A stretch of 64,000 bases of DNA from Campylobacteraceae bacterium (lineage in GTDB: Bacteria; Campylobacterota; Campylobacteria; Campylobacterales; Arcobacteraceae): positions 124,001-188,000 of the forward strand of contig JABSOM010000001.1 of NCBI GenBank assembly GCA_013215945.1. The letters are read 5' to 3'. Positions 1-64,000 of this stretch are shown piece by piece. The position numbers and the translations under genes were made by a program. The number at the start of each line of letters is the position of its first letter. The first letter of the stretch is position 1. Under the pieces are notes generated by a model. It searched no databases, had not been told where the DNA came from, and was given only the letters and a program-made list of their open reading frames with translations.

Positions 1-76
1 AATAAGGTAAAAAATAAAAAGATTTAGCTTTATCAAAGTCAGGGGAAAGAGCCTTTTGAAAGATTGTTTTACTTAC
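1..76 (+). repeat. Partial copy (C) of dispersed ~250 bp repeat, cut by the window edge
   Basis: About 65 bases from position 9 match one end of the repeat copy at 1262-1325 in the same orientation, with a few substitutions. Both contain the GATTTAGCTTT and AAAGTCAGGGGAA blocks and end in GAAAGATTGTTTT. The remainder would lie left of the window. It sits just past the 3' end of the alpha/beta hydrolase gene. Confidence 0.7.
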
Positions 77-101
77 ATCACTTCCGATTCAGTTCTCGCA
101 A

Positions 102-875
102 TTATTTATCATTTTGAATAAAAGCTTTTATAACTGCATCATATTCTTTGTCGTTTGATAAATCATTGTGTTCTTTATTTAAAATCATTTTTACTGTAAT
201 TTGTTCTTTTGGAAAGTTTTTTATTAAGTTTTGGGAATGTTTAAAAGGTATTGTTTTATCATTTTGTGCCATTATTATAAGTACTTTTCCTTTTATTTTA
301 TTAATTCTTTTTATAGAATCGTATTTGTCTTTTAATAAAAGAGCCATAGGATAAAGAGGAAATCTCTTTTGTGCAAGCTTTTGAATACTGTCATAAGGCG
401 TAATTAAAATTAATTTATCAATACTTCTTTTGGAAGCTAAATAGGTGGCAATGCCAGATCCCAGACTTCTTCCCATAATAGAAATAGAAGCGTGTTTTTT
501 GATAAGTTCATCGTAAATATATAAAGCATCCGAAAAAAGTGCTTTTTCCTTGGGCGTTCCAGTACTGCCACCGTATCCACGATAATTAACTAAATACACA
601 CTATGATCAGGAAATAACACTTGCAAAGATAAAGCAGAGTATACAACTGCTTCTGCATTACCACCAAAATACACAAGAGCCTTTTTTTTGTTTTCATTCA
701 AAACAATAACATTAATACTCTCCCCTTCATTTAAGAACACTTCATTCTTAAAATCATGAGTTACAAAAGCAGAAGGAAAATAAATAAAAGTTCTTTGAAA
801 AATATAAAGAATAATTGCAGAAAGTAAATAAAAGAATAAAATTAAAAATAGTAAAGTTTTAAGTATTCCAAACAT
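102..875 (-). CDS. Membrane-anchored alpha/beta hydrolase (BEM46/ABHD13-like)
   Basis: The 257-residue protein begins with a hydrophobic segment (about residues 4-27) that should anchor it in the membrane. An alpha/beta hydrolase core follows. The nucleophile elbow GRSLGSG is at residues 135-141 with Ser137 as the likely nucleophile, and NYRGYGGS (residues 97-104) is typical of the family. An Asp in QNDKTIPF and a His in KEHNDL near the C-terminus can complete the triad. TAAGGAG lies just upstream of the ATG and supports this start. The substrate cannot be told from sequence. It is a single gene pointing away from the repeat-bracketed island. Confidence 0.85.
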   Translation of the reverse strand: MFGILKTLLFLILFFYLLSAIILYIFQRTFIYFPSAFVTHDFKNEVFLNEGESINVIVLNENKKKALVYFGGNAEAVVYSALSLQVLFPDHSVYLVNYRGYGGSTGTPKEKALFSDALYIYDELIKKHASISIMGRSLGSGIATYLASKRSIDKLILITPYDSIQKLAQKRFPLYPMALLLKDKYDSIKRINKIKGKVLIIMAQNDKTIPFKHSQNLIKNFPKEQITVKMILNKEHNDLSNDKEYDAVIKAFIQNDK

Positions 876-886
876 CTAATCTCCTT

Positions 887-906
887 ATAGTATTAAGTAA
901 TACTAT
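887..906. promoter_or_regulatory. 20 bp palindrome upstream of the hydrolase gene
   Basis: ATAGTATTA and TAATACTAT form a perfect 9 bp inverted repeat around a two-base centre. It starts 12 bases upstream of the hydrolase ATG, next to its ribosome binding site. It could be an operator or a 5'-leader hairpin, and the sequence does not decide which. Confidence 0.35.
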
Positions 907-1036
907 TCTAACATCTATCCTCTTAGCAAGAATAAATTAAAGACAAAATTTGAAAACTTTTAATTAAGTTTCTAAAGAGCTCTATTTGATAATAAGGATT
1001 CAGGTAAAAGAGTAAATATGACTCTTATATTTATTT

Positions 1037-1325
1037 TACAAAGAGCTCATACAAAGTTACCTTTGCGCTTTTTTTTCTTCTTTTCTTGAAAAGAAGAAAC
1101 AAGAAAGCAACTGACACATTGATAAAGCCCTTCGGGTCCCTAAATGTTTTTATTTGTTTAACTAGGCTCTGGAACCTACTCTTGTGCTTGCACTCTCTGT
1201 GAGAAAATGTGCTAAAGAGCACATTTCTTCACGCTCGAACAGTCCACGCCTATTTCCGTTAAAAAATAAAAAGATTTAGCTTTCACAAAGTCAGGGGAAG
1301 AGCCTTGTGAAAGATTGTTTTTTTA
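1037..1325 (+). repeat. Dispersed repeat copy B, left inverted flank of the defence island
   Basis: The reverse complement aligns almost base for base with 8931-9170. Shared blocks include GGACTGTTCGAGCGTGAAG, a GTGCTCTTTAGCAC hairpin, CCTAGTTAAACA, CCCGAAGGGCTTTATCAA, GCGCAAAGGTA and TTTGTATGAGCTC. Copy B carries about 24 extra bases (near 1181-1205) relative to copy A. One end can fold (CTTTCACAAAG with CTTGTGAAAG). It contains no credible gene. The 590 bases between the hydrolase and radC are mostly this repeat. Confidence 0.85.
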
Positions 1326-1426
1326 CTAAATATTATCTACATATACATTTTTTATAAAAAATAATCCTATTTTAGAGTTGTGATTTTTAATTTTTATTAA
1401 CTTACGATGTAAGTATTGTATTTATT

Positions 1427-1442
1427 TGCTACAATATATAAT
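1427..1442 (+). promoter_or_regulatory. Extended -10 promoter element for radC
   Basis: TTGCTACAAT gives a TACAAT -10 box at 1430-1435 preceded by a TG-like extension. It lies about 30 bases upstream of the radC ATG. No clear -35 box is seen, as is usual in Campylobacterota. The same GCTACAAT element precedes the YitT gene at 9969-9976. Confidence 0.4.
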
Positions 1443-1465
1443 AAATTTAATTATTAAGCAAAGAA

Positions 1466-2125
1466 ATGAAAAAGATTATTGAACTTGAAAATATTGATAA
1501 ACCCAGAGAAAAACTTCTTAAAAAAGGGGCAAAAGCTTTAAAAGAATATGAACTCTTTGCTGTTATTTTTGCCAGTGGAACAAAAGACAAAGATGTTTTA
1601 GTATTGTCTAAAGAAGTAACAAAACTTATCAATAATGACTTAGAGAATTTAAACTATGAAAACTTGATTAAAATCAAAGGCTTAGGAAAAGCTAAAATAG
1701 CTACTTTATTATCCTCTTACGAGCTTTTTTCTAGATATTTAACTCATCACGAAGCTAAAATCACAAAAGCCAGTGATGTTTATATAGAACTGCAAGAATA
1801 CAAAAACAAACAACAAGAATATTTTATTTTAATCACACTAAATGGTGCGAATGAGATAATAAAAAAAAGAGTCATAAGTATAGGTATATTAAATCAATCC
1901 TTGGTTCATCCAAGAGAAGTATTTAGCCCAGCACTAGAAGACAGGGCCAATAGCATAATAATAGCTCATAATCATCCAAGTGGAGTGTTAAAAGCAAGTA
2001 CTCAAGACATAAATATAACTTCAAGGCTCAAAGAATGTGGAATACTCTTAGGTATTGAACTATTAGATCATATTATTATTACAAAGAATGGATTTTTATC
2101 GTTTAAAGATGAGGAACTGTTATGA
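1466..2125 (+). CDS. radC: RadC family JAB-domain protein
   Basis: This 219-residue protein has the RadC layout: an N-terminal helix-hairpin-helix-like region (residues ~1-75) and a C-terminal MPN/JAMM domain. The metal-binding signature HNHPSG begins at His168 and is followed by the conserved Ser and Asp in STQD. Length is normal for the family. RadC proteins are named for DNA repair, but the role is disputed and they often sit in mobile or defence loci. Its last codon overlaps the start of the MazF/PemK-like gene by four bases, so the two are probably co-translated inside the island. Confidence 0.92.
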   Translation: MKKIIELENIDKPREKLLKKGAKALKEYELFAVIFASGTKDKDVLVLSKEVTKLINNDLENLNYENLIKIKGLGKAKIATLLSSYELFSRYLTHHEAKITKASDVYIELQEYKNKQQEYFILITLNGANEIIKKRVISIGILNQSLVHPREVFSPALEDRANSIIIAHNHPSGVLKASTQDINITSRLKECGILLGIELLDHIIITKNGFLSFKDEELL

Positions 2126-2526
2126 AAGAATTTGATAAATGGAATGAAATTAAAAAAGTTTGCGATGAGAATAATAGAAAAATAGGTATTAAACCTCGTG
2201 AAATATTTTGGGCAAAAATAGGATTAAATATTGGAAGTGAAGAGTATGGAAAAGATAAGAATTTTGCAAGACCTGTAATTATTATAAACAAATTAACAAA
2301 CGATTTATTTATAGGAGTCCCTCTTACTAGTACAATTAAAAGCAATGATTATTTTCATAGTTTTAAATATAAAAACAAACAAAATGGAGAGGTTTTAAAT
2401 TCTGCAATGATTTTACAAATAAAAGTATTTAGCATAAAAAGACTGATGAATAAAATAGGAATGATAAATAAAGATGATTTTGCTGAAATAGTAGTTAAAC
2501 TAAAAAATATTATTAGCCCCACTTAA
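2122..2526 (+). CDS. MazF/PemK-family toxin-like protein, no adjacent antitoxin
   Basis: The 134-residue protein matches the PemK/MazF endoribonuclease family group with an N-terminal FDKWNEIKK segment. After it come REIFWAKIGLNIG, a RPVIIINK beta strand, the FIGVPLTS strand and the LQIKVFSIKRL region typical of the SH3-like barrel. Family members cleave mRNA and usually have a partner antitoxin. Here the upstream gene is radC and the downstream gene is hsdM, with no small antitoxin gene between. The start overlaps the radC stop (ATGA). It may be a solitary toxin or have a distant partner. Confidence 0.8.
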   Translation: MKEFDKWNEIKKVCDENNRKIGIKPREIFWAKIGLNIGSEEYGKDKNFARPVIIINKLTNDLFIGVPLTSTIKSNDYFHSFKYKNKQNGEVLNSAMILQIKVFSIKRLMNKIGMINKDDFAEIVVKLKNIISPT

Positions 2527-2533
2527 AAAAGTG
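2516..2533 (+). terminator. Hairpin at the end of the radC-toxin unit
   Basis: CCCACTT and AAGTGGG form a 7 bp stem with a four-A loop that overlaps the toxin stop codon. No T-tract follows on the plus strand, so it may be a weak terminator or an RNA stabiliser. Confidence 0.4.
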
Positions 2534-2680
2534 GGTGTGCCCGAAGGCGAATTATGCGTAATTATATCAAATATATACATTTTAGTCAATATCAATAAAA
2601 TAACAAATTTTCAAGCAAAATAGTTACTTAGTTATAGTAAAATTATTTCAAAATTTAAAACAAAATACAAATGGATAATA

Positions 2681-4135
2681 ATGATTACAAATGAACTAAA
2701 AAGTAATGTTGATAAAATATGGCAAACATTTAGAACTGGTGGGATTTCTAATCCTTTGACAGTTATTGAACAATTTACTTATCTTATATTTATAAGAAGC
2801 TTAGATACTGCCCAAAAGAAAATTACTCAAAAAAAGAAACTTGATGATACTGTTATTGATATCTTTCCTTCAAATAAACAGCACTTAAGATGGGATACTT
2901 TAAAAGATAAAACATCAGAAGATATGTATAAAATCTTTAAAGATGATGTATTTGATTTTATTAAAAACTTATCTTCAAATCAAAGTTCATTTTCTCATTA
3001 TATGAAAGATGCAAGTTTTTTAATTCCTACATCAAAACTACTTCAAAAAGTTGTGGATTTAATTCATGAGCTTAATCTTGAAGATAAAGATATTAAGGGT
3101 GATTTATATGAGTACTTACTTTCAAAACTAGCAAGTGCTGGTACTAATGGACAGTTTAGAACTCCCCGTCATATTATTAAAATGATGACTACTTTAATGC
3201 TTAAAAATGCAAATATTACAAGTGAGTATAAAATATATGATCCTGCTTGTGGTACTGCTGGTTTTTTAATTAATTCTATTGAATATATTAAAGAAAGTAG
3301 AGCTGAAGTTTTAGATGAATTAAATACTAAAGAGTTTGAAAATCTTTTTTATGGAAATGATTTTGATATTTCAATGGCAAGAATTGCTTCAATGAATATG
3401 ATGCTTCATAATATCCAAGCTGCTCATATTTTAAACAATGATGCACTATCAAAGTTTGATATAAATGAAGAAGAAAAATATGATTTAATCTTAGCAAATC
3501 CTCCTTTTAAAGGTTCATTAGATTTTGATGAAGTGGCAAAACCTATTTTAGATGTAGCAAAAACTAAAAAAACGGAACTATTATTTATATCATTGATTTT
3601 AAAATCTCTTAAAATTGGTGGAAAATGTGCTGTTATTATTCCTGATGGCGTGCTTTTTGGTTCAACAAAAGCACATAAAGAATTAAGAGCTGAAATAGTT
3701 TCAAATCAACAACTAGATGCAATTATATCTATGCCTTCTGGAGTATTTAAACCTTATGCAGGAGTTAGTACTGCAATTATGCTTTTTACTAAAACAAATG
3801 GTCATAAAAATGATAATGTTTGGTTTTATGATATGACAAATGATGGATTTACATTAAATGATAATAGAGATCCTTGTGAAGGTTCTGATATACCTGATAT
3901 TTTAAATAGATATGAAAATCTAAAAAATGAAAAAGACAATAAAAGAACATCTAAAAGCTTTTTAGTTCCAATAAAAGAGATAGAAGAAAATGACTTTGAT
4001 TTGAGTATTAATAGATACAAAGAAATAGTTTATGAAACAGTAGAATACGAAAAACCACAAGATATATTAAAAGAAATAAAAGTTATCAATAAGAAGATAA
4101 GTAAAGGTATAGATGAACTAGGTGACTTGATTTGA
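2681..4135 (+). CDS. hsdM: Type I restriction-modification system methyltransferase subunit
   Basis: The 484-residue protein has an HsdM N-terminal helical domain (residues ~5-140) and an adenine-N6 methyltransferase fold. The AdoMet motif YDPACGTAGFL starts near residue 186 and the catalytic NPPF motif is near 274. It methylates adenine in the sequence specified by HsdS and forms the M2S core of the enzyme. It is the first gene of an hsdM-hsdS-hsdR operon, overlapping hsdS by four bases if the TTG start is used. All key motifs look intact. Confidence 0.95.
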   Translation: MITNELKSNVDKIWQTFRTGGISNPLTVIEQFTYLIFIRSLDTAQKKITQKKKLDDTVIDIFPSNKQHLRWDTLKDKTSEDMYKIFKDDVFDFIKNLSSNQSSFSHYMKDASFLIPTSKLLQKVVDLIHELNLEDKDIKGDLYEYLLSKLASAGTNGQFRTPRHIIKMMTTLMLKNANITSEYKIYDPACGTAGFLINSIEYIKESRAEVLDELNTKEFENLFYGNDFDISMARIASMNMMLHNIQAAHILNNDALSKFDINEEEKYDLILANPPFKGSLDFDEVAKPILDVAKTKKTELLFISLILKSLKIGGKCAVIIPDGVLFGSTKAHKELRAEIVSNQQLDAIISMPSGVFKPYAGVSTAIMLFTKTNGHKNDNVWFYDMTNDGFTLNDNRDPCEGSDIPDILNRYENLKNEKDNKRTSKSFLVPIKEIEENDFDLSINRYKEIVYETVEYEKPQDILKEIKVINKKISKGIDELGDLI

Positions 4136-5316
4136 ATAAGATGGTTACTATCCCTGATGTATTATTTTTTCAAGAAGGTCCAGGTGTCAGAAAATCGCAA
4201 TTTACAAATAAAGGGGTAAAGCTTTTAAATGTAGGAAATATAAATAATAACAAGATTAATTTAAGCACTACAAAAAAATACATTTCAGAAGAAGAAGCTT
4301 ATCAGAAATATAGTCATTTTTTAGTTGATGATGGCGATTTACTCATAGCTTGTTCTGGTATAGTTATTAATAATTTTCATAATAAAATTTCTTTTATCAC
4401 TGAAAGTGATTTACCATTATGTTTAAATACTAGTACTATGAGATTCAAGTCACTAGATGAAAATAAACTACATATAAATTTCTTTTATTACTTTTTGATG
4501 ACAACTAGTTTTAAAAAACAAATAGGTAAGTTGATAACGGGTTCCGCACAGTTGAATTTTGGCCCAAGTCATATAAAAAAAATCAAGCTGCATTTACCAA
4601 CACTTACAAAACAAAAAGAGATTGCTTCTGTTTTGGATAAAGCACAAGAGCTGATATCTTTGCGAAAAGAGTCAATAAAAAAACTAGATGAACTTTCAAA
4701 ATCTGTTTTTATTGATATGTTTGGTGACCCAGTTTCTAATCCTAAGAAAATAAAATTGAAAAAAATTTCAGAGTTTACTAATGTAAAAACTGGAAAAACT
4801 CCATCAAGAGATAATCCTATCTTTTGGAAGGAAGGAACTGAATTATGGGCAACTACTACTGAAGTTAATTCAAGATTTATTTATGATACAAATGAAAAAA
4901 TAACAGTTTATGCAGTAGAAAAAAACAATCTACAAAAATTTGAACCTGACACAATTCTTATGGCGATGTATGGACAAGGAAAAACTAGAGGAAAAGTTGC
5001 ACTATTAAAAAATAAAAGTACAATAAATCAAGCATTTTGTGCCATACTTAAAAATGATACATATAATACTGTTTTTTTATTCTCATTACTTGAAAATATG
5101 TATAGTCATATAAGAAGTTTATCAAGAGGTGGAAATCAGAAAAACCTAAATTTAAATATTGTGAAAGACATAAAAATTATATTTCCTGATTTAAATATAC
5201 AAAATAAATTCGCAAAAATAATAGAAAAAATAGAAGAACAAAAAAGTCTATATGAAGAAGAATTAAACAAACTAGAAGAAAATTTCAAAGCATTACTACA
5301 AAAAAGTTTTAACTAA
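4132..5316 (+). CDS. hsdS: Type I restriction-modification specificity subunit
   Basis: The protein (394 residues from TTG) has two target recognition domains (about 1-165 and 200-365), each followed by a conserved helical spacer: LTKQKEIASVLDKAQELI after the first and a KIEEQKSLYEEEL helix at the end. The FIDMFGDP segment between the halves is typical of HsdS. It determines the bipartite DNA target. A TTG at 4132 overlaps the hsdM stop, and an ATG at 4141 is an alternative start removing three residues. No second or partial hsdS for shuffling is present nearby. Confidence 0.92.
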   Translation: MNKMVTIPDVLFFQEGPGVRKSQFTNKGVKLLNVGNINNNKINLSTTKKYISEEEAYQKYSHFLVDDGDLLIACSGIVINNFHNKISFITESDLPLCLNTSTMRFKSLDENKLHINFFYYFLMTTSFKKQIGKLITGSAQLNFGPSHIKKIKLHLPTLTKQKEIASVLDKAQELISLRKESIKKLDELSKSVFIDMFGDPVSNPKKIKLKKISEFTNVKTGKTPSRDNPIFWKEGTELWATTTEVNSRFIYDTNEKITVYAVEKNNLQKFEPDTILMAMYGQGKTRGKVALLKNKSTINQAFCAILKNDTYNTVFLFSLLENMYSHIRSLSRGGNQKNLNLNIVKDIKIIFPDLNIQNKFAKIIEKIEEQKSLYEEELNKLEENFKALLQKSFN

Positions 5317-5328
5317 AAAGGTTTAAAT

Positions 5329-8300
5329 ATGAGTAACTTTAGTTTTTTAGAAAATGAGTTCGCAGTTTTACAAGCACAAAGTATAAAAGCTGAATCTAAT
5401 GTATTAGACGATCCTGAGATTTCAGCTATTTATTCACGAAAAGCTTTGGAGAACTCTATAAAATTTGTTTATAGAGTTGATGAAGATTTAGATGAAAAAA
5501 TAATCTTTGACCCAAGTGAAAACCTAAACTCTTATTTAAAAAATACTGACTTTCAAGATATTCTTCCTACTTATTTATTAGATGAACTTCATTATATTAG
5601 AAAAGTAGGAAACATAGCTACTCATGATAGTTCACAAAGTATAAGTAACAAAGAGAGCTTATATGCTAATAAATGTTTATACAAGTTCCAACGATGGATT
5701 GTAGAGGTTTATAGTGATTATAAAATTTCAGGTGATTATGAAGTTCTAAAAAGACCACAAACTCTAAAAGAAGACAAACAAGACGTTATAAAACAAACTA
5801 ACGAAGATTTAAAACTACTAGAAAAAAATGAATACTTAGTAAAAGAACTTAAAAAACTACAAGATGCCCTAGATTTAAAAACTCCAGAAGAAAAACAAAA
5901 GAAAAAACAAACTCTTATCAAAGTAAAAGACATAGATGAAAAAACTACAAGAAAAAACTTAATTGATTTAGAGTTAAAAGATGTTGGTTTTGATGTAGAT
6001 AATTTTAAAAATAAAAAAGAATTAGAGTATAAACTTATACTTGAAGATGGCTCATTTGGATATGCTGATTATGTACTTTGGAATGATGATATTCCAATAG
6101 CAGTAATTGAAGCTAAAAGAACATCTGTAAATGTAACTAAAGGAAAACACCAAGCGCAAGTATATGCAAATGCTTTAAAAAAGAAGTTTGGAGTAGAAGT
6201 TCTAATATTTGTAACAAATGGTCATGTAATTGAGTATAAAAATGAACTCTACCCTTTTAGAGCCATTCATAGTTTTTTCCCAAAAAATGAAATATTAAGA
6301 GCTTTAAATAAATTAGAAGCTATTAAAATAAATAAACCCTCAACTTTTAGAATAAATGATGATATCACAGATAGGTATTACCAACACAGAGCAATTACAT
6401 CAGTGCTGAAAAACTATGAAGCAAAACAAACAAGAGCATTGCTTGTAATGGCAACAGGTTCTGGAAAAACAAGAGTAGCTGCTAGTATTACGGATATTTT
6501 ATTAAAAGCCTCATGGGTAAGAAAAGTTCTTTTTTTAGCAGATAGAAAAGAGTTAGTAAAACAAGCAAGAAAAAACTTTGATAAATTTCTAAGCGAGACA
6601 TCTGTTAATCTAGTAGAAGAAAAAGATTTACAAAATCGTATGCATTTTGGAACATATGAAACGGTTCATAATTTAATACGAAAAAACAAATACAACAGTG
6701 GATTCTTTGATTTAATAATAGTAGATGAAGCACATAGAAGTATATATAAAAAATATACTGCAATATTTGAATATTTTGACTCACTTGTACTAGGACTTAC
6801 TGCTACTCCTACAGATGAAATTCATAGAAACACATATGACTTTTTTCAAACAGATTTTGAAGAACCTACTGATTCATACACACTTAATCAAGCAATAGAA
6901 GATAAATATTTAGTTAATTTTGAAGCTTTTGAGATTGATTTAGGAATTGTATCAAGAGGTATTAAATATTCTGAATTAAGCTCTGATGAAAAAGAAGAGT
7001 TTGAAGATAAGTTTGAGAATGAATTTGATGAAGATACAAAAGATGATGAAAAAAATATAGAAGCAAAAGAGATAAATAAAAGAATATTAAATAAAGATAC
7101 AAATGAAAAAGTATTAGAGCATTTATTTGAATATGGATTACATATTCAAGATGGTAATAAAATAGGAAAAACAATAATCTTTGCAAAGAACCAAATACAT
7201 GCAGAATATATAAAAGAAATCTTTGATTTAAAATATCCTAAAATTAGTGATACCGCTCAAATAATACACAGTGAAATAGCACATGTAGATTCACTTATGG
7301 ATGATTTTAAAAACCCTTCAAGAAATCCTTACATAGCAATTAGTGTAGATATGTTAGATACAGGAATTGATGTACCAGAAATACTTAACTTAGTTTTTTT
7401 CAAAACAATCAAATCAAAAACTAAATTTTGGCAAATGATTGGAAGAGGAACAAGACTATGTCCTAATGTATTTGGAGACGGTGTTGATAAGAACTCATTT
7501 AAAATCTTTGACTTTTGCCAGAACTTTACATACTTTGATGTAATAACCGAAGGATTAAAAACAAGTGCTAATAAATCTCTAAAAGAGCGACTATTTTTAA
7601 AAAGAGTTAAACTTCTAATGTCTTTAGATAAAAGTGATTTAAAGAATAGTATTCAAGAAATAGTAAAACAGCAAATTTTATGTATTAATGCAAAAGAATA
7701 TTATGTAAAAAAACACAAGCCTTTAATTCAAGAATTACAAAACAACTCTTTTGAATATATAAATGATGATTTATTAAATGATATTAGTACTATTTCACAA
7801 TATATTGAAGACCCTAATGATTTTGAAGTACAAAGATTTGAAATGCTTATTTTAAATACACAAGAAAATATTTTAAATGAAAAAAACAATGACAAAAACA
7901 TAAAAGACTTAAAAGAAAAAGCAAGTATTTTAAGAACAAGAGATATTAAAGATGTAAATGAAAAAAAAGATTTTATAAACACAATAATAAAAGATACATT
8001 TGAGTTCACAAATATTAATGAAATTGAGAAAATAAAAACAAATATATCTTCTTTAGCAAATCTTGCTTTAAAGAAAAAAGAGAAAATAGTGAAAACAATC
8101 TTTGTTGATAAAGTAATAAATGTAAGAGAAATAGATTCAAGCTCTCATATAAAAAATGCTTCAATACAAACAGAAGCACAAAAAGTAATAGAAGAATATT
8201 TAAAGAAATTACATAAATTAAAAGACTTAGAACAATCTCCTTTAATAACCCAAGGTGACATTGATCATTTAAAAGCTTTTATTTTTAATCTTCAAGAAAA

Positions 8301-8706
8301 TATTGATAATAAAATAAACGAAAATTATGATTTTGATAATCTTATAAAAGGTATTATAAACAGCTCTTCAAAAGAGTTAGCAAATACAATTTTAGATAAT
8401 TTCATATCACAAAACAAATATAGTACAAAACAAATTGAAGTCATGAATAAAGTGAAAAACATAGTATTTGGAAAACAATATTTAAATATCAAAAATTCAG
8501 TACAAAATATAAATGACCTTTTAGGTAATGACAACCACCCTATTTCTAATATATACGATTCATTAAATGAAAATGAGCAAGATGAAGTAATAAGCGTAAT
8601 TAAATTAATTGAAAAGATTGATGATAAAGATTATATTTCAAATAACTATGAAATCACAAAAGATAATAATCTGTTAGTAGCAGAAGAAAAAGTAGAATAT
8701 AGCTAA
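5329..8706 (+). CDS. hsdR: Type I restriction endonuclease / translocase subunit
   Basis: The 1125-residue protein starts with a DUF4145-like segment (~15-120), then a coiled-coil linker. The HsdR nuclease domain (~210-330) has Asp in YADYVLW and the EAK of VIEAKR as PD-(D/E)XK residues. Two helicase lobes follow, with Walker A ATGSGKT near 377, VDEAH near 467 and GLTATP. The long helical C-terminus resembles the EcoEI-type HsdR tail. It cuts unmethylated DNA after ATP-driven translocation. It starts 12 bases after hsdS behind AAAAGG. It appears full length. Confidence 0.94.
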   Translation: MSNFSFLENEFAVLQAQSIKAESNVLDDPEISAIYSRKALENSIKFVYRVDEDLDEKIIFDPSENLNSYLKNTDFQDILPTYLLDELHYIRKVGNIATHDSSQSISNKESLYANKCLYKFQRWIVEVYSDYKISGDYEVLKRPQTLKEDKQDVIKQTNEDLKLLEKNEYLVKELKKLQDALDLKTPEEKQKKKQTLIKVKDIDEKTTRKNLIDLELKDVGFDVDNFKNKKELEYKLILEDGSFGYADYVLWNDDIPIAVIEAKRTSVNVTKGKHQAQVYANALKKKFGVEVLIFVTNGHVIEYKNELYPFRAIHSFFPKNEILRALNKLEAIKINKPSTFRINDDITDRYYQHRAITSVLKNYEAKQTRALLVMATGSGKTRVAASITDILLKASWVRKVLFLADRKELVKQARKNFDKFLSETSVNLVEEKDLQNRMHFGTYETVHNLIRKNKYNSGFFDLIIVDEAHRSIYKKYTAIFEYFDSLVLGLTATPTDEIHRNTYDFFQTDFEEPTDSYTLNQAIEDKYLVNFEAFEIDLGIVSRGIKYSELSSDEKEEFEDKFENEFDEDTKDDEKNIEAKEINKRILNKDTNEKVLEHLFEYGLHIQDGNKIGKTIIFAKNQIHAEYIKEIFDLKYPKISDTAQIIHSEIAHVDSLMDDFKNPSRNPYIAISVDMLDTGIDVPEILNLVFFKTIKSKTKFWQMIGRGTRLCPNVFGDGVDKNSFKIFDFCQNFTYFDVITEGLKTSANKSLKERLFLKRVKLLMSLDKSDLKNSIQEIVKQQILCINAKEYYVKKHKPLIQELQNNSFEYINDDLLNDISTISQYIEDPNDFEVQRFEMLILNTQENILNEKNNDKNIKDLKEKASILRTRDIKDVNEKKDFINTIIKDTFEFTNINEIEKIKTNISSLANLALKKKEKIVKTIFVDKVINVREIDSSSHIKNASIQTEAQKVIEEYLKKLHKLKDLEQSPLITQGDIDHLKAFIFNLQENIDNKINENYDFDNLIKGIINSSSKELANTILDNFISQNKYSTKQIEVMNKVKNIVFGKQYLNIKNSVQNINDLLGNDNHPISNIYDSLNENEQDEVISVIKLIEKIDDKDYISNNYEITKDNNLLVAEEKVEYS

Positions 8707-8766
8707 TTATTTATAAAATTCGACACAATGTGTAGAGTTTTTATATCACTTAATATTTCATTCCTC

Positions 8767-8806
8767 AATTTGGCACTCACAGAGTGCCAAATTAGATTTT
8801 TTATTT
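8767..8806 (+). terminator. Rho-independent terminator of the hsd operon
   Basis: AATTTGGCACTC and GAGTGCCAAATT form a perfect 12 bp stem with a three-base loop, followed by a T-rich tract. It lies about 60 bases after the hsdR stop. Confidence 0.85.
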
Positions 8807-8930
8807 ATTTTGAAATCTGATATGAAAACATTTCAAATAACATCTTGCTATTTTATGCCAAAAATTCTACAAAAAACTCAAAATCTGTAAATTAATCCAA
8901 TTAACAATAAAACCACATTCCCAACGGCTC

Positions 8931-9170
8931 TTTTCCCTGACTTTGATAAAGCTAAATCTTTTTATTTTTTAACGGAAAAAGGCGAGGACTGTTCGAGCGT
9001 GAAGAAATGTGCTCTTTAGCACATTTTAGTAGGTTCCACAGCCTAGTTAAACAATAAAAATCTTTAGGTACCCGAAGGGCTTTATCAACTCGTCAGTTGC
9101 TTCTTTTTGTTTCTTTTTCTGACAATTAAGAAAAAGAAAAAAGCGCAAAGGTACTTTGTATGAGCTCTAA
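8931..9170 (-). repeat. Dispersed repeat copy A, right inverted flank of the defence island
   Basis: This is the inverted partner of the copy at 1037-1325. It keeps the GTTCGAGCGTGAAG block, the GTGCTCTTTAGCAC hairpin, the CCCGAAGGGCTTTATCAA block and the GCGCAAAGGTA...TATGAGCTC end. It lacks the ~24-base segment of copy B and diverges at its outer edge (near 8931). The gap between hsdR and the monooxygenase gene (8707-9363) holds the terminator, this repeat and no gene I can support. Confidence 0.85.
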
Positions 9171-9363
9171 CATTTACTATTGTTTCACAAGAATGAAATG
9201 TAATCTAATAACTAAATTTTACGTGTAGACTAAAATAAGAGCAAAGCTCATTTTAAGAGCTCTTTAAAACAATATCTACTATTGTTTTCCCAACATTCTG
9301 ATTTAAACTAAAGTAAATATTTAATACAATACAAAAAATTAACTATTAGAAAAAGTGAGTATT

Positions 9364-9648
9364 ATGATAATTACAAGACAAATTATATTTTTGGCAAAAA
9401 GAGACTGTATAGAAGAGCTAAAAGCATTACTTAAAGCAACAGTAAAACCTTCAAAAGAAGAAGATGGATGTTTAATGTATGATGTTTTTCAAACAAAAAA
9501 CAATCCTGTTGAATTTATTCAAATTGATTCATGGGAAAATAAAGAAGCATTAGATAAACACTACGAGTCTGAGCACTATTCTTTTTTTATAAATAATTTC
9601 AAACAATACAACGCTCATGTTGAACCTTTTGAATTAGAAGTTTTATAA
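9364..9648 (+). CDS. Antibiotic biosynthesis monooxygenase (ABM) family protein
   Basis: This small protein (94 residues from the ATG at 9364) has the ABM ferredoxin-like fold signature: a strand, a helix ending in KPSKEEDGCLMYDVF, a strand FIQIDSW, then ENKEALDKHYESEHY. Family members include quinol monooxygenases such as YgiN and heme-degrading enzymes, so the substrate is open. An upstream in-frame GTG at 9355 would add three residues, but the AAGTGAG before 9364 fits a ribosome binding site better. It lies just outside the defence-island repeat. Confidence 0.8.
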   Translation: MIITRQIIFLAKRDCIEELKALLKATVKPSKEEDGCLMYDVFQTKNNPVEFIQIDSWENKEALDKHYESEHYSFFINNFKQYNAHVEPFELEVL

Positions 9649-9689
9649 TAAAAACTTTTAATACAGTAAAATATCCCTAAGGAACAAAC

Positions 9690-9917
9690 ATGAATAATAA
9701 AACAAAAAAAATATTAGAATTTATCTTAACTCTGCCAATTGTACTGCTTTTTGCAGTTGCTTATGCCACCCTAACGGCTGCTTTTATAAGCCTGTTTATT
9801 CAGTTTTTCTTCGATTTTACCATTCCTTTTATAACTACTATCTTTATACTTTCTATTCTATGGTTTATCAGCTTGATAATCATCAAGTACTTTCACAACA
9901 AAAATAAGTATTATTAA
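9690..9917 (+). CDS. Small two-helix membrane protein
   Basis: The 75-residue protein has two hydrophobic segments (about 10-37 and 42-66) and a basic C-terminal tail. AAGGA is well placed before the ATG. I do not recognise the family. It lies 41 bases downstream of the ABM gene and may be co-transcribed with it. Confidence 0.6.
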   Translation: MNNKTKKILEFILTLPIVLLFAVAYATLTAAFISLFIQFFFDFTIPFITTIFILSILWFISLIIIKYFHNKNKYY

Positions 9918-10001
9918 AATAAAATTTAAACAATCATAGCTATATGAAATAATTTTTGATTAGAATAAGCTACAATACGAGAAAAATATTACAGGAAAAA
10001 A

Positions 10002-10850
10002 ATGAATAATAATATATTAAAAAAAGAACTGGGAAACTATGCATTTATTATCACAGGATGTATCTTTTTAGCTTTAGGCGTAGTCTGGTTTTTTGTTCCG
10101 AATGATTTATTAACAGGAGGAACAGCTGGTTTATCTCTTTTATTACATTATGTAAGTCCGTATTCAATTGGTACATTAATGATTGCTGTTAATCTTCCTC
10201 TTTTACTTATAGGATATAAGTATTTAGGAAAAATGTTTGCTTTTAGAACTATTGTTACTATTGTTTTAATATCCATTTTTATTGATCTTTTTGTAGAAGT
10301 ATTAGAACTTGAAGCAGTCATTTTAGACAAATCCCTTGCAAGTATTTTTGGAGGCGCTTTTATTGGTTTGGGGTTGGCTTTAGTCATTAAAGGAAACTCT
10401 TCTGCTGGGGGTTCTACTATTATTGCAAAAATTGTTTCTTCTAAGAGTGAGATCAAACCTTCTACGGTAATATTATGTATCGATTTTATTATTATTACTT
10501 CTGCTTTGTTTATATTTGAGGATAAAACAAGTATTTTATGGAGTATTATCAGTATTTATGTCACAACAAAAGTTATTGATTTTATTTTAACGGGAAGTCT
10601 TAATAAAAAAGTAGTACATCTGGTAACCAATAAAGTTGATTTGTTTACAAAACTAATTAAAGAAGAATTAGGGCCTGAAGGAACAGTAATTTCGGGTCAA
10701 GGTTTTTCAAATAATGAAGAAAAAAAGATTATTCTTCTTGTAGTAGAAGTAACAAAATTACAAAGCTTGAGAGAAATGATTATTGAACATGATAAAGATG
10801 CTTTTATGATTATTTCAGAAGCAAATGAAATGTTAGGACGAGGACATTAA
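10002..10850 (+). CDS. YitT family membrane protein
   Basis: The 282-residue protein has about five or six hydrophobic segments in its first 200 residues (DUF161/YitT_membrane). A soluble DUF2179 domain (about 218-275) follows, with a VISGQGFSNNEEKKIILLVV segment. Family members are inner-membrane proteins of uncertain, possibly transport, function. A TACAAT -10 box at 9971-9976 and AGGA before the ATG indicate its own promoter. A hairpin follows the gene directly. Confidence 0.85.
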   Translation: MNNNILKKELGNYAFIITGCIFLALGVVWFFVPNDLLTGGTAGLSLLLHYVSPYSIGTLMIAVNLPLLLIGYKYLGKMFAFRTIVTIVLISIFIDLFVEVLELEAVILDKSLASIFGGAFIGLGLALVIKGNSSAGGSTIIAKIVSSKSEIKPSTVILCIDFIIITSALFIFEDKTSILWSIISIYVTTKVIDFILTGSLNKKVVHLVTNKVDLFTKLIKEELGPEGTVISGQGFSNNEEKKIILLVVEVTKLQSLREMIIEHDKDAFMIISEANEMLGRGH

Positions 10851-10885
10851 TAAAAGAAGGATTCAATCCTTTCTTTTATCAATAC
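10850..10885 (+). terminator. Terminator-like hairpin after the YitT gene
   Basis: ATAAAAGAAGGATT pairs with AATCCTTTCTTTTAT with a single bulged T, starting at the YitT stop codon. No long T-tract follows, but the U-rich 3' arm could substitute. Confidence 0.55.
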
Positions 10886-10898
10886 TAAATTTAATTTT

Positions 10899-10947
10899 TA
10901 ATCCAATATTCTCTCTTTAAACATAAGTTCTATTCTCTTCTTTTTTT
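10899..10947. repeat. 49 bp direct repeat, left copy (overlaps araC-type gene 3' end)
   Basis: Identical to 17591-17639 except for one base. The core is ATATTCTCTCTTTAAACATA followed by AGTTCTATTCTCTTC. The left copy includes the last codons of the AraC-family gene. On the minus strand it also encodes a short ATG-led peptide of eight residues. Confidence 0.8.
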
Positions 10948-11859
10948 TAAGGGATTATTTTCTTTTACATTTATTTTTATTTTTTGATTCATAAATAAAC
11001 TCCTGTATTCAGAAGGAGAGACAGTAAAGAACTCTTTAAAATTCTTTGAAAGTAAACTATGATCTGCTATGCCACACTGAATACAAACATCATTAATATT
11101 ACTTTCTTTACATTTGAGAAGTTTAGTTTTAAAACGATTCATAATTATTGCATTTTTATACTCTTTTGGAGAAATACCAACTTCACTTCTAAAAATATTA
11201 CGTAATGTTCTATCTGTAATTTTGAATTTCTCTGCAATCTCAGGTATATACAAATCACTTTTTAAATTTCTCTTCATGAATGTGGATATTTCATTATACT
11301 GCAGGCTATAAGTATTTTTTTTATTTTTTATTTCTGTTTCTGATATTATTCCTTCAATACAATCTAATATATTTTCAAGACAATAATCAAAGGTAGAAGG
11401 ATTAAAAGAACCTTGAAAAATATTTTCATTACAATAAGATTGTAATGCATTCATATGTTTACAATTATTTGACTTATATATACCAGATAACAAAGGTCCA
11501 AGTCTTTTTTCTATTATTAATTTAGGGATATTAATTGACATCACTTCATATTCGCCATAAGAGATTCGTTCAAACTCTTTGTTTGGTGCAACTATAACCA
11601 ATGTTTCTTTGTCAATTTCTATTCCATTATTTTGTTGTTTATGAAAAGAATTAACAAAAAAGAAAGTATAGTAATTTGGTACTACTGCAAATATCTTAGA
11701 AGAAAGAGTAGATTTAACATATTGTATTATTATTTCATTATTTGAAACAGATATTAATTCGTTCAAGAATACACCTTTTTTTAATTGCATATACTTAATG
11801 TCGATTTTTTTAATATGTTCTAAATATTCTTCAATATTGTTACATGTATGTTTAATCAT
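10930..11859 (-). CDS. AraC-family transcriptional regulator
   Basis: The 309-residue protein carries two helix-turn-helix motifs at the C-terminus (about 190-295). The first contains LYIPEIAEKFKITDRTLRNI and the second NDVCIQCGIADHSLLSKNFK, ending in the family hallmark FFTVSPSEYR. The N-terminal half has no recognisable cupin signature and probably senses an unknown ligand. It is divergent from the double-NIT chemoreceptor, separated by about 300 AT-rich bases in which I see no other gene. It may regulate that gene or itself. Its 3' end lies in the 49 bp direct repeat. Confidence 0.88.
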   Translation of the reverse strand: MIKHTCNNIEEYLEHIKKIDIKYMQLKKGVFLNELISVSNNEIIIQYVKSTLSSKIFAVVPNYYTFFFVNSFHKQQNNGIEIDKETLVIVAPNKEFERISYGEYEVMSINIPKLIIEKRLGPLLSGIYKSNNCKHMNALQSYCNENIFQGSFNPSTFDYCLENILDCIEGIISETEIKNKKNTYSLQYNEISTFMKRNLKSDLYIPEIAEKFKITDRTLRNIFRSEVGISPKEYKNAIIMNRFKTKLLKCKESNINDVCIQCGIADHSLLSKNFKEFFTVSPSEYRSLFMNQKIKINVKENNPLKKRRE

Positions 11860-12160
11860 CTTTAATCATGTTTTTCCTTACTACAATAAATAGTTAAAAA
11901 TCTTAAGAATAACTATTCATAATCCCAATTTATTTTAAAAAAAATTCTTATATTATTTTATTAATAAATTATTTTTATTAAAAATAAAGAACAGTATACG
12001 ATTATATCACTGTTTTAAACTCTATATTTAAAAGAATTATATAATTTTCCGTTTTTTTATAGCTATTGTTTTTTTATATATGTAATATTTATACATAAGT
12101 TAGTTATTAATGATTAGTATTATCTCATATGTAATTAATTGAATTTAATAGGGGCTTAAA

Positions 12161-15100
12161 ATGAATAACTTTTCTATAAAAAATAAATTAATATTTCTTC
12201 TGATTTTACCAATAGTGGGTTTAATATTTTTAGCCAGTAATATCAGTTATGACAGATACAATGCGTATAAACAATACAATGGACTTTTTAATGGCATTCA
12301 ATTAGCTAGCAAAATTACTTCTCTTGTTCATGAACTACAAAAAGAAAGAGGTATGACAGCTGGATTTATTGGAAGTGAAGGCATTACGTTTAAAAAGCAA
12401 CTACCAATACAAAGAGAGCTTACAGATTCTAAAAAAGAAGCGTTTTATACTTATTTAGAAACACTAGATAAAAAATTATTAAACAATGCTTTTGGCAAAC
12501 AAGTAAAAAAGTCTATTACCTTATTAAAAAACTTATCAGAAAAAAGATCACAAGTATCATCGCTCAGTATTAATTCCAATAATGCCCTTAAATATTATAC
12601 AAATATGAACAATGCATTTTTAAAAACAATCGTATATCTGGGTAAATTTTCTAATAATGCATCGTTTTCACAGCAAATCAGTGCTTATTCGCACTTTTTA
12701 TATGCTAAAGAAAAAACAGGAATCGAACGGGCACTGGCAACTTCAACATTTAAAAATGATAAATATTTTCCAGGTGTTAGAACTAAATTGAACAGTCTAA
12801 TTGCCCAACAAAATACCTACTTAGAACAATTTACTCAATTAGCAAATGAAGAAAATAAAACATTTTATATTAAAACTGTATCTGGAAAGAGTATAGAAGA
12901 AGTAAATAGAATGAGAGCCATTGCTTTAGAAGCAAAAGACAAGGGTGGCTTTGGTATTGATGCTTCTTATTGGTTTGATTCAATTAGTAAAAAGATAAAT
13001 AAATTGAAAGAAGTTGAGAACTATATAAGTTCAAATATTAAAGTAAATAATCAAGAACTACAAAATATAGTTATCATAGCCCAGTCATTATCTGCGTTGC
13101 TTCATGAAACACAAAAAGAAAGAGGGGCAACAGCAGCTTATCTTGGAAGTAAAGGAAATAAATTTAAAACAAAATTACCAATGCAAAGAGAAGCTACCAA
13201 TCAAAAAAGGTTTACACTTGAAAAACTGGTTAAAAATTTAAATAAAGACCTCTACCCTCTTTATATACAAAAAGATCTTAACGCTTCAATCTTAAAACTA
13301 AAAAATACTTTAGCCCTAAGAAATAACATTGACAAACTAAGTATCAGTACAGAAAAAGCAATTAGTTCATATACCTCAATGAACGCACAGTTTTTGCATA
13401 CTATTGCAAATATCGCGAAACTGCCTAAAAACTCAATTGAAGCAACCCAACTCATCTCTTTTTATAATTTTTTGATGAACAAAGAAAGAGCGGGAATTGA
13501 ACGAGCTGTTATGACAAATGTATTTTCTGTAAATAAATTTTCTGGAAACTTAAAAAATAGATTTTTAAATCTTGTTACAGAACAAAATACTTTTATTCAA
13601 TCATTTTTGGCCTCTGCTAATGAACAAACAAAAGATTTTTACAACAAAACCTTAAAAGGTAAAGATATTGATGAAGTAAATAGAATGAGAAAAATTGCAT
13701 TTGAGGCAAATACAATTGGTGGTTTTGGCATAGATTCTGATTATTGGTTTAAAATGATTAGTAATAAAATTAACTTACTTAAAAAAGTCGATGATTATTT
13801 GGCAAATAATCTCATCAAAAATTCCGAAGAATTATCAATAGAAGCTGAAAATGAAATGCTTTTTTATCTTGTTTTATCTTTTATTATTCTAATTGTTACA
13901 TTGATTTTTGCTCAACTAGTAGTCAATAATCTTTTATATGGAATACGTACACTAGAAGTAGGAGTCAATGACTTTTTTAGATTCTTAAATAAAGAAACAA
14001 AAGAGGTTGTTCTAATAGATTTAAAAAGAAAAGATCTTATTGGGAGTATGGCAGAAAAGATTAATGAAAATATTACAAATACAAAAGAGATTATTCTTGA
14101 TGATATGAAATTTATGGAAAAAGTAAAAGATATTGTGTCGCAAATTAAAGATGGTAATTTATCTAAACGGCTTAATTATCATCCAAAAAGTTCTAATTTA
14201 AAAGATTTAAAAACAGAAATAAATGAAATGTTAAATGTTATGAATAATACCATTGGATCAGATATTAACGAAATAACTGAGGTATTAAATAAGTATTCAA
14301 AGCTGGATTTTAGGACAAAAATCAATAATGCCCAAGGTAAAGTTGAAAATAACATTTTAGATGTTGGAAATATTATAACGAACATGCTAATTGAGAACAA
14401 AAAAAACGGGCTTACTATCAATGAATCAGCCAAAGTACTATTAGAAAATGTAAATATTTTAAATACATCCTCCAATGAAGCAGCTGCATCTCTTGAAGAA
14501 ACGGCAGCATCTTTAGAAGAAATAACCAGTAGCATTGTTCATAATACTGAAACTGTTATAAAAATGTCTTCTTATGCAAAAGAAGTTACAAGCTCTGTTA
14601 ATGCAGGCCAAGAGCTTGCAAAAGAGACAACACGTTCTATGGATGAGATAAATACTCAAGTATTAGCTATTAGTGAAGCTATTGCCGTTATTGATCAAAT
14701 TGCTTTTCAAACAAATATTCTTTCTCTTAATGCTGCTGTTGAAGCCGCAACTGCTGGAGAAGCAGGCAAAGGGTTTGCCGTTGTTGCACAAGAAGTACGA
14801 AACCTTGCTTCTCGTAGTGCAGAAGCAGCAAATGAAATAAAGGCCCTCGTAGAAAATGCGACTATTAAAGCAGACGGGGGTAAAAAAACTGCTGATAAAA
14901 TGATTCAAGGATACAGCTCTCTAAATAGTAATATATCTAGAACTATTGAACTAATAAATGATGTATCAACGGCTTCATTAGAGCAACAAAAAGGAATAGA
15001 ACAAATAAATGATGCTATTGGTTTACTTGACCAACAAACACAAAAAAATGCAGCAGTGGCTAATCAAACCAAAGAAATAGCAGATGAAACAATACATATT

Positions 15101-15352
15101 GCAAATAAAATTGTTCAAGATGCCAATGAAAAAGAATTTGAAGGAAAAGACAGTATTAAAGCAGAAAAAACCAATATAAGAACATTTGCACAAGAGATAT
15201 CAAAGATGCCAATTAAAAATAAAAAACATTCTAAAAGCGAAATACTCACGATTGATGAACAGAAAAATACAAACCATAAAGAAGTACAAACACTTAGTGC
15301 TAATAAAAAAAGCTATGAAAATGAAGAATTAAGTGAATGGGAAAGTTTCTAG
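12161..15352 (+). CDS. Methyl-accepting chemotaxis protein with two tandem NIT sensor domains
   Basis: The 1063-residue chemoreceptor has an N-terminal membrane helix (~10-30) and a long periplasmic region containing two copies of the nitrate/nitrite-sensing NIT domain. Paired motifs are [18 protein letters not shown] (near 61) with [18 protein letters not shown], and [12 protein letters not shown] with [13 protein letters not shown] membrane helix follows (~567-590), then a HAMP-like region and a cytoplasmic signalling hairpin with the conserved tip ([20 protein letters not shown]). It ends in EWESF, which fits the aromatic CheR/CheB-docking pentapeptide. NIT domains in known proteins sense nitrate or nitrite, so nitrate taxis is likely. 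AGGGG precedes the ATG. Confidence 0.92.
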
Positions 15353-15401
15353 TCTTTTTTATTCATGTTAGTAGTTTATTATGTAAAGAGGAAACCCAAT
15401 A

Positions 15402-17489
15402 ATGTCATATGACAGTAATTTTATTTTAGAAAATGTTATCAATTTCGAGATTTTATTTGAAGATGCCTATAATCCCATACTTGTAATTCAAGATGACTAT
15501 TTTGTTGATTGTAATAAAGCTGCTTTGAAAATGTTAGATATGGCTAATAAAAAAGACCTTTTTCACATTCATCCTTCTCAAATCTCGCCAGAGTATCAAC
15601 CCTGTGGCATGACATCTAAGGAGAAAGCAAACCAAATAATACATAAGTGTTATAAAGATGGACACAGTCGTTTTGAATGGTTACATCAAACACTTCAAGG
15701 TAAAAAGTTTTGGACCGAAGTCTCATTAAAAACAATTAATATTAAAGAAGAGAAACTACTGTATGTAACATTTAGAGAGATTAGTAAAAAGAAAGAAAAA
15801 CAAAAAGAACTAGAAACATATAATCAAGAATTAATAAAAAATAATAAGAATTTAAAAAAAATTCAAACTCAATTAGATAAAACAAATAAAAAAAGTACTG
15901 ATTTATTAAAAACACTTACTTTGCTTGATAGATATAAAAAAGCACTTGATGAAACATCCATAGTAACAAAAACAGATTTAGAAGGAAATCTCACTTATGT
16001 AAATGATAAGTTTTGTACTACATCTGGCTATACAAGAGAAGAGTTACTTGGTAAAAAACACAATATTGTAAGACATCCCGATAATAAGAAAGATTTTTTT
16101 GCCCATCTATGGACTACAATAAAAAATAAAAAAACATTTAAGGGCATAATTAAAAATACTAAAAAGGATGGAAGTACTTATTATGTTGATTCTACAATTA
16201 TGCCTATTTTGGACAATAATGATAATATCATTGAATATATTGGAATTCGAAATGATGTTACTTCTTTATATGAAAAAGATAAAATTATATACGAACAATT
16301 TATTGATGATTTAACTCGCTTGCCAAATAGGCAAAAACTTATTAAAGATATAAACAAAAATATTTTTCCTAAAATGGCAATAATTAATATTGATAGTTTT
16401 AAAGATATAAACGAGTCCTATGGTTTAGACATTGGAGATGAAGTTTTGAAAAATTTTTCAAGAGAACTTCTTTTATTTAAAAGTATAAATTTAAACATAT
16501 ACAGAATTGGAGCTGATGAATTTGCTCTTTTAAGTCATGGTAATTATTCTTTTAAAGAACTGCATAAAACATGCATCAATTTTTTAAAACATATTCATCA
16601 CAGTAAATTTATTATTGATAATAATGTATTTAATTTATCTTGTAGTATTGGCATCTCAGACCATAATAAAAAACTATTCACTCATAGTGAAATGGCACTG
16701 TCTTATGCAAAAAAAAATGATGTAGAGTTATTCATCTTTGATAAAGAAATTGATGATTTTAAAAATCTAAAAAAGAATATAGAATTAACACAAGAAATTA
16801 AATATGCTATAAACAATGATAATATATTGCTTTATGGGCAAAAAATCATTAACAATATTACGCAAGAAGTAAAATACGAAACACTTATGAGAATGAAACA
16901 AAAAGACGGTAGAATTCTTTCTCCTTTTGATTTTTTAAAACAAGCAAAAAAAGCAAAACTTTACCCAATGATGACAAAAATTATGATTAATAAAGCCTGT
17001 GAATATTTTAAAGATAAAACAAGTAAGTTCTCCATTAATTTAACACTACAAGACATAACAAATAAAGATACCATTGAATTTTTAATAAATAAATTAAAAC
17101 AAACAAATACCTCAAATAGAGTTTTAATAGAAATTGTTGAATCAGAAGGAATTGAAAACTTTGAAGAAGTCTCAAGATTTATTAACAAAGTGAAAAAAAT
17201 AGGATGTAAAGTAGCGATTGACGATTTTGGCACTGGTTATTCTAACTTTGAATACATTACTAGACTAAATATTGATATTCTAAAAATAGATGGTTCCTTA
17301 ATTAAAAATATTCATAAAAACAAAAAATTACTCATTACAGTTCGTAGTATTGTAAGTTTTGCAAAAGCATTAAATATAGACGTTGTTGCAGAATTTGTTC
17401 ACTGTCAAGAAGTGTATCAAATCATTAAAGAGATTGGTATTACATATTCACAAGGTTACTTATTTCATAAACCAGAAGCATTAAACTAA
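15402..17489 (+). CDS. PAS-PAS-GGDEF-EAL protein (cyclic di-GMP turnover)
   Basis: The 695-residue soluble protein has a PAS domain (~18-125), a coiled coil, a second PAS (~180-285, with FCTTSGYTREELLGKKHNIV), a GGDEF domain (~300-440) and an EAL domain (~455-690). The GGDEF signature reads GADEF, a one-residue departure, so diguanylate cyclase activity is uncertain. The EAL side keeps ETLMR, SINLT, EIVES, DDFGTGYSN, KIDGS and QGYLFHKP, consistent with an active c-di-GMP phosphodiesterase. It begins 49 bases after the double-NIT receptor, so the two probably act on linked motility behaviour. Confidence 0.9.
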   Translation: MSYDSNFILENVINFEILFEDAYNPILVIQDDYFVDCNKAALKMLDMANKKDLFHIHPSQISPEYQPCGMTSKEKANQIIHKCYKDGHSRFEWLHQTLQGKKFWTEVSLKTINIKEEKLLYVTFREISKKKEKQKELETYNQELIKNNKNLKKIQTQLDKTNKKSTDLLKTLTLLDRYKKALDETSIVTKTDLEGNLTYVNDKFCTTSGYTREELLGKKHNIVRHPDNKKDFFAHLWTTIKNKKTFKGIIKNTKKDGSTYYVDSTIMPILDNNDNIIEYIGIRNDVTSLYEKDKIIYEQFIDDLTRLPNRQKLIKDINKNIFPKMAIINIDSFKDINESYGLDIGDEVLKNFSRELLLFKSINLNIYRIGADEFALLSHGNYSFKELHKTCINFLKHIHHSKFIIDNNVFNLSCSIGISDHNKKLFTHSEMALSYAKKNDVELFIFDKEIDDFKNLKKNIELTQEIKYAINNDNILLYGQKIINNITQEVKYETLMRMKQKDGRILSPFDFLKQAKKAKLYPMMTKIMINKACEYFKDKTSKFSINLTLQDITNKDTIEFLINKLKQTNTSNRVLIEIVESEGIENFEEVSRFINKVKKIGCKVAIDDFGTGYSNFEYITRLNIDILKIDGSLIKNIHKNKKLLITVRSIVSFAKALNIDVVAEFVHCQEVYQIIKEIGITYSQGYLFHKPEALN

Positions 17490-17590
17490 GAAATAATTAT
17501 AATTTCATCTTAGAATTTAATTTAGAAAAAAACCTTGTTCTAGATGAGGGATTCTTCTATAAGCTCTTTTTTTAGATTCTGTGCATTGTT

Positions 17591-17639
17591 TAATCCCATA
17601 TTCTCTCTTTAAACATAAGTTCTATTCTCTTCTTTTTTT
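17591..17639. repeat. 49 bp direct repeat, right copy
   Basis: Second copy of the sequence at 10899-10947 with one mismatch. Here it is not attached to a coding region. The stretch 17490-18201 has no convincing intact gene. It holds this repeat, a decayed small reading frame at 17822-17953 and a weak 49-codon frame at 18002-18151. Confidence 0.8.
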
Positions 17640-17821
17640 CATAAAATACATCTTGCATTATTTTAACAAAACAATAAAACTATTCTAAAATCTAAGTTTG
17701 GACAAATATATAGTCTCAATTATTTTCTATACCTCAGCTTAAAATAAAAACTAAATTGATTATTTTATTCTTTTAATATATTTAAAACCTATAATTACGT
17801 GCAAACAATAAAGGATTATAT

Positions 17822-17953
17822 ATTAAAACAAAAGTATTAGTTATATTACTTTTTGTTTGTTCTAATTAGCGAGTAACAGATACAGGAAGAGAAACAATCA
17901 ATGGTTTTATATCATCATTGCTTGAGAAACCCCTGAACTTAGAAATTAAATAA
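17822..17953 (+). pseudogene. Decayed small lipoprotein-like gene
   Basis: An AAAGGA ribosome-binding-like site at about 17810-17815 precedes an ATT codon where ATG would be expected. The frame then reads KTKVLVILLFVCSN, which looks like a lipoprotein signal peptide, and hits TAG at 17867-17869. Beyond the stop it continues as RVTDTGRETINGFISSLLEK and ends at TAA 17951-17953. Loss of the start codon plus an in-frame stop suggests a broken gene. The family is not recognised, and chance cannot be excluded for so short a frame. Confidence 0.4.
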
Positions 17954-18001
17954 AAAGGTAGGTATCTTTCTTTTTTTCATTAGCATGTGTTTCTTTTCTA
18001 A

Positions 18002-18151
18002 ATGTCAGAGACACATGCTCTTACTTCAAAGAAGTACAGAGTTTTGTTTTTTCAAAATCCTTTCTGTTTTATATACTGCATTTATGCATCTTTGTCTAAA
18101 GAAGTTGTTCAAGATGATAAGCGAACTATCATCTCTCCTAAAAAAATCTAA
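18002..18151 (+). other. Possible small ORF or gene remnant (49 codons)
   Basis: The frame starts MSETHALTSKKYRV and ends with a charged stretch SKEVVQDDKRTIISPKKI that looks protein-like, after a cysteine- and aromatic-rich middle. There is no ribosome binding site before the ATG. It lies in the same eroded region as the broken lipoprotein-like frame and may be another remnant. Confidence 0.2.
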
Positions 18152-18201
18152 AAGGAATATTTTGCGATTTTCCTTTTTTAGACTTAGTTTTACTGTGTGT
18201 T

Positions 18202-18453
18202 TTAAAGAGAATTGTTTATTAATTGAAGTTTTTTTATGCGGCTTAGTTTTTTAATACAATATTCACGTTTGGAAGCAACACTTCTATTTTCTGCTTTTTC
18301 TTCATATAAGAGTTTTACAGGGCGTCTTGCTTTAGTATATTTGGCACCTTTATCTTTATAATTATGCTCATCCAAACGTTTAGAAATATCTTTTGTTATA
18401 CCTGTATATAGGGTTCCATCATTACACTCAAGAATATAAACAAAATACGACAT
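18202..18453 (-). CDS. GIY-YIG nuclease-domain protein (UPF0213/YhbQ-like)
   Basis: The 83-residue protein is a single GIY-YIG domain. It has YFVYILEC (the GIY strand), LYTGIT (the YIG strand), an Arg in DISKRLDEHN, and YEE-x-KREYCIKKL with the metal-binding Glu and the basic helix. Single-domain members are common in bacteria; some cut DNA, but most have no assigned role. AAGGAA lies before the ATG. It is isolated, next to the decayed region. Confidence 0.88.
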   Translation of the reverse strand: MSYFVYILECNDGTLYTGITKDISKRLDEHNYKDKGAKYTKARRPVKLLYEEKAENRSVASKREYCIKKLSRIKKLQLINNSL

Positions 18454-18538
18454 TATGTTCCTTCTATTTATTCTTATTATATCGAATCAAAGTTTTCCTT
18501 CTTTCTTTTAAGAGTATTCAAAAGAAGTGATTTTCCTA

Positions 18539-20677
18539 TTAAAAACTGTCTGTTAGTATTTTATTTTCAGATTCTGCATTAAATACCGTTTCAAAAGTAG
18601 GTAAAAAAAGAGGAGAAGGTTCAGCATTTGTTAAATCTTTACTTGCAGTATCCATAGTTTTTATTACTTCACTTTCTTTGAAGTCTGTATCTTCTAGGAA
18701 TATATTTTCATTTTCAAGCGTAAACAAGTCTTTGAAGTCAATATCAAACTCTGGGGTTTGAACTAAATGATAATTCTTATAAGAGATTTCATTTAATTTT
18801 TCTATTATTTCATCTATATTAATGTTTTCATAATCACCACTATTCTCAGTGCTATTATTACTGTTATTTCCTTCATCATCATTTTCATTTTCATTCTCTT
18901 CTTTTTGCTCATTATCTTCTAGAATGGGTTGTTTTATAATACTCTCTTCATCTCCGCCATTTTCTTCTTTAGACGTTGCAGTAACTTCGATTTTTTTAAG
19001 CTCTTCTTCACTTAACGGTTTTGTTGATACTATCGTTATTGCTTCATCAATGTATTTTGAGTTTTCATCTATTTGTAGAACATAATAACCATCAATTAAT
19101 TCTAATTCATTTCCGTTTTCATCAAAAAGTTTTACTCCTTCTGGTAACGTTGAAGCGTCAATTTTTATTGAGTCAATACTCTCACTATCTATATCAGTGA
19201 CTTTCGCAGTAATTTTCAATTCATATGAATAAGTATTGTATTCCTCAAAAAGTGTTTCATCTCCTATTACTGTTCCATCTGAGAATTTAATGGCTTCAAA
19301 ACCTTCTAGGCTATTTTGAATATCATCTACATTATTAATATAATCATCATAGGTATAATTGTTTAATACAATACTGTCTTTACCACAGCCCCCAATAATA
19401 TCAGCATTTATTTTGCCATTGACGACTAGGGAGTCATTTCCTTTTCCTAGGTTTAATGTTTTGTTGACATCTCCATTGATAAGTACATGGTCATCTCCAC
19501 TGCCCATATCTATACGCCCATTGGAGTCACCTTTTATTTCTAAAAAATCATCTCCTTTTCCTAAATCTACAGAATTATTAACATTTCCTTCTATTAAAAC
19601 ATTGTCATTTCCATTGCCAAGATCAAGCTTACCATTACTGTCTCCACCTATGTGTAAAGAATCATTTCCCTCATTAAGAGTAATAGAAGAATTACTGTTT
19701 CCATTAATCTTAATACTGTCATCTCCTTTTCCTGCCGTAATTTTTTTATTGGCATCGTTATTGATTTCTAAAATATTATTCCCATGGCCTAAGTCAATCT
19801 TATCATTGGCATTATTTCCAATATAAATGACATCATCCCCATTTCCTGCGGTGATTTTTTTATTGGCATCATTTCCAATATCTAGTTTATTGTCTCCATT
19901 TCCTAAACTAATCTTTTGATTTGCATTATTTGTAATAATTATCTGATCATCAGCCCAAGAACATTTGATAGCTCTGTTTGAGTCCCCCCAATAAAAATGT
20001 GTAGGTTTTTTAATAAAATGATCTTCAAGTCCTTCAATGCCCTGCCATGTTATTGGTATTTCTTTAGGATTTTTATCAATAATTAAATCTAAAAGAGGAG
20101 CTTGTGCTTCTTTATCTGGAATGGGTTCTGGCTCAGGTTCTGGCTCAGGTTCAGGCTCTGGTTCAGGTTTTAAAACAGGAGAGAGTTTTTCTTCATCAAA
20201 AATACCATTTTTTGAATCTTCTTTTTCTGTCTCTATTTTAAGCGCTATTATTTCTTCCTCTACTTGTATTCTTGGATTTAAGATATTTTCATCAATCGCA
20301 TTCTCTTCTAAAAATATATAGTCCAAAAAAGATGTATTAAAATCATAGGCTGTTGCTTTTGAAGATTCTAATAAATCAAGATAATGAATATAACTGCTGA
20401 CCTCATAATCTAAAAAAGACAGACTAAAAGCATAACTTCCCTCTGCATTTGAAACATCGTCATTTTCTTGCAGGAGAAGAAGTGCATTTTTTATTTTTAT
20501 AAACTTGGTTTCTTTATTGTAAATAATGATATCTGTTTCATTTAGGACTTTAAAATCCAGTTCTTTTACGAAAGAATTGATTTCAATGTGCGAAAATTCA
20601 GATGCATCCAGAATCAAAGATTCTTTGAATACTATAGTCTTTGTATCATTATTTTCTTGTGTTAGTAAAATTTCCAT
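18539..20677 (-). CDS. Large acidic protein with nine 19-residue Gly/Asp/Asn repeats (RTX-like beta-roll)
   Basis: The 712-residue protein has a ~165-residue N-terminal domain, an eight-fold Pro-Glu linker (~169-185) and nine consecutive 19-residue repeats (259-429) of the pattern G-x-G-D/N-D/N-x-I/L-x-I followed by x-x-D/N-A/S-N-x-x-I/L. An acidic C-terminal domain (~430-712) has a D/E/N-rich low-complexity run. The repeats resemble calcium-binding hemolysin-type (RTX) nonapeptides but with an unusual period. No N-terminal signal peptide is present; type I secretion is possible but no exporter is nearby. The ATG at 20677 has AAAGG at the right distance; a TTG at 20683 is less likely. Confidence 0.75.
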   Translation of the reverse strand: MEILLTQENNDTKTIVFKESLILDASEFSHIEINSFVKELDFKVLNETDIIIYNKETKFIKIKNALLLLQENDDVSNAEGSYAFSLSFLDYEVSSYIHYLDLLESSKATAYDFNTSFLDYIFLEENAIDENILNPRIQVEEEIIALKIETEKEDSKNGIFDEEKLSPVLKPEPEPEPEPEPEPEPIPDKEAQAPLLDLIIDKNPKEIPITWQGIEGLEDHFIKKPTHFYWGDSNRAIKCSWADDQIIITNNANQKISLGNGDNKLDIGNDANKKITAGNGDDVIYIGNNANDKIDLGHGNNILEINNDANKKITAGKGDDSIKINGNSNSSITLNEGNDSLHIGGDSNGKLDLGNGNDNVLIEGNVNNSVDLGKGDDFLEIKGDSNGRIDMGSGDDHVLINGDVNKTLNLGKGNDSLVVNGKINADIIGGCGKDSIVLNNYTYDDYINNVDDIQNSLEGFEAIKFSDGTVIGDETLFEEYNTYSYELKITAKVTDIDSESIDSIKIDASTLPEGVKLFDENGNELELIDGYYVLQIDENSKYIDEAITIVSTKPLSEEELKKIEVTATSKEENGGDEESIIKQPILEDNEQKEENENENDDEGNNSNNSTENSGDYENINIDEIIEKLNEISYKNYHLVQTPEFDIDFKDLFTLENENIFLEDTDFKESEVIKTMDTASKDLTNAEPSPLFLPTFETVFNAESENKILTDSF
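19391..19903 (-). repeat. Nine 57 bp in-frame repeats within the beta-roll protein gene
   Basis: The 513 bases encode exactly nine units of 19 residues, each beginning G-x-G-D/N-D/N (the fifth begins NEGND). The units are diverged at the nucleotide level, so this is an old amplification rather than a fresh tandem repeat. Confidence 0.8.
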
Positions 20678-20771
20678 ATCCAACCTTTAAAGCGATATTA
20701 TGAAAATTATGTGTGGCTTTGGTGTTGGAATAAACGTTTTACTTGATATAATAAATAAAAAGATAATTTTG

Positions 20772-21455
20772 ATGCATAAATTAAAACACTGTAGTATATT
20801 ATATGTCGAAGACGATCCAATTACACAAGAGAATATTTCTTCTTATTTAAAAAGGCAATGTAAAACACTGTATTTAGCCAGCAATGGAAAAGAAGGTTAT
20901 GACAGTTTTGTTAAAAATACTCCAGATATCGTAATAACAGATATTCAAATGCCAAAACTAAATGGTCTTGAAATGGCAAAAAAGATACGAAAAATATCTA
21001 TAAAAACACAAATTATTATTACCTCTGCTTATTCACAAGAAGAGTATTTATTAAAAGCCATCAATTTACATCTGATTCAATATATAATAAAACCTCTAAG
21101 TATTATAAAAATAAAAGAAGCTTTACTTAGCTGTGAAAGTTATTTAGAAGAAAAACCCAAGGATAAAGTGTACTTATCTAAGGATCTTGTTTATAATACC
21201 CAAGAAAAAGAATTAAGTAAAATAAATCAAATCATTTCATTATCTAAAAAAGAAAGGGCTTTGTTAGAGCTTTTTATAAAAAACCATCCCTCTTCCCTCT
21301 CATATGAAAGCATTGAAAATGATGTATACGATTCCTGCTCTTCCAAAAATGCTATTAAATTATTAATAAAATCACTCAGAGAAAAAACCTCCAAAAATAT
21401 AATCTCAAATGTTTCTGGTTTTGGTTATAAAATACATTTGGATAAAAATGAATAA
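20772..21455 (+). CDS. Response regulator with C-terminal winged-helix-like domain
   Basis: From the ATG at 20772 the protein has 227 residues. A receiver domain (~5-118) has the acidic pair in YVEDDP, phospho-acceptor Asp in VITDIQMP, the conserved Ser in IITSAYS and Lys in YIIKPL. A C-terminal OmpR-like effector domain follows (~140-227), ending GFGYKIHL. An in-frame ATG at 20700 would add 24 residues that do not look like a receiver domain. It overlaps the sensor kinase gene by eight bases. It is divergent from the repeat-protein gene, whose regulation it may control. Confidence 0.82.
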   Translation: MHKLKHCSILYVEDDPITQENISSYLKRQCKTLYLASNGKEGYDSFVKNTPDIVITDIQMPKLNGLEMAKKIRKISIKTQIIITSAYSQEEYLLKAINLHLIQYIIKPLSIIKIKEALLSCESYLEEKPKDKVYLSKDLVYNTQEKELSKINQIISLSKKERALLELFIKNHPSSLSYESIENDVYDSCSSKNAIKLLIKSLREKTSKNIISNVSGFGYKIHLDKNE

Positions 21456-22743
21456 TATTTTAATTGGTTTTTATATAGGCTCTCTTTTTATGGTTATTTT
21501 ATACAATTTTCAGTGGTATATTAGCAATAAAAAAATCGCTTATTTATATTACAGTTTTCTACAATTTTTTATGATTTTATTTATTTTACAAAAATATCAA
21601 ATTATATTTTTAAATACTGCTTGTCTTATAATAACTGCCATACTGGCTATTGTATTTGCTCTTTTATTTTCAAAAGAATTTTTGGAATTAAAAACCTATT
21701 ATAAAAACATATATACTTTTGTTAATATTATTATTTTTGTTATTGTAGGTATTACCATCATTTCTTTGTATTTTGAAAATTATGAAATATTCAGACAGGC
21801 TTATTCTATTTTATTTTTTCCTTTCATTCCTATCTCATATTTGATTTATAAAAAAGGCTTTAAACCTGCACTGTATTATGTTTTGGCATGGAGTGTTTTT
21901 GTTCTCAGTATTTTTGTAACAGATATAATCAAAATATTCAATATTATACATTTAGATAATTTTCCTTTTTTGTATATAGGAAACTTTTTGCAAGCCCTAA
22001 TATTATCTTTTGCACTCTCGTATAAAACAAAAATTCTAATCAAAGAACAAAAACAGCAAGAACAAATATTAATTCATCAAAGCAGACTTGCATCAATGGG
22101 GGAAATGCTTAGTAATATTTCCCATCAGTACAGACAACCTTTAAATAGAATTGCTTCTTTTATTATGAATATGCAGCTCCATATTATGGATCATTATAAA
22201 AAAGAAGATTTTTTATTAGGCAAATTAGATGAAGCACAATTTCAACTGGAATATTTATCCCATACTATTGACGATTTTTCAAACTTTTATACAAAAGATA
22301 AAGAAAAACAAACCTTTTTGATTTCCACCGTCATTTCTCATTCCAATAAAATTATCAGTTCTTCTTTAGACTCATCGTATATCACGTTAAACATCAAAAT
22401 ACAGCAAGACTATACACTGTATTCTTATCCCAAAGAACTGGCCCAAGTACTTTTGAATATTCTTCAAAATGCAAAAGAAGCTTTAGTTGAAAATAAGATC
22501 AAAAATCCAACAATAGATATTCTATTGAAGAAAAATATTTTAAGTATCAAAGACAATGCAAAAGGAATAGATTTAAAGATTATAGATAAAATTTTTGATT
22601 CTTATGTCACAAGTAAAACAAAAAATAATGGAAATGGAATTGGTTTGTATATGAGTAAAATGATTTTAAATAAAAATTTCGCTGCCAATATTACTGCTAA
22701 AAACTCTAAAAATGGGGCCATTTTTATTATTACTTTTAATTAA
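21448..22743 (+). CDS. Membrane sensor histidine kinase
   Basis: The protein (431 residues from the ATG at 21448) begins with about seven hydrophobic segments (residues ~3-200) that resemble a 7TM sensory module. A short coiled coil leads into the HisKA helix with SHQYRQPLNRIASF (phospho-His). The ATPase domain keeps an N-box around LLNILQNAKEAL, the G1 box SIKDNAKGI and the G2 box NGNGIGLYMSKM. The start overlaps the response regulator stop by eight bases, so they form a two-component pair. The 7TM layout suggests a membrane-soluble or small-molecule signal. Confidence 0.85.
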   Translation: MNNILIGFYIGSLFMVILYNFQWYISNKKIAYLYYSFLQFFMILFILQKYQIIFLNTACLIITAILAIVFALLFSKEFLELKTYYKNIYTFVNIIIFVIVGITIISLYFENYEIFRQAYSILFFPFIPISYLIYKKGFKPALYYVLAWSVFVLSIFVTDIIKIFNIIHLDNFPFLYIGNFLQALILSFALSYKTKILIKEQKQQEQILIHQSRLASMGEMLSNISHQYRQPLNRIASFIMNMQLHIMDHYKKEDFLLGKLDEAQFQLEYLSHTIDDFSNFYTKDKEKQTFLISTVISHSNKIISSSLDSSYITLNIKIQQDYTLYSYPKELAQVLLNILQNAKEALVENKIKNPTIDILLKKNILSIKDNAKGIDLKIIDKIFDSYVTSKTKNNGNGIGLYMSKMILNKNFAANITAKNSKNGAIFIITFN

Positions 22744-22747
22744 TATT

Positions 22748-22779
22748 AAAGTATTTGCTCTCTTAACAAATACTTTTTT
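22748..22779. terminator. Terminator between convergent kinase and aldehyde dehydrogenase genes
   Basis: AAAGTATTTG and CAAATACTTT form a perfect 10 bp stem with a nine-base loop, followed by TTTATTT on the plus strand. It can end transcription of the two-component operon and perhaps the convergent operon. Confidence 0.7.
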
Positions 22780-22781
22780 AT

Positions 22782-24326
22782 TTAAGAAAAATTGATACCT
22801 TGAGATAAAATCGTTTCATTTCCATAATTTATACTTGAACTTAATCTTCTCATATAGTTTTTCCAGGCATCACTTCCACTTTCTCTTCCTCCCCCTGTGT
22901 CTTTTTCTCCTCCAAAAGCTGCACCTATTTCTGCACCTGAGGTTCCCACATTTACATTAGCAAGCCCACAATCAGAACCAAAGATAGATGTAAAAAGTTC
23001 TGCTTCTTTTAAATCGTTTGTAAAAATAGAAGAAGATAAACCTTGATTTACTTCATTGTTCATTTCTATGGCTTCTTTTATGTTTTCAAAGTCCATTAAA
23101 TATAAAATGGGTGCAAAGGTTTCATTTTGAACAATTAAGGCTTTGTGATTTATTTTAACCAAAGCTGGTTTTACATAATAAGAGTTTGTTTCTTCTTTTT
23201 TGAAGATTCGCTCACCTCCATATAGAATTTCACCTTTTTGTTGTTCGATTAAATGTAGGGCTTCTTGCATATTTTCATAGGATTTTTTATTAATTAATGG
23301 TCCCATAATGTTTTTTGCTTCAAAAGGATTTCCAATCTTTAAACTTTTATAAGCAGCTATTAGTTTTTCTTGGAAGACTTTTTTAATGCTTTTATGCACA
23401 AAGAGTCGTCGTAAAGAAGTACATCGTTGTCCTGCTGTTCCAATAGCAGAAAACACTACTGCTTTTAATGCCAGGTCTAAATCAGCACTCTTACATACGA
23501 TTAGAGCATTGTTTCCACCCAGTTCAAAGAGGGATTTGCCCAGACGTTTTGCTATTATGGGTGCTATTTTTTTACCCATGGCTACTGAACCTGTTGCTGA
23601 GATTAACGAAGATTTTTTATTCTTTAGAATATTTTTGGAGGCTTTTCTTGAGGCTATGATTACAGCAAATATATCTTGGGGATAGTCTTTGAATTTTTTT
23701 AAGGCTTTTTGCACCAGTAAAAAACACGCAAGTGCACACAAGGGAGCTTGATTTGAGGGTTTCCACAAAATAGTATTACCACATACTAAAGCAAGCATTG
23801 CATTCCAAGCCCAAACTGCCATGGGAAAATTAAAAGCGGAAATAATACTTATGGTTCCTAAGGGATACCATTGTTCTATGATTTTATGTTTATATCGCTC
23901 AGAAGTAATACTTAAACCGTATAACTGTCTAGATAGTCCAATGGCGAAATCACAGATATCAATAAATTCTTGCACTTCCCCCAACGCTTCTTCATATATT
24001 TTCCCTGATTCTAACGTGATTAAATACGCCAGGTCTTTTTTATTTTTTATGGCTTGCGTTTTTATTTCACTTATTAATAACGCTCTTTTAGGAGCAGGTA
24101 CTTTTCTCCATTGTTTAAAACTCTTATGCAATCTATCTAGGGTTTCATCTACATGATAGGCTTTTAGTTCTCTAAAGGAAGCTGTTTTTTCATTGTTAAT
24201 AGGTGAGAAAACAGGTTTTTTAGTTCCTTTTGAATAGATATAATCCTTAGCTATTAAAACAGAAGGATAATATCCATCTTTTTTGATCTTAGTCAAACCT
24301 AAGTTTTTAAGAATATCCTTATTCAT
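22782..24326 (-). CDS. Aldehyde dehydrogenase, ALDH7 / aminoadipate-semialdehyde type
   Basis: The 514-residue NAD(P)-dependent aldehyde dehydrogenase has the catalytic Cys in GTAGQRCTSLRR and the general-base Glu in FELGGNNA. GGNNALIV and GTAGQRCT are the form seen in the ALDH7 (antiquitin) branch, which oxidises alpha-aminoadipate semialdehyde or its cyclic piperideine form. Length is normal. Its ribosome binding site (AAAAGGA) lies inside the last codons of the upstream saccharopine-dehydrogenase-like gene, with only two bases between genes. This supports a shared lysine-catabolic role. Confidence 0.85.
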   Translation of the reverse strand: MNKDILKNLGLTKIKKDGYYPSVLIAKDYIYSKGTKKPVFSPINNEKTASFRELKAYHVDETLDRLHKSFKQWRKVPAPKRALLISEIKTQAIKNKKDLAYLITLESGKIYEEALGEVQEFIDICDFAIGLSRQLYGLSITSERYKHKIIEQWYPLGTISIISAFNFPMAVWAWNAMLALVCGNTILWKPSNQAPLCALACFLLVQKALKKFKDYPQDIFAVIIASRKASKNILKNKKSSLISATGSVAMGKKIAPIIAKRLGKSLFELGGNNALIVCKSADLDLALKAVVFSAIGTAGQRCTSLRRLFVHKSIKKVFQEKLIAAYKSLKIGNPFEAKNIMGPLINKKSYENMQEALHLIEQQKGEILYGGERIFKKEETNSYYVKPALVKINHKALIVQNETFAPILYLMDFENIKEAIEMNNEVNQGLSSSIFTNDLKEAELFTSIFGSDCGLANVNVGTSGAEIGAAFGGEKDTGGGRESGSDAWKNYMRRLSSSINYGNETILSQGINFS

Positions 24327-24328
24327 AA

Positions 24329-25423
24329 TTAATCCTTTTCTAAAAATTCTTGGGCAAATCTATTGGATACAAAATCTTCTAAAGAAATATCTTCTTGTTT
24401 AATAAAAGACGCTTTTTTAAGTTTATTATTCACATAAAGATCTAAAACTGTACATAAAGAGAGGGCTGTTGTGATTTGAAGGGCACTTAGTTTATGAGAA
24501 TAAAATGTTTCATTATAAATCTTTCTTACATCTGTTTTTTGTTGTAGAAGGGAATTTTTTTTACCAATTACGGTACAAAATATCAAAACCAGATCTTCTT
24601 TTGTAGTAGGAATGGCATATTCTAAGATATCTTTTAAGATTTTTCTTCTTTTATTTTTACCTAAGTATAAATCATTGATTAAAAAATCCATTAAAGCTTT
24701 ATGACCTTTATAACGTATGGTTTTATAATTTAATTCTTTTACTTTATTTTCTAAGGTCTCACATAAGGTTCCAAGACCTCCTGAGGTATTAAACGCTTCA
24801 TACTCAAGCCCATTTAAGGAAAACTTTTCCAGACCTTCTAGGGCTTGTGTAGAGACTAATTTTGAGTCTTTTATTGCGAAACATTCATTACAATATTCAT
24901 TAATTAAACCCTCCGTAGACCAAGTAAGATTGTATAAGATTTTATTAGAAGGATTTAAAGGCAGAGCCCCTACTCTCATTTTAATACTGTAAACCTCATC
25001 AAATTGTTGATATAAAGAATAGGCTAAAATAGAGATAAAACCTGGGGCTAAACCACATTGAGGAATAAAAACTTGATTTTCCTTGGCTTTTTTGGCTATT
25101 TTTTTGATTGCCTGTGTGGTTTTCACATCTTCGGTAAAATCAAAATAATTGATTTTTGCTTTTAATGCAAGTTTGGCAATAAAGATATTTAAATAATAAG
25201 GTAAAGCAGAGATAACAGTATCATAATTTTCCAAGAGATTTTCATAAGACTTTTTGTCTTCTAAATCTCTTTTAAGAACAGTAATCTTTAAGTTTTTTTG
25301 AATTTTCTTTAGTGTTTTAGCTTTTCTTCCTAATACAGTAACGTCATAAGAATTAGATTTAGACAAAAATAAAGCCAAAGCAAAACCAATGTTTCCGGAA
25401 CCTAAAATAATAACTTTATGCAT
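24329..25423 (-). CDS. Saccharopine dehydrogenase-family oxidoreductase (lysine 6-dehydrogenase-like)
   Basis: From the ATG at 25423, preceded by a strong AAGGAGGAAG site, the protein has 364 residues. It opens with a Rossmann motif VIILGSGNIGFALA and has the family segments VISALPYYLN, FDFTEDVKTT and PQCGLAPGF. Relatives include saccharopine dehydrogenase, which releases aminoadipate semialdehyde, and lysine 6-dehydrogenase, which forms the same product directly from lysine. Sequence alone does not separate these. The neighbouring ALDH7-type enzyme would use the product. A longer frame from 25456 lacks a ribosome binding site. Confidence 0.82.
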   Translation of the reverse strand: MHKVIILGSGNIGFALALFLSKSNSYDVTVLGRKAKTLKKIQKNLKITVLKRDLEDKKSYENLLENYDTVISALPYYLNIFIAKLALKAKINYFDFTEDVKTTQAIKKIAKKAKENQVFIPQCGLAPGFISILAYSLYQQFDEVYSIKMRVGALPLNPSNKILYNLTWSTEGLINEYCNECFAIKDSKLVSTQALEGLEKFSLNGLEYEAFNTSGGLGTLCETLENKVKELNYKTIRYKGHKALMDFLINDLYLGKNKRRKILKDILEYAIPTTKEDLVLIFCTVIGKKNSLLQQKTDVRKIYNETFYSHKLSALQITTALSLCTVLDLYVNNKLKKASFIKQEDISLEDFVSNRFAQEFLEKD

Positions 25424-25552
25424 ATCTTCCTCCTTAGAATCTAGGAATATATACACTATATTATCATAATAAGATATTTGAAAAATTTTATTTAATCTTA
25501 ATATAATCTTTAAAGTTTCCTTTTAGAGTATGTACAAGAGTCATTTTTATGC

Positions 25553-27403
25553 TTAAATAATTTTCTCTTTAAAGACTAATTTAAACATTGTTCCTTTGTC
25601 ATTGCTGTAATTTAATTCTCCTTCTAATTGTAAAGTAGCAATTGAGTTTATTAATCGTAAACCTAAAGTAGAAGCATTTGAAATATTCATGCCTTTTTTC
25701 ATTCCTTTCCCATTGTCTTTTATGATTAAAATATATTTATTGTTTTCTTTTTTAATTGAGATGCTTAATTCTGGATTTTCATTGTTTTTAAATGCATATT
25801 TATACGCATTTGTTATGATTTCATTTAAAATCAAACCACAAGGCATTGCTGTTTCTATGTTTATATAAATCTGTTCTATCTCAATATTAAGTTTTACGCT
25901 TTTTTTCATAGCATAAGTGATTGAAATATTCTCTACGAGATTTTGCACATATTCTTTAAAATCAATTAGGTTTAAATTAGTGGATTCATAGAGTTTTCTA
26001 TGAAGAAGTTCCATTGTGTAAATTCGCTCTTGAATATCATTTAGTACTTTTTTTGAACTTTCATCTTTGATTTCTTCTTGTTGCAGTTTAATTAAACTTA
26101 TCGTTAAAGACAGATTGTTTTTAACTCTGTGATGAATCTCTTTTAATAGGATTTCTTTTTCTTCTAAAGATCTTTTTAATTCTTTTGTTTTTTCTTCTAC
26201 TTTACTGTCTAAGCTTTTAATACTGTTTTCAAAAGAATCAAGCATAGAATCAAAAATACTGGCTAAATTTCCTATATCGTCTTTTCCTTTTACCTGCGTA
26301 CGTATTTTTCTATTGCCTAATTTTACTTCTTGTGCCGTGTGTGTAAGTATATTGATACTTTTAAATAAACGTTTGAATAAAACAAAACCAATAATTAAAG
26401 CCAGTAATAATGAAATAATAGAAGCGGGTAATATTTTTAAAAATGCAGAATCAATTTGACTTTTTAAGTCCTCTTTAAAAACTGTTTTCACAAGCATTAA
26501 CATATAATTCTCATATTCACCTTTGTATACATCAATGACCCAAGAAAGCGCTTCTTTTCCATCCAAAAGATGAGAAATTGGCTCTTTATTGCTTGCATTA
26601 ATAATATCTTTGGGACTTAGATTTCCTGTAAATATATTCTTAACATTGGACATATTACTTACAGTGTATTTATTTTTTCTTTTTTTCTCATCTTCTTCAA
26701 ACAAGGGTTTATCATCATTCGCATATTTTGTATTTAACCAAAACAAATAGCTTTTTCCCTTATGTAAAGCAGAAGTAGTGCTAAAGGTATTTTGAACAAA
26801 TTTTTTTATTCTTTGTTCAAAAATATCATGATTTTGATTAAACGCACTGTATTCACAAAAGATACTTAAGCGTGTAGTATCAACTTTTTGTGTATAAAAA
26901 TGGTACTTTAGCATAGAACTATAACTTATATTGATCTCTTTGCTGGTATATTTTTCCCATAAACCATAGTCCTTAATTGTATGACGCTTATAAATATCTT
27001 CTTTTTTATTTACAAAAAGTTTTGAAGGTGTTTTAATTGCATAAGAACAATGTTTGCTGATTTCTAGTTTTTCAAACTCATTTTTAATATTAAGAAAAGA
27101 TAATTTTTCTTCTTTTATTTTATTTATTAATGTTAATAAGTCAAGTTCAAATGCTTTTTTGGTGTATTTCACTTCTAATCGTGTTTGTACAGTTAAAGCA
27201 ACACCTGCAAGTTTAATTTGTTCTTTTGTAATTAATAGAATCTTCTGTATTTCTTGAATACTGCTATTGTAGTCATCTTCTTGTATCTTAGGAATAATAA
27301 GTAGCGATAAAATACTGATTAAAAAAACAGTAACAAGTAAAAGAGATGCGGCAACTTTTGCATTAAAGGAATAATGTTTTTTAAGATCAAAATACCTAAA
27401 CAA
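25553..27403 (-). CDS. Sensor histidine kinase (HisKA_2 type) with periplasmic sensor domain
   Basis: The 616-residue protein has membrane helices at ~17-37 and ~325-348, a ~285-residue periplasmic region resembling a dCache sensor, a HAMP segment (~350-400) and a coiled coil. The phospho-acceptor block KEIHHRVKNNLSLTISLIKL is typical of HisKA_2 kinases, and the ATPase domain has LNEIITNAYKYAF, KDNGKGM and LGLRLI. The start overlaps the response regulator stop by eight bases, indicating one operon. The pair is divergent from the TonB receptor operon, which it may control. Confidence 0.86.
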   Translation of the reverse strand: MFRYFDLKKHYSFNAKVAASLLLVTVFLISILSLLIIPKIQEDDYNSSIQEIQKILLITKEQIKLAGVALTVQTRLEVKYTKKAFELDLLTLINKIKEEKLSFLNIKNEFEKLEISKHCSYAIKTPSKLFVNKKEDIYKRHTIKDYGLWEKYTSKEINISYSSMLKYHFYTQKVDTTRLSIFCEYSAFNQNHDIFEQRIKKFVQNTFSTTSALHKGKSYLFWLNTKYANDDKPLFEEDEKKRKNKYTVSNMSNVKNIFTGNLSPKDIINASNKEPISHLLDGKEALSWVIDVYKGEYENYMLMLVKTVFKEDLKSQIDSAFLKILPASIISLLLALIIGFVLFKRLFKSINILTHTAQEVKLGNRKIRTQVKGKDDIGNLASIFDSMLDSFENSIKSLDSKVEEKTKELKRSLEEKEILLKEIHHRVKNNLSLTISLIKLQQEEIKDESSKKVLNDIQERIYTMELLHRKLYESTNLNLIDFKEYVQNLVENISITYAMKKSVKLNIEIEQIYINIETAMPCGLILNEIITNAYKYAFKNNENPELSISIKKENNKYILIIKDNGKGMKKGMNISNASTLGLRLINSIATLQLEGELNYSNDKGTMFKLVFKEKII

Positions 27404-28139
27404 GGTTTTTTCTTATCTTGATTTTATATCCACGTTCATACATATTTTCAAAAATATCAATGCCTAGTTTTAATCTGAGTCTGTATAACAGTGTTCTAAA
27501 TTTTCCTTTATTATAAGCGGCTTCTCCCCATATATAAGCATACAGTGTTTCAAAAGGAGTTATATCTCCTGGGTTTTTAGTAATAATATCGAAGAACTTA
27601 TTTTCATTTGAAGTAAGCTCTATTTTATTGTCATTTTTATATAAAAATGACTTGGCTCTATCAAAGGTAAAACCTTCTTCTAAATATAAAATATTTTGAT
27701 TCTTCTCTTCTTTGGCCTCTTTTGTTTTAAAAATATATTCATGTTTATGCATTGCCGTATTTATTGATGCTTTGAGTTCTTCATCTCTGTATGGTTTTAC
27801 CAAATAAGCGTAAGGTTGACAAACCATGGCTTCTTTTAGCGTTTCATCATCAGCAAAAGAAGTTAGAAAAATAATAGGTATTTTATATTCTTCCCAAATA
27901 ACATTAGCCGCATCAATACCTGTTTCTTTTTTATTTAAATTAATGTCCATTAATATAATATTGGGTTTTTTCTCTTTGGCATATGCTATTGCTTTGGGGG
28001 CTGATGTTGCAATAGCGCAAACATCAAAACCCATTTTTTGTAAACTTAGCTCTATTGCTAATGCTAAGATTATCTCATCTTCTACTATCAAGACATTAAG
28101 AGAATTGTCCCTATTCCCTACATTAATGTTATTTTTCAA
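27396..28139 (-). CDS. Response regulator, receiver plus winged-helix domain
   Basis: The receiver (~15-130) has VEDE, phospho-acceptor Asp in ILMDINL, the conserved Thr in FLTSFA and Lys in YLVKPY. The C-terminal domain (~160-247) resembles OmpR-type winged helices (TSNENKFFDIITKNPG, then ERGYKIKI). No ATG lies before the receiver. The TTG at 28139 has AAAAGGA five bases upstream and is the best start (247 residues). A TTG at 28196 would add 19 residues and lacks a good site. Partner of the HisKA_2 kinase. Confidence 0.82.
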   Translation of the reverse strand: MKNNINVGNRDNSLNVLIVEDEIILALAIELSLQKMGFDVCAIATSAPKAIAYAKEKKPNIILMDINLNKKETGIDAANVIWEEYKIPIIFLTSFADDETLKEAMVCQPYAYLVKPYRDEELKASINTAMHKHEYIFKTKEAKEEKNQNILYLEEGFTFDRAKSFLYKNDNKIELTSNENKFFDIITKNPGDITPFETLYAYIWGEAAYNKGKFRTLLYRLRLKLGIDIFENMYERGYKIKIRKNLV

Positions 28140-28229
28140 AAAAATCCTTTTATTTTGCTCAGGGATAATGATACTAGGAATCAGTTTAAGATACAATTAG
28201 AGCCGATTTTTAGGGACATAAAGAAAGAA

Positions 28230-28249
28230 CGTGATTATCTCGTGATTAT
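28230..28249. promoter_or_regulatory. Direct repeat CGTGATTAT x2, likely response-regulator binding site
   Basis: CGTGATTAT occurs at 28230-28238 and 28241-28249, an 11 bp repeat distance. Tandem half-sites about one helical turn apart are typical of OmpR-family regulators. The site lies in the divergent region between the response regulator and the TonB receptor gene. Confidence 0.5.
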
Positions 28250-28257
28250 ATATGGAT

Positions 28258-28273
28258 ATGATTCTCAATATTA
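28258..28273 (+). promoter_or_regulatory. Fur-box-like motif upstream of the TonB receptor gene
   Basis: ATGATTCTCAATATTA differs at one base from the motif at 40276-40291 in front of the ABC-NnrS operon. Both resemble the ATGATAATCATTAT core of known Fur boxes. It lies 17 bases upstream of the ATG. Confidence 0.45.
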
Positions 28274-28290
28274 AAATCAAAAGGAAGAAA

Positions 28291-30330
28291 ATGGAAAATA
28301 ATAAATTGTTAATTTCTCTGTCTTTATGTACGTGGCTGGCATTAAATACAGTAGCAAATGAAACACAAAACTTAGGGGACGTAATTGTAAATGATACGGC
28401 CTTAGAAGCACAAATTAAAAGTATTACCTCTTCAAAATTAGAGAACTTACAAGCAAGTGATATTCAAGATATATTATCAAGTATGCCTGGGGTTAGTGTA
28501 AGTGGAAGTGCAAGATACTCTCAAAAAGTTTATTTAAGAGGATTAGAAGATAAAGCATCTAATATTACCATTGATGGTGCGAGTATTGGAGGAGAAATAT
28601 TTCATCACATGGGATCTCAAACCATTGATGCTGAAACATTAAAAGTAGGTTCCATTGAAGTTGGACCTAACTCTGCACTTAGTGGACCTGGGGTAATTAA
28701 TGGTTCTTTTTCTTATGAAACAAAAGATCCAAGTGATTATTTAGAAGAAGGTGAAATTTTTGGTGGAAAAATTTCTACTGGGTATCAAAGTGCCTATGGT
28801 AGAAAATCTATTGATTTAGCGCTATTTTCTAAAATAAATGACAAAGTAGAAGTAGTTGGAATTATAAATAAATCAGAAGATACCAGAATAGAAATTCCTG
28901 ATTCTAAAGATGTTACCTCAAAACAAAGCGACTTTACCAGTGCTTTATTAAAAGTGGTATTTAAAGCAAATGATTACAATACCTTTAAATTATCTTATAA
29001 CAAATATGAAGATGGCGGAAAGAGACAATTTGGTGCAGAAAAAGTGGGTGGGGATTTGGCCGATGTATCTGATCACTACAATGAAATTTCAAGAAACACT
29101 TTTACCTTAAGTCATATTTATTCTCCCGCAAGTGACATGATAAACCTAGAAACAAAAATTTATCACTCTTCTGAAGAATTATTGATGGCCGGACAAACAA
29201 ACAAAGCAGCCTATTTACTTTGGCAAAAAAATGTAGTTCAAAATTCAACGGAACCTGAAACAAGATATGGAAATGAAACAAGTGGTATTGATATAAGAAA
29301 TACTTCTATTATTAATACGCATAAAGTAAGCTATGGTCTGAGTTATGATAAAGAAGAACAAATTGTAGAAGCAGACGGTTTAGCTGTGTATACAAGTGGC
29401 GTAAATACAGGAAATACTGTTGATTTATCAGTTAAGGGAGGTATTTCAAAAGAATATGCAATCTACCTTGAAGATGAAATTGACTTAGATAGTTTAGTCC
29501 TTACTATTGGGGCAAGATACGATATTTATAAATTAGGGGGTATTTATTCTGGCGAACATAAACAACTTTCTCCAAAACTTAAAGCCAAGTATCAAGCCAG
29601 TGAAAACCTAAGTCTTAGACTTGGCTACGGTAGAATTTTTAAAGGTCCATTATTAAGTGAAACCTATTTGTTAAAATCTACTAGTACTCAAAATGATAAT
29701 GCACAAGCACAAAGAGGTCATAACTATGAGGCAGGGTTTGATTATGATTTATCAAACGCTTTAAATACAAAAAATTCCATTTTTGGATTTACTCTGTATT
29801 CTTATAATGTAGATGGATATATGGATCCAAGTCATAATGCAGCCCTTAACAATCAAGAAGATATTAAGATGTGGGGAGTAGAGTCTGTATTTAGATATGA
29901 AACCCAAAACGTATCTTCAAGCATAAGTCATACCTATAATGCTGGAGAAGCAAAATCTTTAAGTACAGGAGCTGTTTATGAGCCAATGACAGCAAATATA
30001 CATACAATAAAAATTGATACAGATTATAATTATTCTAAGAATCTTTCTTTTAATTACAATGCAGAATTTGTACGTGGAAATAAATTTGATTATTACTACA
30101 GCGATGCATATGATTATGAAGTAAAAAGATCTGGATATGCTGTTCATAACGTATCTACAACATACTCACCAGCTAGTATAAAAGGTATTAAAGTTAGTTT
30201 TGGAATAGATAACTTATTTAATACAAAATATTCAACACATACATCTTTTGGAACTAATTCTGGATATGCAAGTTCAGCATCCAATGAAACAGGAAGAAAC
30301 TACAAAATTAAATTATCTTACAAATTCTAA
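28291..30330 (+). CDS. TonB-dependent outer-membrane receptor
   Basis: The protein (679 residues from the ATG at 28291, preceded by AAAAGGAAG) has a signal peptide (~1-22), a plug domain (~30-145) with IQDILSSMPGVSVSG and VYLRGLEDKASNITIDGA, and a beta-barrel ending in aromatic SYKF. TonB receptors import siderophores, heme, cobalamin or metals. The ligand is not evident here. The Fur-like motif and downstream PepSY-domain membrane gene favour iron or another metal. A frame from 28252 would put residues before the signal peptide and is unlikely. Confidence 0.88.
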   Translation: MENNKLLISLSLCTWLALNTVANETQNLGDVIVNDTALEAQIKSITSSKLENLQASDIQDILSSMPGVSVSGSARYSQKVYLRGLEDKASNITIDGASIGGEIFHHMGSQTIDAETLKVGSIEVGPNSALSGPGVINGSFSYETKDPSDYLEEGEIFGGKISTGYQSAYGRKSIDLALFSKINDKVEVVGIINKSEDTRIEIPDSKDVTSKQSDFTSALLKVVFKANDYNTFKLSYNKYEDGGKRQFGAEKVGGDLADVSDHYNEISRNTFTLSHIYSPASDMINLETKIYHSSEELLMAGQTNKAAYLLWQKNVVQNSTEPETRYGNETSGIDIRNTSIINTHKVSYGLSYDKEEQIVEADGLAVYTSGVNTGNTVDLSVKGGISKEYAIYLEDEIDLDSLVLTIGARYDIYKLGGIYSGEHKQLSPKLKAKYQASENLSLRLGYGRIFKGPLLSETYLLKSTSTQNDNAQAQRGHNYEAGFDYDLSNALNTKNSIFGFTLYSYNVDGYMDPSHNAALNNQEDIKMWGVESVFRYETQNVSSSISHTYNAGEAKSLSTGAVYEPMTANIHTIKIDTDYNYSKNLSFNYNAEFVRGNKFDYYYSDAYDYEVKRSGYAVHNVSTTYSPASIKGIKVSFGIDNLFNTKYSTHTSFGTNSGYASSASNETGRNYKIKLSYKF

Positions 30331-30344
30331 ATCTACTTACTTAA

Positions 30345-30372
30345 AAATAAGATTCCTAAAGGAATCTTATTT
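30345..30372 (+). terminator. Hairpin after the TonB receptor gene
   Basis: AAATAAGATTCC and GGAATCTTATTT form a perfect 12 bp stem with a TAAA loop. There is no T-tract beyond the stem, so it may attenuate rather than stop readthrough into the membrane genes behind it. Confidence 0.5.
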
Positions 30373-30412
30373 CCATATTAGAAGAAAAATTTACGTGCTT
30401 AAAAGGACAGCA

Positions 30413-30721
30413 ATGATTTCTATAAAAGAGATGTATTATAATTTTATCACCCCAGAAAAATCTGGCAAAAAAATAGGTTGGTTTAGAACCTTTCTTGCTA
30501 TTTTTGGTGCTTTGATTGTTGCTTATTTAGGAATGATGGTTCTTCTCTTTGTTTCTCCTGGTTCATTTTTGGACTTAGTTGTTGTATTTGTATTATTTTA
30601 CACTTTTGTTTGGGCCTGTTCCGCTTTATGGATAGTTTTAGCGCCGAGTAAACTAAGTGCCTTACTTCGTGTGATAATACCTATATTTATATTTTCACTT
30701 TTTTTATCACAAATGGGCTAA
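30413..30721 (+). CDS. Small inner-membrane protein of the iron-uptake-associated operon (DUF3649-like)
   Basis: From the ATG at 30413, with AAAAGGA upstream, the protein has 102 residues. A short basic cytosolic start is followed by three hydrophobic segments (~25-48, 52-72, 80-98). Size, topology and position between a TonB receptor and a PepSY-domain membrane protein recall DUF3649-type accessory proteins of iron uptake loci, but the assignment is tentative. It ends two bases before the next gene. Confidence 0.65.
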   Translation: MISIKEMYYNFITPEKSGKKIGWFRTFLAIFGALIVAYLGMMVLLFVSPGSFLDLVVVFVLFYTFVWACSALWIVLAPSKLSALLRVIIPIFIFSLFLSQMG

Positions 30722-30723
30722 AG

Positions 30724-32307
30724 ATGTTAGAACCAACATTAAAACTATTTAAACAACGCCTTTTAAGAGCACATACCAGTCTGGGAATTTTTCTTTCTTT
30801 ATTTATGTACGTCTGCTTATTTTTTGGAATATTTGCCATTTTTCTTCCTTTCATTCAAGTCTGGGAAAAACCCTCTAGACATTTTGAGGTCAACAATACT
30901 AAAGAAATTAACTATTCATCTATTATTGATGCTGTTATTTCTAAGCCCGATTTTCCAAAGAATAATATAAAAGTTAAATTACCAGGCTATAAAAATGATC
31001 CTGCGTTAAGAATTAGCCATCAATTTATTGAAGAAGAGGTGTATAATCCAAGTACAGGTATAAAACAAGAGAATGAAAACAGACAATCAAAACTCGCATT
31101 CTTTTTAAATCAAATGCATTATGGACAATTTTTTTCTATTTTTGGACGTTTGCTTTTTGGTTTTGTAGCTGTCGGAGTCATGTTTTTAATTGTCGGAGGA
31201 CTTCTTCTTTTAGTTTATATTAAATTTCAAAAAAATGGTAAAAATCAAAAATCTACTTTTTCAAAACTTCATCGTAATCTTTTTATTCTTACATGTATTC
31301 CACTTTTCCTTATTACTTTAACAGGGGCTTTAATGAATGTAGGATTTAAAGGGGCAGCACCACTTGCAAGTTATATAAGCAAGGGCGAAAAAAACAATGT
31401 TTTTGCTCTGGTGCGTCCTGTTTTAATGCCAAAAGAAAAAAGCGTAAAAAGAGAAAATATAAACGCAGAAATGCTTAGTATCAAAGTTCTTTTAAAAAAA
31501 GCAAAAAAAATAAATCCCCAATTAAATATAGAAGAACTAAAACTAATCAACTGGAAAGATAAAACAGCAAAAATAGAGTTTGTAGGATATAACCCTTATA
31601 AACCTTTTTTGAATGGAATTTATAACAGACCAAAAATAATCTTAAGTGCCGTAGATGCATCGCTTATTAAAAACATTCGAGTCCTAGATAGGTCATGGAG
31701 TGTTTTACTTACAGATTCTTTGTATTTCCTGCACTTACTTTATGGAGTGGATATATTTACAAAAGTTTTTGTTTCTTTTTTGATGTTGTTATCTTGTTTT
31801 GCTATTGCTTTTGGAGTTATGCATTACTTAGAAAAACAAGCCAAAATATTTGATGAAAAGATTCCTTTTTATCATGGTCTAGGAAAGTTTTCTTTGGCTT
31901 TAATGATAGGAGTTCTTCCTGCAACTGCCTTGTTATTTAATCTTCAGTGGCTTTTACCTTTTGATATGAACAATAGAATTTTTGTGCAACAAGCTCTTTT
32001 TTTTAATCTGTGGTTAGCAACACTTACTTGGTCTTTTTATCGTTTAAGTTCCTATAAAGCAGCTAAAGAGTTTTTATATTTAGCCGGAATTTTATTTATA
32101 TTAGCTCCCCTTGTTCACTTTAGCTCTTCTGGTTTTTCTGCTTGGGATTTATATGAAAAAAACATGATAAGTATTCTAAGTGTAGATATTGTTTTAACCT
32201 TAGTAGGACTTATACTTCTTTTTATTTCTTATAAACTTCCTAAAACAAGAAAAGAAAGCCAATACTTTTGGAATAAAAAACACCAAGGATTATCAAATGA
32301 ACCCTAA
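30724..32307 (+). CDS. PepSY-associated transmembrane protein (iron-uptake reductase-like)
   Basis: The 527-residue protein has the PepSY_TM layout: a first membrane helix (~18-42), a periplasmic loop, helices near 140-165 and 180-205, a second periplasmic PepSY-like domain (~240-320), then several helices to the C-terminus. Histidines such as RAHTS, NQMHYGQF, KLHRN and LHLLYG lie at helix ends and could bind heme, as proposed for ferric-siderophore reductase relatives. It overlaps the next gene by 11 bases. With the TonB receptor it suggests import and reductive release of a metal chelate. Confidence 0.82.
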   Translation: MLEPTLKLFKQRLLRAHTSLGIFLSLFMYVCLFFGIFAIFLPFIQVWEKPSRHFEVNNTKEINYSSIIDAVISKPDFPKNNIKVKLPGYKNDPALRISHQFIEEEVYNPSTGIKQENENRQSKLAFFLNQMHYGQFFSIFGRLLFGFVAVGVMFLIVGGLLLLVYIKFQKNGKNQKSTFSKLHRNLFILTCIPLFLITLTGALMNVGFKGAAPLASYISKGEKNNVFALVRPVLMPKEKSVKRENINAEMLSIKVLLKKAKKINPQLNIEELKLINWKDKTAKIEFVGYNPYKPFLNGIYNRPKIILSAVDASLIKNIRVLDRSWSVLLTDSLYFLHLLYGVDIFTKVFVSFLMLLSCFAIAFGVMHYLEKQAKIFDEKIPFYHGLGKFSLALMIGVLPATALLFNLQWLLPFDMNNRIFVQQALFFNLWLATLTWSFYRLSSYKAAKEFLYLAGILFILAPLVHFSSSGFSAWDLYEKNMISILSVDIVLTLVGLILLFISYKLPKTRKESQYFWNKKHQGLSNEP

Positions 32308-32794
32308 ACATATATTAATTTTTTTATTAGTCTTTAGCGCTAACCTTTATGCTCATACCTTATTGTTAAATGTATTTCTTAATGATGATAATACGATTAG
32401 CATTGAAGGTGCTTTTAGTACAGGTCAAAAAGCGCAAGGTGCATTAATCACATTAGAAGCACTTAGTGATGGAAAAATACTGTATAAAAAAAGACTCCCA
32501 GAAATAAGTGAACTAAGAGTTAAGATTCCAGATGAACCTTATCAAGTTGTACTTGATGCGGGTTCGGGGCATCGTATAATAAAAGCAGGTATCGAAGCAA
32601 AAACAGGTTTTAAAAATAAAGGGGTGCGAAATAAAATAGCTCCACAAACAAAAGAAAAAAACAATGCCGTTCTAATAACAAATATACAAATACAAGTAGC
32701 TTTTGCTTTTGCTTTTTTTCTTATCATTCTATCTATTATTTTATCTTCTAGGAATACAAATAAACTCATTAAAGAACTGCAAAACGTTAAATAA
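32297..32794 (+). CDS. Periplasmic membrane-anchored protein of the TonB-PepSY operon
   Basis: The 165-residue protein has a signal peptide (~1-19, ending YAHT), a beta-rich periplasmic part (~20-125) and one C-terminal membrane helix (~130-152) with a short basic tail. The segment VVLDAGSGHRI is reminiscent of periplasmic components of nickel/cobalt uptake (NikL/CbiL-like), a weak resemblance. It starts inside the PepSY gene, so it is translationally coupled. The exact function is unknown. Confidence 0.65.
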   Translation: MNPKHILIFLLVFSANLYAHTLLLNVFLNDDNTISIEGAFSTGQKAQGALITLEALSDGKILYKKRLPEISELRVKIPDEPYQVVLDAGSGHRIIKAGIEAKTGFKNKGVRNKIAPQTKEKNNAVLITNIQIQVAFAFAFFLIILSIILSSRNTNKLIKELQNVK

Positions 32795-32801
32795 CTACAA
32801 T

Positions 32802-32822
32802 ATAAGGACGAATAGTCCTTAT
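32802..32822. promoter_or_regulatory. 21 bp palindrome, likely TetR operator (or terminator stem)
   Basis: ATAAGGAC and GTCCTTAT flank GAATA as a perfect 8 bp inverted repeat. A related GGACGGTTAGTCT site lies at 32871-32883. Being directly after the PepSY operon it could also act as a terminator stem, but the T-tract is poor. Confidence 0.5.
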
Positions 32823-32867
32823 CTTTTACTTATTTAGCATTTTATAATCTAATTTATACTATTCTTT

Positions 32868-32886
32868 TAGGGACGGTTAGTCTATC
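32868..32886. promoter_or_regulatory. Second operator-like site just before the tetR-type gene
   Basis: GGACGGTTAGTCT at 32871-32883 matches GGACGAATAGTCC of the upstream palindrome at 10 of 13 positions. It lies about 15 bases before the ATG, downstream of a TATAAT box at 32843-32848, where a bound repressor would block the promoter. Confidence 0.45.
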
Positions 32887-32897
32887 AAGGAAAAATA

Positions 32898-33497
32898 ATG
32901 GCGCCAAAGCTTGTAAATAAAGACAAAAGAAGAGAAGAATTAGGCCTTATGGTTTATGATTCTATTATAAAAATGGGTATCAAGAGTTTTTCTATTGATG
33001 CTTTTATAAAAGAACATAAAATGGGAAAAAGCTCGTTTTATAATTATTTTTCTTCCAAAGATGAAGCAATTTATTATGTTTTATTATTAATAACACAAGA
33101 ATACATTCAAGAATGTAGAAACAAATTGGATTTATCGCTGGGATATGAAAAAAATTTATATCTTGTTTTTGACACTTATATTAATACAAATGAAAAACGC
33201 TCAAATAACTTGAGTTTGTACAAAGAATATTTTGTAATTTATCAAAACTTTAACAACAAAAATATAGGCAATTTAAATAAGTATTATTTTACTAATCTTC
33301 AGTTAATCATAAAAGAAATAATAGAAGATGCAATCAGTAAAAAACAACTGAAAAAAGAAGCCTTGGAATTCTCTGAATCTTTACTTATGACAGCGGATGG
33401 AATGATGTTTTATTCTTTCACTGTTAAAGATTTTGATTTGGCATCTAATATAAAAAAACACATTAATAATTTTATTAAACTATTAGGAAATGAATGA
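32898..33497 (+). CDS. TetR-family transcriptional regulator
   Basis: The 199-residue protein has an N-terminal TetR helix-turn-helix (~15-60) with SIDAFIKEHKMGKSSFYNYF followed by SSKDEAIYYVL. The remainder is the variable helical ligand domain. Its stop codon overlaps the start of the MFS exporter gene (ATGA). Paired operator-like palindromes upstream suggest it represses itself and the exporter and releases DNA on binding the exported compound. AAGGA precedes the ATG. Confidence 0.85.
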   Translation: MAPKLVNKDKRREELGLMVYDSIIKMGIKSFSIDAFIKEHKMGKSSFYNYFSSKDEAIYYVLLLITQEYIQECRNKLDLSLGYEKNLYLVFDTYINTNEKRSNNLSLYKEYFVIYQNFNNKNIGNLNKYYFTNLQLIIKEIIEDAISKKQLKKEALEFSESLLMTADGMMFYSFTVKDFDLASNIKKHINNFIKLLGNE

Positions 33498-34726
33498 AAC
33501 ATATACATAAAATACTAAAATACAAAAGCAGCGAATCTATTTTTTTAACGCTTCTTTTTACCCTGCCCTTATTTACACTTCTGCCTCTTGGGGTGGATTT
33601 ATTTTTGCCTGCACTTAATGACATACATGACTATTTTAATAAAGACGATATAGAAAAATACGCCATTAGTATTTATCTATTATTTTGGGGTCTGGGGCAA
33701 TTATTTTGGGGAAAAATTGCAGATATTATAGGACGAAGAAAAGTAGCGCTTTTAGGATTGTTTTTTTTCACTCTTTTTGCGTATTTAATTTCTACCGTTA
33801 ATAAAGAAGATGCGGATTTATTTTTACTGTACAGAGCGTTACAAAGTTTTGGAGGATCTGCATGTTTTACAGCAGTTTTTGCCATTATAAGAGATACTTT
33901 TGATGGTATTAAACTTACAAAAGCCTACAGTTATTTGAATGGATTTTTAGCCATTATTCCTATTTCTGCACCTTTAATTGGGGCATTTTTACTGCAAAAT
34001 AATGACTGGCAATATTTATTTATGGTTTTTACCTATGTAGGATTATTGAGTATTTTATGGATTTATGTCTTAAGCGCAGAAACCCTTGTAAAAACAAAAA
34101 AAGATAAAATTTTAAATAAAGAAGGTTTTTTTGAATCCTATGCAAATATATTAAAAAATGAAAACTTTTTTGTTTATCTTTTTTTATCTATTATCGGATT
34201 TTTGGGAATTATGTTTTATATAACCGTTGCACCTTTATATTTAATAGGACATTTAAATATAAGCAAAATAGATTTTGGTTTTATGTTTATGTCAATTGCT
34301 TGTATTTTTATGATTGGAAGTTTTTCTGTACCTATTTTTGTGGAAAAATTTGGACTTAAAAAAACCCTTAGTTTTGCTGTTCTTGCTTATTTTATAGGAG
34401 GAAGTTTAGGGGTAATAATAAGCTTTTATGATACCTGGGAAAGTTTTCTTATTCCAATGGCTTTTAATGCTATGGGTTGTACTATCTTTCTTAGCGCTTG
34501 TCCTGCTTATGCATTAAAAGATTTCAAAATAAATGCAGGGCAAGCTGCTGGTTTATTTTCTGCTTTGAACTTTACTATTTCATCATTAAGTGCTAGTTAT
34601 TTAGCAAGTAGCCTGGATCTAAACTCTTCGAAAGCTTTTTCCTTTGTTTTTGCAGGTTTAGCGCTTATTGTACTTTTTGCGTATGTATTGTTCAAAAGAA
34701 GAAAAAAGATGTTTATCAAATCTTAA
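33494..34726 (+). CDS. MFS drug exporter, Bcr/CflA-like
   Basis: The 410-residue protein has about 12 hydrophobic segments. The loop after helix 2 carries the MFS motif GKIADIIGRRKVALLG. LLPLGVDLFLPAL in helix 1 and QSFGGSACFTAVFAIIRDTF in helix 4 are typical of the Bcr/CflA drug:proton antiporters. It is translationally coupled to the TetR gene. The likely role is efflux of a toxic compound that the regulator senses. Confidence 0.86.
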   Translation: MKHIHKILKYKSSESIFLTLLFTLPLFTLLPLGVDLFLPALNDIHDYFNKDDIEKYAISIYLLFWGLGQLFWGKIADIIGRRKVALLGLFFFTLFAYLISTVNKEDADLFLLYRALQSFGGSACFTAVFAIIRDTFDGIKLTKAYSYLNGFLAIIPISAPLIGAFLLQNNDWQYLFMVFTYVGLLSILWIYVLSAETLVKTKKDKILNKEGFFESYANILKNENFFVYLFLSIIGFLGIMFYITVAPLYLIGHLNISKIDFGFMFMSIACIFMIGSFSVPIFVEKFGLKKTLSFAVLAYFIGGSLGVIISFYDTWESFLIPMAFNAMGCTIFLSACPAYALKDFKINAGQAAGLFSALNFTISSLSASYLASSLDLNSSKAFSFVFAGLALIVLFAYVLFKRRKKMFIKS

Positions 34727-34737
34727 TAAACATCTTT
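34705..34737. terminator. Bidirectional terminator between convergent genes
   Basis: AAAGATGTTTAT and ATAAACATCTTT form a perfect 12 bp stem with a nine-base loop spanning the MFS stop codon. On the minus strand it is followed by a run of T, so it best serves the small membrane gene from 34984. Confidence 0.7.
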
Positions 34738-34984
34738 ATTCTTTAGTACTGTTTTTTTCTTCTTCATTTACATGTGATTTTCTAACCTTAAGGCCAAAAA
34801 ACATTTGGAAAGTAATTAGAGTAAAAACATATAAGAAAAAACCAAAGATAAAAATAATGACGGCAGATAATTGCAGAGCTTCAAAAAAAGTATGATTGTT
34901 TTGCATGGCAGATGAGATTGTTAAATATGCTATTGGGAGAAAAGCAATAAGTATAACTAAGATATGTTTTGTTTTATTGCTCAT
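34736..34984 (-). CDS. Small membrane protein, two helices
   Basis: The 82-residue protein has two hydrophobic segments (~8-26 and ~38-62) and a highly charged C-terminal tail. I do not recognise it. It converges with the MFS gene over a shared terminator, which supports it being a real transcript. Confidence 0.6.
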   Translation of the reverse strand: MSNKTKHILVILIAFLPIAYLTISSAMQNNHTFFEALQLSAVIIFIFGFFLYVFTLITFQMFFGLKVRKSHVNEEEKNSTKE

Positions 34985-35116
34985 TCTTACTCACTTGTTT
35001 TTGTTTTTGCAAGTATATCTTCTTTTAATATATAGCCTTATTAAAAAAATGTAGTTTAATTTTATCTTTTAAGTAAGTACATTTTTAGCTAAAATATATA
35101 AAGAAAGGTAGATATC

Positions 35117-35257
35117 ATGAAATATGCAATAATTATTTTCTTCATAATTATTTTGTATGCTATTTTATCTGATAACATGGGAGGCGCACGAGAAGCAGCT
35201 TCTAATTATAATAAACTGCTGCAAAGTGCTCCTACTTCTCAAAGTATAAAAAAATAA
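35117..35257 (+). CDS. Very small membrane-anchored protein (46 residues)
   Basis: A hydrophobic N-terminal helix (residues ~4-18, KYAIIIFFIIILYAIL) is followed by a short polar tail with GGAREAASNYNKLLQ. AAAGG lies upstream of the ATG at a suitable distance and the frame has no rare features. It is short enough to be missed by usual cut-offs. No family is recognised. Confidence 0.5.
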   Translation: MKYAIIIFFIIILYAILSDNMGGAREAASNYNKLLQSAPTSQSIKK

Positions 35258-35298
35258 AACAGCCTATAAAAAGTAAGAATCTTTATTTTTTGAATATA

Positions 35299-35742
35299 CT
35301 ATTCTAATAAAAGTTCGGTATCAAAACCCGCATCTATACATGTTTGTTTTGTAATATCATAATTAACATGATCTTCATCTACAAAGTTTTTAGAAATCAC
35401 ATAATGCACTTCTATTCCTTTATTGAACATGGCTCTAAAAGCAGTATCAGAACAAATACTTTTTATCAATAAATGTTCTTCTTTTTGCACTTGTTCAAAA
35501 TTTGAAATAACTCCCGTAAAATACATGTCAGAGCCTTTTGAATAGGCTTTTTGCATATCGAGTTTTAGTGTACCTTGTTTGTACTTAGCAGGTAAAGTTC
35601 GTGCTATTTTTTTTGTAAACATATCAGCTACTGTTTCATTAGGAATGTTTTTAATTTCTGCTTCATAATCTTTTTGTTTGTTTCCACAAGCAGTTAAAAG
35701 TAAGCCTAAGAATAAAGACAATAATAGTATTTTTAATTTCAC
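35299..35742 (-). CDS. Putative lipoprotein
   Basis: The 147-residue protein has a signal peptide with a lipobox LTAC (acylated Cys at about residue 19) and a soluble remainder with two further Cys (in SICSDTAF and QTCIDAGF) that could form a disulfide. It begins with GTG preceded by AAAGGAG. The family is not recognised. It stands alone between two small membrane genes. Confidence 0.72.
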   Translation of the reverse strand: MKLKILLLSLFLGLLLTACGNKQKDYEAEIKNIPNETVADMFTKKIARTLPAKYKQGTLKLDMQKAYSKGSDMYFTGVISNFEQVQKEEHLLIKSICSDTAFRAMFNKGIEVHYVISKNFVDEDHVNYDITKQTCIDAGFDTELLLE

Positions 35743-35914
35743 GCAAGCGCTCCTTTATTTTATAAACGCATTGTATCTAAGTAATATTTAAGAGCAGAAG
35801 TATTTTATTAATATCAAATCTAACTTAAAGTAAATTATTATAGTGTCAAATTAAAAAAACTTGAATTATTAAGTTTTTTCTAGTACAATAATGAATATAT
35901 TTTAAGGACCTACT

Positions 35915-36217
35915 ATGCAAAAAATTTCTAATATTCTAATGAATTCATATTTGTTATATGCTATTTTATTAGCCATTATATTTGGAACCGCGGGAGATTT
36001 AAATTTAACGATTATTCGTTCTGCTTCAATTGTTACCCTCATTTGTTACGCGCTTATTTCACAATATAACCTAACAATGTCAAAGAAAAACGTTATCAAT
36101 AATGATGCGTCAAACTTTTATATAACAGGAGAATCTACAAAAATTGAATACATTATTATTACATGTATTTATTTAAGTGCAATTTATGCTTTACTTAAAG
36201 TCACTGTCTTAAGTTAA
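35915..36217 (+). CDS. Small membrane protein, three helices
   Basis: The 100-residue protein has hydrophobic segments at ~10-25, ~30-48 and ~78-98, with a polar loop between the second and third. AAGGA precedes the ATG and a clear terminator follows, so it is a single-gene transcript. No known family is evident. Confidence 0.6.
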   Translation: MQKISNILMNSYLLYAILLAIIFGTAGDLNLTIIRSASIVTLICYALISQYNLTMSKKNVINNDASNFYITGESTKIEYIIITCIYLSAIYALLKVTVLS

Positions 36218-36220
36218 AAG

Positions 36221-36256
36221 AAACAAAGAAGATTTTATATTCTTTGTTTTTATTTC
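36221..36256 (+). terminator. Rho-independent terminator
   Basis: AAACAAAGAA and TTCTTTGTTT form a perfect 10 bp stem around a nine-base loop, followed by TTATTTC, just after the small membrane gene. Confidence 0.7.
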
Positions 36257-36348
36257 AATAAACTAAAAGAGTTCTACTAATACTTTCTTTTTAATAATTT
36301 ATAAGGTTATTTAATATAAACTTATTTAAAATTATTAAAGGACTCTTC

Positions 36349-37893
36349 ATGCAAAACAATCCAATAATTGCAGATAATAAACCAATAAATGTAACACTTA
36401 AAAAAGAAGATGAATATTATTACTGCAGCTGTGGTAAATCCAACAAACAACCTTTTTGTGATGGTTCTCATAGTGGTAGTAGCTTTAAACCCTTAGTTTT
36501 TAAAGCAAAAGAAAATAAAAGTACACTTCTTTGCGCCTGTAAACAGAGCAATAATGCTCCTTATTGTGACGGTTCGCATAGTTCTTTAAGTAAAGACTTA
36601 ATTGGAAAAGAAGGGCCAGAAAAGAAAAAAGATACGAATGCAATTCCCCTTGGCGTTAATACCCTTGAAGAACCTACCCTTGCTTTTATTCATCGCTTAG
36701 CAAAAGAAGGCCTAAGTGAGCTTGGACATCATGGAGAGATGACATCTATGGGAGTTCCCAGACATCTTTTACCTCATTGGGATGAAATACAAATCATGGC
36801 AGCACAAATGCATACTAAACCCTTGTTTGAAGATGTCAAAGTTGCAAGTAAACTTATTATTGGGCCCCAATGTAAAAAACCTCTTGAACTTGATATGCCC
36901 TTATTTGTTTCAGATATGAGTTTTGGTGCTCTAAGTGAAGAAGCAAAAGTTTCTTTAGCAAAAGGGGCAAACTTAGCTGGTACGGGTATTTGTTCAGGAG
37001 AAGGCGGTATGTTAAGTGAAGAACAAGAAAACAATACGCGTTATTTTTATGAACTAGCAAGTGCGGCTTTTGGATATAAAGAAGAATTATTAAAAAAAGT
37101 GCAAGCTTTTCATTTTAAAGGTGGACAAGGTGCGAAAACAGGAACAGGAGGACATCTTCCAGGATCTAAAAATAAAGGTAAGATTTCTTTGGTTCGTGGT
37201 TTAGAAGAAGGAGTAGATGCTATTTCTCCACCTACTTTCAAAGATTTGAATACTCCTGCTGATTTTAAAAAGTTTGCGAATAGAGTTCGTGAAATAACAG
37301 GAGGAATCCCTATTGGGTTTAAACTTTCTGCAAATCACATAGAAAAAGATATCCAATTTGCCTTAGATGCCAGTGCGGATTATATTATTTTAGATGGAAG
37401 AGGTGGAGGAACAGGAGCTGCGCCTTTAATGTTTAGAGATCATATTTCAGTACCAACTATTCCTGCACTAGCACGTGCTCGTGCTTATTTAGATAAACAA
37501 AAAGCAAGTGGAAGGGTTACTTTAATAATTACAGGAGGATTAAGAGTTCCTATTGATTTTGTAAAAGCACTGGCTTTAGGTGCAGATGGTATTGCACTTT
37601 CAAATAGTGCTATGCAAGCGATTGGCTGTATTGGGGCACGTATGTGTAATTCAAATAATTGTCTAGTTGGCGTAGCTACACAAAAAGAAGACTTAAGAAG
37701 AAAACTCAATATAAACAAAGCCTCAAAACAACTTCAAAACTTTTTTGAAGCTTCCAATGAACTTATGAAAGTAATGGCAAGAGCCTGTGGACATAATCAC
37801 TTGAATCAATTTAATAAAAATGATTTAGCGACTTGGCATAAAAGTATGGCAGAATTATCAGGCATAAAATATTCAGGTTTAGGCAATTTTTAA
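36349..37893 (+). CDS. Two CDGSH iron-sulfur domains fused to a glutamate synthase-like FMN domain
   Basis: The 514-residue protein starts with two CDGSH ([2Fe-2S], mitoNEET-like) modules, each with the C-x-C-x(8)-C-D-G-S-H pattern: C26/C28/C37/H41 and C62/C64/C73/H77. The rest (~110-505) is a GltS-type FMN TIM barrel with GGQGAKTGTGGHLPG, LDGRGGGTGAAP and the [3Fe-4S] ligand pattern CIGARMCNSNNC. There is no glutaminase domain. It is likely a flavin/iron-sulfur oxidoreductase; the substrate is unknown and ammonia-dependent glutamate formation is unproven. It is monocistronic, with its own terminator. Confidence 0.85.
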   Translation: MQNNPIIADNKPINVTLKKEDEYYYCSCGKSNKQPFCDGSHSGSSFKPLVFKAKENKSTLLCACKQSNNAPYCDGSHSSLSKDLIGKEGPEKKKDTNAIPLGVNTLEEPTLAFIHRLAKEGLSELGHHGEMTSMGVPRHLLPHWDEIQIMAAQMHTKPLFEDVKVASKLIIGPQCKKPLELDMPLFVSDMSFGALSEEAKVSLAKGANLAGTGICSGEGGMLSEEQENNTRYFYELASAAFGYKEELLKKVQAFHFKGGQGAKTGTGGHLPGSKNKGKISLVRGLEEGVDAISPPTFKDLNTPADFKKFANRVREITGGIPIGFKLSANHIEKDIQFALDASADYIILDGRGGGTGAAPLMFRDHISVPTIPALARARAYLDKQKASGRVTLIITGGLRVPIDFVKALALGADGIALSNSAMQAIGCIGARMCNSNNCLVGVATQKEDLRRKLNINKASKQLQNFFEASNELMKVMARACGHNHLNQFNKNDLATWHKSMAELSGIKYSGLGNF

Positions 37894-37918
37894 AAAAACT
37901 ACTAAAAGTAGTTTTTTT
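37892..37918. terminator. Terminator between convergent GltS-like and chemoreceptor genes
   Basis: A-run plus ACTACT pairs with AGTAGT plus T-run around a three-base loop, beginning at the stop codon. It is a classic intrinsic terminator on the plus strand and is symmetrical enough to act on the minus strand too. Confidence 0.8.
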
Positions 37919-37929
37919 ATTTCAAAGGC

Positions 37930-40182
37930 TTAAATCTTTTTTCCATCAAAGTTTTTAGCTAAAGATTCTTCAACAATTTGTCCTGCTAAGTTATCTGTAA
38001 TATTTGCTATTTGTTCTGCTTTAGAAGCAATATTTGCATTTTCTTGAGTCATTGTATCTAAAGAAGCTACCGCATCATTGATTTGATTAATACCAATAAC
38101 TTGTTCATTAAAATTAAGTAAAACACCTTCAATTAGTGCGGTAGTTTTATTCACATTCTCATTAAGTTCTTCATAGCCTTTAATCATATCTTGTGAAATA
38201 TCTTTTCCTTCTTCTGCTTTAGAAGTAGCATTTTCAACAAGTGCTTTGATTTCTTTTGCCGCATCAGCTGAGCGTGAGGCAAGATTACGTACTTCTTGAG
38301 CTACAACTGCAAAACCTTTTCCAGCTTCCCCAGCAGTTGCAGCTTCAACAGCTGCATTTAAAGATAAGATATTTGTCTGAAATGCTATTTGATCTATTAC
38401 TATAATTGCTTGGGCAATGGCTTGTGTTTGAGAGTTAATAGAATCCATTGCTGTTGCTGTTTTAGATGCAAGTTCTTGCCCTGATACAATTGAGCCCTGA
38501 AGAGTTTTAGCATTATTTGACATATTGTTCATACTTGTTTTATTGGTATTCATAGTAGCACTTAACTCTTCAATACTAGCAGCTGTTTCTTCCAACGATG
38601 CAGCTTGTGTAGTAGAAGAAGAACTTAATTTTTTTGTAAGACTTGATAATTCAAGTGAATTATTTTTTAAAGAATATCCATTGTTTAAATTTTGCAATAA
38701 CATAGAGGAAGAAACAACACCCAGAGTATTTATATCTTCATAAAGTTTTTTAATTTGGGCTTCCGTATTATTTATAAGTACACGTTTTGTATAATCACTA
38801 GAAGAATAAGATGAAAGTACATTCTGAACATTGAATATATTATCTTGAATACTTTGTAACATAGAATTAACTACATCTTTAAGTTCATTTAATAATGGAT
38901 TATTGGATTGATTTTCAATTTGAGAGTCTAGATATCCTAGTTTTACTTTATTTGCTACATCTACTGTATTTTTAATAAGTTTTTGGTCAATTAGAATATT
39001 TTCTTTTATTTGTTGAATATTATTATTAATTAAAGAAGACATTACTCCCAATTCATCGTTTGATGAAATTTTGATTAAAGTAGTATTCTCGATTTTATTA
39101 TTTAAAAAATCAAAAAACTCTTCAAGTCCATCTTGCAAATTATGTAAAGGCGTAATAACTAGTTTTTTGATAATCAAATATATAAATAAGATTATTAAAA
39201 CAATCAAAATAAAACTTAAAAAACCTAATATATAAGCAAATTCAGTACTTTCTTGTAAAAAGTCTTTTTGTACAGCACCTAATACTATTTTCCAGTTTCG
39301 TTCATCATAATTTTCATGAAAGGCAGTTTTTTCTACCTTGTTTCTCCATAAATAACTCTCATATCCCATACTAGTCTTATACATATTTTTTACAAAATAT
39401 TTTCCATTTTCATCTTTTGTATTGTATAAATCACTACCTTCTAAACTGGGATGTAATAGAACCTTGGCTTTATTTTGTACTTTAGTATCAAGGATATAAA
39501 GATAACCATTTTGCCCTACTTTAATATTTTTTAGACGTTTTTTTAAATTTGTAAAACTACTTGTATAATTGTACCTTACAGATAAAATACCAATCACTTT
39601 CTTGTTTTTGATGATAGGATTATACACCGCCATATAATCATTTTCAAGCCAATGTTCAAGGGAATAAGCTTTTTTTGCGTTTAAAATTGTTTTATAAACC
39701 TTTGAGTTTTTTTCAAGTTTTTGTCCTTGAATTCTTTTTTTATTTGCATCATATATTGATGTTGAAATAATCACAAAATCATCACCTTGTCTGGCATAAA
39801 TCGATGCTGTTGCACCTGGAATACTCGTATAATTATCTACAAAATGAAATTTATTATTTAATGCCATTCCGTCACTAGCCATTAAAGGTGTTTTGACTCC
39901 ATTTACTTTTATTATTCGTTTAGGATTAATTAAAATTTCTTCAAACTGTTCGCCAAATGAAATATACAAAGAATTTGCCGTGTCTTTTAATAATTCATCA
40001 TAACTTACAATACTTTGTTCAATTTCATGTAAACGTGTTTTTAATTGCGTTTGCACCTTATTGGTAATTAAGCTTTTTGTATAAATAACGGAAAATATAT
40101 TAAATGCCAAAAGACAAAAAGAGAGAACAAGACCCATAATAATAGTGGTTTTAAGACTAAGCGTTAAATTTTTAAAAATCAT
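37930..40182 (-). CDS. Methyl-accepting chemotaxis protein with dCache-like sensor
   Basis: From the ATG at 40182, which has AAGGA five bases upstream, the protein has 750 residues. Membrane helices at ~10-32 and ~325-348 bound a ~290-residue periplasmic region that looks like a double Cache domain ([11 protein letters not shown] and [20 protein letters not shown] are Cache-type strands). HAMP and the signalling hairpin with the conserved tip follow. It ends in FDGKKI with no CheR/CheB-docking pentapeptide. The ligand is unknown; Cache receptors often bind amino or organic acids. A second ATG two codons upstream (40188) is less well placed. Confidence 0.88.
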
Positions 40183-40275
40183 AAACATCCTTATAGTTAA
40201 TTAAATAACTTAACAAAATAAAATGTAAGGATAATGTAAATATATTAATGTAAATAAAAACCTTGATTCAAGTTA

Positions 40276-40291
40276 ATGATTCTCACTATTA
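40276..40291 (+). promoter_or_regulatory. Fur-box-like motif upstream of the ABC transporter-NnrS operon
   Basis: ATGATTCTCACTATTA matches 15 of 16 bases of the motif before the TonB receptor gene. It lies about 38 bases before the solute-binding protein ATG, in a promoter position. Confidence 0.45.
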
Positions 40292-40328
40292 TTAATAGTA
40301 GTATTACATAAAATTAAAAAGGAAATGT

Positions 40329-41303
40329 ATGAAAAAAATATTATTATGCTTATGTTTATTAAGTAGTTTATTTGCAAGCCAAAGAGTTGAAAAAATTGTA
40401 CTTTCAGGACCTTTTGCTTCTGTATCTCACCCTTTTTTTAGGATGATTCAAACAGGCGCTTTAAATGATATTGCTAAAAAAGTTGAATTCAGACTGTGGA
40501 AAACTCCCGATGAACTAAGAGCCTTAGTTATTAATGGTAATGTTGATTTTATGGCGCTACCTACTAATGTTGCTGCTAATTTATACAATAAAGAACAAAA
40601 AATTGCCTTATTAAATGTTTCAATTTGGGGAATATTAGGCATGATTTCAAGAGATAAAAGCATAAAAACTCTGGCAGATTTTAAAGGAAAAAAAATTGCC
40701 ATTCCTTTTAGAGCGGACATGCCAGATATTGTTTTTAAAGAACTCTTAAAAGCCCAAGGTTTAGATCACAAAAAAGATTTTGATTTACAATATGTAAGCT
40801 CTCCTATTGATGCAATTCAGATGTTAATCTTAAGAAGAATTGATCATGCTTTATTAATTGAACCTGCTATTTCTATGGCAATTGAAAAATCAAAAACATT
40901 TCCAATGAAAGTAATAGCTCCTACGTTATACAGATCTGTTGATTTACAAGAAGAATGGGGAAAAGTATTTCATACACAAGCAAAACTACCACAAGCAGGT
41001 ATTGCAGTTCTTGAAAAAAGCATAGAAAAAAAACATATAATCAAACGTTTTCAAGAAGAATATAAAAAAGCCATACTTTGGTATAAAAACAATGCCAAAG
41101 AAGCAGGCGTTTTATCTGCTTCATATTTAAAAATGCTGGATGCCAATGCTATTACCTCATCTATTCCTAATATGAAAATAGACTTTGTAAATGCTCAAGA
41201 TTCAAAACAAGACTTAATTGATTTTTTTAATATCCTTAAAAAAAGCAATGATAAAACCATTGGAGGAAAACTTCCAAATGATGCATTTTATTATCAAGAA
41301 TAA
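40329..41303 (+). CDS. ABC transporter solute-binding protein (NitT/TauT-like)
   Basis: The 324-residue protein has a signal peptide (~1-17, ending LFAS). The binding fold is that of the nitrate/sulfonate/taurine/thiamine-precursor class, with NGNVDFMALPTNVAANLYN, a KTLADFKGKKIAIPF strand and PIDAIQMLILRRIDHALLIEP. The ligand cannot be read from sequence. It is the first gene of a five-gene cluster with permease, ATPase, NnrS and a DUF3995 protein. A Fur-like motif precedes it. Confidence 0.85.
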   Translation: MKKILLCLCLLSSLFASQRVEKIVLSGPFASVSHPFFRMIQTGALNDIAKKVEFRLWKTPDELRALVINGNVDFMALPTNVAANLYNKEQKIALLNVSIWGILGMISRDKSIKTLADFKGKKIAIPFRADMPDIVFKELLKAQGLDHKKDFDLQYVSSPIDAIQMLILRRIDHALLIEPAISMAIEKSKTFPMKVIAPTLYRSVDLQEEWGKVFHTQAKLPQAGIAVLEKSIEKKHIIKRFQEEYKKAILWYKNNAKEAGVLSASYLKMLDANAITSSIPNMKIDFVNAQDSKQDLIDFFNILKKSNDKTIGGKLPNDAFYYQE

Positions 41304-41306
41304 AGT

Positions 41307-42089
41307 ATGAATTTTTTAATTAAATTAATAAAGGACTTTCCAGCATATCTGTTTTCTGGTTTAAGTTCTTTGGCTTCAATACTCTTATTTGTGGCTTTAT
41401 GGGATTTTGGGAACCAAATGTATGGAAGTTTGGCATTGCCTAGTCCTAAAGAAACATTTTATACCTTGTATCTTATGTTAGGTAATGATAGTGTTTGGAT
41501 TGATATTATCATTACACTTAAAAGAGCGCTGTGGGGATTTTTAATTTCTGCTGTACTAGGCTCTTTTTTAGGCTTAATCTCTGGTTTATTTTTAACCGCT
41601 TCAATGATGAGTAGACCAATTGTAACTGTCTTAGTAGGAATGCCTCCTATTGCTTGGATTGTATTAGCAATGATTTGGTTTGGAATGGGAGATTACACAG
41701 TAATTTTTACCGTTGTTGTTGCCTCTTTCCCTATTATTTTTGTAGGTGCATTACAAGGTACGAGAACACTAGAAGGTGATTTAAAACAAATGGCAGATTC
41801 TTTTAATTTAAGTTTTTCTCAAAAACTTTTTGACTTGTATTTCCCTCATATCTTTTCTTATATTTTTCCTGCATGGGTAAGTGCTTTAGGAATGTCATGG
41901 AAAATAGTTGTTATGGCAGAACTCTTATCCAGTAATGATGGTATTGGAGCAGCACTTGGCATTGCAAGATCACAATTAGATACACCAAGTGCACTAGCTT
42001 TGGTTTTAATTATGATTATTTCTTTATTATTTATTGAATATGTTCTTTTAGAACCTTTAAAAAGAGAGGTGGAGTTATGGAGAAAATAG
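41307..42089 (+). CDS. ABC transporter permease (NitT/TauT-like)
   Basis: The 260-residue protein has about six hydrophobic segments and the ATPase-contacting EAA-like loop around LEGDLKQMADSFNLS followed by KLFDLYFPHIFSYIFPAWVS. It starts three bases after the binding-protein gene and overlaps the ATPase gene by 13 bases. It would form the inner-membrane channel of the importer. Confidence 0.87.
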   Translation: MNFLIKLIKDFPAYLFSGLSSLASILLFVALWDFGNQMYGSLALPSPKETFYTLYLMLGNDSVWIDIIITLKRALWGFLISAVLGSFLGLISGLFLTASMMSRPIVTVLVGMPPIAWIVLAMIWFGMGDYTVIFTVVVASFPIIFVGALQGTRTLEGDLKQMADSFNLSFSQKLFDLYFPHIFSYIFPAWVSALGMSWKIVVMAELLSSNDGIGAALGIARSQLDTPSALALVLIMIISLLFIEYVLLEPLKREVELWRK

Positions 42090-42826
42090 AAGAATTAATA
42101 GTATCTAAGGTCAGTCATTCTTTTGCTTTTAATGATATTTTAAAAGACATTTCTTTCACCCTTAAAAAAGCACAAGTACTTTCAATTGTAGGACCAAGTG
42201 GAGGTGGGAAAACAACACTCTTACATTTATGTGCAAAATTATTAGAACTGGAACAAGGCAGTATTAAAAACACGTTTACTTCCTGTGCCTGTGCTTTTCA
42301 AGAAGCACGTTTATTGCCTTGGAAAAATGTTATTGAGAATATTGCTTTGGGTTTAAAAGCAAAGGGCATTAAAAAAGAGCAAAGAGAAAATGAAGCAAGA
42401 AAAATGGCACTTCGTTTTGGTTTAGAAAAAAAAGACTTTGATAAGTTTCCCAAAGATTTAAGTGGAGGAATGGCACAAAGAGTTTCTTTTGCCAGAGCTT
42501 TTATAATTAAACCTTCTTTACTGTTCTTAGATGAGCCTTTTTCTGCTTTAGATATCGGCTTAAAAAAAGAACTGCAAAACTTATTATTAAAGGAAATAAA
42601 AGAAAAACAACTTTCTGTTTTATTTATTACTCATGATTTAATGGAAGCGGTTAAATTAAGTGATGAAATATTACTTTTAGACTCTAAACCTGTAGGTCAT
42701 ATTGTTAATAACTATAAACTTCTTTTAGAAAAAGAAAAAAGAGACAATATTTATGTTTATGAAAAAACAGCAGAACTTTTGAATGATAAACATATCATAC
42801 AAGCCTTCGATTTGGAGAATAAATGA
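42077..42826 (+). CDS. ABC transporter ATP-binding protein (NitT/TauT-like)
   Basis: The 249-residue protein has Walker A GPSGGGKTT, Q-loop CAFQEARLLPWKN, signature LSGGMAQRVSFARA, Walker B LLFLDEPFSALD and switch His in FITHDLMEA. It powers the adjacent permease. The 5' end overlaps the permease gene with GGTGGAG as ribosome binding site, and the stop overlaps the NnrS start (ATGA). Confidence 0.92.
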   Translation: MEKIEELIVSKVSHSFAFNDILKDISFTLKKAQVLSIVGPSGGGKTTLLHLCAKLLELEQGSIKNTFTSCACAFQEARLLPWKNVIENIALGLKAKGIKKEQRENEARKMALRFGLEKKDFDKFPKDLSGGMAQRVSFARAFIIKPSLLFLDEPFSALDIGLKKELQNLLLKEIKEKQLSVLFITHDLMEAVKLSDEILLLDSKPVGHIVNNYKLLLEKEKRDNIYVYEKTAELLNDKHIIQAFDLENK

Positions 42827-44070
42827 AAAAAGATACGAATATAAAAAAAGACTTTTTAACAAGCCATTACAGTTCTTATCCAAAAGGAGAATACCCTGTT
42901 GTGCTGTCTTATGCCTTTAGACTTATGTTTTTACTTTTAGCCCCTTATATTGTTCTTAGTATAACTCTTTGGTCTTTTGCATTTGCAGGTTTGATTGAAC
43001 TTAATTTTATTAATGATATTTTATCTTGGCATATGTATGAAATGATTTATGGTTTAGGTATTGCTGGTATTATTGCTTTTTTTCTAACAGGTTTACCAGA
43101 GATGTTTAAAGAGCAAATTCCCCTAGTTGGAAAACCATTATTGTATATTACACTTTATTGGTTAGTAGGACGTTTTTCTTTTTGGTTTATGGATTATTTA
43201 GGTGTATATTTTGTAGCATTTCTTAATATTTCTTTGTTTGTATATATTACCAGTCTTGTAGCTATTCCTGTATTTAAAGATAAAAAAAGAAGACATTTTT
43301 CTTTGGCGTATATTTTATTACTTTTAATTTGCATACAAGTACTTTTCTTTTTAAGTATTGCTTCTTATATAAACATAAGTACTATGGATATTCTAAAACT
43401 GGCATTGGGAGCTTTTATGCTTTTAATTCTACTTGCTATTAAGCGTGTGAATATGGAGTCTATTAATGAGCTCTTACATAAAGAAAATATTGATGAAACC
43501 TTTTATTCACGAAGTCCTCGTTATAATTTAAGTATTTTTTGTATTCTTTTATATACAGGAATTGAATTTTTATATCCTAATAATTCAATTTTAGCTTGGT
43601 TAGCACTTGCTTCTTCTGCGAGTATTCTAGGGATATTAAATGATTTTATTTTAAAAGAAAATACAATTGTATTTAAAAGTTTTGTTATATATCTTATGAG
43701 TATTTTGATTTTCATGGCTTTGGGTTATGGTTTTATGGCTTATGATTATTTAAATGACAGTATTAATGCTTTAAATCATTTTAGACATTTTTTAGCTACA
43801 GGTGTTTTTGGTTTGGTATTTTATATTGTGATGATTATTATTTCTACCATTCACACAGGAAGAAATATTTTTACAAATTTTTATACTAATTTAGGTTTAG
43901 TATTTATTATACTAGCTACTTTGATTAGAGTATTTATTCCTTATTACGAAGAATACACCATGCAGGCATATATAATATCATCTGTATTGTGGGCCAGTGC
44001 TTTTATAATTTATATGAAAATATTTTTTCCTTTTTTACTGCAAAAAAGAGTTGATGGTTTAAAGGGCTGA
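42823..44070 (+). CDS. NnrS family membrane protein
   Basis: The 415-residue protein has about 12 hydrophobic segments. The conserved NnrS features PxxLSYAFRLMF near the N-terminus (here VVLSYAFRLMFLL), SWHMYEMIYG and AIVGFLTGLP-like IAFFLTGLPEMF are present, as is the NHFRHFLATGVFG region with His residues. NnrS proteins are heme- and copper-containing membrane proteins linked to nitric oxide tolerance. It is coupled to the ABC ATPase gene, an association suggesting the importer supplies something needed for, or handled under, nitrosative stress. Confidence 0.87.
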   Translation: MKKDTNIKKDFLTSHYSSYPKGEYPVVLSYAFRLMFLLLAPYIVLSITLWSFAFAGLIELNFINDILSWHMYEMIYGLGIAGIIAFFLTGLPEMFKEQIPLVGKPLLYITLYWLVGRFSFWFMDYLGVYFVAFLNISLFVYITSLVAIPVFKDKKRRHFSLAYILLLLICIQVLFFLSIASYINISTMDILKLALGAFMLLILLAIKRVNMESINELLHKENIDETFYSRSPRYNLSIFCILLYTGIEFLYPNNSILAWLALASSASILGILNDFILKENTIVFKSFVIYLMSILIFMALGYGFMAYDYLNDSINALNHFRHFLATGVFGLVFYIVMIIISTIHTGRNIFTNFYTNLGLVFIILATLIRVFIPYYEEYTMQAYIISSVLWASAFIIYMKIFFPFLLQKRVDGLKG

Positions 44071-44127
44071 CTTAAGCAATACTAATAAATAAACAGATAA
44101 AATTTCATAATTACTTTAGGAAGATTT

Positions 44128-44556
44128 ATGATTATTACTTTACTTACGTTTTATATTTTTATTATTATGAGTGCTGTCGCAAAAATACATATGTATTGGA
44201 TGCAAGGCGGTTTGTGGCCTGGAGAGAACAAACAAGATTTAATTAATAAAGTCATAGGGCAAGGCAATATTTTTCCTTCTGCACTTTCTTGTTTGGGAGT
44301 CATTATTGTTTTTGTAATAATGGCACTTTTCCCTCTTGGGATTTATTATAAATTTGAGCTTGGTTTTATTAATACCTATGCTTCTTATATTATGTATTTT
44401 TTCTCAGGTATTTTTTTTCTTAGAGCTTCGTTGATGTTTATTCCTCGAATTGAAAAAAGAGCACATAAGATATTTATTCAATACAATAAACGTTATTATG
44501 CGCCTTTATGTTTCTCTCTTTCTTTTGCGTATTTAATTCTTGCAGGAACAGTATAA
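44128..44556 (+). CDS. DUF3995-like four-helix membrane protein
   Basis: The 142-residue protein has four hydrophobic segments. The HMYWMQGGLWPG motif after helix 1 and VIGQGNIFPSALSCLG resemble DUF3995 proteins. The function is unknown. It lies 57 bases after the NnrS gene with AGGAAG before the ATG and probably belongs to that operon. Confidence 0.72.
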   Translation: MIITLLTFYIFIIMSAVAKIHMYWMQGGLWPGENKQDLINKVIGQGNIFPSALSCLGVIIVFVIMALFPLGIYYKFELGFINTYASYIMYFFSGIFFLRASLMFIPRIEKRAHKIFIQYNKRYYAPLCFSLSFAYLILAGTV

Positions 44557-44561
44557 AAGTA

Positions 44562-45803
44562 TTATTTTATTTCTTTGCAAGAAGGCATTAAATCTGTGTC
44601 TTCTTCAAAAGTAGGGCGTTTCGCATTTTTGGCTAACAATAATAAAACAGCTACCAAACAAGATAAGAAAGACATAGTGATCCATAATACAAAACCTCCA
44701 TATACTTGCAGTAAAAAACCACCTATAAGAGGTGCTAATACTATTCCCATTAAAGCAAGTTCAGCAACCCCATAATAAGACCCTTTTAAATGTTTAGGCG
44801 CCATATTATCAATAATAATACTAACTGTAGGAAATAAAATACACTCCCCCATACTTAAAATCAAGACGGCAAACATAATACCTTGAGCATTTTTGGCTTC
44901 TACATTAGCAAAAACAATAAAAGCAATAATAAATAAAAACACTCCAATAAAAGCTCTGTTAAAAACAGCCACATTTTGTAATATTCTCAAGATTGGAAAC
45001 TGGAAAATAATAATAGTCATTCCATTTGCAAAAATTAAAGAAGCATATAAAGCGGTTAAATCTTCAAATTCATACATTCGTAAATACTGTAATAATCCCG
45101 CATCAATTTGTATAAAAGCGACCATAATAAGGGCTTGAGCCAATATAAATAATAAAAAAGCATGATCTTGTTTTACAATAGAAAATAAAAGTTTAAAATT
45201 AGTATTGACTTTTTTTTCTTTTTTTCTTGCTCTCATACTTTTTTTAAAAAGTACTAAAGCCGTTAAAAAAGAGAAAAAACAAATTAATGCCACTAAAAAA
45301 AAGGTTTCTTTTGAAGCCGTTAAACCCAAAGTCAAACCAAACATAGGACCAAAAGCGGAACCCAGATTAATCGCATAATATCTAAGATGTAAAGACAATT
45401 CTTTTGCTTTTTGACTGCTTAAACTATCCGTCATCAACGCTTTACTTGGATTCTCAACCAGTGCACGTCCAATAGATTGAAGAGACGTTCCTATAAAAAA
45501 ACCCTCAAGAGTATTAGAAAAAGCCATTAGAATCATAGCAAAAACTGAAATAACAAGACCCGCCAGTATGACTTTTTCTCTGCCAATTCGATCTGATAAA
45601 TTGCCTGCAAAAAACCCCACAATAATACCAATAAATAAAGAAGCAGATAAAAAGAATCCTATTTCTAGTTCATTTAAAGTAAATTCATTATGCAGTAATA
45701 GGGCTAAAAAGGGCCAAACCATAAACATAGTAAAACGATTAAAAAAGGTTTGTATAATAATATACCAGACCTTAGGCTCAAATGATTTTGTTTCTTGTAA
45801 CAT
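44562..45803 (-). CDS. MFS transporter (multidrug exporter-like)
   Basis: The 413-residue protein has about 12 hydrophobic segments, the MFS loop motif GNLSDRIGREKVILAG after helix 2 and LRYYAINLGSAFGPMFG in helix 5, as in MdtH/MdtG-type drug exporters. AAGGAG precedes the ATG. It converges with the DUF3995 gene with only five bases between stops. The substrate is unknown. The ~180 bases upstream contain no gene. Confidence 0.85.
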   Translation of the reverse strand: MLQETKSFEPKVWYIIIQTFFNRFTMFMVWPFLALLLHNEFTLNELEIGFFLSASLFIGIIVGFFAGNLSDRIGREKVILAGLVISVFAMILMAFSNTLEGFFIGTSLQSIGRALVENPSKALMTDSLSSQKAKELSLHLRYYAINLGSAFGPMFGLTLGLTASKETFFLVALICFFSFLTALVLFKKSMRARKKEKKVNTNFKLLFSIVKQDHAFLLFILAQALIMVAFIQIDAGLLQYLRMYEFEDLTALYASLIFANGMTIIIFQFPILRILQNVAVFNRAFIGVFLFIIAFIVFANVEAKNAQGIMFAVLILSMGECILFPTVSIIIDNMAPKHLKGSYYGVAELALMGIVLAPLIGGFLLQVYGGFVLWITMSFLSCLVAVLLLLAKNAKRPTFEEDTDLMPSCKEIK

Positions 45804-45953
45804 AAAGTCTCCTTTTAAAATACCTAAATTATGTAAATATGAGTTTGTTCTTTGGAATATTTTTAGCAGTTATAAATTTATGGAATAAACTTGTGATAGA
45901 TAAAATAAGTTGTTTTAGTATAACTGATTTTGCAGCGAATATCGTCTTTTTTG

Positions 45954-45985
45954 AAAAAGAAAAAAGCCTAGGCTTTTTTCTTTTT
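45954..45985. terminator. Perfect terminator palindrome at the end of the MMPL operon
   Basis: AAAAAGAAAAAAGCC and GGCTTTTTTCTTTTT form a 15 bp inverted repeat with a TA centre. The stop codon of the RND transporter gene overlaps its edge, so it ends the minus-strand operon. Confidence 0.8.
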
Positions 45986-48293
45986 ATGGTGTATTTATTT
46001 CTTTATTTTTACACTTTGTTTTGCATTTATCTAACATAGATAAAATAGCAGGAAGCATTAATAAATCAGCTACTACTGCAATGATTAAAGCAGATGCAGT
46101 TACAACTCCAAACATATAATTAGGTAAAAAATCAGAAAAGACAAACACTGAAAAAGATATACTTAAAATAAGTGTTGTAAAAATAATAGCATTTCCTGCA
46201 TATTGCATTACATAAGTAAGACTGTCTTGCATGTTTTTGCCTTGTTTTCTTGCTTCAAAGTATTTTACAAAAAAGTGAATACTATCATCAACAGCAACAC
46301 CTATAATAATGGCGCCTGCAATAGCAACACCTATATCTATATAAATACTTAACCATCCCATCATACCAATTACTAAAATAATAGGGAGAACATTGGGTAA
46401 AACAAATAAAACGATATATCTAATGCGTCTAAAAATAAGCAACATCATTAAAGTAACTGCTACAATAGCAATTGAAATAGAAGAAATAAGCGTAGCCGTA
46501 ACATCATGTTGCATATGTGCAAACATTACCGTTTGTCCATTAACTTCTGCGCTATAGGGTGTATCTTTCCACCAATCTTGTGCCCAAGCTATCATTTCTA
46601 AATCTTTAGTTGTATCTACTACATTAATAGCAGCTGTAATTCGTAATTGTCTCTCTTCAATATCCATTTGGTCATTGATTTCCATTCCTTGAGGAAGAGA
46701 TAAAGAATACAATAATAAATATTGTGCAATCAAACCTTGATTATCAGGTACGCTTTTAGAATTATTCATAACCTCATTAAACTTTTTAACTACTTGTAAT
46801 AAAGAAGTAATATGTCTAACCTCAGCTGGAAAAGCTGCATAAAAGTCTTCATAAAAACGCTCGGTCGTTTTCAAAAACTTAGGATCTTTAATTCCATCTT
46901 TAATTTTTGTATCAACAATAATTTCATAAGTCATAGGACCAGAAATATTATCTTGAATAAAATTAACGGCTTTTCTCCAAGGAACATCTTCTTTAAAATA
47001 ACGTACAGTATTTGAATCTACTTGAACTTTTGAAATACCATAACCCAAACCAAGGAATAAAAGTAAGGTTGCAAGGAATATTTTTTTATCATTTGTTACA
47101 ATATACTTACCATACCACTTTGCAAATCTAGTACTTTTATTTTGAGCTTCATCTACTTTTTTTATTTTGGGTTTAATGATTGCTAAAATTGCGGGAATAA
47201 ATAACATAGTTAAAACAAAAGCTAATAATGCAGCATTTGCGGTTGCAATTCCCAGTGTTTTAATAGGAATTACATTTGAAATAGCCAAAGATGCAAAACC
47301 TACAGCTGTTGTTAATGAGGTAAACAAAATAGGCAAAAAGTTTTTTTGCATTGTATAATGAATGGCTTCATCATTATTCTGTCCTTGTTTTCTAGCCACC
47401 GTATAAATCCAAAAAATATGCATAGCATCTGCTATTCCAATAGCAGTAATAAATACAGGCATATTTACTGTAAAGTTATTTAGTTTATATCCAAGCATTA
47501 CTTGAACCGATAATACAATTAAAAAAGTAAAAATAACAATAGATATGCTAATAAACATTGTTGAGAATTTTTTAAAAATAATCAATAATAAAATCATTGT
47601 TAAAACAAGAACCAAAGGCGTAAATAAAGCACCATCAGCTTGTGCAATTTCAATAAAAGAAGAATTTACAATAGGTCCTCCATTTAATTGAAAATCAATA
47701 CCATATTTTTTAATTTCTGGCTCTAAAATAGCTTCGGTTAGGGCTTTTAATCTTAATGATACCTCAGGTCCCTCCCCTGCATTAGGAGCCAGTCTTGCTA
47801 CTATTGTTGTAGTTTTAGCATCTTTACTAATTAAACGCCCTACTATTGCATCTTCTTTTAAAATAATATTCTTTTTATTTTCTAAATCTTGTTTACTTAA
47901 AGAATCTATTTCATCAATAAAATCTTCTACAATTACATCATCGGGATCTTCTGTACTTGTATGTACATATTGATAATTTGTAATAGAATCTACTCTAGCA
48001 ATGTATTCCGTTTGCCAGAATTTTTGTGTGATTCTAGAAACTACCCCTAAACTTTCTTTATTAAAGACCCCATCTTCATTTTTAAATGTTACTGTAATTG
48101 CTTGATCATTTCCAAACACAGATCTAAAATTATCATAATCTTTTAATATTTTGGAGTCTTTTGCAAACCAGATTCTATAAGAACCTTCAAAAGCCAAGTC
48201 TTTAAGTTGCATTGCCATAATTAAAGCAATGGTAGGTATAAGTATTACAATTAACCATCTAAATTTTATAACTAAATTTATAAACTTTTGCAT
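45984..48293 (-). CDS. RND-superfamily MMPL-type transporter
   Basis: The 769-residue protein has the duplicated RND topology: one helix (~12-30), a large periplasmic loop, five helices (~225-380), another single helix (~405-423), a second loop and five helices (~615-755). The sequences GIADAMHIFWIY and GVAVDDSIHFFVKYF are helix-4 and -10 proton-relay motifs with the Asp residues typical of MMPL proteins. It is the last gene of an operon with a LolA-like protein and an outer-membrane protein, suggesting transport of a lipid or hydrophobic compound across the envelope. Confidence 0.88.
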   Translation of the reverse strand: MQKFINLVIKFRWLIVILIPTIALIMAMQLKDLAFEGSYRIWFAKDSKILKDYDNFRSVFGNDQAITVTFKNEDGVFNKESLGVVSRITQKFWQTEYIARVDSITNYQYVHTSTEDPDDVIVEDFIDEIDSLSKQDLENKKNIILKEDAIVGRLISKDAKTTTIVARLAPNAGEGPEVSLRLKALTEAILEPEIKKYGIDFQLNGGPIVNSSFIEIAQADGALFTPLVLVLTMILLLIIFKKFSTMFISISIVIFTFLIVLSVQVMLGYKLNNFTVNMPVFITAIGIADAMHIFWIYTVARKQGQNNDEAIHYTMQKNFLPILFTSLTTAVGFASLAISNVIPIKTLGIATANAALLAFVLTMLFIPAILAIIKPKIKKVDEAQNKSTRFAKWYGKYIVTNDKKIFLATLLLFLGLGYGISKVQVDSNTVRYFKEDVPWRKAVNFIQDNISGPMTYEIIVDTKIKDGIKDPKFLKTTERFYEDFYAAFPAEVRHITSLLQVVKKFNEVMNNSKSVPDNQGLIAQYLLLYSLSLPQGMEINDQMDIEERQLRITAAINVVDTTKDLEMIAWAQDWWKDTPYSAEVNGQTVMFAHMQHDVTATLISSISIAIVAVTLMMLLIFRRIRYIVLFVLPNVLPIILVIGMMGWLSIYIDIGVAIAGAIIIGVAVDDSIHFFVKYFEARKQGKNMQDSLTYVMQYAGNAIIFTTLILSISFSVFVFSDFLPNYMFGVVTASALIIAVVADLLMLPAILSMLDKCKTKCKNKEINTP

Positions 48294-48305
48294 TCTTTTC
48301 CTTTT

Positions 48306-49514
48306 TTAATAATAATATGCAATGTTTAGGCCAATTTTTTTAGAACGACCTTGTTGTGCATATATTGTATTGTGTGTTTTTGAAGGCTCAGTATAGGATA
48401 GGTCTAATTTAACTTTAAACGCATCATATAGCCTTGTTTCAAATTCTACGTAATAATTCTCTTCTTTATAATCGGTATCAATAATAACCCCACCTACAGC
48501 GGTAGAGTCACCATAATCATTAAGGCTGTATCTAAGTCCTAAGAACAAATCATTCTGAAATATCTCTCCCCTACTTAAATCACTGGAAATTCGTTCATCT
48601 TTACTTTTATAATAATAATACTCACCTAATATTGCAAGTTCACTGCCAGCTTCAAACTGCTCCAGCGTATACTCTAAACCAAAAGCACTGTGGTAATAAT
48701 CAGCTACATTTTTATCATCAAGAACATCTGTATACAAGAATTCTAATTTTATTAAAGCAGATCCAAGTACTAAAGTATTATAGGTTGAAAACTTATTAAC
48801 TAAATAAGCATGTTCACTGTATTCATTTGCAATTTTTCTTAAATAGCGTTGTGAGTCATATCCATTTTGTACTATAAAAGCATAATCTAAAGCGATATCA
48901 TCACTTAAACTACCTGTGTATGTTACATAAACACTTGGTCGGTACAAAGATTTTTCACTTTCTAATTTGTTTTTTAAACGTTCATTCTCACCTAAGATAC
49001 TATAGGTATAAGAGGCATTTGCCATTTTTGATTTCTGTTCATATAATTTAACAATAAGTGAGAGTTCGCTTTCCTCAAAATAGTGTGAATACTGAATATT
49101 GTAGGCCCCTATTTTGTCTGTTTTACTGGGATCTGTTCTTTTATCTTGAATATTAAAACCATCAACAATATTTTTTACTTCCAATGCACCCCAAAACAAA
49201 ATACTTTTTCCAAAGAGTATTTTAGAGTCTTCAAATTCATAGGAAGTATATAACTCATTTATACGAAGATAAGAACGATCATTGTTTGTTTTAGAATTAT
49301 AATCGCTGCTGTCTTCTTGCGCATAAAGTTCTAAAACGGAAATAAAATTATTACGCTCATAGCTAAGTTTTAATTTTTGCTCTAAAGTAAAATTAGAGCT
49401 GTGTTTATTACTGCTTTTATTATAGGCTTGCATATCTGCACCTAAATACCCTTCATAAGACAGTTCTGCGAATAAATAGGTTCCAAGAAATAAAAATAAA
49501 ATTACTTTTTTCAT
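48306..49514 (-). CDS. Outer-membrane beta-barrel protein (DUF1302-like)
   Basis: The 402-residue protein has a signal peptide (~1-16, ending LFAE), alternating hydrophobic beta strands throughout and a C-terminal aromatic end (NIAYYY), as expected for an outer-membrane barrel. ILFGKSILFWGALEVKNIVDGFN resembles DUF1302 proteins, often encoded with MMPL transporters and LolA-like proteins. Its ATG overlaps the reductase stop by four bases. It may be the outer-membrane exit of the RND system. Confidence 0.75.
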   Translation of the reverse strand: MKKVILFLFLGTYLFAELSYEGYLGADMQAYNKSSNKHSSNFTLEQKLKLSYERNNFISVLELYAQEDSSDYNSKTNNDRSYLRINELYTSYEFEDSKILFGKSILFWGALEVKNIVDGFNIQDKRTDPSKTDKIGAYNIQYSHYFEESELSLIVKLYEQKSKMANASYTYSILGENERLKNKLESEKSLYRPSVYVTYTGSLSDDIALDYAFIVQNGYDSQRYLRKIANEYSEHAYLVNKFSTYNTLVLGSALIKLEFLYTDVLDDKNVADYYHSAFGLEYTLEQFEAGSELAILGEYYYYKSKDERISSDLSRGEIFQNDLFLGLRYSLNDYGDSTAVGGVIIDTDYKEENYYVEFETRLYDAFKVKLDLSYTEPSKTHNTIYAQQGRSKKIGLNIAYYY

Positions 49515-50074
49515 AAATTTCCTTGTTCAATATTTACTAGTATTTTTTGTGTATTTCTATTTTTTGTATCCATGGAACCATAAAGTTTAAAAACTTCAAG
49601 TTTCATACCTGTTAAATTAATTATTTGTTGTTTAAACATATTTTTTAAACGCCTATTTGCACCTGTCAAAAAATAATACAAATAAGGCGCTCCTGATGTT
49701 GCTAATATTTTAACTTTTTTATTTTTTAATAAACCAATAGGTCTTGAATTGACATATTTAAATGCAAAACCAGAAGAAAAATTCCAATCAATAAAATTCT
49801 TTAAAATAGCAGGCATTGATCCCCACCAATAAGGAAATACAAATACTAACTCATCTGCTTTTGAAATCTTAGCTTGATAATAATCCATCTCTTTTGTTTG
49901 AAATTCTTCCCTTAGATAAAAATCTTGTTGATTTTTATCACGGTACAAATCAAGAACTTCGACCTTGTCCCCTTGCTCTAAAGACTTCTTTTTATAAGCA
50001 TTTGCCATTGCAAACGAAAAACTCTCTTCTAAAGGATTTGCAATAATTATAAGTATGTTTTTTATTGTTTTCAT
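49511..50074 (-). CDS. Flavodoxin-fold NAD(P)H oxidoreductase
   Basis: The 187-residue protein has the Flavodoxin_2/NQO layout: IIIANPLEESFSFAMANAY at the start (FMN-phosphate region), VFVFPYWWGSMPAILKNFID (flavin-binding loop) and ATSGAPYLYY. Family members reduce quinones or other electrophiles by two electrons. Placing it between a LolA-like and an outer-membrane gene is unusual and suggests the operon handles a redox-active compound. It begins four bases after the LolA-like gene ends. Confidence 0.84.
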   Translation of the reverse strand: MKTIKNILIIIANPLEESFSFAMANAYKKKSLEQGDKVEVLDLYRDKNQQDFYLREEFQTKEMDYYQAKISKADELVFVFPYWWGSMPAILKNFIDWNFSSGFAFKYVNSRPIGLLKNKKVKILATSGAPYLYYFLTGANRRLKNMFKQQIINLTGMKLEVFKLYGSMDTKNRNTQKILVNIEQGNL

Positions 50075-50078
50075 TCTC

Positions 50079-50834
50079 TTACTTTTTTAAAACACGTTTA
50101 TGAAAATCTTTATTTTGAAGGCCATTTTTTATTGTTTCATCTTGCCAAACTAAAATACTTTCTTTATTATTTTGAAAGTTTTTAACGTGGATTTTTCCTA
50201 CTCTGTATACACCATTTATTTTTTTATATTCAGAAAAATAGGCACTTTTTAAAAGGGATTTTTTTCTATCATAATAATCTACTTGATAATTTAAAAAAGT
50301 ATTTACATCAATATAGGATACTTGTTTGGTATATCCTGAGTATTTGTAATTAGGAATTCTCTGTACTTTATATACTTCTTTACCATTTAATATTACTTTT
50401 TCTGCTTCTTCTTTTTTAAAATCGTATTTGTCAATATTAAAAGAGCTCAAGTCTTCATAAGAAAATTCACTTCCCATAAAAGAACCTGATTTATTTTTAG
50501 ATGAAATTCTTTTTACTCTTTTAAGTGCAGGTAAATACAACCACTGATCATCATCTTTTTTAGCATGTTCATAGTTTAAGAATTTTGTACCTTTTACATC
50601 AGCTGGACTTAAAAACTCTATTAAGGATTTGTCCCCTCCGTCTTTTTCTAAAGAAATTGATTTCATTTGTCTAATACGTGTTTGACCTTTTGCATTAAGA
50701 AGCGTCATAGTCATAATTGAGCTTGAATCTTCAAAACCACTCATTACTGCATCATTCTTTTGTGCCAATTCAAAATCTGTCATTGCAAAAATATTTGCAG
50801 CCAAAAAGAGTCCTGATATTATTAATTTTTTCAT
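50079..50834 (-). CDS. LolA-like outer-membrane lipoprotein-sorting family protein
   Basis: The 251-residue periplasmic protein has a signal peptide (~1-17) and the LolA_like fold signature: LIEFLSPADVKGTKFLNYEH, WLYLPALKRVKRISS, GSFMGSEFSYEDLSS and YKVQRIPN. Such proteins accompany MMPL/RND transporters and may shuttle lipids. It is the first gene of the operon, with AAAGGA before the ATG, and the four-site operator array lies directly upstream. Confidence 0.86.
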   Translation of the reverse strand: MKKLIISGLFLAANIFAMTDFELAQKNDAVMSGFEDSSSIMTMTLLNAKGQTRIRQMKSISLEKDGGDKSLIEFLSPADVKGTKFLNYEHAKKDDDQWLYLPALKRVKRISSKNKSGSFMGSEFSYEDLSSFNIDKYDFKKEEAEKVILNGKEVYKVQRIPNYKYSGYTKQVSYIDVNTFLNYQVDYYDRKKSLLKSAYFSEYKKINGVYRVGKIHVKNFQNNKESILVWQDETIKNGLQNKDFHKRVLKK

Positions 50835-50846
50835 TATTTTCCTTTA

Positions 50847-50931
50847 ATGTAAACAGTGATTACTTTTAATGTGTGCAATGTTAACATAAGATGTAAACAA
50901 TGTCAACATAAAATGTAAACAATGTTCACAT
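50847..50931. promoter_or_regulatory. Array of four 19 bp operator-like sites with 22 bp period
   Basis: Related sites begin at 50847, 50869, 50891 and 50913, exactly 22 bp apart. The best copies read ATGTAAACAATGTCAACAT and ATGTAAACAATGTTCACAT; the third reads ATGTGTGCAATGTTAACAT and the outermost is degenerate on its right half. Each is an imperfect palindrome (ATGT...ACAT). The array fills the divergent region between the LolA-like operon and the TetR gene, so it is most likely the TetR binding region for both. Confidence 0.75.
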
Positions 50932-50953
50932 TTTTTGATTAAGTTCATAATTA

Positions 50954-50969
50954 TGCTATAATACGGGCA
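50954..50969 (+). promoter_or_regulatory. Extended -10 promoter, possibly giving a leaderless tetR transcript
   Basis: TGCTATAAT (TATAAT at 50957-50962) lies only six bases before the TetR ATG at 50969. Transcription would start at or next to the ATG, and no ribosome binding site is present. Confidence 0.5.
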
Positions 50970-51610
50970 TGGCTAAATGTATAATCACAAAATTAATAGA
51001 TAAATGTAAAAGTAAAACATACCATCATGGGAACTTGAAAGAAGAACTCTTACAAGAAGCATTAAAAATTATTCATGAAGAGGGTGTTGATGCTGTAACT
51101 TTACAGGCCCTTGGAAATAAACTAGGAACCTCAAGATCTGCGATTTACAGACATTTTTCCTCTAAGAGTGATTTAATGGACAATGTTATGATCTATGGTT
51201 TTGAAAGTTTTGATTCACGCATAACTCCTATTTTTGAACTAAAAGATAAGGATGTTGTAGAGCGATTATATTTAATGGGAAAAGAATATTTGACCTTTGG
51301 TATAAATAATCCCAATTTATTTAGAATGTTATTTGGTGAAAAATATAGGGACTTACGAGAAGACAATTGTGATATAAATGATGAAGAACAAGCAAAAGGT
51401 TATCATTCTTTGGTTAGTTTAATTGCAGAAGCCCAAGAAAAAGATATCTTTAAAAAAGATGAAGATGCTTTATTAATAACGCAAACAGTACATGCCATGA
51501 TTCATGGTTTAACTATTCTTTATATAGATGGACATATTGATATTAAAGACAATATAGAAAAAGTATTTGAAGTTCATTATAAAATAATGACTCAAGGATT
51601 AATGAAATAA
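50969..51610 (+). CDS. TetR-family transcriptional regulator
   Basis: The 213-residue protein has a short extension, then the TetR helix-turn-helix region (~18-65): KTYHHGNLKEELLQEALKII, VTLQALGNKLGTSRSAIYRH and FSSKSDLMDNVM. The C-terminal helices resemble the WHG-type TetR C-terminal domain. It is divergent from the envelope operon and likely binds the 22-bp-spaced array to repress that operon and itself. The MOSC gene follows after 14 bases. Confidence 0.88.
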   Translation: MAKCIITKLIDKCKSKTYHHGNLKEELLQEALKIIHEEGVDAVTLQALGNKLGTSRSAIYRHFSSKSDLMDNVMIYGFESFDSRITPIFELKDKDVVERLYLMGKEYLTFGINNPNLFRMLFGEKYRDLREDNCDINDEEQAKGYHSLVSLIAEAQEKDIFKKDEDALLITQTVHAMIHGLTILYIDGHIDIKDNIEKVFEVHYKIMTQGLMK

Positions 51611-51624
51611 AACGAAGGATAGAA

Positions 51625-52269
51625 GTGGAAAATATTGCTGTTTATAATATATATTTAGGACAAGTAGAAACAATCAAAACTCCTAAAAAAGAATTTAAAA
51701 GTGCTTATAAGAAAAAAGCCATCACACAAGATGAATATCTTAGCAAAACTGGTTTTATAAATGATGTACAAAGTGATACGAAACATCATGGTGGAGTAAA
51801 TAGAGCTTTATGTGTGTATCCCTATGCAACGTATGAATACTTTAAAAAAGAGCACGACTTGGATTTAAAAGACTGTTCTTTTGGTGAGAATATCACTATT
51901 TTAACTTATGATGACAGTGACATTTGTTTAGGGGATCAGTTCTCTTTTGAAGATGCTATTGTTGAAGTTACGCAACCAAGACAACCCTGTTCTCATATAT
52001 CAAATGTTACAGGCATTAAAAACTTAACAGCATTAACTGTTAAAAATTTAAAAACTGGTTTTTATTTACGTGTATTAAAAGAAGGAACAATAAAAAAAGA
52101 CTCTACTTTGCAATTAATTAAAAGAGTACATGAAAGTATTACAATTGAGTTTATAAATAAATGTTTTTTTGATGCCAAAAACAATCAAGAGAATATTAAA
52201 AAAGTTTTAGCATGTGTTGAGTTATCTATTAATTTTAGAGAAGAGTTAGAAAAAAGATTAAAATCCTAA
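51625..52269 (+). CDS. MOSC domain protein (YiiM-like)
   Basis: The 214-residue protein has the MOSC core (~15-165) with KHHGGVNRALCVYPY, FGENITI, GDQF and the invariant Cys in QPRQPCSHIS, then a three-helix tail. The YiiM branch uses molybdenum cofactor to reduce N-hydroxylated compounds. It starts with GTG behind AAGGA. Co-transcription with the TetR regulator hints that the effector compound is something this enzyme can detoxify. Confidence 0.86.
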   Translation: MENIAVYNIYLGQVETIKTPKKEFKSAYKKKAITQDEYLSKTGFINDVQSDTKHHGGVNRALCVYPYATYEYFKKEHDLDLKDCSFGENITILTYDDSDICLGDQFSFEDAIVEVTQPRQPCSHISNVTGIKNLTALTVKNLKTGFYLRVLKEGTIKKDSTLQLIKRVHESITIEFINKCFFDAKNNQENIKKVLACVELSINFREELEKRLKS

Positions 52270-52279
52270 AATGCTAAGC

Positions 52280-52300
52280 TCCTAAGGAAAAACCTTAGGA
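52280..52300. terminator. Hairpin between convergent MOSC and lpdA genes
   Basis: TCCTAAGG and CCTTAGGA form a perfect 8 bp stem with an A5 loop. It lacks a strong T-tract on either strand, so its efficiency is uncertain. Confidence 0.45.
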
Positions 52301-52308
52301 TAAAAGAA

Positions 52309-53727
52309 TTATTTCTTTTTTGCTTTTGCATTTGGAAGATCGGTAATACTTCCTTCATAAATCTCAGCAGCTAAACCAACTGATTCATGAAGCGTTGGAT
52401 GAGCATGAATAGTAAGAGCAATATCTTCTGCATCACAATTCATTTCAAGTGCTAATGAGATTTCTCCCAATAACTCTCCTGCATTATCACCAACTAATGC
52501 ACCACCTATTAAAGTATGATCTTCTTTATTAAAAATTAATTTAGTAAAACCATCACTTACATCAGCAGCTAATGCACGTCCAGATGCACTCCAAGGAAAT
52601 GTAGATACTTCATAATCAATACCTTTTTCTTTTGCTTCTTTTTCAGTTAGTCCTACCCATGCCATTTCTGGAAAAGTATAAGCAATAGAAGGAATAGAAA
52701 CTGGTTCAAAATAGTGTTTTTTACCAGCTATTACTTCAGCTGCCACATGTGCTTCATGTACTGCTTTATGAGCAAGCATGGGTTGACCAACAATATCCCC
52801 AATAGCATAGATATGTGGCACATTGGTTTTCATTTGTTTATCAACATCAATGAAACCCCATTTATTTACTTCAACTCCCGCTTTTTGGGCAGAAAGAAGT
52901 TTTCCATTAGGAGATCTTCCAATGGCAACTAAAACAGCGTCATAAACAATAACTTCTGAACCACTTGCACTTTCAAGTGTTACATGAATACCATCTTTTT
53001 GTGCTTCTACTTTAGCCACTTTTGTTTTTAACATAATGTTAAATCTGTTTTTATTGGCTTTGGTATAGGCTTTAACTACATCTTTATCAGCAGCAGGCAC
53101 TAATTGATCTAACATTTCTACTACATCAATTGAAGAACCCAGTTTTTGATAAACTGTACCCATTTCTAAACCAATAATTCCTCCACCCATAACCAAAAGT
53201 TTAGAAGGAGGTGTGTCTAAATTTAGTGCAGATGTAGAATCCCAAATTCGAGGATCTTCATGAGGAATAAAAGGAAGCTGTATGGGTCTTGAACCTGCTG
53301 CTATAATTGCATTTTCAAAAGTAATAATTGTTTCATCATCACCTTTTACTAGTACAGAATTAGCAGATGTGAAATCAGCATAACCCTTGATTACTTTTAC
53401 TTTTCTCATCTTAGCCATAGCTTCTACACCAGAACTAAGTTTATTAACAATACCATCTTTATAAGCAGCTATTTTTTTAATATCAATTTCCGGTTTTGCA
53501 AAACTAACACCATGAGCACCAATATGTTCTGCTTCTTCCATAACTTTAGCAACATGTAACAATGCTTTTGAAGGAATACATCCTACATTTAAACATACGC
53601 CACCAAGCGCTTTATATTTCTCAACCAAAACAACATCCAAACCTAAATCAGCCGCTCTAAAAGCAGCTGAATATCCACCAGGACCTGAACCAATTACTAA
53701 GACTTGAGTTTTAATTTCATTACTCAT
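52309..53727 (-). CDS. lpdA: Dihydrolipoyl dehydrogenase (E3)
   Basis: The 472-residue flavoprotein has the FAD motif GSGPGGYSAA (13-22), redox-active Cys45 and Cys50 in GGVCLNVGCIPSK, a second dinucleotide fold near GGGIIGLE, the FAD motif YAIGDI and the catalytic HAHPTLHES near the C-terminus. It reoxidises the lipoyl groups of AceF using NAD+. It is the third gene of the aceE-aceF-lpdA operon, with GAAGG before the ATG and 37 bases after aceF. All active-site residues appear intact. Confidence 0.96.
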   Translation of the reverse strand: MSNEIKTQVLVIGSGPGGYSAAFRAADLGLDVVLVEKYKALGGVCLNVGCIPSKALLHVAKVMEEAEHIGAHGVSFAKPEIDIKKIAAYKDGIVNKLSSGVEAMAKMRKVKVIKGYADFTSANSVLVKGDDETIITFENAIIAAGSRPIQLPFIPHEDPRIWDSTSALNLDTPPSKLLVMGGGIIGLEMGTVYQKLGSSIDVVEMLDQLVPAADKDVVKAYTKANKNRFNIMLKTKVAKVEAQKDGIHVTLESASGSEVIVYDAVLVAIGRSPNGKLLSAQKAGVEVNKWGFIDVDKQMKTNVPHIYAIGDIVGQPMLAHKAVHEAHVAAEVIAGKKHYFEPVSIPSIAYTFPEMAWVGLTEKEAKEKGIDYEVSTFPWSASGRALAADVSDGFTKLIFNKEDHTLIGGALVGDNAGELLGEISLALEMNCDAEDIALTIHAHPTLHESVGLAAEIYEGSITDLPNAKAKKK

Positions 53728-53764
53728 TTTTTACCTTCTACTACTGCATTTGCAATAATTGTTT

Positions 53765-55411
53765 TTATAATACTATTAAACGAATATCACTTAAGATATT
53801 AGAAACTGTTGTTGAAAATCTAGCACCTTCTGCTCCATCAATAACTCTGTGGTCATACGATAAAGACAATGGCAACATTAATTTAGGCTCAAATTCGCTT
53901 CCATTCCATACAGGAGATATTTTAGATTTAGATACACCTAAAATTGCAACCTCGGGAGCATTTATAATAGGAGTAAATGCAGTTCCACCAATTCCACCTA
54001 AAGAAGAAATTGTAAAACAAGCACCTTGCATATCTTGGATCTTTAATTTTCCATCTCTTGCTTTTACTGAAATTTCTACTAATTCTTTTGATAATTGTGA
54101 AATTGTTTTTGTATTAACATCTTTAATAACAGGAACTACTAAACCATTTGGAGTATCAACAGCAACGGCTATATTAATGTATTTTTTAAGAATAACACTG
54201 GCACCATCTTCACTTAATGATGAGTTAAAAATAGGATGTAATTCTAAGGCTTTTGCAACTGCTTTTAAAACAAATACTAAAGGAGAGATTTTATAATCTA
54301 ATTTCTTTTTAGCAGCTATTGCATTTTGTTCTTTTCTGAAGTTTTCTAATTCTGTAATATCTGCTTCATCAAATTGTGTTACATGAGGCATACCTACATA
54401 ATTTCTGTGTAAAGAAGGTCCAGAAATTTTCTGAATTTTTGTCAATTCTTTGATTTCTATTTCACCAAATTTAGTGAAATCTACTGTTTTCAGTGCGGGT
54501 AAATTAAATCCAAAACCAGAACCCTTTGATGAGGAAACAGAACTTCCATTTGCTATATTTGCTAAACTTTCTTTTACGTAAGCTCTAATATCAATAGTCA
54601 TAATTCTGTTTTTAGGACCACTTGCTTTAACTTGTGATAAATCAACACCAAACTCACGTGCAACTCTTCGTACAGAGGGAGAAGCATGTGCTTTTCTGTT
54701 CGAGTTTTCATTAATAGCAGATGATGCGGCAACACTTACAGCTGGTGCAGTTGCTTTAACAACACTTACTTCTTTTGCAGCTTCCGTTTTTTTAGGCGTA
54801 GTAGCTGCTTTAATAACAATTGTTTTTTCAATTCTAGCAACCAACGTTCCTGTTTTAACTTTCGCACCTTCTTTTACTAAAAGTTCTTTTACTGTTCCAG
54901 AAAAAGGAGCAGGTACGTCCATTGTTGCTTTATCTGTTTCGAGTGTAAATAAACCATCTTCTTCTGAAATACTATCACCTACAGAAACTAGAACTTCAAT
55001 AACATCTACTTCCCCATCTTCTCCAATATCAGGAACAAAAACATCAGAAATAACTGTTTCAATAGAATCTTCTGCTGGTGTTTCTTCTACAACTTCAACA
55101 GGAGTTTCTATTACTTTTATTTCTTCTACTTCAACTTTAGGCGCAGGAGCAGATACTTCAAGATCTGCTTTCCCTTCTCTTTTCATAGTACAAATTACGT
55201 TGCCATCTTTAATTTTATCCCCAACTTTTACTTTGAGTTCAACTAACGTTCCAGAAAAAGGAGCAGGAATATCCATAGATGCTTTTTCAGTTTCAACGGT
55301 AATAATAGCATCTTCTTCTTCTAAAGAATCTCCATTACTAACTGTGATTTCAATAATTTCTACTTCTTCACCACCAACATCTGGCAATAAAATTTCTTCT
55401 AATTCATTCAT
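53765..55411 (-). CDS. aceF: Dihydrolipoyllysine acetyltransferase (E2 of pyruvate dehydrogenase)
   Basis: The 548-residue protein has two lipoyl domains with modifiable lysines Lys43 (ETEKAS) and Lys161 (ETDKAT), Ala/Glu-rich linkers, an E1/E3-binding domain (~240-280, HASPSVRRVAREFGVDLS) and a catalytic domain with the active-site YDHRVIDG near the end. E. coli AceF has three lipoyl domains, so this is a two-lipoyl form. It would receive lipoate from the acyltransferase/LipA pair encoded divergently at 58.6-60.2 kb. It starts ten bases after aceE. Confidence 0.95.
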   Translation of the reverse strand: MNELEEILLPDVGGEEVEIIEITVSNGDSLEEEDAIITVETEKASMDIPAPFSGTLVELKVKVGDKIKDGNVICTMKREGKADLEVSAPAPKVEVEEIKVIETPVEVVEETPAEDSIETVISDVFVPDIGEDGEVDVIEVLVSVGDSISEEDGLFTLETDKATMDVPAPFSGTVKELLVKEGAKVKTGTLVARIEKTIVIKAATTPKKTEAAKEVSVVKATAPAVSVAASSAINENSNRKAHASPSVRRVAREFGVDLSQVKASGPKNRIMTIDIRAYVKESLANIANGSSVSSSKGSGFGFNLPALKTVDFTKFGEIEIKELTKIQKISGPSLHRNYVGMPHVTQFDEADITELENFRKEQNAIAAKKKLDYKISPLVFVLKAVAKALELHPIFNSSLSEDGASVILKKYINIAVAVDTPNGLVVPVIKDVNTKTISQLSKELVEISVKARDGKLKIQDMQGACFTISSLGGIGGTAFTPIINAPEVAILGVSKSKISPVWNGSEFEPKLMLPLSLSYDHRVIDGAEGARFSTTVSNILSDIRLIVL

Positions 55412-55421
55412 ATTATTTACC

Positions 55422-58094
55422 TTATGCTTTAAATGGATTTATTTTTTCAGAGTCAATATTTAAGCTTTTCATCGCTTTTACTAATACTTTTTTATCAAGT
55501 TTTGAAGCTTGAACTAGTTGGCTTAGAGTAGTAAATACAATAAAGTTAGGATCTACTTCAAAGTGTGCTCTTAAATTAGCTCTGGAATCAGATCGTCCAA
55601 AACCATCTGTTCCTAAAGCTTTAAAAGAACCACTTACATAAGCTCTAACTTGCTCAGAATATGCTTTCATATGATCTGTAGTAGAAATAACAATATTATC
55701 ATCATCGTGCCCTAAAACATCAGTAATATAAGCTGTTTTATTTTTTTCATTTGGATGAAGCATATTGTATCTCTCAATTTCTTGACCATTTCTAGTAAGC
55801 TCATTAAAAGAAGTAACAGAATAAACATCTGATGCTATATCAAAATCATTTGCTAAAATAACAGCTGCTTTTCGTACTTGCTCTAAAATAGTACCACACC
55901 CTAATAATTGAACTTTATAATTATTTTTAGCTTTAATAGTTTCAAATTTATAAATACCTTTGATAATACCTTCTTTAATACCATCTCTCATTGCTGGTTG
56001 TTTGTAGTTTTCATTTAAAGTAGTTAAATAATAGAAAATATTTTCTTGTGTTTTTCCATACATTCGCTCGATTCCATTTTGAATAATAACCGCAAGCTCA
56101 TATCCATATGAAGCATCGTATGTTACACAATTTGGAATAGTATTGTTTAAAATATGAGAATGTCCATCTTGATGTTGAAGACCTTCCCCATTTAATGTAG
56201 TTCGTCCAGCAGTAGCTCCAATTAAAAAACCTCTTGCTTGTAAATCTCCAGCGGCCCACATCATGTCACCTGTTCGCTGAAATCCGAACATTGAATAATA
56301 TACGTAAAAAGGAATCATTGGACAATCATTAACAGAATAAGAAGTAGCAGCACTTACCCAAGAACCCATAGCTCCAAGCTCATTAATACCTTCTTCTAAT
56401 ACTTGACCTTTTTTATCTTCTCTATAATAAGCCACTTGATCTCTGTCTTGTGGAATATATTTTTGACCTTCATGAGCATAAATACCAATTTGTCTAAACA
56501 TACCTTCCATACCAAAAGTTCTTGCTTCATCAGGAACAATAGGAACAATGTTTTTACCAATTTTTTTATCTTTTACAAGTGAGTTAAGAATCCTTACAAG
56601 AACCATAGTAGTAGATACTTCTCTATCCCCTGATCCTTTTAATACTGCATCAAATAAACTTAAAGCAGGTACATCCATTTCACCAGAAAATTTTGATCTT
56701 CTTTGTGGAATATATCCACCTAAAGACGCTCTACGTTCTTTCATATATATCATCTCAGGAGAATCTTCTGCTGGTAAATAATACGGAGCTTCTTCTAATT
56801 TATCATCCGGAATTGGGATATTAAATCTGTCTCTAAATTGTTTTAATACTTCAAGGTTTACTTTTTTAACACTGTGAGCAATATTTTTACCCTCAGCAGC
56901 TTCACCCATTCCGTACCCTTTAATGGTTTTAGCTAAAATAACAGTTGGACGCCCTACTGTATCTTGCGCTTTTTTATAAGCAGCATATACTTTAACCGGA
57001 TCATGTCCTCCACGATTTAATCTAAGAATTTCATCATCACCCATGTTTTCAACAAGTTCTTTTGTTTCTTGATGTTTCCCAAAGAAGTGTTCTCTTGTAT
57101 AAGCCCCACCTTTTTGTTTAAAGTTTTGATATTCTCCATCAACCGTTTCTTCCATAAGTTCAACTAATTTACCTGTTTTATCACGAGCTAACAATGGATC
57201 CCATTGTCTTCCCCAAATAACCTTAGTAACTTCCCAACCAGCACCTCTAAATTCACCTTCAAGTTCTTGAATGATTTTTCCATTTCCACGTACTGGTCCA
57301 TCAAGTCTTTGTAAGTTACAATTTACAATAAATACTAAGTTGTCTAAACCTTCACGTCCAGCTAATCCAATTGCACCCAGCGATTCAGGCTCATCACATT
57401 CACCATCTCCCATGAAACAATAAACCGTTTGACCACTACAATCTTTAATACCTCTGTCTGTTAAGTATTTTAAAAATCGTGCTTGATAAATAGCTTGGAT
57501 AGGTCCTAATCCCATAGATACAGTAGGAAACTGCCAGTAATTAGGCATAAGTTTTGGATGAGGATAAGAAGATAAACCTTTTCCATCTACTTCTTGTCTA
57601 AAGTTATCCATTTGTTCTTCCGTAATTCTTCCTTCAACAAAAGACCGTGCATAAATACCCGGAGAGATATGTCCTTGAAAATAAACTAAATCTCCTCCAT
57701 CTTTATCATTAGGTGCTTTAAAGAAGTGATTGAATCCTACATCATATAAAGTAGCTGAAGATTGAAAAGAGGCAATATGTCCACCTAAATCCAAGTTTTT
57801 CTTAGATGCTCTTAAAACCATAGCTTGTGCATTCCATCTAATAATTGAACGAATATTTCGCTCTAATAATTGATCTCCTGGCATTTTTGGCTCTTGGCTT
57901 GTTGGAATTGTATTAATATAAGCTGTTGTTGCTGTGTAAGGCAAATAGGCACCATTTCTTCTTGCTTTATCTATTAATTGTTCTAATAAATAATGGGCTC
58001 TCTCTTTACCTTCTTCTTCTAATACAGTTTCAAGGGCATCTATCCACTCTTTAGTTTCTATTGGGTCAATATCACTTAAATTTATACCTGACAT
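55422..58094 (-). CDS. aceE: Pyruvate dehydrogenase E1 component (homodimeric)
   Basis: The 890-residue protein matches homodimeric AceE in length. The thiamine diphosphate motif begins at FMGDGECDEPESLGAIG and ends NLVFIVNCNLQRLDGPVRGN. The GHIASFQSSATLYDVGFNHFF and HQDGHSHI regions carry catalytic histidines. It decarboxylates pyruvate and acetylates the lipoyl groups of AceF. First gene of the operon, with AAGGA before the ATG. The upstream 464 bases are very AT-rich, contain no gene, and separate it from divergent lipoate genes. Confidence 0.96.
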   Translation of the reverse strand: MSGINLSDIDPIETKEWIDALETVLEEEGKERAHYLLEQLIDKARRNGAYLPYTATTAYINTIPTSQEPKMPGDQLLERNIRSIIRWNAQAMVLRASKKNLDLGGHIASFQSSATLYDVGFNHFFKAPNDKDGGDLVYFQGHISPGIYARSFVEGRITEEQMDNFRQEVDGKGLSSYPHPKLMPNYWQFPTVSMGLGPIQAIYQARFLKYLTDRGIKDCSGQTVYCFMGDGECDEPESLGAIGLAGREGLDNLVFIVNCNLQRLDGPVRGNGKIIQELEGEFRGAGWEVTKVIWGRQWDPLLARDKTGKLVELMEETVDGEYQNFKQKGGAYTREHFFGKHQETKELVENMGDDEILRLNRGGHDPVKVYAAYKKAQDTVGRPTVILAKTIKGYGMGEAAEGKNIAHSVKKVNLEVLKQFRDRFNIPIPDDKLEEAPYYLPAEDSPEMIYMKERRASLGGYIPQRRSKFSGEMDVPALSLFDAVLKGSGDREVSTTMVLVRILNSLVKDKKIGKNIVPIVPDEARTFGMEGMFRQIGIYAHEGQKYIPQDRDQVAYYREDKKGQVLEEGINELGAMGSWVSAATSYSVNDCPMIPFYVYYSMFGFQRTGDMMWAAGDLQARGFLIGATAGRTTLNGEGLQHQDGHSHILNNTIPNCVTYDASYGYELAVIIQNGIERMYGKTQENIFYYLTTLNENYKQPAMRDGIKEGIIKGIYKFETIKAKNNYKVQLLGCGTILEQVRKAAVILANDFDIASDVYSVTSFNELTRNGQEIERYNMLHPNEKNKTAYITDVLGHDDDNIVISTTDHMKAYSEQVRAYVSGSFKALGTDGFGRSDSRANLRAHFEVDPNFIVFTTLSQLVQASKLDKKVLVKAMKSLNIDSEKINPFKA

Positions 58095-58558
58095 ATATAT
58101 TCCTTATAATAATTTGTTAACAAAATTTAATACTTAATTTATTCTTAGTTAAAATTTTTAATATTATACTCTAATAAACTTACGTATTTCTGCATACACC
58201 AAAGTAAACATTTGAGATAAGATTTACAATTTATTCGGCTTTTTTAAAAAAAATACAAAAATATATTTTTGATTTTACTTATTATTTTTTATATAAGATT
58301 AAGTTTAGGCAGATTAATGCGCTTTTTTTCAAAATTATTCTAAAAAAAGAGAAATAAATAAAATAAAAAATTATTTTGATTCTTTAACTTAAATTAAAAT
58401 TACAAAATTTAATTAATATTTTGTAATAATAAAAGTAAATTTCATTAATTGATATAATTTTGCAGTAATTTGTACTATAAATATTACTTTGTTACAAAAC
58501 AATATAATAGTACTCTATATCATTTTAAATATATCTGAAAGATTTTATATACTTATAA

Positions 58559-59338
58559 ATGAATCAAGAAAAGAAAAAGAGTTATATGTTAGATAAAAAC
58601 AAACACTATAGATTATTGTTAGACGATACAGAATCTGCAGCATATAATATGGCAAAAGATGAAGCTTTAGTAAAAAGTTTTAAAGAAAACGATTTGCCAA
58701 TTTTAAGGCTGTATTCTTGGGAGAAATCTTTTACTATAGGAGTTTCCCAAAAAATACAAGATTATGCTTATTTAGAACAATACAAAAACAATTATGCAAA
58801 GCGTATTACTGGGGGTGGAGTACTTTTTCATGGACATGATTTATCCTACTGTCTTATTATCCCCGTATCTTTTATGAAAAATTTAAACGTAAAAGAGTCT
58901 TATGAAAAAATATGCACTTTTTTACTTGAGTTTTATAAAGAACTTGGATTAGATGCAATATATGCAAAAGATGATAAAAATACACAACTTTCTAAAAGTA
59001 GCTTTTGTCAAGTTGGTTTTGAAGCCTACGATATATTAGTAAACGGAATTAAGATTGGTGGTAATGCACAAAGAAGAACCAAAAAACTTATCTTTCAACA
59101 TGGCTCGATTCCAATTAAAGCCCTAGAAGATGAGGATTCAAAAAACAGAAAAAATGAGATCGGACATTGTTTAAATGAATTTGACATTCATTTGACATAC
59201 GAAGACGCTAAACTTAGGCTTGTAAATGCCTTTGAAAAAACATTTAATACAAATCTTAAAATATCTACATTAAATAAAACAGAAGAAGAGAACTTACGTT
59301 CTTTGTTAAAGGACAAACATGACTATGAAAGAAAGTAA
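58559..59338 (+). CDS. Lipoate/octanoate protein transferase (LipM/LplA-like)
   Basis: The 259-residue protein is in the biotin/lipoate ligase fold family, with RITGGGVLFHGHDLSYCLII as the lipoate-binding loop. Cys150 in SSFCQVGFEAYDI, GGNAQRR and the QHGSIPI segment resemble the octanoyltransferase LipM more than E. coli LplA, and no large LplA C-terminal domain is present. It would load octanoyl or lipoyl groups on AceF. An internal ATG at 58586 is an alternative start, giving a more usual N-terminus. It overlaps lipA by 20 bases. Confidence 0.85.
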   Translation: MNQEKKKSYMLDKNKHYRLLLDDTESAAYNMAKDEALVKSFKENDLPILRLYSWEKSFTIGVSQKIQDYAYLEQYKNNYAKRITGGGVLFHGHDLSYCLIIPVSFMKNLNVKESYEKICTFLLEFYKELGLDAIYAKDDKNTQLSKSSFCQVGFEAYDILVNGIKIGGNAQRRTKKLIFQHGSIPIKALEDEDSKNRKNEIGHCLNEFDIHLTYEDAKLRLVNAFEKTFNTNLKISTLNKTEEENLRSLLKDKHDYERK

Positions 59339-60197
59339 ACCCAAATATAGAAAACCAGAATGGCTTAGAAAAAAGATTAATTTTTCTGCACAAAAAGAAA
59401 TGGATCAATTATTAGAAGAAGTAGGAATTCATACTATTTGCCAAGAAGCAAAATGTCCTAATATAAGCGAATGTTTTTCAAAGAAAAATGCGACTTTTTT
59501 AATTCTTGGGAATATTTGTACAAGAAGATGTTCTTACTGTAATGTATTAACAGGTAAACCAGAAGAAGTTAATCCAAAAGAAATTAATCAAGTAACTGTT
59601 TCTGTTTTACGCTTAGGGCTTAAATTTGTTGTAATTACATCTCCTGCAAGAGATGACTTAGGGGATGGCGGTGCTTCTCAATTCTATAAAGTAACAAAAG
59701 ATATTTTGGAAAAATCACCAGGAACTCAAGTTGAATTATTAATTCCAGATTTTAAAGGTAAAATTGAATCTATTCAAAAAGTAGTAGATTCAGGCGCTGT
59801 TATTATTGGACATAATATTGAAACCATTCCAAGACTTTATAGAATTAGAAAAAATGCTTCTTACAAACGCTCTTTACAAGTTTTAAAAGATTTGAAGCGT
59901 TTAGGTGGAGATAAAGTCAAAACAAAAAGTGCTTTAATGGTAGGCCTTGGAGAAACACCTGAAGAAATGGAGCAGGTTTTTAAAGATTTAATCGAGGTTG
60001 GCTGTAAATTCTTAAGTATTGGTCAATACTTAGCTCCCTCAGGAGAGTTTGAAAAAGTAAAAGAATTTGTACATCCAGAACAATTTGCTTTATATAAAAG
60101 AACTGCTTTAGATATGGGTTTTGAATTTGTTCACTCAACGCCGTATGCTAGATCTTCTTACATGGCACATGAATATTTAAGCAATAAAGAAGACTAA
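59319..60197 (+). CDS. lipA: Lipoyl synthase
   Basis: The 292-residue radical-SAM enzyme has both iron-sulfur sites: the auxiliary cluster Cys41, Cys46 and Cys52 (CQEAKCPNISEC) and the SAM cluster Cys67, Cys71 and Cys74 (CTRRCSYC). The C-terminal RSSY motif (ARSSYMAHE) provides the extra cluster ligand. It inserts sulfur into protein-bound octanoyl groups. AAAGGA five bases upstream supports the ATG inside the previous gene. With its neighbour it completes lipoate assembly for the divergent pyruvate dehydrogenase genes. Confidence 0.96.
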   Translation: MTMKESKPKYRKPEWLRKKINFSAQKEMDQLLEEVGIHTICQEAKCPNISECFSKKNATFLILGNICTRRCSYCNVLTGKPEEVNPKEINQVTVSVLRLGLKFVVITSPARDDLGDGGASQFYKVTKDILEKSPGTQVELLIPDFKGKIESIQKVVDSGAVIIGHNIETIPRLYRIRKNASYKRSLQVLKDLKRLGGDKVKTKSALMVGLGETPEEMEQVFKDLIEVGCKFLSIGQYLAPSGEFEKVKEFVHPEQFALYKRTALDMGFEFVHSTPYARSSYMAHEYLSNKED

Positions 60198-60226
60198 AAA
60201 ATAAAAGAGATAAACTCTTTTATTTT
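60198..60226. terminator. Bidirectional terminator between lipA and the NYN gene
   Basis: AAAATAAAAGAG and CTCTTTTATTTT form a perfect 12 bp stem with a five-base loop. It starts right after the lipA stop and overlaps the stop codon of the convergent gene. Confidence 0.75.
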
Positions 60227-60920
60227 ACTCTACTAAACTTACTATAATAATTTTTCCTCTGTGATCTTTATGCGATACATAAAAAATATCTTTATGGCGT
60301 CTTAAGATTTTACTCCAAGTACTTGCCCCATAATTAGTAGGATGCAAAGAAGCATTTTTATTTTTCAAAAATGTTCCTATTTGAGATAAATAAGCAAAAT
60401 CTTCATCCCCTCTTGTAGAGATAATAGCATCTTTTAAAATACTTATAATATCTGTTTCATCTTCATCTTCATCTTTTAAAGCATCTACTTTTTTAATAGG
60501 TAGTTCAAAAAAAGTACTGTAAGCATTGATTAGAGAATCCGGTGTTTTTTTCTCCCCAAAACCAATAACTTCAAAACCTTTCGATTTAATTTCTATGGCT
60601 AAAGAGGTAAAATCACTGTCACTTGAAACCAATACAATAGTATTAATATTTGAATAATGCATAGTATTCATAACATCAATTACAATTTGAAAATCTGAAA
60701 CATTTTTTGATGAAACATTGGAATTAGAATGTATTGGTTTAATAGCAAACATAGGGATTTTTTCGCTCCAAGACTTACTTTGATTAGAACTCCAATCTTT
60801 ATAGGCCTGACGTATCATCACTTCCCCAGATTTTGCTAATTCAAAAAATATTTCATCCAGATATTTAGAGCTTATATTCTCGCAATCAAAAAAAACTGCT
60901 ATTTTTTTATCATTTATCAT
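60225..60920 (-). CDS. NYN-domain protein with C-terminal LOTUS/OST-HTH domain
   Basis: The 231-residue protein has an N-terminal NYN (PIN-like) nuclease domain (~5-140) with the acidic residues FFDCEN, SDFQIVIDVM and VSSDSDF expected to bind metal. A C-terminal OST-HTH/LOTUS module (~155-230, with YLSQIGTFLKNKN and GASTWSKILRRH) is a putative RNA-binding winged helix. The combination is known in bacteria; the targets are unknown. It is monocistronic and divergent from a chemoreceptor. Confidence 0.87.
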   Translation of the reverse strand: MINDKKIAVFFDCENISSKYLDEIFFELAKSGEVMIRQAYKDWSSNQSKSWSEKIPMFAIKPIHSNSNVSSKNVSDFQIVIDVMNTMHYSNINTIVLVSSDSDFTSLAIEIKSKGFEVIGFGEKKTPDSLINAYSTFFELPIKKVDALKDEDEDETDIISILKDAIISTRGDEDFAYLSQIGTFLKNKNASLHPTNYGASTWSKILRRHKDIFYVSHKDHRGKIIIVSLVE

Positions 60921-61034
60921 TGTATATCTTTGTATTAAAATTAAAACAAAAGTATAGTGTTATTTTCCTTCGTAACCAAGTAGTAACTAATTTTTATTAA
61001 CATTCACTCAATATTAAAATGCAAAGGAAAAACA

Positions 61035-63590
61035 ATGAGCATTAAGAATAAGATACGTTATTTAATACTAACCTTTGTGATTATCATAAGCATTAATGCG
61101 GGAAGTATTTTTTATGCAATTAATAATATTTCTGTATTAAATCATTCCGTACAAAATGAAAGTAGTATTTTCAAACAATTTCAAAACCTAAAATTTATTA
61201 TCAAATCTTTGCAAGAAAAAAGTTTAGACGTTGCACTTAGCAAAGATGAAGAGGATTTAAAAAAACTTCTTGTATTAAAAGAAAATTTTTGGATACAAAT
61301 AAAAGAACTTGAAAAGTTTAACTTAAATAAAGAAGTTAAACTTTCACTTTTAAAGATGGAAAAAACTTTTGAGGGCATGTTTTTATCTTTATTTAAAAAT
61401 GCAGAACTGGGTATAAAAAAAGAAAAAGAAAAAGAATTAAACAATGAAATGTTGCTTGAGTTTACACTGGCTGTTGATAATGCTAAAGATACAATAGTAT
61501 CTTTATATGGAATAATAATACGTTCTCATGTTACACAACTACAAATGGAATTGGCATCGATGCAAAGTATATATATTGCAGTTGTTGCAAGTGGAGACAA
61601 TTCAAACTTAGCTTCTGCAAAAAAATTAAAAAAGAAAATAATGCGAAAATTAAACAGAGCATTAAGAAAAAATAAAGACAAAGCAGAATATCTAAAAATA
61701 GTGCAACAACAAATAATACATATTGAAGCTTTGTCCCAAATTGGGGATGATTTATCTACTCATGGTGTTAACTACGTTAAATACACTAAAGAGCAAGATG
61801 TAGCAAGAAAAACAGCTAGTGAATTAGTAAAAGACTATTTTAAAGAATTAGACCTTTTATCTCTACAACTAAAGAAAAATGTAAACAAGCAATTAGTTGA
61901 AAATGAGTCTTCACTAGAAACCTTGCAAAATACAGCATCAATATCGACTTTTTTTTATATCGTATTTTTGATTATCTTATTTGTAATTACAAGAAAAATC
62001 ATATCAAATATTTTGCGCTTGTCAGCTGGGGTTAATACCTTAATGGCTTACTCAAGTGCAGATCAAGAAATTAAAATAAATACAAAAGATGAACTAAATG
62101 ATTTAGCAAACAATTTTAATACCTATATGAAATCTTTACGTTCTGTGGTTATAGAAGATCAAAAAATTGTTGAAGAAGTGGAAAAATCCATTCAAATGGC
62201 AAAAGCTGGTTTCTTTTTTTACACCATAAGTGCAAGCAGTAAAAACAGGAGTACCAATGATTTAAAAAATGCAGTTAATGAAATGATTTATGATTTTAAT
62301 GACAAGTTTTCTGCAATTACAACTGCATTGGTTGAATACGGGAATACAAACTTTCAACATGAAATGAAAGTAAATAATGTAGGGGGAACTATTTCTTCTA
62401 TTGTAAGTGCTAGTAATACCATTGGTTCAAATGTTTCTGAGTTATTAGCAACTATTATGATTACAGGACAAGATCTTTCAAATAATATTAATACCCTGTC
62501 TTCTTCTGCGAATTCTTTATCCTTAAGCGCAACACAACAAGCAGCATCTTTGGAAGAAACGGCAGCTACTATTGAAGAAATAACCTTAGAGAATAATGAA
62601 AATTCTAAGAATATTATACACATGAGCAAATTAGCGGACAGTTTAATTCATACTTCCCAAGAAGGAAAAGAACTTGCTTTTAAAACCTCTGTTTCAATGC
62701 AAGAAATAGAAGAAAAAATCTCTAGTATAAATGCGGCTTTAAGCATTATTGATAGCATTTCTTTTAAAACCAATATTTTATCTTTAAATGCAGCCGTTGA
62801 AGCAGCAACAGCAGGCGAAGCAGGAAAAGGTTTTGCCGTAGTTGCCCAAGAAGTAAGAAACCTTGCAAACTCTTCTGCTCAAGCTGCTAAAGATATTAAA
62901 ACACTTGTATCCTCAGCAACAATAACATCAAAAGAAGGAAAAGAAATTTCAAAGTCTATGATTGAGGGATACGATGACTTAAAAGATAAAATCACACAAA
63001 CCAAAGATATTATTGATTTAGTAACAAAAGCCTCAAAAAAACAAGATAATTCTATGCAAGATATTAACAATGCAATTTCAAATTTGGATAAAAATACACA
63101 AAAAAATGCTTCTGATGCTACTTCTATTTCTTCTATGTCAAAAGAAGTACAAAAGTTATCACATAAATTAATTCAAGTAGCAAGTTCGAGTACCTATAAT
63201 AAAAAAGCTCATTTACAAGTTTGCGATATGGATTTTTCAAATAAGTTAAACCGCTTAAAACTTGATCATATTAAGTTTAAAGAAGAATCTTTTTTAAATC
63301 TTATTAACAAAGAAACCTTTAACATACTAAAAAGCAATGAAACAAGTCTTGGAAAGTGGATTGATGTTTCTGTTTTAAAGAAAGAAAATTATGCGAAGGG
63401 TGAACATTGGGAAATACTAATAAAGAATAATATTTCAGTGCATGAAAAAATAAATAATTACCTAGAATTAAATAAAAACAGTGCAAGCAATGAACAACTT
63501 CTAGCATTAAACAATGACATTCAAGAAGCCAGTAATTTAATTTTTGAAGCATTAGACACAAGTAAAATAATTAATTGTAAAAAAGGATAA
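61035..63590 (+). CDS. Methyl-accepting chemotaxis protein with helical sensor and CZB-like tail
   Basis: The 851-residue receptor has membrane helices at ~10-30 and ~300-322 around an all-helical periplasmic domain. A HAMP-like region and signalling hairpin follow (~480-715) with the conserved tip [18 protein letters not shown]. The tail (~728-851) resembles a CZB zinc-binding domain: [16 protein letters not shown] and ISVHEKI. However the expected Cys before LGKW is Thr and one His appears replaced by Asn, so zinc binding is doubtful. It ends three bases before a CheY-like gene. AAAGGA precedes the ATG. Confidence 0.87.
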
Positions 63591-63592
63591 AC

Positions 63593-63961
63593 ATGAAAAG
63601 AATTGCGATAATTGATGATGAAGAACTAATACTTGATTCGGTAAAACAGTACTTATCAAGAAGTAAACGTTTTAAAATAGATACATTCACGAATCCCCAA
63701 GAAGCACTTAAAGAGGTACTAAGAGCTAAGTACAAACTTATTGTATTGGATATTATGATGCCAGAGCTTAATGGAATAGATTTTTTGCAAAGGGTTAAAA
63801 AAGAAGTACCACAAACAAAAGTAATTATGATGACTGCTTATTCAACCTTAGATAAGGCTATTTTATCCAAAGAAATAGGCGCAGATGATTATTTAACAAA
63901 ACCTTTTGTTTCTTTAAGAGATGTAGAAAACAAAGTTTTAGATTGCCTAGAAATACACTAA
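63593..63961 (+). CDS. Single-domain response regulator (CheY-like)
   Basis: The 122-residue protein is a bare receiver with the acidic pair in IIDDEE, phospho-acceptor Asp in IVLDIMMP, conserved Thr in MMTAYS and Lys in YLTKPF. It starts two bases after the chemoreceptor gene and its stop overlaps the next start (TAATG). It probably relays a signal to or from the next gene's product. Confidence 0.88.
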   Translation: MKRIAIIDDEELILDSVKQYLSRSKRFKIDTFTNPQEALKEVLRAKYKLIVLDIMMPELNGIDFLQRVKKEVPQTKVIMMTAYSTLDKAILSKEIGADDYLTKPFVSLRDVENKVLDCLEIH

Positions 63962-64000
63962 TGTACCAAGAAACATTTATTGATTTATTATTAGATAACA
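63961..64000 (+). CDS. Start of a further gene, cut by the window edge
   Basis: An ATG overlapping the response regulator stop by one base opens a frame that reads MYQETFIDLLLDN to the window end. The overlap suggests the same operon. A sensor kinase would be a natural partner, but nothing in these 13 codons shows it. Confidence 0.45.
   Translation, partial: MYQETFIDLLLDN

Follow-up and report, generated by a model that had tools for sequence, protein, structure and literature searches.

Among the closest described counterparts of the locus examined here is the tetR/tetA system of Tn10, in which the gene for a TetR repressor is divergent from an export gene and two palindromic operators of the 19-bp class, tetO1 and tetO2, lie in the shared promoter region (PMC3037858, PMC11686294). 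The same paired-operator divergent architecture is found at our locus and in 52 of 73 relatives, with four sites in this genome. The two systems differ, however, in that their operator sequences are unrelated, that the pair here is spaced at 22–31 bp, has promoter hexamers inside its half-sites and is part of a set of four, and that in Tn10 each operator is reportedly bound independently of the other.

A second point of reference is SlmA, the nucleoid occlusion factor of the TetR family, which is reported to bind DNA in a higher-order form. The TetR protein of our locus shows a partial, N-terminal match to SlmA, which is its best match in NCBIfam and its second, after 3on2, in the PDB. Nothing in NCBIfam scored above its cut-off, however, SlmA reaching 49.5 bits against a curated cut-off of 120, and the exact sites are confined to the tetR locus, whereas SlmA sites are scattered over the chromosome; membership in SlmA was rejected on these grounds. 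The closest solved sequence, 3on2, matches nearly the whole TetR protein (E 2.7e-23) and carries the depositors' generic name 'probable transcriptional regulator'; we know of no operator described for it.

The genes around the sites in the window, by which we mean the whole 64-kb stretch of DNA that was analysed, are as follows.

45984–48293, minus strand: MMPL / HAE3-type RND exporter, leftward operon (PF03176, E 4.4e-35)
48306–49514, minus strand: 402-aa protein, leftward operon; its start overlaps the end of the flavodoxin-like gene, which precedes it in the operon, by 4 bp
49511–50074, minus strand: flavodoxin-like NAD(P)H oxidoreductase, leftward operon (PF02525, E 5.4e-34)
50079–50834, minus strand: LolA-like outer-membrane lipoprotein-sorting protein, first gene of the leftward operon (PF17131, E 3.3e-58)
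50969–51610, plus strand: TetR-family repressor (PF00440, E 1.5e-13; PF13305, E 3.5e-8)

The TetR protein has the N-terminal TetR_N helix-turn-helix (PF00440, 50.7 bits, cut-off 24) and a predicted C-terminal ligand/dimerisation domain that is all-helical by family (PF13305 TetR_C_33, 34.5 bits, cut-off 26.8). In the leftward operon, a family search with the 402-aa protein gave no match, and the MMPL exporter scored 200.9 bits against TIGR00921, under the curated cut-off of 351.9. The genes divergent from tetR among relatives (n = 34) are export-related or redox in every class, with 24 LolA-like, 4 MMPL, 4 outer-membrane efflux and 2 flavodoxin genes. One genus (g74; L068, L070, L098, L104 and similar loci) has an outer-membrane efflux protein (PF02321) in place of the LolA-like gene opposite tetR and an unchanged operator pair, such that the regulator retains its promoter while the cargo differs. 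Directly downstream of tetR in the window lies a MOSC-domain gene with a GTG start (51625–52269), possibly co-transcribed.

The divergent intergenic region between the LolA-like gene and tetR contains the array and the predicted promoter elements.

50840–50845, minus strand: AAAGGA, predicted to be the ribosome-binding sequence for the leftward operon, read directly
50847–50865: site A, ATGTAAACAGTGATTACTT, operator-like with 2 mismatches, within the 5' UTR predicted for the leftward operon; additional copy in the genus
50869–50887: site B, ATGTGTGCAATGTTAACAT, operator-like with 1 mismatch, equivalent of the conserved 'site 1'; contains the leftward −10
50878–50883, minus strand: predicted extended −10 (TGT)TAACAT of the leftward promoter, within site B
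50891–50909: site C, ATGTAAACAATGTCAACAT, operator-like and exact, equivalent of the conserved 'site 2'; contains the leftward −35
50901–50906, minus strand: predicted −35 TTGACA of the leftward promoter, within site C (TTGACA-N17-TAACAT with the −10 above)
50913–50931: site D, ATGTAAACAATGTTCACAT, operator-like and exact, an additional copy located between the conserved pair and the promoter of tetR
50935–50940: −35-like TTGATT of tetR, just downstream of site D
50957–50962, plus strand: predicted extended −10 (TGC)TATAAT of tetR, 6 bp before the ATG at 50969

The first-pass annotation had described four imperfect palindromes at exact 22-bp steps, and direct reading bears this out: the array holds four copies of ATGTnnACAnTGTnnACAT with 2, 1, 0 and 0 mismatches from A to D, A and B being those that depart from the consensus. 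Within each site the unit TGTnnACA, itself palindromic, repeats at 9 bp, and between sites at 13 bp. Searching the 64-kb window for ATGTNNACANTGTNNACAT with up to two mismatches returned sites A–D and nothing else, compared with a mean of 0.37 matches in shuffled windows (n = 100), none of which reached four. A tandem-repeat scan of the window also reported repeats at 19719–19931 and 20115–20169, comprising 1.9 copies of a 114-bp unit and short units of 6/12/18/24 bp. Across the whole 3.24-Mb genome, only sites C and D match exactly. A genome-wide regulon was rejected, as matches with up to two mismatches numbered 28 per strand, the four of the array included, versus 42 for a reversed control pattern.

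The occurrence of the site follows that of the protein. A survey of 399 genomes from the order found a close TetR relative encoded in 21 and an exact site in 25, the site being present in 19/21 TetR-positive versus 6/378 TetR-negative genomes (Fisher p 2.6e-25, with relatedness ignored). In the relatives' loci the sites lie directly upstream of the tetR relatives, a palindromic operator-like site thus adjoining its own gene. This distribution and the divergent intergenic position support the earlier assignment of the sites to the adjacent TetR protein, of which they are very probably the operators, as judged from co-occurrence. Three genomes of family f20 (G152, G262 and G300) each carry one exact GC-containing palindrome, ATGTGCACAnTGTGCACAT, and lack a close TetR relative; it is perhaps the site of another regulator.

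To compare orthologous regions we used the upstream sequences of 73 loci from the same order (Campylobacterota) that encode TetR relatives, scanned with a weight matrix trained on those same sites; Markov-shuffled regions gave 0 matches at the threshold used. A scan of genome contigs gave L041, from genome G001, as the single close locus, and L042 and L043, which encode distant Bradyrhizobium proteins, were left out. The 52 loci with a site pair comprise 31 spaced at 21–23 bp and 21 at 30–31 bp; the others have one site, none or, in one case, overlapping sites. Neighbouring sites are 21 bp apart once, 22 bp 27 times, 23 bp six times, 30 bp once, 31 bp 20 times and at other distances twice. More than two sites occur in only 3/73 loci: this genome with four, G002/L046 with three spaced at 21 and 22 bp, and L067 with three spaced at 9 and 34 bp, of which two overlap. 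In L067 (genome G202) two operators overlap, offset by the 9 bp of one half-site step (ATGTAAACAATGTAAACAATGTTTACAT); this arrangement may be an intermediate between the spacing classes. The conserved unit, judged from these upstream regions, is a pair of sites and not four. Regular spacing is therefore conserved in relatives and copy number is not, so that the repeat proposed by the first-pass annotation fails the comparison for copy number alone.

The spacing of the pair looks to be set mainly by promoter geometry. Pairs spaced at 22 bp read TTGACA with an N17 spacer and those at 23 bp with N18, and all 21–23-bp pairs show a TTGACA-N17/18-TAnnAT-like sequence, apart from those formed by extra sites within the genus and that of L041, the nearest relative, which lacks both hexamers. 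Pairs at 31 bp read TTTACA-N17-TAACAT with the −35 in the other half of site 2, the 30–31-bp class as a whole being TTTACA-like-N16/17-TAACAT. The half-site dinucleotides that the operator consensus does not fix change accordingly, TTGACA occupying the outer half of site 2 in 26/30 short-spaced versus 1/21 long-spaced pairs. Of the short loci, 80% carry a match to TTGACA at 5/6 or more positions at N17 and 20% carry one at N18; 76% of the long loci carry one at N17, and none were found in either class at other spacers from 10 to 25 bp. The −10 mostly stands 26–33 bp ahead of a start codon that has a ribosome-binding sequence. In the window, transcription is predicted to start leftward at about 50871, which places site A between the start and the ribosome-binding sequence; the −10, TAACAT, is only a 4/6 match to TATAAT. 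In Campylobacter jejuni, promoters of the sigma-70 type have no −35 box (PMC3847290), and the −35 here is thus unusual for the order.

TTGACA is also a legitimate operator half-site, and because the hexamers belong to the operator, their conservation is not independent of it. The two roles can nonetheless be separated by two observations. The 31-bp class lies an odd 9 bp from the 22-bp class, which is the distance between half-sites and follows if the −35 moves from one half-site to the other; helical phasing as the origin of this class is disfavoured since the step is 9 bp and not a helical turn. In addition, of 12 loci without a regular pair, seven retain TTGACA at N18 and one at N17 (8 of 12 when scored as the best −35 within N16–N18), although the second full site has decayed. 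On a protein tree the spacing changed between short and long only about five times, and only two independent pairs lie on well-supported branches; trait and spacing agree, but with so few switches the covariation of hexamer and spacing is not significant once relatedness is counted.

The number of sites varies within the genus. Four congeners have 4, 2, 3 and 2 copies, some of them fused units, and this genome is the only one of those examined with four. Its nearest relative, Arcobacter sp. NORP36 (L041; TetR protein 85% identical), carries two sites and is missing exactly 44 bp, or two units, its second site being the left part of B fused to the right part of D. G003 also has two sites, the first of which is a fused unit, while the congener G002 has an A-like extra site 21 bp from the next. 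Compared across these genomes, the four copies are a lineage-specific, unstable expansion of the conserved pair, given the lower counts in congeners and the 44 bp missing from the nearest relative. The simplest reading would place A in the ancestor of the genus and derive D by duplication, with L041 and G003 having lost units via recombination between copies. This history assumes that the assemblies of the relatives, in which error is possible, are correct; collapse of the array in L041 was judged unlikely, as the arrays are shorter than usual reads.

On the other side of the array, the best −10 lies 5–7 bp before the tetR ATG in 65/73 loci, and a ribosome-binding sequence is nearly always absent. 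The tetR gene of the window is thus probably expressed from a leaderless mRNA, a feature that, from the positions of these predicted elements, is likely to be conserved across the order. Leaderless mRNAs are known in this group and have been described as poorly conserved between species (PMC3847290), a view with which the apparently leaderless tetR in relatives across the order contrasts.

We consider it probable that the array serves a dedicated and probably self-regulating TetR repressor as its operator region, with a B/C core that doubles as the leftward promoter and with A and D as extra repeat units. Such a repressor would guard the divergent export operon, that is, the LolA-like protein, the flavodoxin-like oxidoreductase, the 402-aa protein and the MMPL exporter, through a functional core of two 19-bp operators, B and C. 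As half-sites would serve as the −10 (TAACAT, in B) and the −35 (TTGACA, in C), repressor on either site would exclude RNA polymerase, and we infer that it would be released by a ligand. The 22-bp period of B and C would be mainly a 17-bp promoter spacer seen via the operators. Sites A, in the operon leader, and D, towards the tetR promoter, would be tandem-repeat units gained and lost in the genus; A may tighten repression of the operon, possibly by blocking early elongation, and D that of tetR by strengthening autoregulation, or both may be nearly neutral. A variant of this explanation, in which A and D are neutral products of tandem-repeat slippage with no measurable effect and B and C alone count, has in our estimate somewhat less than an even chance. 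It accords with the variable copy number among the four congeners and with the absence of promoter hexamers from A and D, A being also the weakest match; D, by contrast, is an exact consensus 4 bp upstream of the −35-like TTGATT of tetR, and A-like sites are shared with G002, so that some selection on A and D is possible.

The first-pass annotation had suggested instead that the sites lie on nearly the same face of the helix and that TetR proteins bind them as a cooperative filament. The first part stands as an approximation: at an assumed 10.5 bp per turn, each 22-bp step adds +34 degrees, which amounts to about 103 degrees between A and D. Phased binding, in which neighbouring TetR dimers would touch, the 22-bp period would hold one DNA face and the four sites would form a short filament over both promoters, appears unlikely. 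Spacings of 21–23 and 30–31 bp are near two and three helical turns, the extra sites of the genus keep 21–22 bp although they lie outside the conserved promoter, and the TetR profile partly matches that of SlmA. Tandem duplication, however, reproduces a 22-bp unit to the base with no selection for phase needed, the offset of the long class is 9 bp, as exchange of promoter half-sites predicts, and not 10–11 bp, and the drift from A to D is accompanied by tolerance of a 69-degree offset (23 bp) in six pairs. The 73 loci contain no conserved multi-site array beyond the pair, the four copies themselves are not conserved, and Tn10 TetR is described as lacking cooperativity between its two operators (PMC3037858). 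With copy number not conserved and promoter geometry accounting for the 22-, 23- and 31-bp spacings, the four-site filament finds no support, though pairwise cooperativity is possible. A literature search on cooperative tandem TetR operators and on this operon in Arcobacter gave nothing useful. It seems quite improbable that repressor molecules form a cooperative chain on the four sites and that the copy number of the 22-bp unit is a fast-evolving dial, with duplication and deletion within the genus tuning the steepness of export switch-on. We also doubt strongly that each 19-bp site takes two overlapping dimers, which would make the array an eight-half-site lattice of the QacR type: the recurrence of TGTnnACA at 9 and 13 bp and the units overlapping at 9 bp in L067 would fit such a lattice, but the outer ATGT/ACAT bases are conserved too, as a single 19-bp dyad predicts, and one dimer per palindrome is the simpler reading.

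For most readers, the locus will represent ordinary efflux regulation, and the array is better seen as a variation on normal gene regulation than as a new mechanism. What it adds is that a regular operator period can arise without protein–protein phasing. In the proposed reading, half-sites of the operators serve also as hexamers of the promoter, so that operator spacing would follow from the promoter spacer, and a shift of the −35 to the opposite half-site would yield a second allowed spacing of 31 bp. The natural series of two, three and four sites in one genus provides a chance to measure the effect of extra operators.
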